A stretch of 32,396 nucleotides of DNA from an uncultured Verrucomicrobia subdivision 3 bacterium (GTDB lineage: Bacteria > Verrucomicrobiota > Verrucomicrobiia > Limisphaerales > UBA11358), in assembly GCA_903888765.1 (NCBI GenBank), contig CAISVF010000074.1:1-32396 (forward strand). The letters are read 5' to 3'. The position numbers were made by a program, and so were the translations under genes. Shown one piece after another: positions 1 through 32,396 of the stretch; positions within the stretch are counted from its first letter, which is position 1, and every line of letters starts with the position of its first letter. The notes under the pieces were generated by a model. It was not told where the DNA came from. It searched no databases and saw only the letters and a list, made by a program, of their open reading frames with translations.

Positions 1-1989
1 AATATGCCCGAAAACTGTCCCGGGCGTTACTTCCCGCTCGCGGGCAATTTGCGAGACCGTGTGGCCGGCACGAAAGCGGCGCAACGTCTCGCGGGCGGAA
101 TCCCCCAGCCGCCCGCGCACCGGCGGCGGCGTGCCCGGCGTGACGGCCACATCATCAGCAAATATCTGCCGCGCGTTCATTTGCAAATGCACCGTGATTT
201 CGCCGAGGAAAATATCGCCGAATTCACGCAGCTTTTTCTCCCCGACACCGCTGATGCGGGTGAAGTCGCGCTCCGTCGCCGGGTAGTTTCGGGCCATCTG
301 CCGTAATGCTACGTCCGAGAAAATAATGTAGGCTGGCACGTCGCGTTCATCGGCCAGCGCTTTGCGGAGCGCGCGCAATCGCTCGAACAAGACTTCGTCA
401 CAGGTGATTTCGCCGACCGAATGGGCCAGGGGTTCCGGCACGGCGGCTGGTTTGGTGAGCGTGATTTTCCGGCGTTCCCGCAGTGCCGTCCCGCCCTCGG
501 TGGTCAGTTCCAGCACGCTGAATTTTTCCGTGGTTTTCTGCCGGAGCAGTCCCAGGCGCACCAGTTCGCGGCCGATGGCCGACCATTCGGGGCGGCTGTG
601 TTCGCGCCCGATGCCGTAAGTCGAAAGCTGGTCGTGCGACCATTTGCGGATCCTTTCCGTGGCCGCGCCGGTGAGGACTTCCACCACGTGAATCAGCCCT
701 ACGCCAAAACCGCTTTTCTCGCGAATCCGATAGACGCATGAAAGAAATTTCTGGGCCGCCAGGGTGCCGTCAAAGGTGGCGCGCGGAGACAGGCAGTTGT
801 CGCATGCGCCGCAGTCATCCGCGGAAAATTCCTCGCCGAAATAGGCCAGCAATTCGGTGCGCCGGCAACTGGCGCACTCGGCGTAATGGACCATCTGTTG
901 CAATTGTTCGCGGGCGATCTTCTGCTCGCGTGGATCCGACTTTTCTTCAATGAAAGCGGTTTGCTTGACCACATCGCCGGCGCTGAATAACAAAACACAT
1001 TCGCCCGGCAATCCGTCGCGGCCCGCCCGTCCGGTTTCCTGATAGTAGCCCTCAATGTTTTTCGGCAGATCGTAGTGGACCACAAAGCGGACGTTTGGCT
1101 TGTTAATGCCCATGCCGAAGGCAATCGTGGCGCAAACCACGCGGATGTTGTCGCGCAAAAAAAGTTCCTGATGGTCACTGCGTTCCTTGGGGGTTAGCCC
1201 GGCATGATATGGCCGGGCCCGGATGCCATCCTCGGTCAACTGGGCGGCCACGCGCTCGGCGGATTTACGAGACTGGCAATACACAATGCCGCTTTCCTTC
1301 GGGCGGCCGCGGAGATAATCCAGCAACTGATCGTAGGGCTTGTTTTTGGGGATGACGCGGTAGGTGAGATTCGGGCGGTTGAAACTGGCGACATAGCATT
1401 GCGGATCCCGCAGCTTCAAATGCGTGATGATATCTTCGCGCACCCGGCCGGTGGCGGTGGCGGTGAGGGCCATGAATGGCACGTCGGGAAAATGTTCCCG
1501 CAATTGCGCAATCTGCCGGTATTCCGGACGAAAATCATGGCCCCATTCGCTGATGCAATGGGCCTCGTCCACGGCAATGAGGCGAACGTTCCAGCGCTGC
1601 AAATCCTCCAGGAATCCTGAGAGCATCAGTCGTTCCGGTGCGGCATACAGCAGCCGATATTCGCCCTGATGCAATCCGCGCAAGCGCTTGCGCGATTCCT
1701 CGCTCGCGAGCGAGGAATTTAAAAACGTGGCCGCCACGCCGGCAGCCTGCAACGCATCCACTTGATCCTTCATCAGGGCGATAAGCGGTGAGACCACGAC
1801 GGTGAGCCCGTCCCGGGCGAGTGCCGGCAGCTGGAAACAGAGCGATTTACCGCCGCCCGTCGGCAGCAGCGCAAAAACGTCCCTCCCTGCCAGCGCGTCC
1901 CGGATGATTTCCTGTTGCAGCGGGCGGAAGGAGGTGAAGCCGAAGTATTGCTTTAGCAGCGGGAGTAGCTCGTTGGCGGCGGATTTCAC
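1..1989 (-). CDS. recQ: ATP-dependent DNA helicase RecQ, 3' end truncated by the window edge
   Basis: Not in the ORF track because no stop lies inside the window. Minus-strand translation from GTG (1987-1989) gives VKSAANELLPLLKQYFGFTSFRPLQQEIIRDALAGRDVFALLPTGGGKSLCFQLPAL...VDEAHCISEWGHDFRPEY...GYYQETGRAGRDGLPGECVLLFS, then RQC/HRDC-like regions and an HTH-like tail (ETLRRFRAGHTVSQIARE). Walker A, DEAH and motif VI are readable. Confidence 0.95.
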   Translation of the reverse strand, partial: MKSAANELLPLLKQYFGFTSFRPLQQEIIRDALAGRDVFALLPTGGGKSLCFQLPALARDGLTVVVSPLIALMKDQVDALQAAGVAATFLNSSLASEESRKRLRGLHQGEYRLLYAAPERLMLSGFLEDLQRWNVRLIAVDEAHCISEWGHDFRPEYRQIAQLREHFPDVPFMALTATATGRVREDIITHLKLRDPQCYVASFNRPNLTYRVIPKNKPYDQLLDYLRGRPKESGIVYCQSRKSAERVAAQLTEDGIRARPYHAGLTPKERSDHQELFLRDNIRVVCATIAFGMGINKPNVRFVVHYDLPKNIEGYYQETGRAGRDGLPGECVLLFSAGDVVKQTAFIEEKSDPREQKIAREQLQQMVHYAECASCRRTELLAYFGEEFSADDCGACDNCLSPRATFDGTLAAQKFLSCVYRIREKSGFGVGLIHVVEVLTGAATERIRKWSHDQLSTYGIGREHSRPEWSAIGRELVRLGLLRQKTTEKFSVLELTTEGGTALRERRKITLTKPAAVPEPLAHSVGEITCDEVLFERLRALRKALADERDVPAYIIFSDVALRQMARNYPATERDFTRISGVGEKKLREFGDIFLGEITVHLQMNARQIFADDVAVTPGTPPPVRGRLGDSARETLRRFRAGHTVSQIAREREVTPGTVFGHI
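1695..1718. repeat. Perfect 24-bp palindrome ATTCCTCGCTCG|CGAGCGAGGAAT inside recQ
   Basis: Direct reading; the second 12 bases are the exact reverse complement of the first 12. A 10-bp palindrome CAAGCGCTTG lies at 1681-1690. Confidence 0.9.
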
Positions 1990-2028
1990 AGGGGATGAGG
2001 GTGCCGGGTGAGCGCGATTGCCTCGCAC

Positions 2029-2844
2029 TTACGACTGGCCGAGCCTTTTGGATTTTTCTGACGCTGCCCGGACTGCGCTCATCACTGTGGCGCGCAGCTG
2101 GCCTTTTTCCAGTTCGTGAATACCTTCAATGGTGGTGCCACCCGGGCTCGTGACCTGGTCCTTTAGCGCGCCGGGATGCTGACCTGTCACCAAAACCATT
2201 TTGGCCGCCCCCAGCACCGTCTGAGCTGCGAGTTGTGTGGCCACCTCGCGTGGCAAGCCAGCGGCCACTCCACCATCACTTAATGCTTCGATGAATTGAT
2301 AAACGTAAGCCGGCCCGCTGCCGCTCAATCCGGTTACGGCGTCCAACCAACTTTCTTTCACTGGCAGAGCCAGGCCGACAGCCGATAATAATTTTTTAGC
2401 CAGTTCGCCGTCATGGGCCGTCGCATTATGGCCGAGCGCAAAAGCCGCCGCCCCGGCCCCGACCAGTGCGGGTGTGTTGGGCATGACGCGAATGACCCGC
2501 GCCCCGGCTGGTAGCGCGGCTTCCAGCCGGGCGATCGGCACGCCGGCGGCAATGGAAATGAGCAAATGCTCTGGGGTGAAGCTGCCGGCAATTTCCGCGA
2601 GCGCGGCGGCGGCTTGATCCGGTTTTGTTGCAAGTAATAAAACCTTGGCCGCCTCGCTGACGGCGCGGTTCGAAATCTCGGTTTTGGCCCCGGTTTCGGC
2701 GCTGAATTGTTTGCGCGCAGATTCGACCGGATCGGCGGCAAATATCTGACTTGGTTTCACCAGCCGGGCATGGATGAAACCTTGGGCCAGTGCTGTCGCC
2801 ATTTTGCCAGCGCCGAAAAAGCCGATTTTTAATGGTTGTGCCAT
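2029..2844 (-). CDS. proC: Pyrroline-5-carboxylate reductase
   Basis: MAQPLKIGFFGAGKMATALAQGF N-terminal Rossmann motif; VIRVMPNTPALVGAGAAAF; GLSGSGPAYVYQFIEALSDGGVAAGLPREVA; QVTSPGGTTIEGIHELE signature. The ORF track extends to 2925; the ATG at 2844 is the likely start. Confidence 0.95.
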   Translation of the reverse strand: MAQPLKIGFFGAGKMATALAQGFIHARLVKPSQIFAADPVESARKQFSAETGAKTEISNRAVSEAAKVLLLATKPDQAAAALAEIAGSFTPEHLLISIAAGVPIARLEAALPAGARVIRVMPNTPALVGAGAAAFALGHNATAHDGELAKKLLSAVGLALPVKESWLDAVTGLSGSGPAYVYQFIEALSDGGVAAGLPREVATQLAAQTVLGAAKMVLVTGQHPGALKDQVTSPGGTTIEGIHELEKGQLRATVMSAVRAASEKSKRLGQS

Positions 2845-2937
2845 GTGGGTTTTGTAGCAGGCTGCGCTCCAAATCGGAAGCGGAATTCGCGGCTTGAATT
2901 CGCCGGCTCGCCCGCTAAGCTTCACCAGCTAGTAAAA

Positions 2938-3612
2938 ATGTCCGGCAATCGCAAATCATGGGATTCATTTGAAGCCATGCGCACCGCTGCTCAGGAAGGC
3001 GATGCGCAGGCCCAATGTTATCTCGGCGTTTGCTACCAGAACGGTCAGGGCGTGGACCAGAATTATCAGGAAGCCGTGAAGTGGTTTCGCCGTTCTGCCG
3101 ATCAGAATGATCCGGTGGCTCAATGTTACCTCGGTGTTTGTTACTGGATGGGGCAGGGGGTTCCCCAGGAGCTTGGCGAAGCAGCCAAGTGGCTGCGCGA
3201 AGCGGCGGAACAAGCCGATCCGGCAGCCCAGTTCAATCTCGGAATGCTATACGAAACCGGCCAGGGTGTCGCGCAAAACTATGCGGAGGCGGTGAAGTGG
3301 TATCGCGAATCCGCTGAGCGCGGTTATCCGGCGGCCCAATTCAATTTAGGGGTGTTTTACGAAAATGGGCAGGTGGTTCCTCAGGATTTCCAGACGGCGG
3401 CTAACTGGTATCTCGCTGCCGCCGAGCAGGAGTTGGCGGATGCCCAGTGCAATCTAGGTCTCTGTTATCAAACCGGCCGAGGCGTCCCGCAGGATACCCA
3501 GGAAGCCGTGCAGTGGTTCATCCGGGCAGCACGGCAGGGTAATAAAACCGCACAGCATAATCTCGGCTTGCATTATGCCGCCGTCGAAGGCGTGATGGAC
3601 GCCGAAATCTGA
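2938..3612 (+). CDS. Sel1-like repeat (SLR/TPR-like) protein, no evident signal peptide
   Basis: Tandem 36-aa units such as AAQEGDAQAQCYLGVCYQNGQGVDQNYQEAVKWFRR; five full units and one partial. Likely start is the ATG at 2938. Confidence 0.9.
   Translation: MSGNRKSWDSFEAMRTAAQEGDAQAQCYLGVCYQNGQGVDQNYQEAVKWFRRSADQNDPVAQCYLGVCYWMGQGVPQELGEAAKWLREAAEQADPAAQFNLGMLYETGQGVAQNYAEAVKWYRESAERGYPAAQFNLGVFYENGQVVPQDFQTAANWYLAAAEQELADAQCNLGLCYQTGRGVPQDTQEAVQWFIRAARQGNKTAQHNLGLHYAAVEGVMDAEI
2986..3609 (+). repeat. In-frame ~108-bp (36-aa) Sel1 tandem repeat array
   Basis: Repeated pattern AQxxLGxxYxxGQGVxQxxxEAxKWxxxAAEQ with 36-aa spacing. Confidence 0.85.
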
Positions 3613-4668
3613 TCAGCTTGCAAGTTCTGCCAGCTTGGCCGCCGCCGCGCCGGAATCGATTGTTTCACCCGCCAGTTCCCAGCCTTCGGCCAGTGATTTA
3701 CACTTGCCGGCGATGAACAGCGCCGCTCCGGCGTTCAGTAACACCGCGTCGCGTTTCGGGCCCCGTTCACGTCCGCCTAAAATGCTGCGGGTGATTTCCG
3801 CGTTTTGAAACCGGTCGCCCCCCAGTAAATCTTCCAGTTTTGCCGGCTGAAGCGGAAAACTTTCCAGATTCAAACCCGAAGCGGTAAACCCGCGTTCCTG
3901 ATAAAATTCCGCCACAAAATTTTCTCCGAGGATTGAGAGCTCATCCAGTGCTTGCGCGTCTCCCGTATGCGGATCGCCGATTTTTCCGGTGACAACCATG
4001 GCGCGCCGCACGCCTAAGTTTTGCAATACTTTTGCGAGCGGTTCACACAGTTCCGGTCGTGGCACGCCCACGAGCATCGCCGATGGATGCGCCGGATTAA
4101 GCAATGGACCAAGGAAGTTAAAGATGGTTCGCCGGCCTTGTCCGGCACAGAGTTTTCGCGCCGCCGCGATGTTTTTAAAAGCCGGATGAAAATTGGGTGC
4201 AAATAGAAAAACAAAGTTTTTTTTCTGCAACGATTCCGCGGCTTCGGAGGGCGACAGGTCAATGCGAATACCCAGCGCTTCCAGCACGTCGGCACTTCCG
4301 GATTGTGAGGTTACGGCGCGGTTCCCATGCTTGGCCACGGCCACGCCGGTGGCCGCACAAAGAATAGCCGAAGTGGTAGAGATGTTGAATGTGCCAACCC
4401 GGTCGCCTCCGGTGCCGACCAGATCGAGAATCTCCCGCGAACTGCGCCAGGTCGGATCAATCGGCGGCGCGATGGATTTTTCGCGGAGTGCGGCGGCGAA
4501 AGCGGCGATTTCTTCCGGCGTTTCTCCCTTTTCAGCCAGCGCGAGCAGGAAATCAGCCTTGGCCGCAGCGCTGATGGTTCCATCCGTCAGATCGGCGACG
4601 GCTTGATATACCTCGCCCGCCGTCAGATGGTTTCCCGCGATCAGCTGATTGGTGTTTTTTTGCAGCAC
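3613..4668 (-). CDS. trpD: Anthranilate phosphoribosyltransferase
   Basis: DLVGTGGDRVGTFNISTTSAILCAATGVAVAKHGNRAVTSQSGSADVLEALG (KHGNR and GTGGD motifs); FNFLGPLLNPAHPSAMLVGV. Confidence 0.95.
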   Translation of the reverse strand: MLQKNTNQLIAGNHLTAGEVYQAVADLTDGTISAAAKADFLLALAEKGETPEEIAAFAAALREKSIAPPIDPTWRSSREILDLVGTGGDRVGTFNISTTSAILCAATGVAVAKHGNRAVTSQSGSADVLEALGIRIDLSPSEAAESLQKKNFVFLFAPNFHPAFKNIAAARKLCAGQGRRTIFNFLGPLLNPAHPSAMLVGVPRPELCEPLAKVLQNLGVRRAMVVTGKIGDPHTGDAQALDELSILGENFVAEFYQERGFTASGLNLESFPLQPAKLEDLLGGDRFQNAEITRSILGGRERGPKRDAVLLNAGAALFIAGKCKSLAEGWELAGETIDSGAAAAKLAELAS

Positions 4669-4705
4669 GGCGGATTGTTATTTGGCAGGGGGATAAAGAT
4701 AGGAC

Positions 4706-5797
4706 TCAAGCCCGCGCTCGTTTCACCGCTGCGATGATGGCATCTTGATCTTTTTCTCCGAGAAACGGATGCATGGGTAGGCTGATGACTTCGCCTGCGG
4801 CTTTTTCCGCTTGCGGAAAATCCCCATAGCGATAGCCGCAACCGGCAAAAACCGGCTGTTCGTGCAAGCACTTTGGATAATAAACCGCGGTCGGTATACC
4901 CTCGGCTTTGAGAGCGGCTCCCAATTTGTCCCGGTCTGGCACCCGGATGGTGTATTGGGCGTAAACATGGGTGTTGCCGGGGGATACTTCCGGCACAATG
5001 CAGGTTTCTTGCAGAAGTTCGCTGTAACGCGCGCCAATGTTACCGCGTTGCGCGACTTCCCATTCAAAGCTTGGAAATTTTGCCAGCATTATTGCTGCCT
5101 GCAGCGTATCGAACCGGCCGTTCATGCCTAGCAGGGGGTGATGATGGCGCTGCAGTCCGCCGTGGTTCCGGATGGCCTTCATTTTGTCAGCCAGCTCATC
5201 GTCGCTGGTGAACAATGCGCCGCCATCCCCATAGCAGCCGAAGGGTTTGGCTGGAAAAAAACTGGTGCTGGCTACGGTCGTCACGCCTCCGCTGCGTCGG
5301 CCGTTGCGAGTGGCGCCAAAACTCTGCGCAGCATCTTCGATAACCGTAAGCCCATGCTTTGCCCCGATGGCGTTGATGCGGTCATAGTCCGGCATCTGGC
5401 CGAACAGGCTGACGGGGAGTAACGCTTTGGTGCGCGGCGTGATCGCGGTTTCCAGCAAATCCACATTGAGATTGAACGTTGCCGGGTCAATGTCCACAAA
5501 CACCGGTTTCGCTCCCACCAAACCGATGACTTCGGCCGTGCTTATCCAGGTAAACGGGACGGTGATGACCTCGTCGCCCGGGCCGATGTCTAGCGCCCGC
5601 AGTGCGATCTCCAGACTATCGGTGCCGCTGGCGACGGTTAAGCAATGTTTGACTCCGACGTATTGCGCGAGCGCAGTTTCCAGCTGCGTAATTTCCGGTC
5701 CCATGACGAATTGGCCATGGTCCAGCACGCGCTGGATGTGCGCGTTGATTTCCGCTTTGTGGCACTGGTATTGCTGCTTTAAATCAATGAATTCCAT
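4706..5797 (-). CDS. DegT/DnrJ/EryC1/StrS family PLP-dependent sugar aminotransferase, WbpE-like
   Basis: MEFIDLKQQYQCHKAEINAHIQRVLDHGQFVMGPEI; VASGTDSLEIALRALDIGPGDEVITVPFTWISTAEVI; VIEDAAQSFGA; STSFFPAKPFGCYGDGGA. Confidence 0.93.
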   Translation of the reverse strand: MEFIDLKQQYQCHKAEINAHIQRVLDHGQFVMGPEITQLETALAQYVGVKHCLTVASGTDSLEIALRALDIGPGDEVITVPFTWISTAEVIGLVGAKPVFVDIDPATFNLNVDLLETAITPRTKALLPVSLFGQMPDYDRINAIGAKHGLTVIEDAAQSFGATRNGRRSGGVTTVASTSFFPAKPFGCYGDGGALFTSDDELADKMKAIRNHGGLQRHHHPLLGMNGRFDTLQAAIMLAKFPSFEWEVAQRGNIGARYSELLQETCIVPEVSPGNTHVYAQYTIRVPDRDKLGAALKAEGIPTAVYYPKCLHEQPVFAGCGYRYGDFPQAEKAAGEVISLPMHPFLGEKDQDAIIAAVKRARA

Positions 5798-5894
5798 CGT
5801 TTGCCGGAGATTTTACAAAAATATTGCCGCGAGCGACAGAATTATTGGCCGGCTGTTCTCTCGCCCGGCCCGCATCGCTTGCCTCGCGCGGTCA

Positions 5895-7214
5895 TCAAGC
5901 TTTCCAGACTTGCCCAGGGGTCGCCGGCAGACCAGCGGTGACGTTGCGGGTGTCCACAATCAGGGGCGACCATTCCAGCAGCTCCTGATAATTAACTTTG
6001 CTGTGCGCGGTGCTGACCAAAACTAAATCAAAGGCTGCGATAACCTCGCGAGTCCAATCCACGGACCGGGTTCCTGTCCAAATTCCCTGCTGGCGCGCCG
6101 ATTCAATCATCGGCACATAGGGATCGTGATAGGCTACGCGCGCGCCTCGCTGATGCAGTTTTTGCATGAGAACGTAGCTGGGGGATTCCCGGTCGTCGTC
6201 CACATTGGCCTTGTAGGCCAGCCCCAAAATCAGGATGCGCGAGCCATGAATCGCTTTTTGGCGCGAATTCAAGGCTTCCGCCACGCGATTGACCACCCAC
6301 TCGGGCATCACCGTGTTGATCTCTCCGGCGAGCTCAATGAACCGGGTGGACTGGCCGAATTCTCGCGCTTTCCATGCGAGGTAAAATGGATCGATCGGAA
6401 TGCAATGCCCGCCAAGTCCCGGCCCCGGATAAAACGGCATAAAGCCAAATGGTTTGGTTTTGGCCGCCGCAATCACCTCCCACACATCAATATCCATGGC
6501 GCCATAAACCACCTTGAGTTCGTTTACGAGGGCGATATTGACGCTGCGGAAAATATTTTCCAAAAGCTTGGTGGCCTCGGCGGCTCGACAGGAGGATACC
6601 GGCACCAGGGTTTTGAGGGCCTGACCATAAAGCTCGCAGGTCAAAGCGAGGCAGGCGGGAGTCAGGCCGCCGACCACTTTGGGAATTTGCGACACCACGC
6701 TATCAGGATTGCCCGGGTCTTCGCGCTCCGGGCTGAAGGCCAGATGAAAATCCGTGCCGGCGCGGAGACCTGATTGTTTTTCTAAAACCGTCCGGAGTTC
6801 CCCATCGGTGGTACCGGGATAGGTGGTGGACTCCAGAACAACCAGTTGGCCGGGTTGTAAATGTTGCGCGATGGCCTGCCCTGCCTGAATTATGCACGAG
6901 ATATCCGGCTCACGGTTTTTATTCAACGGGGTGGGCACGCAAATGATGATCGCCTGCACCTCGCGCACCCGGCTGAAATCCGTTGTCGCCGTAAATTTTC
7001 CGGTCGCCACCTGATCAGCCACGGCTTGTGCACCGATGTGATGAATATAACTTTGGCCGGAATTGATGGCTGCCACTTTGGCCGGGTCAACCTCCAAGCC
7101 AACCACGATTACCCCCGAGAGGGCAAACTGCAACGATAGCGGCAGGCCGACATAGCCCAGGCCGACGATGGCAATTTTCTGGATCTTGTGTGGTTGGGGA
7201 GAATTCGCGGGCAT
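5895..7214 (-). CDS. Nucleotide-sugar dehydrogenase (UDP-GlcNAc 6-dehydrogenase / WbpA-like)
   Basis: IAIVGLGYVGLPLSLQFALSG; ESTTYPGTTDGELRTVLE; LLENIFRSVNIALVNELK; GLGGHCIPIDPFYLAWKA; LGLAYKANVDDDRESPS. Likely start ATG at 7214. Confidence 0.93.
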   Translation of the reverse strand: MPANSPQPHKIQKIAIVGLGYVGLPLSLQFALSGVIVVGLEVDPAKVAAINSGQSYIHHIGAQAVADQVATGKFTATTDFSRVREVQAIIICVPTPLNKNREPDISCIIQAGQAIAQHLQPGQLVVLESTTYPGTTDGELRTVLEKQSGLRAGTDFHLAFSPEREDPGNPDSVVSQIPKVVGGLTPACLALTCELYGQALKTLVPVSSCRAAEATKLLENIFRSVNIALVNELKVVYGAMDIDVWEVIAAAKTKPFGFMPFYPGPGLGGHCIPIDPFYLAWKAREFGQSTRFIELAGEINTVMPEWVVNRVAEALNSRQKAIHGSRILILGLAYKANVDDDRESPSYVLMQKLHQRGARVAYHDPYVPMIESARQQGIWTGTRSVDWTREVIAAFDLVLVSTAHSKVNYQELLEWSPLIVDTRNVTAGLPATPGQVWKA

Positions 7215-7216
7215 GT

Positions 7217-9133
7217 TTATCGTCTTTCGGGTTGGAGTGGTGGCCGGACGGATGCGCGTGCCTCCAGTTTGGGTTCGCAAACGTACAAGAGATAATTTTT
7301 GGCAATTTCACTTTTGTTGCTCAATTTCAGCGAACGTTCGAACCACTGGCGTGCGGCCGCATAATCGCCCGTTTGGACGAAGTGCCAGCCGATGTTGGAA
7401 AGCATGAAATAGCTGTTGGGATCGCAGCGCTCCGCCTCGCGATAAAGCTGTTCTGCCTCCGCCGGCCGCCCCAGCCAGTCGAGGCACATCGCGGTGTGCA
7501 GATAATTATCGCCGTAATGGGGATTCAATTCGCAACTTCGCGCATAACAATCCATGGCTTGTTGTGCCATGGCCACATGGTTAGTCCCGCCTTCAAAGCT
7601 CTTATTGCGGAAGCATTCGCCGAGGTCGTGAACTGTTTGAAAGTTTTTGGGTTCGCTGGCAAAAGCCTGGGTGAGCATGGCGGCGCGCTCCGGCGAATAG
7701 AAATCTTCCTGCTTCGCTGCCGAGAGCCAGCGCGCTTCGTTCGCACGCCGCCATTCCTGGCCGGCGAAAAAGATCACCACAGCGAGCAGGGTGGCGGTCA
7801 GCCCCAGCTTTCCTCCTGATTTCGGGCGGAGCCAGTATTTTTCGGTGGCAAAACGAATATTGCTGGTCACCAGGGCGAGGAGCACCACCGCGATCAGCGC
7901 ATTGGCCGGAACATGCAGGTTGAAATCAAAGGCGGAGTGCACCAGCAAGGCGGACAGGCCACCTGCGGCGCCAAGAAAAAATGCGAACCGGTTGCTCTGC
8001 CCGCTGCCAAAATCATTTTCCTCCCGGCGGATGTGTGGCCAGGTTTTTACCAGCCCGATAATAAAGAGCCCCAGGCCCGCGAATACGATGACGCCTCCAG
8101 CCAGCCCCCAATCTGCAAACAAATTCAAATAATCATTGTGCGCGCGTTCGGGGCGCAACTGGATTTGCTCCGGCCGGTATTCCGGAAACCGGTAGTCGTA
8201 ATGCGCCGGTCCTACCCCCCACCAGAAATGATCTTCCCACATCCTAACTGCCGCCCGCCACATCTCCAGTCGCGTGTCCACATCCAGCACGCCCGGACCG
8301 GTACGGTCCGGGGATTTAATATGCTGGATATAACCCATTGTCTTGGAGAGATACAAGGAGGTAAATGTGCCGGTGCCGGCAATCAGAACCAGCAACAGCA
8401 GCCCCGCCCGCACCCGGTGATTGCGGTGCCCTAGCAGAATTCCCAGCACCAGCAGCACTCCCGCGGCTGCCGCTGCCCATCCCGCGCGAGAAAGCGTCAC
8501 CGCCAGCCCTATCATGAGCATCAGCAGTGCGTATCCCAACAGGACGCGTTTCATGATGCTAATGCGTCCCACCAGTAGAAATGCCAGAGTCAGCGGCAGG
8601 ATCAGCTCCAGAAAACAGGAAAAGTTATTCGGCGAAATGTAGGTGCCCGATGCCCGTCCTGGATATTGCGATACCAGATTCCAGACTTGATGGGAATGCC
8701 TTAGAAACTGGGTCAAGGCGAAGGAGGAGGTCAATACTGCCACCGTGATGAGCGTTCCCGCAATGACTTCCGCATCCTCTTGTCCTCGCAGATTGTTGAG
8801 CACCGCCAGAAAAAGAAAGCCGAACAATAGCACCTGAACCAGCTCCAGTCGGGCAATGTATTCAATATCGGCCGTGAAATACCGCGCCACTCCATAAAGC
8901 GTGAAGGCTACCACGGCCCAGGCGAGTGGGGGCCAGAGCAAACGCGGCCTGCGGTTCAGCCACAAGCGGCCCGCCCATAGCAGCAGTACGCCCACTGCCA
9001 TCGTCTGTAATACCAGTAGCGCCCAGGCATGCACCGCCCCAAAAGCCAGTGGCGCGAATACCAGCATGGCCAAAACGAGGGACAAAATCCCGCGTTCACA
9101 CCACCAGTCGAGATTTTTGCGGGTGAAAACCAT
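7217..9133 (-). CDS. O-antigen ligase/polymerase (Wzy/WaaL-like) membrane protein with C-terminal TPR region
   Basis: Multiple hydrophobic segments; SRAGWAAAAAGVLLVLG and WWGVGPAHYDYRFPEYRPEQIQLRPERAHNDYLNLFADWGLAG, typical of the Wzy_C family; C-terminal TPR-like CYARSCELNPHYGDNYLHTAMCLDWLGRPAEAEQLYREAERCDPNS. Confidence 0.88.
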   Translation of the reverse strand: MVFTRKNLDWWCERGILSLVLAMLVFAPLAFGAVHAWALLVLQTMAVGVLLLWAGRLWLNRRPRLLWPPLAWAVVAFTLYGVARYFTADIEYIARLELVQVLLFGFLFLAVLNNLRGQEDAEVIAGTLITVAVLTSSFALTQFLRHSHQVWNLVSQYPGRASGTYISPNNFSCFLELILPLTLAFLLVGRISIMKRVLLGYALLMLMIGLAVTLSRAGWAAAAAGVLLVLGILLGHRNHRVRAGLLLLVLIAGTGTFTSLYLSKTMGYIQHIKSPDRTGPGVLDVDTRLEMWRAAVRMWEDHFWWGVGPAHYDYRFPEYRPEQIQLRPERAHNDYLNLFADWGLAGGVIVFAGLGLFIIGLVKTWPHIRREENDFGSGQSNRFAFFLGAAGGLSALLVHSAFDFNLHVPANALIAVVLLALVTSNIRFATEKYWLRPKSGGKLGLTATLLAVVIFFAGQEWRRANEARWLSAAKQEDFYSPERAAMLTQAFASEPKNFQTVHDLGECFRNKSFEGGTNHVAMAQQAMDCYARSCELNPHYGDNYLHTAMCLDWLGRPAEAEQLYREAERCDPNSYFMLSNIGWHFVQTGDYAAARQWFERSLKLSNKSEIAKNYLLYVCEPKLEARASVRPPLQPERR

Positions 9134-9297
9134 CGCCAAAAAATGAACCACCCGCTGAGCCAAGTAAAGCGCAGCCTCGCACTGTCGGCATCCGCCCTTG
9201 GTCGGCGGCAAGCGATTACCGACCTCCTGTTAGCGCGATTCCGTGAAAGAAAACTGAACGATTTGGGCTGTTTTACGGGTGGTACTGCCGGCTAACC

Positions 9298-9825
9298 TCA
9301 CCCATAGCGATACGGATAGCTCAACGCAAAGGTATTGGGCAGGTGGCGGATTTCGCGTACCGCTCCGTCGGTGAGCAGAACCTCTACGATGTCAAACCGG
9401 ATCTTTACCGGTGGATTGTTCAGTAAGCGCAAATAGTCCAGTGCCGTCTGCGACAGCAATCGCCGCTTGCGCGCATCCACCGCTGCGGCCGGCCGGCTCC
9501 AATCCTCAGAAGAACGGGTCTTCACTTCAACAAAAACCAGACAGCCAGCCATGGGTTGGTTCATTTGGTGAGATCCGGGGTGGAGCGTGGCCTGGATTAA
9601 TTTAGAGAGAATGGAATCATGCGAACCCTCCCGGTCGCGAAAGATCAGGTCAATTTCCCCTCGCTGGGATCGAAAGTTGGCTGTGAGGAATTTCAGGCCA
9701 ATCCGCTGCAAATGCTTTTTGGCCGCCCGTTCGCCTAGTGCGCCTCTCTGCAAATGGACCGGGTGAGTTTGGGGCGCAATATAAACTTTGAATTTTGCCA
9801 AGAGGTTCACCGGACATGAATTCAA
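9298..9825 (-). CDS. YraN/UPF0102 family endonuclease-like protein with an insertion in the core
   Basis: GALGERAAKKHLQRIGLKFLTANFRSQRGEIDLIFRD...LVFVEVKTRSS...ARKRRLLSQTALDYLRLL...VKIRFDIVEVLL; GEIDLI and VFVEVKTR are family hallmarks. Confidence 0.88.
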   Translation of the reverse strand: MNSCPVNLLAKFKVYIAPQTHPVHLQRGALGERAAKKHLQRIGLKFLTANFRSQRGEIDLIFRDREGSHDSILSKLIQATLHPGSHQMNQPMAGCLVFVEVKTRSSEDWSRPAAAVDARKRRLLSQTALDYLRLLNNPPVKIRFDIVEVLLTDGAVREIRHLPNTFALSYPYRYG

Positions 9826-9920
9826 CCCGAACGGAACACTATTGCCAATCTATTCCGGAGGCTAATTCCTCCAGAATTTATCCAAAGCTAACCTGCTCAG
9901 GTAAATCGAATGCACGGCAC

Positions 9921-12900
9921 TTAGCTCTCTGCGCCCTGATTCAACTCTTCCTGAACAGAAAGCAATACCTTCCTCAGGGCGTCCAGCCGCAGCGGTTTGG
10001 GCAAAAATCCGTTCATTCCTGCTTCCTTGCACGCATCCTGATCTTTCCTCATCACGTTAGCGGTCAGAGCGCAAATATAGGGTTGCCGAATTTTGGGGTT
10101 TTCTTGACCCAATCTCCTTACTTCACGGGCTGCCGTAAAACCATCCATCTCCGGCATGTGCAAGTCCATCAGAATAAGGTCGTAAACGTTGCGTTTGGTA
10201 ATCTCCAGGCATTCCCAGCCATTGCCGACGGAATCCGCCTGGTATCCCAGCACACCCAGCATCCGCAACGTCAGTACCCGGTTGATTTCGATGTCTTCCA
10301 CGAGCAGGATCCGGAGGGGCTTGAATGGTTTCTCCAGCGCCGGCTGTGGCGCGACGCGCATGTCCGGCGGTTGGAAATCCACCTTTTCACCGGCAGTTTT
10401 GGCAACCTCTACGGGCAGGGTAAAAGTCACGGTGGTTCCCTTGCCTAACTGGCTTTCCATCGCAATGCTTCCGCCCATAAGTTCAACCAGGGTTTTGGAA
10501 ATGGCGAGGCCCAAGCCGGTGCCGCCCTGCTTGCGGGTGGTCGAACTGTCCACCTGGCTGAAAGGTTTGAACAGGGATGCGATTTTTTCGGCAGGAACGC
10601 CGATGCCAGTGTCGATTACTTTAGTCATAATCATAATTTTTCCGTCCTCTCGCCTTGTCGGGTCCTGATGAACATTTACCGTCACTGTGACGGTGCCTTG
10701 GGGGGTGAATTTAACCGCGTTGCCGACCAAATTAACCAATACCTGATGGAGGCGGGTGCTATCGGCAACGACAATCTCAGGCACGTCGGATTCGACGTGC
10801 CATGACAATTTTACTTTCTTTTCCTGACCCGGGGTGCAGATCTCGATCGCATCCCTCAGGCAATTGGCCAGATTTACCGGCTGCATTTCCAGTCGCAATT
10901 GGCGGGCTTCAATGCGGGAAATGTCGAGGATGTCGTCAATGATCACCAGCAGTGAGTCGCCGCTCTTGGAAATGGTTGTCACATATTCGCGCTGTTGCTC
11001 GCTGAGAGGGGTTTCTTGCAAGAGCGTGGCAAATCCCAGCACAGCATGCATCGGGGTGCGGATTTCATGGCTCATTACGCCAAGGAATTCACTCTTGGCA
11101 CGGTCCGCTGCCTCAGCGGCTTCCTTGGCCTGGCGCAATTGTACTTCCGCTAGTTCGCGTTCCACCAGGAGGGCGGCTAGCTCATTAACCCGTTGCTCCA
11201 GCTTCTGGTTGGCCACCGTCAGATCTTGTCGCGCCTGGCTTAATCCTTCGCGTGCCCCGCCCAAACCTTCCGCGCTGCGGGCGATTTCAAACTGTAATTT
11301 ATTAAAACTATCGGCCATTTCGCCCAGCTCGTCTTTAGAATGAACGCCCACCGGCTGGTAATCCACCCGGGCATGGGCAGCTTTCAGGTCCCCCTTGCCC
11401 AGCGCCTGCATCGCCCGCGAAAAATCAGTGATGGTGCCGCTGACTAGCCGGTCAGCGGCTTTGGCCACCTGCACGGCGGAATGGGCAATCATCCCGGGCA
11501 ATACCATGCCCACCGTGATCGTCAGCATCGCTACCGCTACAAAAATGTCGGCCAGAAGTGTTAGCAGGCCGGTGTCCTGCTTGGGAATGGCATTAAAGGC
11601 GATCAAATAGCCGGCACCATCCAGAAAAAGCACCAGCAGCATGGCTCCGGTCAGTTTGATGTGCAGGGTGCGGGCAATGCCAGGCAGACCCATTTTGCGA
11701 CGGTCAGAATAACGGCGCCAGGCGTATAAGGCGGCTCCGGAATAAGCAAAGGTCAGACCGATGAGCACTGTGGAGAGTCCGAATTGTTGAAAACCAAAAA
11801 TGGCGGTTATGGCCCAAATAATGGCTGCGCCGACTCCGAGCAAAACCAATCCCTTGGGTGCCCGGTACGGTCTTGGCAGGTCCGGTTCATTCTTGCGCAG
11901 CAGCCACACGGCTACATTGGGCATGCCGATACCGATCAGATAGGTGAAGTTGGCCGAGGCTACCAGCCAGATCGGATCGCCGATCCACATAAACCAGATG
12001 GAAAAGCCGGCGGTCAACAGGGTGGCTACCCACGGTGCATCGGTTCGGGAGCGCCAGGCCAGAAATTCGGGGGCCAGGCCATCTTCTGCCAGTTGTGATA
12101 ATGTTCGAGATGCCCCTGCCAGCGGTTGCAGAGTGCCATGAAACATGTTGAAGGTCATGAAACCCAGCGCAGCCGCTTTGGCCCCACTGCCAAACACCGG
12201 GGCAAAAGTAGGCCCCAGCACTTGAATCAAATCCTTGCCGAGCGCTTCCGGTCCCAACGCGCCGAGCCAGACCAGTGGTAAAATTACAAAATAAACCGAG
12301 GCCATCAGTCCCGATGCCAGGACTGCTCTCGGCACGTTTTTTTCCGGGTTGATCGTTTCACCCACGTGACAGGTTGCCGCCTCAAAAGCCGGCGCGGCAA
12401 AGCCCACCAGATATAAGCCTGCCATCGCGCTGGACAACGCCCCAAACCAGCCGGGAAAGGGGAGGGTTAAATGGAAAGTGGTTGCCTGATGCCAGTCCAC
12501 CTTGCCGGTCAGGACCGGTGCCATAAATGAAATAAAAGCCAGGCTGGCGGAAGTAAAGGCAAACGGAAGGGCAAAACGGCCGGTCCATCTTACCCCGCAG
12601 AGGTTGACCACCGTAAAGATGCATACAATCGACAAGGCAATCCACTTGGCGTCGAGAGAAACTCCCAGCCAGTCATGAATGGCGGCTGCGGAGAGTAAAG
12701 CGGTCAAACCGCAGGTGGGCACCCAGCCCCACCAGTAGCAAACGCCGGTTAAATTTGCCAACACCGGACTGTACGGTTTAAATGCTTCGGCACAGGTAGC
12801 GGCAATGCCGCCCACCCGCTTGGGATACATCAGAATCAGTTCCACCCAACCCGGTGCCGCGGCCCAGCTCAATAAAAGTCCCAAAATCAGCAATGGCACC

Positions 12901-13061
12901 GCCGCACTGCCTTGGCCGGGAATGGGGTCTTGTCCAATGAACAGGGCGGCAATTAGAAATAAGCTCTGGTTGCTGCCGCCCATGGCCATGGCGGTGGTGG
13001 TCAGCCATCCCAACGTCCGGGGATGTTCACGCATGGGGGCAGTCGTCGCGGCGGTGTTCAT
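9921..13061 (-). CDS. APC-superfamily amino-acid permease fused to HAMP-HisKA-HATPase_c-receiver (hybrid sensor histidine kinase)
   Basis: One 1046-aa ORF. The N-terminal ~450 aa are permease-like (PGWVELILMYPKRVGGIAATCAEAF, GFAAPAFEAATCHVGETINPEKNVPRAVLASGL, PDLPRPYRAP). These are followed by extra hydrophobic segments, HAMP-like sequence, KSEFLGVMSHEIRTPMHAVLGFA (HisKA, His665), NLVGNAVKFTPQG and GGTGLGLAISKTLVELMGG (HATPase) and ILLVEDIEINRVL...YDLILMDLHMPEMDG (receiver, Asp966). Confidence 0.93.
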   Translation of the reverse strand: MNTAATTAPMREHPRTLGWLTTTAMAMGGSNQSLFLIAALFIGQDPIPGQGSAAVPLLILGLLLSWAAAPGWVELILMYPKRVGGIAATCAEAFKPYSPVLANLTGVCYWWGWVPTCGLTALLSAAAIHDWLGVSLDAKWIALSIVCIFTVVNLCGVRWTGRFALPFAFTSASLAFISFMAPVLTGKVDWHQATTFHLTLPFPGWFGALSSAMAGLYLVGFAAPAFEAATCHVGETINPEKNVPRAVLASGLMASVYFVILPLVWLGALGPEALGKDLIQVLGPTFAPVFGSGAKAAALGFMTFNMFHGTLQPLAGASRTLSQLAEDGLAPEFLAWRSRTDAPWVATLLTAGFSIWFMWIGDPIWLVASANFTYLIGIGMPNVAVWLLRKNEPDLPRPYRAPKGLVLLGVGAAIIWAITAIFGFQQFGLSTVLIGLTFAYSGAALYAWRRYSDRRKMGLPGIARTLHIKLTGAMLLVLFLDGAGYLIAFNAIPKQDTGLLTLLADIFVAVAMLTITVGMVLPGMIAHSAVQVAKAADRLVSGTITDFSRAMQALGKGDLKAAHARVDYQPVGVHSKDELGEMADSFNKLQFEIARSAEGLGGAREGLSQARQDLTVANQKLEQRVNELAALLVERELAEVQLRQAKEAAEAADRAKSEFLGVMSHEIRTPMHAVLGFATLLQETPLSEQQREYVTTISKSGDSLLVIIDDILDISRIEARQLRLEMQPVNLANCLRDAIEICTPGQEKKVKLSWHVESDVPEIVVADSTRLHQVLVNLVGNAVKFTPQGTVTVTVNVHQDPTRREDGKIMIMTKVIDTGIGVPAEKIASLFKPFSQVDSSTTRKQGGTGLGLAISKTLVELMGGSIAMESQLGKGTTVTFTLPVEVAKTAGEKVDFQPPDMRVAPQPALEKPFKPLRILLVEDIEINRVLTLRMLGVLGYQADSVGNGWECLEITKRNVYDLILMDLHMPEMDGFTAAREVRRLGQENPKIRQPYICALTANVMRKDQDACKEAGMNGFLPKPLRLDALRKVLLSVQEELNQGAES

Positions 13062-13220
13062 GACAAATTCGATTGTGTGTTTCCAACCAGGCTAGCCGGG
13101 CAAAAATGGACCTGCAACTGCTGGTTCCCATGGCTGCCAGCTTCATTCATTGGACAAAATAATTCAACTAGTCTTCTACTCATCAAAAAAGTGGCATCGC
13201 ATCGCTGCGCCGCCGATTGG

Positions 13221-13252
13221 TAGCTTAGGTTTGATTTGCATAGCCTAAACTA
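13221..13252. promoter_or_regulatory. Imperfect inverted repeat TAGCTTAGGTT-N10-AGCCTAAACTA, candidate operator
   Basis: Arms match at 9 of 11 positions as reverse complements; intergenic, about 160 bp upstream of the permease-kinase start. Confidence 0.3.
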
Positions 13253-13327
13253 GTAAGCAAAAATTGTGCCAACAGAAACAGCCGATTTTTCGCAGTATTT
13301 TACAGGAATCAGGCGTTGCTTAACCAT

Positions 13328-13353
13328 GCAAGCAATGCAATTGCACGGCTTGC
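13328..13353. promoter_or_regulatory. 26-bp imperfect dyad GCAAGCAATGCAA|TTGCACGGCTTGC, candidate transcription-factor site
   Basis: 11 of 13 paired positions are complementary around a TGCAATTGCA core; intergenic, upstream of the permease-kinase. Confidence 0.4.
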
Positions 13354-13540
13354 GCAGCGTTCATAAACACAAAAAGTTGGGATGGATAGCCAGAAAATTG
13401 AGGGTGCCGGCAATATAATGCCACTCGCAAAGCGGACGCAATTTACGCCAATAATCGTTGGTAAAAACTATCGTCCGCTCTTGCCCCTCGCCCGCAACTG
13501 CAGAAAACACCTGTTTTCTGGAAGCCTCACCGAATCTTCT

Positions 13541-13918
13541 TCAGAGCCGGAATTTCATCCGCAATTCCATCAATAAAGTGCTTTCCCAGGTACTGACGTT
13601 GTTGTCGCTGGTCATCAATTGTTCTACTGCGGCATAAACCTGCTTTTGCTGCTTTCGACCGGTAAAAACCTCAGCCAACCCCAAAGCCAGTTCCTTGGCT
13701 TTGTGGATGGATTGAATACTGGGCCGTATCCTGGTCACCGCCGCATCAAATTCACGGTGGCGGTCAATTTCGTCAGTAAATCCCATGGCCGCCAACACTT
13801 GCTGCAGCTTTTGATCTTCAAAAGAAGTCAGATGCCCGTCCGCATACATGGCTAAAATCAACAAATCGAAAAGCGCCTGTTTTTGGGATGCCGAAAAATT
13901 TTCGAGTTCAAAATCCAT
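13541..13918 (-). CDS. TerB-like (tellurite-resistance TerB fold) protein
   Basis: MDFELENFSASQKQALFDLLILAMYADGHLTSFEDQKLQQVLAAMGF, the TerB-like 'l.aMyADGhls..E...l..vl..lg' pattern. The ORF track extends to 13972; MDFELENF is the likely start. Confidence 0.6.
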   Translation of the reverse strand: MDFELENFSASQKQALFDLLILAMYADGHLTSFEDQKLQQVLAAMGFTDEIDRHREFDAAVTRIRPSIQSIHKAKELALGLAEVFTGRKQQKQVYAAVEQLMTSDNNVSTWESTLLMELRMKFRL

Positions 13919-14191
13919 GGCTGAAATTAACACAATTTGCCGCGAATGGTAAGAGGGAAGCAGATTTTGCATTTCCAGAATGGGTGGCCATCCGATGGAA
14001 CGAACTTATCCAATGCGGTTTGCGTGCTTTGGAGAAAAGGTTTCAACGGAGGGAAGTCTAAAAGTATTCCCGCCCGCCCCGCCCCTGGTTACTGATATTT
14101 GCGCCTGCGGCTGCTTTTCCAGCCGGCCGGAACTTCGCGCAAAATAATTGTTTGAATCGCACGCAAAACCGGTTAGTTATTCCCCGCTGAA

Positions 14192-15478
14192 ATGAAACCA
14201 ACCGATCTGCGGGGTATCCTGCAATATATTCCGCAATTCCGCGAGCGGACCTTCGTGCTCGCGCTGGATGGCGCTATTGTCACCGACGAAAATTTCGCCA
14301 CGCTCCTGCTGGATGTGGCGGTGCTGCGTTCGCTGAATATTCGCGTGGTGCTCGTTCATGGCGCCTCGGCTCAGATCAAGGCGCTGGCGGAGAAACACGG
14401 CCTCAAGCCGTCGAACGCCGATGGCTCGGGCATCACAGATGCGCCGACCTTGCAAATCGCGATGGACGCCGCAAACCGGTTGACGCACGAGATTCTCGAG
14501 GGGCTTTCGGCGAACGACCTGCGCGCGGCCTGTCCGAACGCCATCATTGCCCACCCGCTCGGCATTCTTCAGGGCGTGGACCATCTGTGCACCGGCAAAG
14601 TGGAGCGGGTGGATGTGGACCTGCTCCAAACCTTGCTCGCGCAGGGCATTATTCCGGTAATCCCACCGCTGGGCTTCGACGGCGACGGCAAGACTTATCG
14701 CGTAAATTCCGACAGTGTGGCGGTGGCGGTGGCGGACGCATTAAAGGCGGTGAAGCTGATGTTCATCACGCCGCAGGATGGTATTCTCGTGCAGGGCCGG
14801 CTCATTCGACAAATGTTGCTGGCGGACTTCGAATCCGTCCTCGCGCTGCAAAAAAACGACATTACGCCCGAGCAGCTATCCAAGGCGCTGCACACGGTGA
14901 CTGCGTGCAAGTCCGGCATTCCGCGTGTCCACGTGATCAATGGCAAGGTGGACGAAGGGCTGCTTGCCGAGGTGTTTTCCAACGACGGCGTCGGCACCCT
15001 CATTTATGCGAATGAATATCAGCAGATTCGTCGCGCATTGAAAAAGGATATCCGGGCGATCCAACTGCTCACCAAGGCGGCGGTGGAATCGGCTGAACTC
15101 GTCAAGCGGACCCGCTCGGTGATCGAGAAGCATCTCAGTGATTATTTTATTTTCGAAATTGATAAAAACCCCGTGGCCTGCGTGGCGCTGCACGTTTATC
15201 CCGAGCAAAAAAAAGGGGAGCTGGCCTGCCTCTATGTCAACCCGGCGCATGAAAACCATGGCATCGGGAAAAAATTGATTCAGTTCGTCGAAAATAAGGC
15301 GCGGGAAATGGGACTGGGCGAATTGCTCACGCTCTCGACTCAGGCCTTCACTTATTTTCAGTCCAAAGGCGGATTCAGCGAAGGCACGCCGGATGATTTG
15401 CCGCCGGCGCGGCGTGAGAAATACGATCAGAGCGGCCGCAATTCGAAAGTGCTGGTAAAAAAACTAAACCGGGCCTGA
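14192..15478 (+). CDS. argA: Amino-acid N-acetyltransferase (N-acetylglutamate synthase; amino-acid kinase domain plus GNAT)
   Basis: RERTFVLALDGAIVTDENFATLLLDVAVLRSLNIRVVLVHGASAQIKALAEKHG; VNSDSVAVAVADALKAVKLMFIT; C-terminal GNAT LACLYVNPAHENHGIGKKLIQFVENKAREMGLGELLTLSTQAFTYFQSKGF-like. Confidence 0.9.
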   Translation: MKPTDLRGILQYIPQFRERTFVLALDGAIVTDENFATLLLDVAVLRSLNIRVVLVHGASAQIKALAEKHGLKPSNADGSGITDAPTLQIAMDAANRLTHEILEGLSANDLRAACPNAIIAHPLGILQGVDHLCTGKVERVDVDLLQTLLAQGIIPVIPPLGFDGDGKTYRVNSDSVAVAVADALKAVKLMFITPQDGILVQGRLIRQMLLADFESVLALQKNDITPEQLSKALHTVTACKSGIPRVHVINGKVDEGLLAEVFSNDGVGTLIYANEYQQIRRALKKDIRAIQLLTKAAVESAELVKRTRSVIEKHLSDYFIFEIDKNPVACVALHVYPEQKKGELACLYVNPAHENHGIGKKLIQFVENKAREMGLGELLTLSTQAFTYFQSKGGFSEGTPDDLPPARREKYDQSGRNSKVLVKKLNRA

Positions 15479-15482
15479 TGCC

Positions 15483-16091
15483 GTGAATGCCCGGCTTTTG
15501 CGGCGGATGAGCCTGACGTTTCTTTTTTGCGCCGGCTGTGCGGGCTTCCACCCCATGAATTCCCCAAACGAGATTCCCGCCGCCTGCCGCGCGGCTTGCG
15601 ATCATTGGCAAATCAAGCCGACGACCTTTGTTTTGGTGGTCAACATTTCCCGGCAAACCGTATCGTTGTTCGAAAACAACCGGTTCGTCACCCGATTTCC
15701 CTGTTCGACCTCGCGGTTCGGCATCGGGCAAATCGAAGGCTCTAATTGCACGCCGCTCGGCTTGCATTGCATCGCGGAAAAAATCGGCGATGGCGAACCG
15801 GCGGGAACCGTATTCAAAGGCCGTCGGGTGGTCGGCCACATCTCGCAGCCGCAATTTGCCCGCGCCAGAATTACCACGCGCATTCTGTGGCTGGCCGGCA
15901 TGGAGCCGGGCTTCAATCAGGGCGGCAACGTGGACACCCATGAGCGACTGGTTTACATTCACGGTACGGGCGACCAGGCATCCATTGGCGCACCGGCCTC
16001 GCACGGTTGCATTCATCTGGCGGACGCGGATTTGATCTCTCTTTTTGATTTGCTCCCCACGGGCACATTGGTGTGGATTGCCAGGCAATGA
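15483..16091 (+). CDS. L,D-transpeptidase (YkuD family), exported
   Basis: VLVVNISRQTVSLFENNRFVTRFPCSTSRFGIG; VYIHGTGDQASIGAPASHGCIHLADADLISLFDLLPTGTLVWI (SHGCIHL catalytic motif); hydrophobic N-terminus. GTG start 4 nt after the argA stop. Confidence 0.88.
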   Translation: MNARLLRRMSLTFLFCAGCAGFHPMNSPNEIPAACRAACDHWQIKPTTFVLVVNISRQTVSLFENNRFVTRFPCSTSRFGIGQIEGSNCTPLGLHCIAEKIGDGEPAGTVFKGRRVVGHISQPQFARARITTRILWLAGMEPGFNQGGNVDTHERLVYIHGTGDQASIGAPASHGCIHLADADLISLFDLLPTGTLVWIARQ

Positions 16092-16134
16092 ACCAACCTT
16101 GACTTGCGCGGGACAACCATGGATTTTGACACCT

Positions 16135-16515
16135 GTGTTCGCGCGTCTCGCTAAATGGTGCCTGGTCGCCGCGCTGGTTTTGACAACCGGTGTCCAATGG
16201 GCTGCCCTGCAAACGGTCGCGTGGACGACGATGCTTGCTAGCAACCTGCGCAGCGATTCCCTGACGCAAGCCGTGGCCAAAACGTTCGACGGGGACCACC
16301 CCTGTCCCTTGTGCAAGGCCATTGCCGCTGCCAAAAAGTCCGGGAACAAAGCGGAAATCCTGACGCCGGTTATTAAATTGGAATTTCCGCCGATTCCGGC
16401 AGTATTTGTTTTTCTTGCGCCACCGCCCGTTTCTGCGTTTTCGCGGGCTGAAATTTTTGCTTCGCCCCTTTCCCTCCAACCGCCGGTGCCGCCGCCGCGC
16501 GGCTGCTTCGCTTGA
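16135..16515 (+). CDS. Small uncharacterised membrane-anchored/exported protein with DGDHPCPLC motif
   Basis: GTG start candidate VFARLAKWCLVAALVLTTGVQWAALQTVAWTT (single hydrophobic helix), then AVAKTFDGDHPCPLCKAIAAAKK. The ORF track start at 16045 overlaps the upstream gene and is less likely. Confidence 0.6.
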   Translation: MFARLAKWCLVAALVLTTGVQWAALQTVAWTTMLASNLRSDSLTQAVAKTFDGDHPCPLCKAIAAAKKSGNKAEILTPVIKLEFPPIPAVFVFLAPPPVSAFSRAEIFASPLSLQPPVPPPRGCFA

Positions 16516-16626
16516 TTCAACGCAGTTTTTTCGGGCCAACGTCGTGAGGCGTCGGCTCACATTAAATATTAATTCCTTTTCCTTGAGAACGCTGGGTGGC
16601 GCTCTCGCAATCGTTAGCTTGGCTAT

Positions 16627-17562
16627 ATGAAAAATCAAAATCTGAACGACTCTTTAAAGAAAGCCAGTGTGGGTGTGTTGCTGAGTTTTGGGGCTCCGGT
16701 CGCGGCGTTTGCCTGCGCTTGCGGCTGCGGTGTGTTTGATGTGGGCACCAGCTCCATGTTTCCATCAGATGCCGGCGGTACCGCGTTTCTGAACTACGCT
16801 TACCAAAACCAGGATCATAACTGGAGCGGCACGTCATCTGCGCCCGCTGGCAGCAATGACGATAAAAAAATCGAAACCCACTTCGTCACCTTGGGATTAC
16901 AATATCTGTTCAATCCTGATTGGGGTGTGCAATGGGAACTTCCGTTCGCCAACCGCACCTTTGATTCTGTTGGCAACACTTCCTCTCTGAATTGGACCAG
17001 TCTGGGCGATGTCCGCCTCAAGGGCCTTTACACCGGTTTCTCGGAGGATTTATCGAGTGGCCTGACGTTCGGGGTCAAGCTGCCCACCGGCAGCTACCAT
17101 CACACCGAAGCCCTTGGCAGCATTGACCGGGACACGCAGATCGGCTCCGGCAGCACGGATTTTCTGCTGGGCGGTTATCACCGTGCCCGCCTGGGAAATT
17201 CGCCCTGGAATTGGTTTGTGCAGGCAGAACTGGATATGCCGGCTTTGAAACAAGGCGATTATCGTCCGGGGCTCGAAGCAGATGCAGCCGTGGGATTTTA
17301 TTTCGACGGCCTCTCGCTCGGCCGCACCAAGGTTTCACCCGTCGCGCAGGTCATCGGTTCTTGGCGTGGGCGTGATACCGGATTGGCTGCCGCGTCGGAC
17401 AATTCCGGCTATCAGCGCATCTTGGTTTCGCCCGGACTTGAGTTTCATCTGCACCCCGTGAAAATATACGCCGACGCGGAACTGCCGGTTTATCAAAATG
17501 TGAGCGGCCATCAGTTGGTGGCGCCGGTATTGTTCAAATTGACCTTGAGCTATATGTTTTAG
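16627..17562 (+). CDS. Outer-membrane beta-barrel-like protein with Cys-rich mature N-terminus
   Basis: Signal peptide ASVGVLLSFGAPVAAFA followed by CACGCGVFDVGTSSMFPSD; alternating amphipathic strands (WGVQWELPFANRTF, LSSGLTFGVKLPTGSYHH) and terminal aromatic FKLTLSYMF. Confidence 0.75.
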   Translation: MKNQNLNDSLKKASVGVLLSFGAPVAAFACACGCGVFDVGTSSMFPSDAGGTAFLNYAYQNQDHNWSGTSSAPAGSNDDKKIETHFVTLGLQYLFNPDWGVQWELPFANRTFDSVGNTSSLNWTSLGDVRLKGLYTGFSEDLSSGLTFGVKLPTGSYHHTEALGSIDRDTQIGSGSTDFLLGGYHRARLGNSPWNWFVQAELDMPALKQGDYRPGLEADAAVGFYFDGLSLGRTKVSPVAQVIGSWRGRDTGLAAASDNSGYQRILVSPGLEFHLHPVKIYADAELPVYQNVSGHQLVAPVLFKLTLSYMF

Positions 17563-17564
17563 GC

Positions 17565-18230
17565 ATGCCGCCGGTTCCCGACATACCTGCCACGCCCGTC
17601 CAGCACCGTGATGAGCGGCTGTTTTTGCTTATCGTCATGGTGCTGGCGGCTGGCGCCGGCTTGGGCAGTTGGTTCGCTGCCACCGCCCTGTCACACCATG
17701 ATCGGTCGCAAATCCGGATGCCGGAAAAATCCCGCAAGCTGGTGAACTTCTCCCTGACCGATAGTGCCGGGCGCGACGTCACGCGCGCCGGGTTGGACGG
17801 AAAAATTCTCGTCGTTAGTTTTTTGTTCACGAGCTGTTCGTTGACCTGTCCCGAGGTTAGCCGGCGGATGGCGGAAATCCAGCGACTCACTGCGGAAGTG
17901 CCGGATGTGCGATTGCTTTCCCTTACCGTGGATCCTCGCTCCGATACGCCGCCGGTGCTGGCCAGGTGGGCCGCCCGTTTCGGTGCCGAAACAAATCGCT
18001 GGCGGTTGCTTACGGGCGCAAAATCGGTTTTATATAATCTGATTGGCACCAGTTTTCTGGTTGTGGAAACGAACAATCCGTTCAATTCCATGCCCGGAAA
18101 TTTTGCCGGCACCGAGCGTATTGCCCTGGTGGATCGGCACGGTAACATCCGGGCGTTTTTTGATGGCCTGCGCGCCGAAACCCCGGCAGCCGTGGTGGCG
18201 GAAATTGCCGCATTGGAACTGGAAAAATAG
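17565..18230 (+). CDS. SCO1/SenC/PrrC family protein (CX3C site)
   Basis: VVSFLFTSCSLTCPEVSRRMAEIQRLTAEVPDVRLLSLTVDPRSDTPPVLARWAARFG; N-terminal TM. ATG 2 nt after the preceding stop. Confidence 0.88.
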   Translation: MPPVPDIPATPVQHRDERLFLLIVMVLAAGAGLGSWFAATALSHHDRSQIRMPEKSRKLVNFSLTDSAGRDVTRAGLDGKILVVSFLFTSCSLTCPEVSRRMAEIQRLTAEVPDVRLLSLTVDPRSDTPPVLARWAARFGAETNRWRLLTGAKSVLYNLIGTSFLVVETNNPFNSMPGNFAGTERIALVDRHGNIRAFFDGLRAETPAAVVAEIAALELEK

Positions 18231-18243
18231 CAGATTGAAAACC

Positions 18244-19128
18244 ATGAAAATAAGTTTTTTGCTGTGCGGGTTGATCGCGGTATTGGCCTCCGGCTGCAAG
18301 CCGCAGTCTGCCGCACCGCCCTCCCAAAAATCTCCGGCCAGAATCTTTTCAGTGCACGGCGTCATTCGGCAAATTCCGCCGGATCATCGCCACGCCACCA
18401 TTCAGCATGAAAAAATTCCCGGTTATATGGCGGCCATGACCATGGATTTTTCCGTCCGCGATACCAATGCGCTTGCCGGGCTCGTTCCCGGTGACGAGAT
18501 CAATTTCAACCTCGTAGTTACGGACGATGACGATTGGATTGAAAGCCTCCAGCGCACCGGCAAAACGACCGGCGTTTCCGGCCCCCCTGGCTGGCATGTC
18601 GTGGAGCCGGAATTGCAGGTCGGCGATCTGTTGCCGGATGCGGAATTTACCAGCGAAAACGGGCGCATCATTCATCTCTCGGATTTTCGTGGTCAGGCGC
18701 TGGCCTTCACTTTTTTCTTCACGAGTTGTCCGTTGCCTGAATTTTGTCCGCGCATGAACAAAAACTTTGCTGAGGTGAGAAAGCTCCTTCTCGCCGATAC
18801 GAATGCCGCTACCAACTGGCAATTGCTTTCCGTTTCTTTTGACTCGGCATTTGATGAGCCGGTGATTTTGGCGAGCTACGCCGGCCTTTATCGCGGCACC
18901 AATGCGGAACGCTGGGGGTTTGCGGTGGCCTCGACTAACACGCTGACCGCCCTGGCACCCCGACTGGACTTTCGTTACTGGCGCGATGCCGGTGTTTTGT
19001 CGCACAACCTCCGCACGATCGTGCTCGATGGGAGCGGTAAAATTTTCCGGCAATTCGATGGCAACGATTGGACGGCAGCGGAGCTGGCGAAAGCGTTGAG
19101 CACTGCGGCAAAGCAAACCGAGCGGTGA
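18244..19128 (+). CDS. Lipoprotein: CusF-like copper-binding domain fused to SCO/thioredoxin-like domain with CX5C site
   Basis: Lipobox LASGC; VHGVIRQIPPDHRHATIQHEKIPGYMAAMTMDFSV (CusF-type PGYMxAMTMxF); DLLPDAEFTSENGRIIHLSDFRGQALAFTFFFTSCPLPEFCPRMNKNF (SCO-like). Start ATG at 18244; the ORF track start at 18043 overlaps the upstream gene. Confidence 0.85.
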   Translation: MKISFLLCGLIAVLASGCKPQSAAPPSQKSPARIFSVHGVIRQIPPDHRHATIQHEKIPGYMAAMTMDFSVRDTNALAGLVPGDEINFNLVVTDDDDWIESLQRTGKTTGVSGPPGWHVVEPELQVGDLLPDAEFTSENGRIIHLSDFRGQALAFTFFFTSCPLPEFCPRMNKNFAEVRKLLLADTNAATNWQLLSVSFDSAFDEPVILASYAGLYRGTNAERWGFAVASTNTLTALAPRLDFRYWRDAGVLSHNLRTIVLDGSGKIFRQFDGNDWTAAELAKALSTAAKQTER

Positions 19129-19239
19129 TAAAGTCAGCTTGAGCAAACGTTCTCGCGGAGCCCTCAGCTAACCATTCTTTGACCAACTCCTCTTTTTGGC
19201 GGTTTTGACTTCCGGGACATTTCGATTAACTTGGCATTT

Positions 19240-20526
19240 ATGAATCTGACGGAACAAATGACGCGTCTGGCCAAGCAGGCCAAGGCTGCATCACGCGAAC
19301 TTGCCAAGCTTACCCCAGCGGAGAAAAATGCCTGCCTGCTCGCCATGGCTGCCGCGCTGGAACAAAATACCGCCGCCATCAAGGACGCCAATGTGCTCGA
19401 CCTGGAATATGGTGCGCAGCTCGGCCTCTCCGCCGCCATGCTGGACCGCCTTAAGCTGGATGACAAACGGATCGCCGGCATGGCCAAAGGATTGCGCGAA
19501 GTCGCCGCGCTGCCCGATCCGGTCGGTCGTATTCTGGACGATCGCATCCGGCCGAATGGGCTGCGGTTGCAAAAAATTTCTACGCCGATAGGCGTGGTCG
19601 TCATTATTTATGAATCGCGGCCTAATGTAACGGCGGATGCGGCGAGTTTGTGTTTCAAATCCGGCAACGCCACGATTTTGCGCGGCGGCAAGGAGGCGTT
19701 GCATTCCAACCAGATCATTGCGCGGACGATGATTGACGCGGGTAAAACCTCTCACCGGCAGTTTCCCGAGCACGCCATTCAGGTGGTGCCCACGCCTGAC
19801 CGCGAGGCCATTCCGGCTTTGCTCGCGCTCACTCAGTACGTGGACCTTTGCATGCCGCGCGGCGGCGAAAGCCTCATTCGGGCCGTCGCGGATTGCTCCA
19901 AGGTCCCGGTCATTAAACATTTTAAAGGCGTTTGCCACGTTTTTGTGGATGCCGACGCTGATTTGGCAATGGCCGAAGCGATCGTATTAAACGCCAAAGT
20001 ACAGCGCCCCGGCGTCTGTAATGCGGCGGAAACATTGTTGGTGGATAAGGCCATTGCAGAAAAATTCCTGCCGCCGATGGCGCAGCGGCTCGCAGAAAAA
20101 AAAGTGGAGCTGCGCTGCGACCCGGTTGGACTGGGATTGGTTCAATCCGCCGTGCCGCATCCGTCATCCGCCATCAAAGCCGCCGTCGAGCAGGACTGGT
20201 TCACTGAATACAATGACTACATCCTGAATGTCCGGGTCGTGGATGGAGTGCAGGCGGCCATTGGCCATATTAATTACTACGGCTCAGCGCATTCCGATAG
20301 CATCGTGACGCGCAACGAGGCCCACGCCAAACAGTTTCTCTCGGAGGTGGATTCGGCGGCAGTTTATTGGAACGCCAGTACGCGCTTCACCGACGGCGGC
20401 GAATTCGGCATGGGTGCCGAAATCGGCATCAGCACCGACAAGATCGGGGCCCGCGGCCCGATGGGCCTGGAGGAATTGACCAGTTACAAATGGTTGGGTA
20501 TCGGTCATGGCCAGGTGCGGAGTTAG
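19240..20526 (+). CDS. proA: Glutamate-5-semialdehyde dehydrogenase (gamma-glutamyl phosphate reductase)
   Basis: MNLTEQMTRLAKQAKAASRELAKLTPAEKNACLLAMA; PIGVVVIIYESRPNVTADAASLCFKSGNATILRGGKEALHSN; VQRPGVCNAAETLLV; TRFTDGGEFGMGAEIGISTDKIGARGPMGLEELTSYKW. Confidence 0.96.
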   Translation: MNLTEQMTRLAKQAKAASRELAKLTPAEKNACLLAMAAALEQNTAAIKDANVLDLEYGAQLGLSAAMLDRLKLDDKRIAGMAKGLREVAALPDPVGRILDDRIRPNGLRLQKISTPIGVVVIIYESRPNVTADAASLCFKSGNATILRGGKEALHSNQIIARTMIDAGKTSHRQFPEHAIQVVPTPDREAIPALLALTQYVDLCMPRGGESLIRAVADCSKVPVIKHFKGVCHVFVDADADLAMAEAIVLNAKVQRPGVCNAAETLLVDKAIAEKFLPPMAQRLAEKKVELRCDPVGLGLVQSAVPHPSSAIKAAVEQDWFTEYNDYILNVRVVDGVQAAIGHINYYGSAHSDSIVTRNEAHAKQFLSEVDSAAVYWNASTRFTDGGEFGMGAEIGISTDKIGARGPMGLEELTSYKWLGIGHGQVRS

Positions 20527-20592
20527 CGCATTCACAGTCATGTCTGAGAAGAAGTATGGACATCCATGGGAGTAACCTGCTCTACTTTTGCC

Positions 20593-22968
20593 ATGAACAC
20601 AAAATTTGCCACCCTGCTGGGCTCCACTTTGGTCAGTATGTGTCTGGGCTGGAATCTCCCAGCCGCTGTCCCGCTGGAACTGTGGTATGATCAGCCCGCC
20701 CTGAAATGGACGGAGGCCCTGCCCGTGGGCAACGGTCGGGTCGGCGCGATGATTTTTGGGGGCGTGGCTGATGAGCACATCCAGTTCAATGAGAGCACTG
20801 TCTGGACCGGTCAACCCCATGAATACCAGCACCCGGGCGCGGTCAACTTCCTGCCGGCGATGCGCGCCCTCCTCAATGAAGGCCGCGCCTTGGACCGCGA
20901 GTCCGCTGCCTTGCAGAAGCAGGGCGATAAAGCCGGGGCGACCGCGAAACACCTCGCCGCCAGTGCCAAACAAAAGGAAGCCGAACAAATCGGTGAGCGG
21001 GAATTCATGAGCGTGCCGCTGCACCAAAAAACCTATCAGCCTTTTGGTGACTTGCGGATTTCCTTTGCCACGCTCACCAATGCCACCGCCTATCGCCGGA
21101 ATCTGGATCTCGATACCGCCGTTGCCGGCGTAAGCTATCGCGTCGGGGAGACCGGTTTCACGCGCGAATGTTTTGCGTCCTTCCCCGACCAGGTGTTGGT
21201 TTGGCATGTGGCTGCGGACCATCCCGGAGCCGTAAGTTTTACCGTGACGTTGGATAGCGCTCACAAATCGGCCAAAACCCGGCTGGCCGACGGCGATCAA
21301 CTGGCGCTGTTCGGTCAGGTTGAGGAAGGTGGTGTGAAATTTGAATCGCGTCTGAAAGTCAGCGCCGCCGGAGGCAAGGTCACCTATGGCAATGATACTA
21401 TTACGGTGGCCAATGCGGATGCGGCCACCCTGGTGCTCGCCGCCGCCAGCAGTTTTAAAAACTATACCGATATCAGCGCCGATCCCGCCGCCCGCTGCGA
21501 AGCGACGCTCGCGGCAGCGGCCGGCAAGGATTTTGCCGCGTTGCGTCAGGCCCATGTGGCGGATCATCAGGCCTTGTTCCGGCGCGTTTCCCTGAATCTG
21601 GGCCGGACCGGGGCGGCGGCATTGCCTACCAACCAGCGCCTGAAAAGTTTTGCCGGCGGGAATGATCCCGATCTCGCCGCGCTGACTTTCCAATACGGCC
21701 GTTACCTGCTGATCGCCAGCAGCCGCGCGGGCGGTCAGCCGGCCAATTTGCAGGGCATTTGGAATGAGTCGCTCAAGCCGGCGTGGGACAGTAAATGGAC
21801 CGTCAACATCAACACGGAAATGAATTACTGGCCCGCGGAGGTGGCCAACTTGTCCGAATGCGCCACCCCGCTTTTTGACTTGATCGCTGATTGCGCCGTT
21901 ACCGGTCACAAGACTGCGCAGGCGCATTACGGGGCCCGGGGCTGGGTGCTGCACCATAATACCGATCTGTGGCGCGGCACGGCGCCGATCAATGCCAGCA
22001 ACCACGGCATTTGGGTGAGCGGCGGTTCCTGGCTCTGCCAGCATCTGTGGGAGCACTACTTATTCACCGGCGATCAGTCGTTTCTCGCCGAACGCGCGTA
22101 TCCGCTCATGCACGATGCCGCCTTGTTTTTTGTGGATTACCTGTCACGCGATCCCCTCACCGGCAAATTGATCAGCGGTCCCTCCAATTCGCCCGAGCAG
22201 GGTGGTCTGGTCATGGGCCCGAACATGGATCACGCCATTATCCGCGCTCTGTTTGCCAACACCGCAGCGGCCGCGCGCGCGCTCCATCGTGATGCCGACT
22301 TTGCCGCGCAGTTGGACACCCTGCGGCAGGAAATTGTTCCGCAGCAAGTAGGGCAATACGGGCAGCTTCAGGAATGGGTGGAGGACAAGGATGATCCTCA
22401 AAATCATCATCGTCACGTCTCCCATTTGTGGGCGGTTTATCCTGGTTCAGAAATCACCCCGCAACAGCCGGCTCTTTTTGCCGCCGCGCGGCAATCGCTG
22501 CTCTATCGTGGCGACGAGGCCACCGGCTGGAGCATGGGCTGGAAGGTGAATCTCTGGGCGCGTTTTCTCGATGGCGACCACGCAAATCAGATGTTGAAGC
22601 TGCTCCTCAAGCCGATTGCGGATCGTGGCACCATGGGCGGCGGTGGCATGTATCCCAATTTATTCGATGCCCATCCCCCGTTCCAGATTGATGGTAATTT
22701 CGGCGCCGCCTCCGGCATTGCGGAAATGCTGTTGCAAAGTCACACCGGCGAAATCGTCCTCCTGCCCGCGCTGCCCAAAGACTGGCCGGATGGTGAAGTC
22801 ACCGGCCTGCGCGCCCGCGGCGGCTTCGAGGTCAGCCTGCAATGGAAAAACGGAAAGCTGACGAGCGGGGCGTTGCACTCGCTCCTCGGCAACCCTGCCC
22901 AAGTCCGCTATGGGGGTGAAACGCGGATGATCTCGCCGGCCAAAGGCGAGGTCTTTCATTGGCAATGA
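20593..22968 (+). CDS. Glycoside hydrolase family 95-like protein (alpha-L-fucosidase family), exported
   Basis: Signal peptide [177 protein letters not shown]. Confidence 0.92.
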
Positions 22969-23107
22969 GGTAGCCCGTCGGCACAGCGCTGCCGTGGCCT
23001 GAGCAAGCGTTAGCCGGCGCACGGTTGTGATGCAAAAACCGGCGTTGGAAAATGGTGATGTTATTCCGCCGGATTTCCTGCGATAGTCGCCGGGACTTTT
23101 TCCGATT

Positions 23108-23803
23108 GTGCATATTTCATCCGCCATTTTTGCCGGCAGCGCGCCGACTCTGGATTTGTGTCCCGACGAGTCGCTGCCGGAATTCGCCTTCATCGGCCGC
23201 TCGAATGTTGGCAAGTCTTCTTTGCTGAACCTGCTGGCGGGCAAGGAAGGACTGGCCCGCGTTTCGCCCACGCCGGGATTCACGAAAATGATTAATATTT
23301 TCACCATCAACCAGACCTGGCGGCTGGTGGATTTGCCGGGCTACGGTTTTGCAGAGGGTGCCAAAAAGGATAGCGCCCGCTTCAATCAGGCGGTGGCGCA
23401 TTATCTCCGGCGCCGCACGAATCTTTGTCTCGTCTTCGCGCTGGTGGATTCCGGGCTGCCGCCCCAGGATTTGGATGTGGAATTTGTCGAATGGCTCACC
23501 CGCAACGCCGTTCCCTTCGTCCTCGTTTTTACCAAGACGGATAAGGAGCCGCCCGCCGTGGTGCAGGCGAACATGGCCGCGTTCATGGCGCGCATAGCCG
23601 GCTGGTTTGAGCAGCCGCCTGCGGTTTTTACCTGCTCCGCCACCGAGGATCGCGGACGCCAGGATCTACTCGGGGTGATTGATGAGGCCATGACCGCCAT
23701 CCAGGCGGAGGCAAAGAAAAACTGGCTGGGGTCCGATGGCCAACCCGGTCGCAAACCGCCGGCTCCCGCCAAGCCCCGGCCCGACCGAGCCCGCCCCTGG
23801 TGA
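23108..23803 (+). CDS. engB: Ribosome biogenesis GTP-binding protein YihA/YsxC (EngB)
   Basis: LPEFAFIGRSNVGKSSLLNLLAG (P-loop); TPGFTKMINIF; WRLVDLPGYGFA; FVLVFTKTDK. GTG start; Pro/Arg-rich tail. Confidence 0.93.
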   Translation: MHISSAIFAGSAPTLDLCPDESLPEFAFIGRSNVGKSSLLNLLAGKEGLARVSPTPGFTKMINIFTINQTWRLVDLPGYGFAEGAKKDSARFNQAVAHYLRRRTNLCLVFALVDSGLPPQDLDVEFVEWLTRNAVPFVLVFTKTDKEPPAVVQANMAAFMARIAGWFEQPPAVFTCSATEDRGRQDLLGVIDEAMTAIQAEAKKNWLGSDGQPGRKPPAPAKPRPDRARPW

Positions 23804-23931
23804 GCATTCATGGCGCGATCTTGCGCCGCTGTATCGCCCTGACGGTTGGCCTGTAGTTTTTTGATGGTTTTTGGCAGATTCCGCCGGTCTGAGCCGTTGA
23901 CTTTGCCCGGCCAATGAACTTTCCTGCGGGT

Positions 23932-24621
23932 ATGAAATTCCTTTGGCTTGCAATCTTGATGCTGGCGGCAACTCTCGCTGCACCGGGACAGAATACTATT
24001 GCCCTTCCCCTGTCAGGTAGTGCCGACCGCGAAACCGCCACCTTGGAAAAACATCTTCAACCCATCCTCGCGGCCCTGCACCTGGCGGATTCTGCGCAGG
24101 TGAGCCAGGTGCGGGCTGTGTTGGCCGCTCACTTGCCGGAGCTGAATGCCTGGCACGCGCAGCATGATGCTGAGCTCAAGGGGTTTTGGAATGCCTTTAA
24201 CCGGGCGCGCAGCGCCAAAGATGTTGCGGGAGCCGATACGGCACTGGCGCAGATTGACGGTGTATATGCCGGCTTTCAGCCCCGGCACCAGAAATTCCTG
24301 GTCAGCCTGGCCGCCGTGCTCTCACCCGCGCAGGTGGAAACGGTGAAAGACACCTTGACCGTGAATAAAGTGGCGGTTACCTATGCCGTTTATCTCCAGA
24401 TTTTTCCCACGCTTACCGAAGCCCAAAAAGCCGTGGTTTTGGAGAAACTCAAAGCCGCGCGCGAACAGGCCATGGATGCCGGATCCATGGCGGAAAAATC
24501 CGCTTTTTTCAAGAAGTACAAAATCCAGATCGAGGACGGCTACCTTACCGCGCAGGGTTATGACCCTAAGCAGGCTCGCCAGAATTTTGCCGCTCAGCAA
24601 AAAGCGGCTGAAAACAAATAA
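23932..24621 (+). CDS. Exported DUF3826-like protein
   Basis: Signal peptide MKFLWLAILMLAATLAAPGQ; LSPAQVETVKDTLTVNKVAVTYAVYLQIFPTLTEAQKAVVLEKLKAAREQAMDAGSMAEKSAFFKKYKIQIEDGYLTAQGYD resembles DUF3826 as I recall the family. Confidence 0.7.
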   Translation: MKFLWLAILMLAATLAAPGQNTIALPLSGSADRETATLEKHLQPILAALHLADSAQVSQVRAVLAAHLPELNAWHAQHDAELKGFWNAFNRARSAKDVAGADTALAQIDGVYAGFQPRHQKFLVSLAAVLSPAQVETVKDTLTVNKVAVTYAVYLQIFPTLTEAQKAVVLEKLKAAREQAMDAGSMAEKSAFFKKYKIQIEDGYLTAQGYDPKQARQNFAAQQKAAENK

Positions 24622-24673
24622 CCTCGATTAAGCATTTGACATCATCCGCACGCTGGCTTTCAACCTGAGTGGA

Positions 24674-24865
24674 TTATGGTTTCTTTTGTTCCAGTTCCTT
24701 GACCCTCGCGTCCAGCGCTTTGATTTGCTCTTCGAGCGCCTTGTTGCTGTCTTTGCGCCCGGTCAGGCTTTTGACCCAGTCCTCAAATCCGGTGATGCTG
24801 GAAAGGATGTGCCAACAGAAGACAATGGCAATGGCCCAGATGACGAGATCAAAAGGATCGTGCAT
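24674..24865 (-). CDS. Small membrane protein with C-terminal coiled coil
   Basis: MHDPFDLVIWAIAIVFCWHILSSITGFEDWVKSLTGRKDSNKALEEQIKALDARVKELEQKKP: one TM segment plus heptad-like tail. The ORF track start is at 24922. Confidence 0.5.
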   Translation of the reverse strand: MHDPFDLVIWAIAIVFCWHILSSITGFEDWVKSLTGRKDSNKALEEQIKALDARVKELEQKKP

Positions 24866-25262
24866 AGCGCGGATGAGATACCCTCGACACCACCATCCCG
24901 CAAGCCAAAATAAAAAGCTCACTGCTGGGACCGCGACTTATCGCCGTAGGCCATCCACCCAGCGCGCAGCGCCGAGCCCACACGATCGCCTCGCATTTAG
25001 GCTAACCCGGCAGCTTCTTCCGCCCGCCAATGGTTGGTGTCACCATTAGTTTGAAAACGACCGCGCACCAGGTTTCCAACGCTCACCTTCGCTTTCACGC
25101 TTCATGCAGTTTTCGGTGGTCGAACTTGGCGAGTTGAGCTTGGCGAAATTCATTTGTCGAGCTACAGGAGCGACGTTACATCAAAATGCGTGCTTGACGA
25201 TGACGCTAGCTTTGAACTCGATCAATTTTCGTGAAGTTGAACCTGGAAATTGCAGTTGAGCT

Positions 25263-25401
25263 AAACCGCGAACCAGGCCAACCACGCGAAGGGGAAAGCT
25301 GGGAAGGATGCCCGGCGCAACAAAAAACTTCCCTCAGCGGGTGAACGGTTCTCGTTCGCAAAGCTTCGGCACTTTTGCGTATTTCGCGTGTTTCGCGGTT
25401 T
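25263..25401. repeat. 10-bp inverted repeat AAACCGCGAA...TTCGCGGTTT bounding a degenerate intergenic segment
   Basis: AAACCGCGAA at 25263-25272 and its exact reverse complement at 25392-25401. Confidence 0.4.
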
Positions 25402-25403
25402 TA
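25377..25403. repeat. Degenerate 9-bp tandem repeat (GCGTATTTC GCGTGTTTC GCGGTTTTA)
   Basis: Three consecutive 9-bp units read directly. Confidence 0.5.
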
Positions 25404-25436
25404 ACTTCGAAATATATGTTGAAAATCTCCTTGATG

Positions 25437-25502
25437 ATTAAGCCGGTGGCGTCGTCCTGGTTGCAAGCCTTGGTCGGCTTGCCTTTCATCGTGGCGTTCG
25501 TG
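25437..25502 (-). pseudogene. Diverged fragment homologous to the argG 3' coding end
   Basis: AAGCCGGTGGCGTCGTCCTGGTTGCAAGCCTTGGTCGGCTTGCCTTTCATCGTGGCG (from 25440) aligns without gaps to AAGCCGGTGGCGTCGTCCTGATTGTAGGCTTTGGTCGGGTCGGCTTCCATCGTGGCG (argG, from 25821). Minus-strand translation NATMKGKPTKACNQDDATGLII versus Arg[23 protein letters not shown]. Confidence 0.8.
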
Positions 25503-25700
25503 GTTTATTCAAACCCTGGTGGCAACTGTGCAATTCAAACCTTGCTCACTTGGGAGCATTTTCAGCAATTCGCCATCGGATTGCACACGGGCAAGATGAT
25601 GCAAAAACAAAATTGGACGCAGCAACGATGCTTCTTGTCGGTAGGCGTTTAAGAGGGAGTCGCCCAGGACCGTTTCTAAGGAATTCGTCAAATCGTTCCA

Positions 25701-25731
25701 TAAAAAAGCCCACGGCTTGCACCGTGGGCTT
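25701..25731 (-). terminator. Intrinsic terminator downstream of argG
   Basis: Minus strand AAGCCCACGG-TGCAAG-CCGTGGGCTT followed by TTTT: perfect 10-bp stem, 6-nt loop, T-tract; about 30 bp past the argG stop. Confidence 0.9.
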
Positions 25732-25759
25732 GGAAACATTGGCCGGTCGTCGCTGACGA

Positions 25760-26989
25760 CTATTTCTTCTTCGCGTGCACCTTCGCCGCGACCTTCAGTC
25801 GCAACCCGTTCAGCCGGATGAAGCCGGTGGCGTCGTCCTGATTGTAGGCTTTGGTCGGGTCGGCTTCCATCGTGGCGATGTGCGGGTTGTACAGGCTCAC
25901 CGCACTCTTGCGTCCGGTCACCATGATGTTGCCCTTATAGAGTTTCACGCGCACTGTGCCAGTGACGTTCTTTTGTGATTCCTCCACGTAGGCTTGCAGT
26001 GCGTAGCGTTCCGGCGCATACCAGAAACCGTTGTAAACCAGTTCGGCATACTTCGGGATGAGGGCATCGCGCTGGTGCATGACTTCGCGGTCCATGGTGA
26101 GCGATTCCATCTGGCGATGCGCGAAATGCAAAATCGCGCCGCCCGGGGTTTCATACACGCCGCGGCTCTTCATGCCTACAAAACGGTTCTCTACCATGTC
26201 CACCCGGCCGACGCCGTGTTTGCCGCCGATTTTATTGAGCGCCTTCATCACGCCAAGCGGATTGAGCTTCTTGCCATTGACGGCAACGCAATCACCCTTC
26301 ACGAAATCAAGTTCCACGAACTCGGGTTTGTTGGGAGCGTCTTCGGGCAGTACGGAAAGCGTGCAGAAATAGCCGCGGTTCTTGAGGTCGTAGCTGTCGT
26401 ACCACGGGTCTTCCAGAATGCCGGCTTCGTAGGAGATGTGCAGGAGGTTGCGATCCATCGAATACGGCTTCTTGGCGCTGGCTTGCACCGGGATCTTGTG
26501 TTTGGCGCAATAATCGATCATTTCCTGCCGGCCGGGAAATTCGCTCCGATAGCGCTCGTCGCGCCACGGGGCAATGACTTGCAACTCCGGCGCGAGCGCG
26601 GCGGCGGTGAGTTCGAAGCGGACCTGGTCGTTGCCCTTGCCGGTCGCCCCGTGCGCGATGGCGTCCGCCTTTTCCTTCTTCGCAATCTCCACCATGCGCT
26701 TGGCGATGAGCGGGCGGGCAATGGAGGTGCCGAGGAAGTATTGACCCTCGTAGATCGCCCCGGCGCGGAGCATGGGATAAATGAAGTCGCGCGCAAATTC
26801 TTCCTGCAGGTTATCAATGTAAATTTTGGATGCGCCGGTCTTGATGGCTTTTTTTTCGAGGCCGTTCAGTTCCTCTTCCTGGCCGATGTCGGCGCAGAAG
26901 CCGATCATCTCGGCGTTGTATTTTTCCTTGATCCAGGACATCAGCACCGAGGTGTCGAGCCCGCCGGAATAAGCTAAAACGATTTTCAT
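25760..26989 (-). CDS. argG: Argininosuccinate synthase
   Basis: [114 protein letters not shown]. Start ATG at 26989. Confidence 0.96.
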
Positions 26990-27186
26990 GTGACGCACAT
27001 TAAACCGCCAAAACGTGCGGAACGCAAAACGGAAATGTGCCCCGGTTCCCGGGCTCATTTCGTGCCGACGGACTTTGGTGGCCTCAATTCTCGCGCTGCA
27101 CGTTTTGGCTGAGTGCCGACCTTGCGGAGAGCCGATAAATCGGGAATGGTACCGGCGGAACGATGCAGCGTCTGGACAAAAACGGT

Positions 27187-27849
27187 TTACTGCCAACCAT
27201 GGATCGAATCGTAGCGGAAGGTCATGTCATTGGTATTGTAACCTTTGTACCACCGGGCATGGCCGTCAGCGAAAAGGATGTTCTGACCCTGGCTGTGCGC
27301 CTGCCAGTCTTCCCACGGCAGTCCATTGGCCGGCCCGCCGACACAGTTTTGGGAGTAATCATCTTTGTCGGCATCTTCCGGCGCAAAATCCAGGGTGTCA
27401 CCCGAAAGCACCAGCGCCGAGGGGAACTGGATGCGCTTCGCGTCCACGGCTGCATCATTTTCTCCGGCAGCAATGAATGCCGCCCGTGCGCCGTTAAAAT
27501 AGTTGAATCGTGACTGGATGGATGAGGGCAGGATTTTGTTGGAAGGGCAGCGGTAGATGTTCGTGTTCTGGGTGTACGAATAAATCTGTTGCATCCAGGC
27601 GTTAGTCGGTGCATTGGGGTTGACCGTGTTCCACGGTATGCTTCCGCCGGATTTGGGATAATGGCCGTTGGCATCGTCGGCATACATGGTCATTCCCAGG
27701 CTGATCTGGTGCAGGTTGGAATTGCAGGTGATCGTCCACGCCCGCTGTTTGGCCGAAGCCAGCGCCGGCAGGAGCATGGCTGCCAGGATCGCAATGATGG
27801 CGATGACCACCAGCAATTCAATCAAAGTAAAAGCATCTCGCCGTCTCAT
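27187..27849 (-). CDS. Type II secretion-like pseudopilin (prepilin N-terminal motif, H-X9-DG-type protein)
   Basis: [38 protein letters not shown]-terminal [16 protein letters not shown]. Confidence 0.9.
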
Positions 27850-27989
27850 GGTTCCACAGACGCGGCAGAACTGGCTTTGTTACAAAAATACCGACCTGTT
27901 TTTCCGTTTTGGCACTTGAAAAATGGAACCGCAGTCCAACGCCGCCCTAAGCGGATGGTCTGTGCGAACCGTCGGCGCGCCGCGTTGAA

Positions 27990-29834
27990 TCAGGGTTTTT
28001 TCAGGCGGAAAAACTGGCGGGCGCCACCGGCATTGGTGACCGTAAAGGTTTTTACGGTGCCGCTGTCAGCGATGCCGGAAGTGACCGCCTGCCATTGCAC
28101 CGGAGGTTGCAGGGAAGAGGTCTTCTCCAGCGTGAAAGCGGCGGCAGCGCTGGGCCAGGTCACCGCAGCCGTGCTGGTTCCGCTGTTCGCCGGAGTAATG
28201 GCTAGGGCCGGGGTAGCCGCGCCGCCACTGCTGATGGCCACGCCGGCGGAAAATTCCGAGGTGTTACCATTCGCGTCCGTCGCCGTGGCGGTGATGACAT
28301 AGTTGGTGTCCGGCACGGTGGCCACCGTGGTCGAAAAACTGGCGTTGCCGTTTCCATCTGTGCTCACGCCGGTGGTGCCGAGAAATTGTTTGCCTTCCGA
28401 AATATTGGTGGCATCCCAGGTGGGGGTGGCAAAAAGCTCCACCCGATAGGTGGCGCCAGCTTTGCTGTTTAGCGTGCCCTGCACCGTTAAAGTGCTGTAG
28501 GCAACCGCGGCATTGGTCAGCATGGGGAAGTTTTGCAACCCGTTGGCACCGGTATCCACATCCAGCACATCGTTCGTGGTGATGCCGGTGGGGCCAAGGT
28601 CAATGGCCAGTCCGCCATTGTCATAAATCGAGTTGCCGCTGACTTCATTTTGCACCGCCGTGGTGGCCGTCACACTCACCCCCGCACCGCCATTAAATTC
28701 AATGGTGTTGGCCTGCCCGGCGTTTAACCCGCCCACCCGATTGGTGCTGCCCGAGATGCTTATGCCGGCGAGGGTGTTACCCAGCGGACGCGTCCCGGTG
28801 CTGTCCGTGCCAACCAGATTATTTTCCATCACCGTGCCGCTGGAGGTGGATAGGTTGATGCCGTTGGCCCGGTTGTTGACAATTTCGTTGCCGAGGATGC
28901 GTGTGCCGGTGCTGCTTGTCACATAAATGCCATCGGAAATGTTTCCCAGATCATATTGCCCGCTTACGTCGGTGCCGATGAAGTTGCCCTGGATCCAATT
29001 GTTTGGCCCGCTCTGCACGGTCACCCCGGTGCCGCCCGCTGCCGTCGCCCCGCCAATGATGTTGCGCGCCGCCGTGGTCCCGCCTCCGATTGTGATGTTG
29101 GTGCCGGTAAAAATATAAACTCCGCCAAAAAGATTTCCCCGCGGCAGCGTTCCGGTGGGGTCGGTGCCGATGAAATTGCCCTGCACCCAGGAATTCCCTG
29201 TGGTGGAACCGTTAAACCAGATTCCATAGCGGTTGCCGGCAATCACATTGCGATCGGCCGGCGCCGTGCCGCCGATGAGGTTATTATAACTCGGATTAAA
29301 AAAAGATGTGATATAGATACCCTCAAAGGTTGTGCCGCGTGCCACCCCATCCACGTCCATCCCTATCCAGTTGCCGGCGATGGTGATATTGCCGGCTTCG
29401 TTGACCTGAATTCCGCGATAGCATCGTACAATGCACAGCCCGCGTACGGAACTGCCGCTCGCACTGGTGCCGGTGAAGTTGAGTGCGGCGGGCGAAGCGC
29501 TGCTGATTTTGCCTTCATCCAGCCGGATGAGGATGACCGCATTGTCGCCGTTCGGGAGCGTGTTTGCGCTGCTCCCGGGTTGCGAGTAGCCGTTAATCGC
29601 GACCGCGTTTACGATGTCGGGTAAAACATTCGTCGGGGCAATGGTTTGCACCCCGGGGCCGGGCAGGTTGAACGTGATCGTGTTGGCACCGGGGCTGGCA
29701 TTGGCGTTCAAAATAGCCTGACGCAACGAACCGGCTCCGTTGTCATTGATGGTAGTCACGGTGAAAACTGCGGCGGAAGCCGTAAGTGCGGCCACGGCCA
29801 ACAAGGTTAAAAAACCAGCGAACAATTTTTTCAT
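27990..29834 (-). CDS. Exported right-handed parallel beta-helix protein
   Basis: Signal peptide MKKLFAGFLTLLAVAALTASAA; VTTINDNGAGSLRQAILNANASPGANTITFNLPG; repeated NxxGGxxxxxxNxIxxN / WVQGNFIGTDPTGT units typical of parallel beta-helix proteins; C-terminus ...ARQFFRLKKP. Confidence 0.88.
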   Translation of the reverse strand: MKKLFAGFLTLLAVAALTASAAVFTVTTINDNGAGSLRQAILNANASPGANTITFNLPGPGVQTIAPTNVLPDIVNAVAINGYSQPGSSANTLPNGDNAVILIRLDEGKISSASPAALNFTGTSASGSSVRGLCIVRCYRGIQVNEAGNITIAGNWIGMDVDGVARGTTFEGIYITSFFNPSYNNLIGGTAPADRNVIAGNRYGIWFNGSTTGNSWVQGNFIGTDPTGTLPRGNLFGGVYIFTGTNITIGGGTTAARNIIGGATAAGGTGVTVQSGPNNWIQGNFIGTDVSGQYDLGNISDGIYVTSSTGTRILGNEIVNNRANGINLSTSSGTVMENNLVGTDSTGTRPLGNTLAGISISGSTNRVGGLNAGQANTIEFNGGAGVSVTATTAVQNEVSGNSIYDNGGLAIDLGPTGITTNDVLDVDTGANGLQNFPMLTNAAVAYSTLTVQGTLNSKAGATYRVELFATPTWDATNISEGKQFLGTTGVSTDGNGNASFSTTVATVPDTNYVITATATDANGNTSEFSAGVAISSGGAATPALAITPANSGTSTAAVTWPSAAAAFTLEKTSSLQPPVQWQAVTSGIADSGTVKTFTVTNAGGARQFFRLKKP

Positions 29835-30175
29835 TTTTTGACAGTTTCTTGGTGCAGGTTAAAATCCAAAACTCCCTTTTCAAGTACATTATGCGGCCCG
29901 TGCCCACCAAATCATTCGCGTTTTTCAAAAATTCATCGCAAATTCCGATGTTGCCAAGGTGAGGTTGTTTTGCGGCACCCTGCGCGTTCCGCCAGCCTTC
30001 GCAAAGTGCCAGGGTTGGCGCAGTTCAAGATCTGGCGGATCTACAGCGTGGCCTTGGGAAATGGTGAGGGTGGACGGAGGATGTTTGTTTTAACGTCCGT
30101 CCTCACCTGATTCAGGAAAACTTCCAACAAACGATCCTCGTCTCGCCTGGTGTAAGCTTAGCTGCCGCCAAAAAA

Positions 30176-31171
30176 CTATTTCAGCGCCTGCCGCGTTCGC
30201 TGTCCGGCCATCAGCCACCACAGCGCGCCGGTGAGCAGGGCTAGCGCGCCGACCATGACGTGGCCGGTGGCTACATCCGCGGCTTTGTTGGTCCAGATGG
30301 TGGCCGCCCCGAGACCGATTTGCACCAGCAGGAGAACCAGCCAGAAAAACGTCAGGCGGGTAAGGCTGTCACGCAGGCCTAGCTTTTTCTTCGCCAGCAT
30401 CGCCGCCGCCGCCACGCCCAGGAAAATGGCATAGGCTACCAACCGGTGAACCATTTGCAGATTGACCTGAAAGGCAGTAATGGGATTACCGATGGTGCCG
30501 GGCGGCCGGTGGGCGTTGTAAGCTAAAAGGGCTTCCGGGGTTGTGGCTGGCCAGATTTTTCCGTAAGCCAGCGGAAAATCGGTGATCGCCAGCCCGGCGT
30601 GCTGATGGCGCATCGTCGCCGCGATCAGCAATTGCACAAAAATCAACACCGTAACGTATAGCACATGGCTGCGCAAACCGCGCGGAATGGAAACTTGTTG
30701 CTCCATTTCGGAACGATGCCACCAGCGGCTGGTAAAGAGGGCGAGGGCACAGGTTAGCACGAGAAACGTTTGTGCGACCGCGCCATGCGGAACCCCGAGC
30801 CAATCCAGCTGCCAGCGAACGCGGAGTCCGCCCAGAATACCCTGCGCAATGACCAGCAAAAACGCGGCGATGCCCAGCCAATGGAGCCATTTGCGCGGTT
30901 CCCGGAGCCAAAGCCAGACGGCCAGAATGGTGGTCAGCAAGCCCACGGCAGAAGCCAGGAGGCGATGCGAATGCTCGTAGAATATGCCGCCGATCCATTT
31001 ATCCACGGGAAACAGAAACATGTTGTAGCCGTAGGTGGTCGGCCAGTCAGGAACGGACATGCCGGCTTCATGGCTGGTGACCAGGCCGCCGAGGCCGATC
31101 AACAGAAAGGTGGCGAAGGCGTTGAGCACGGCGAACCAAAACAGGGCGGGCTGATATTTGTTGTTATTCAT
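30176..31171 (-). CDS. ctaA: Heme A synthase (COX15/CtaA family)
   Basis: LLIGLGGLVTSHEAGMSVPDWPTTYGYNMFLFP; FYEHSHRLLASAVGLLTT; QGILGGLRVRWQLDWLGVPHGAVAQTFL; MRHQHAGLAITDFPLAYG; QMVHRLVAYAIFLG. Multiple TMs with conserved His. Confidence 0.9.
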   Translation of the reverse strand: MNNNKYQPALFWFAVLNAFATFLLIGLGGLVTSHEAGMSVPDWPTTYGYNMFLFPVDKWIGGIFYEHSHRLLASAVGLLTTILAVWLWLREPRKWLHWLGIAAFLLVIAQGILGGLRVRWQLDWLGVPHGAVAQTFLVLTCALALFTSRWWHRSEMEQQVSIPRGLRSHVLYVTVLIFVQLLIAATMRHQHAGLAITDFPLAYGKIWPATTPEALLAYNAHRPPGTIGNPITAFQVNLQMVHRLVAYAIFLGVAAAAMLAKKKLGLRDSLTRLTFFWLVLLLVQIGLGAATIWTNKAADVATGHVMVGALALLTGALWWLMAGQRTRQALK

Positions 31172-31269
31172 GCAATAAAGCGAAACCGCCGGGAATTGTG
31201 TCATGCCACGGGCGCGGGGAAAACTTAAATTATTGCCGGAGCCGGACTGAAAAGCGTCGAGAAACCGGA

Positions 31270-31308
31270 AAAATAAAAAGCCGCCCCGCAGTTGACGTGC
31301 AGGACGGC
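31270..31308 (-). terminator. Intrinsic terminator downstream of glgC
   Basis: Minus strand GCCGTCCTGCA-CGTCAAC-TGCGGGGCGGC followed by TTTTTATTT: 11-bp stem with two G-U pairs. Confidence 0.85.
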
Positions 31309-31325
31309 CCGAAAAAGTTGTCGGT

Positions 31326-32396
31326 TTATATCACCGTGCTGTGCGGAATTATGGCATCCTTCGGTATGATGACGATGCCATCGCGAACGAAGTAATGAGC
31401 GTGATCCACGTTCTCCGGCTTGCCGACCGGAGAAATGGTGACATTATTGCCGATGCGCGCGTTTTTATCTATGATCGCATTTTCAATTTTGCAGTGCGCG
31501 CCGATACCGACCCGCGGCAGGTTATCACGCTCGTGGCGATCCACCGACTCCTGCGATTCGTAATAGTCGCTGCCCAGAATAACGACGCGGTTCAATTCCG
31601 TGCCATCGCCGATGATGGTGCGCAAACCGACAATGCTATGGTTGATGCGGGCGCGGTTAATGATGCAACCATCGGAAATGACCGCGTGGTCAATCTGAGC
31701 GCCATTGATCTTGGAGCCGGGCAAATAGCGCGGCCGGGAAAAGATCGGCGCACTCATGTCGAAGAAATTAAAGCGCGGCAATTCGGAAACGAGGTCCAGA
31801 TTCGCCTCGAAAAAATTGCGAATGGTTCCAATATCCTCCCAATAGCCCTGATAGACATAGGAAAAAACGCGGTGCGTATTGATGGCGTGCGGAATGATGT
31901 GCTTGCCGAAGTCGGACAGCGGGTTGTCCAGCAGGCCGGCAATGGCGTGGCGGTTGAACACATAAATACCCATGGAGGCGAGAAATGATTCGCGATCACG
32001 GGGAATGCCGAATTGCGCATTCATCTCCGGGGTGAGATTAAGCGGATCCAGCAAAGCCGGGTCCTTGGGCTTTTCCACAAAACGGGTGATGCGGCGACTT
32101 TCGTCAATCTGCATGATGCCCAGCGCACCCGCCTCACTGCGACCCACCGGCAAGGTGGCAATGGTGATGTCGGCCCCCGTTTCCCGGTGCTGCTCAATGA
32201 CATCCTGAAAATCCATGCGATACAACTGATCGCCGCTGAGAATCAGCAGGTAATCAAAATCGTGGTTCATGAAGTGAACGAGATTTTTGCGCACCGCGTC
32301 CGCCGTCCCTTCGTACCAGGAGGTGTTATTGAACGTTTGCTGCGCCGCCAGAATCTCCACAAATCCCGCCGTGAATTGGTCGAATTTGTAAGTGCG
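31326..32396 (-). CDS. glgC: Glucose-1-phosphate adenylyltransferase, 5' end truncated by the window edge
   Basis: RTYKFDQFTAGFVEILAAQQTFNNTSWYEGTADAVRKNLVHFMNHDFDYLLILSGDQLYRMDFQDVIEQH; IPHAINTHRVFSYVYQGYWEDIGTIRNFFEANLDL; left-handed beta-helix C-terminus. The frame stays open past the right edge. Confidence 0.95.
   Translation of the reverse strand, partial: RTYKFDQFTAGFVEILAAQQTFNNTSWYEGTADAVRKNLVHFMNHDFDYLLILSGDQLYRMDFQDVIEQHRETGADITIATLPVGRSEAGALGIMQIDESRRITRFVEKPKDPALLDPLNLTPEMNAQFGIPRDRESFLASMGIYVFNRHAIAGLLDNPLSDFGKHIIPHAINTHRVFSYVYQGYWEDIGTIRNFFEANLDLVSELPRFNFFDMSAPIFSRPRYLPGSKINGAQIDHAVISDGCIINRARINHSIVGLRTIIGDGTELNRVVILGSDYYESQESVDRHERDNLPRVGIGAHCKIENAIIDKNARIGNNVTISPVGKPENVDHAHYFVRDGIVIIPKDAIIPHSTVI

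Follow-up and report, generated by a model that had tools for sequence, protein, structure and literature searches.

A permease and a hybrid histidine kinase in one reading frame

The window, that is, the whole stretch of 32,396 nucleotides analysed here, carries on its minus strand (9921-13061) a single open reading frame that begins with ATG, has no internal stop codons and encodes a protein of 1046 amino acids (P0001). An earlier note on this DNA had described one uninterrupted frame of this length, and the interval proved exact, the strand being our addition. The features of the gene, together with a promoter-like sequence before it, are the following:

9921-13061, minus strand: whole gene (P0001, 1046 aa), a fusion of APC permease, hairpin, HAMP, HisKA, HATPase_c and REC (open reading frame, Pfam, AF2)
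11697-13028, minus strand: permease domain, residues 12-455, predicted LeuT-type fold (Pfam AA_permease_2; Foldseek)
11427-11696, minus strand: conserved two-helix membrane hairpin, residues 456-545, with D481, G484, Y485, D505 and F507 (alignments A1 and A3)
11226-11426, minus strand: HAMP with the beginning of the signalling helix (residues 546-612), the module's final part (Pfam HAMP; drop in identity)
10905-11099, minus strand: HisKA dimerisation and phosphoacceptor domain, residues 655-719, with H665 (Pfam)
10407-10763, minus strand: HATPase_c catalytic domain, residues 767-885 (Pfam)
9966-10310, minus strand: C-terminal receiver domain, residues 918-1032, with D966 (Pfam)
13256-13271, minus strand: sigma-54 (-24/-12)-like site TGGCAC-N5-TTGCT, 195 bases upstream of the start codon; near-perfect match, taken as a lead only

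All five domain families proposed from the letters alone were matched in the Pfam scan, namely AA_permease_2 (residues 17-424, E 1.4e-33, 117 bits against a curated cut-off of 27), HAMP (544-590, E 7e-6), HisKA (655-719, E 1.6e-21), HATPase_c (767-885, E 5.8e-32) and Response_reg (918-1032, E 2e-20). The transporter-type matches of the protein were to AA_permease_2 and AA_permease only, with none to SSS/SLC5. The phosphoacceptor H665 lies within MSHEIRTP (663-670) and the receiver D966 within LILMDLHMPEMDG, both residues being where the earlier note had placed them, and the N, G1 and G2 boxes were all found in HATPase_c. Judged by its HisKA histidine, HATPase_c N and G boxes and REC aspartate, the protein is a hybrid histidine kinase.

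AF2 modelling gave a mean pLDDT of 86 and a pTM of 0.61 for the full-length protein, and 83 and 0.78 for the module alone. TM1 is broken near residues 30-32 in both models, and a break in TM6, at 220-221, is confined to the full-length one. Foldseek retrieved AdiC, BasC, LAT1, y+LAT1, Asc-1 and ApcT (TM-scores of 0.7-0.8 on the target), and a profile search of PDB sequences returned y+LAT, xCT, GkApcT and LAT1 (E 4e-13 to 1e-9). The predicted permease fold is APC/LAT-like, of the LeuT type, so that the assignment to the APC families holds both by Pfam and by structure comparison. The additional hydrophobic segments that had been seen in the linker correspond to two helices (466-491 and 497 to about 533), and modelling of the permease-HAMP junction shows the second of them continuing unbroken into HAMP, to residue 555, in the two models; the hairpin is modelled with moderate confidence (block pLDDT of about 76-87 at full length and 55-78 in the module alone), and the models are of monomers, with the dimer interface outside their scope.

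The fusion of permease and kinase is real, because orthologues keep 65-80% identity over nearly their full length. Searching with the whole protein (tblastn), we found seven such near-full-length loci in other assemblies (L051, L052, L054-L058), of which L056 is a complete genome (CP011265.1) carrying the full fusion, while at L053 the receiver is absent. The nearest relatives in the genome collection scanned are MAGs titled Verrucomicrobia subdivision 3. The source assembly (5.4 Mb) is fragmented into 621 contigs, which could raise the suspicion of an assembly chimaera or of two genes read through; however, the near-full-length orthologues, that of the complete genome included, rule out a chimaeric assembly, and isolates also carry the module fused to other outputs, leaving this explanation a practically negligible probability.

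A conserved sensor module with interchangeable outputs

Residues 1-554 were used as the query against a genome collection holding one genome per species, and 80 related loci were returned. In an alignment of 73 sequences, conservation extends to about residue 607 and then drops; by pairwise identity the fall comes beyond about residue 612. Median pairwise identity was 0.68 in the permease, 0.59 in the hairpin, 0.54 in HAMP, 0.29 in the coil, 0.19 in the HisKA columns and 0.28 in the HATPase columns, the last two values partly reflecting members without any kinase at those columns; measured against the window protein alone, the respective medians were 0.69, 0.62, 0.60, 0.39, 0.38 and 0.41. Pfam matched HAMP in 47/47 modules and AA_permease_2 in 42 of the 47, and module members scored approximately 900-1090 bits, whereas no further permease of the genomes searched exceeded 123 bits. 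We show here that residues 1-612 (permease, hairpin and HAMP) form a single conserved sensor module and that this module always precedes a signalling output: none of the 80 loci holds an intact stand-alone module, all copies other than truncated or frameshifted ones being fused to an output. The search for this architecture across genomes, which the earlier note had proposed, places the window gene as one member of a widespread sensor-module family; the original observation is confirmed, and was understated.

Apparent short copies were considered as stand-alone ancestors and rejected, those at L151 and L111 being frameshifts directly before HAMP-GGDEF and those at L108 and L129 frameshifts inside the permease. 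The two former loci (L151, near 3099 in G435, a genome from the family of Glaciimonas; L111, near 7530) are betaproteobacterial, and their frameshifts suggest decay or sequencing error. A search for the hairpin throughout one order (298 genomes) gave four strong matches, each of them behind a permease, and three weak ones (E about 5e-5, 548-aa frames) that showed no permease.

Counting the window protein there are 72 intact proteins, nine further loci being off-contig, frameshifted or otherwise incomplete. Histidine kinases make up 54 of the 72 outputs and c-di-GMP enzymes the other 18, as confirmed by Pfam. The kinases contain HisKA with zero, one or two receivers, HisKA_2 or HisKA_3, some of them with PAS, GAF or Hpt, and the c-di-GMP enzymes comprise 16 GGDEF-EAL proteins, one GGDEF protein with an incomplete EAL (L104) and one GGDEF-HD-GYP protein. 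The state changes between kinase and c-di-GMP enzyme at least seven times along the maximum-likelihood tree of the module, a number that is approximate, this being a quick tree with SH-aLRT support only. The outputs of the module are thereby shown to be interchangeable among hybrid and simple kinases of three DHp types, GGDEF-EAL and GGDEF-HD-GYP.

It could be argued that the permease is a mere membrane anchor or oligomerisation platform and that the signal enters elsewhere, for example through REC, PAS or GAF, since some members have PAS or GAF between HAMP and output. We find this very improbable, as the permease keeps a median pairwise identity of 68% and many invariant polar and aromatic core residues, whereas the outputs diverge to 19-28%.

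Taxonomic distribution

The module is present in at least three phyla, going by isolates or complete replicons: Pseudomonadota (Glaciimonas immobilis, Roseiarcus fermentans and Paraburkholderia sp. PREW-6R), Verrucomicrobiota (IMCC26134) and Actinomycetota (Actinoplanes palleronii). Copies also occur in single MAGs whose titles name Chloroflexota (Herpetosiphonaceae), Omnitrophota, Dormibacterota and Eremiobacterota, bins of this kind being liable to contain foreign contigs. Within the source genus the module is present in 5 of 35 sampled relatives, one having two copies and one a copy broken by a frameshift; the remaining sampled relatives have distant permeases only, or none, and the distribution is patchy. 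Prevalence is low: the module occurred in 2 of 289 genomes sampled from the phylum, in 3 of 246 from the family to which Glaciimonas belongs, in 4 of 298 from the order that includes Roseiarcus, as counted with the hairpin profile, and in 1 of 201 from the family of Actinoplanes. In the module tree, sequences from Pseudomonadota and from Verrucomicrobiota intermingle. High sequence identity combined with patchy presence suggests that the module may have spread horizontally.

The plasmid search gave one match, in an unannotated record of Paraburkholderia sp. PREW-6R (L156, NZ_CP155075.1 251329-252987). At L156 the module leads into a hybrid kinase that has both REC and Hpt, and the 1.09-Mb replicon is listed as a plasmid.

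The putative binding site and a distant kinship with trimethylamine N-oxide permeases

The two broken helices differ in the module from those of ordinary APC permeases of the same genomes: in TM1, where the ordinary permeases have G-S/A/T-G-I-F, the module has G-G-S-N-Q-S, which is shorter by one residue, and in TM6 it has F-A-A-P-A-F-E in place of F-A-Y-x-G-F-D. The canonical TM1 G-S/A-G and TM6 G-F/W-E/D are thus absent from the module, where GGSNQS and FAAPAFE are nearly invariant, and only the aromatic-acid pair F226-E227 of the canonical TM6 motif is retained. The G-S/A-G motif typifies the canonical amino-acid members and not the whole superfamily, trimethylamine N-oxide (TMAO) permeases also being without the TM1 motif. 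Invariant in the 73 sequences are C90, C108, Y109, W110, W111, W113, P115, G220, F221, A223, P224, A225 and E227, and N31, C117 and H232 are nearly so.

The best NCBIfam family of the window protein is NF053774, trimethylamine N-oxide permease, which was matched by 47 of 47 modules; the window protein nevertheless scores 119 bits against an equivalog cut-off of 690, genuine members scoring 690-899 bits. In a tree including 12 genuine TMAO permeases the module shares their branch, apart from the ordinary APC permeases, although the branches are long. Common to both are the shorter TM1, C-x-W-x-x-W-x-P in TM3, F-E-x-A-x-C in TM6 and A-G-[AS]-[AS]-R-T in TM8. The TMAO permease, which reportedly was described in an earlier published study, is by contrast a stand-alone transporter without hairpin, HAMP or output, is about 25% identical to the module and differs from it at N31/Q32 and P224/A225.

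Because these nearest named permeases share the TM3 and TM6 motifs, we tentatively propose that the ligand may be a methylated or other small amine. The module's row of aromatic residues would fit an amine that is methylated or quaternary. Neither an MttB-type methyltransferase nor a true TMAO permease was found in the source genus, and for this reason a role in methylamine metabolism is unsupported there. The earlier suggestion of an amino acid or an amine as substrate may therefore be narrowed, with non-canonical motifs and a TMAO permease as nearest family making the amine likelier and the amino acid less so.

The same residues admit another reading, in which the protein would respond not to an organic ligand but to a physical or redox state (membrane energisation, thiols, or a metal at C90, C108, C117, C231 and H232). 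These four cysteines and one histidine are invariant or nearly so, they occupy membrane or membrane-border positions, and a conserved metabolic neighbour is absent; however, TMAO-type transporters also have equivalents of C108 (TM3) and C231 (TM6), so the cysteine set is partly inherited and not specific to the sensor, and we consider this reading unlikely.

Partners and genomic neighbourhood

The statement that no response regulator with an output domain is visible in the window agrees with our own examination, which found none by Pfam in the ten proteins scanned, nor by eye in the other ORF translations. In some relatives, regulator genes lie at or beside the stop codon of the kinase, often with a 4-base overlap. 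The kinase is followed by a REC-HD-GYP protein at L103, by an OmpR-type regulator at L115 (with REC proteins in the same place at L113 and L125) and by a REC-PAS-kinase-REC protein at L065 (with similar ORFs at L063, L068 and L077). Going by these types of regulator, the kinase branch and the c-di-GMP branch of the family alike lead to c-di-GMP or to transcription. The sensors of the last group are of the HisKA_2 type and precede, mostly with a 4-base overlap, a REC protein of about 680 aa (L065:2633-4684, L063:8529-10574, L068:7247-9301, L077:2935-4893), with the domains REC-PAS-HATPase_c-REC at L065, a two-gene relay conserved in several Verrucomicrobiota MAGs.

The 651 ORFs around the 80 loci revealed no metabolic cluster of wide occurrence; what recurred were response regulators and two clusters of three loci each. 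At L116 (9967-12792, minus strand) and L122 (10009-12834, minus strand) a 941-aa protein, by eye a formate dehydrogenase large subunit, is encoded just downstream on the opposite strand; it is a possible link to C1 metabolism, in one clade only.

The sigma-54-like pattern upstream of the gene has two exact matches in the window against 0.05 expected, the second lying inside a gene, and none of 2000 shuffled versions of the 480-base gap gave a match; rpoN is present in the source genome. Since the site is absent upstream of the two nearest orthologues, sigma-54 control was discarded as an argument. Also upstream of the sensor gene, a small protein (13544-13972, minus strand) has a weak TerB-like match below cut-off and is absent beside the orthologues. 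Elsewhere in the window, a 311-aa protein with no Pfam matches (16627-17562, plus strand), secreted or outer-membrane by appearance, precedes a SCO1/SenC gene.

A candidate transceptor and its relation to known sensors

We consider it likely that the product of the window gene is a transceptor in one piece, in which a LAT-like transporter fold of the APC superfamily serves as the receptor. All members would bind one small ligand, or closely similar ones, between TM1, TM3, TM6 and TM8. The inward and outward rocking of the LeuT-fold bundle would shift the hairpin, and the second hairpin helix, which runs on as HAMP helix 1, would pass the movement on to HAMP, which in turn would switch the attached dimeric enzyme. 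In the window protein, autophosphorylation of H665 would be followed by intramolecular transfer to D966, from where an Hpt protein or a regulator encoded at an unlinked locus would take the signal further.

Coupling of SLC5 domains to kinases is described for CbrA, CrbS (MxtR), RpuS and PrlS (PMC7918813, PMC13022988, PMC9100948), the coupler being STAC in CbrA and its closest kin (PMC7918813, PMC13022988). These proteins resemble ours in having an N-terminal multi-TM transporter fold of the LeuT type fused to a (hybrid) histidine kinase, but theirs is an SSS/SLC5 transporter whereas the module is APC (AA_permease_2); where CbrA has the STAC connector, a membrane hairpin and HAMP fill the linker of the module (Pfam, AF2 model), and, unlike the CbrA group, the module also sits on GGDEF-EAL and GGDEF-HD-GYP enzymes. 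The analogy with CbrA that was drawn at the outset consequently stands as a precedent for joining transporter and kinase and fails for the coupling element, which is hairpin plus HAMP and not STAC. Ks-Amt5 is a fusion of an Amt domain and a kinase without HAMP, in which transport has been lost (PMC5764959). There too a transporter fold serves as the ligand sensor of the fused kinase, yet the fold is a trimeric Amt, without HAMP and in one organism, whereas the module combines APC with HAMP in several phyla and with several outputs.

These precedents bear on whether the permease domain is an active transporter, as in CbrA, with substrate still being transported and the flux or ion-gradient coupling, instead of occupancy, setting kinase activity. 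General APC features are kept (E227 in TM6, R319 in TM8, and D327), and the SLC5 domain of CbrA alone transports histidine (PMC7096432, PMC7918813). On the other hand, the module was never found standing alone, G-S-N-Q takes the place of the G-S/A-G substrate motif of TM1 in nearly all members, and a fused transporter can lose transport, as Ks-Amt5 did (PMC5764959), so that we regard continued transport as possible but rather doubtful.

With MASE1, MHYT and 5TMR/7TMR, the module shares the property of being a multi-TM input domain plugged into both kinases and c-di-GMP enzymes, and it differs from them in comprising an entire secondary-transporter fold with HAMP behind it. A permease is unmentioned in a census and review of c-di-GMP sensory domains (PMC8846402) and in a survey of alphaproteobacterial c-di-GMP proteins (PMC9756655). 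The open-access full texts searched contained no description of an APC-kinase or APC-GGDEF protein, and this absence of matches is consistent with the earlier remark that no characterised kinase fusion of the APC family was known. According to a survey of 2024, transceptors are rare and no prokaryotic one was known before the S-component fold, CbrA having been excluded because of its soluble bridging STAC (PMC11109136).

Whether the module represents an undescribed, horizontally spread receptor family, in which the APC fold acts as an interchangeable dedicated sensor for two-component and c-di-GMP signalling with one conserved small ligand in all hosts, is a wider proposition that we hold to be evenly balanced. 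It seems that a transporter fold has here been turned into a plug-in receptor. The occurrence of a HAMP-coupled APC module on kinases and c-di-GMP enzymes would offer a natural series for understanding how a rocking-bundle transporter drives HAMP, and the module, being movable between outputs, is suited to chimaera tests. It would, moreover, identify a ligand worth sensing for many freshwater, peat and soil bacteria.
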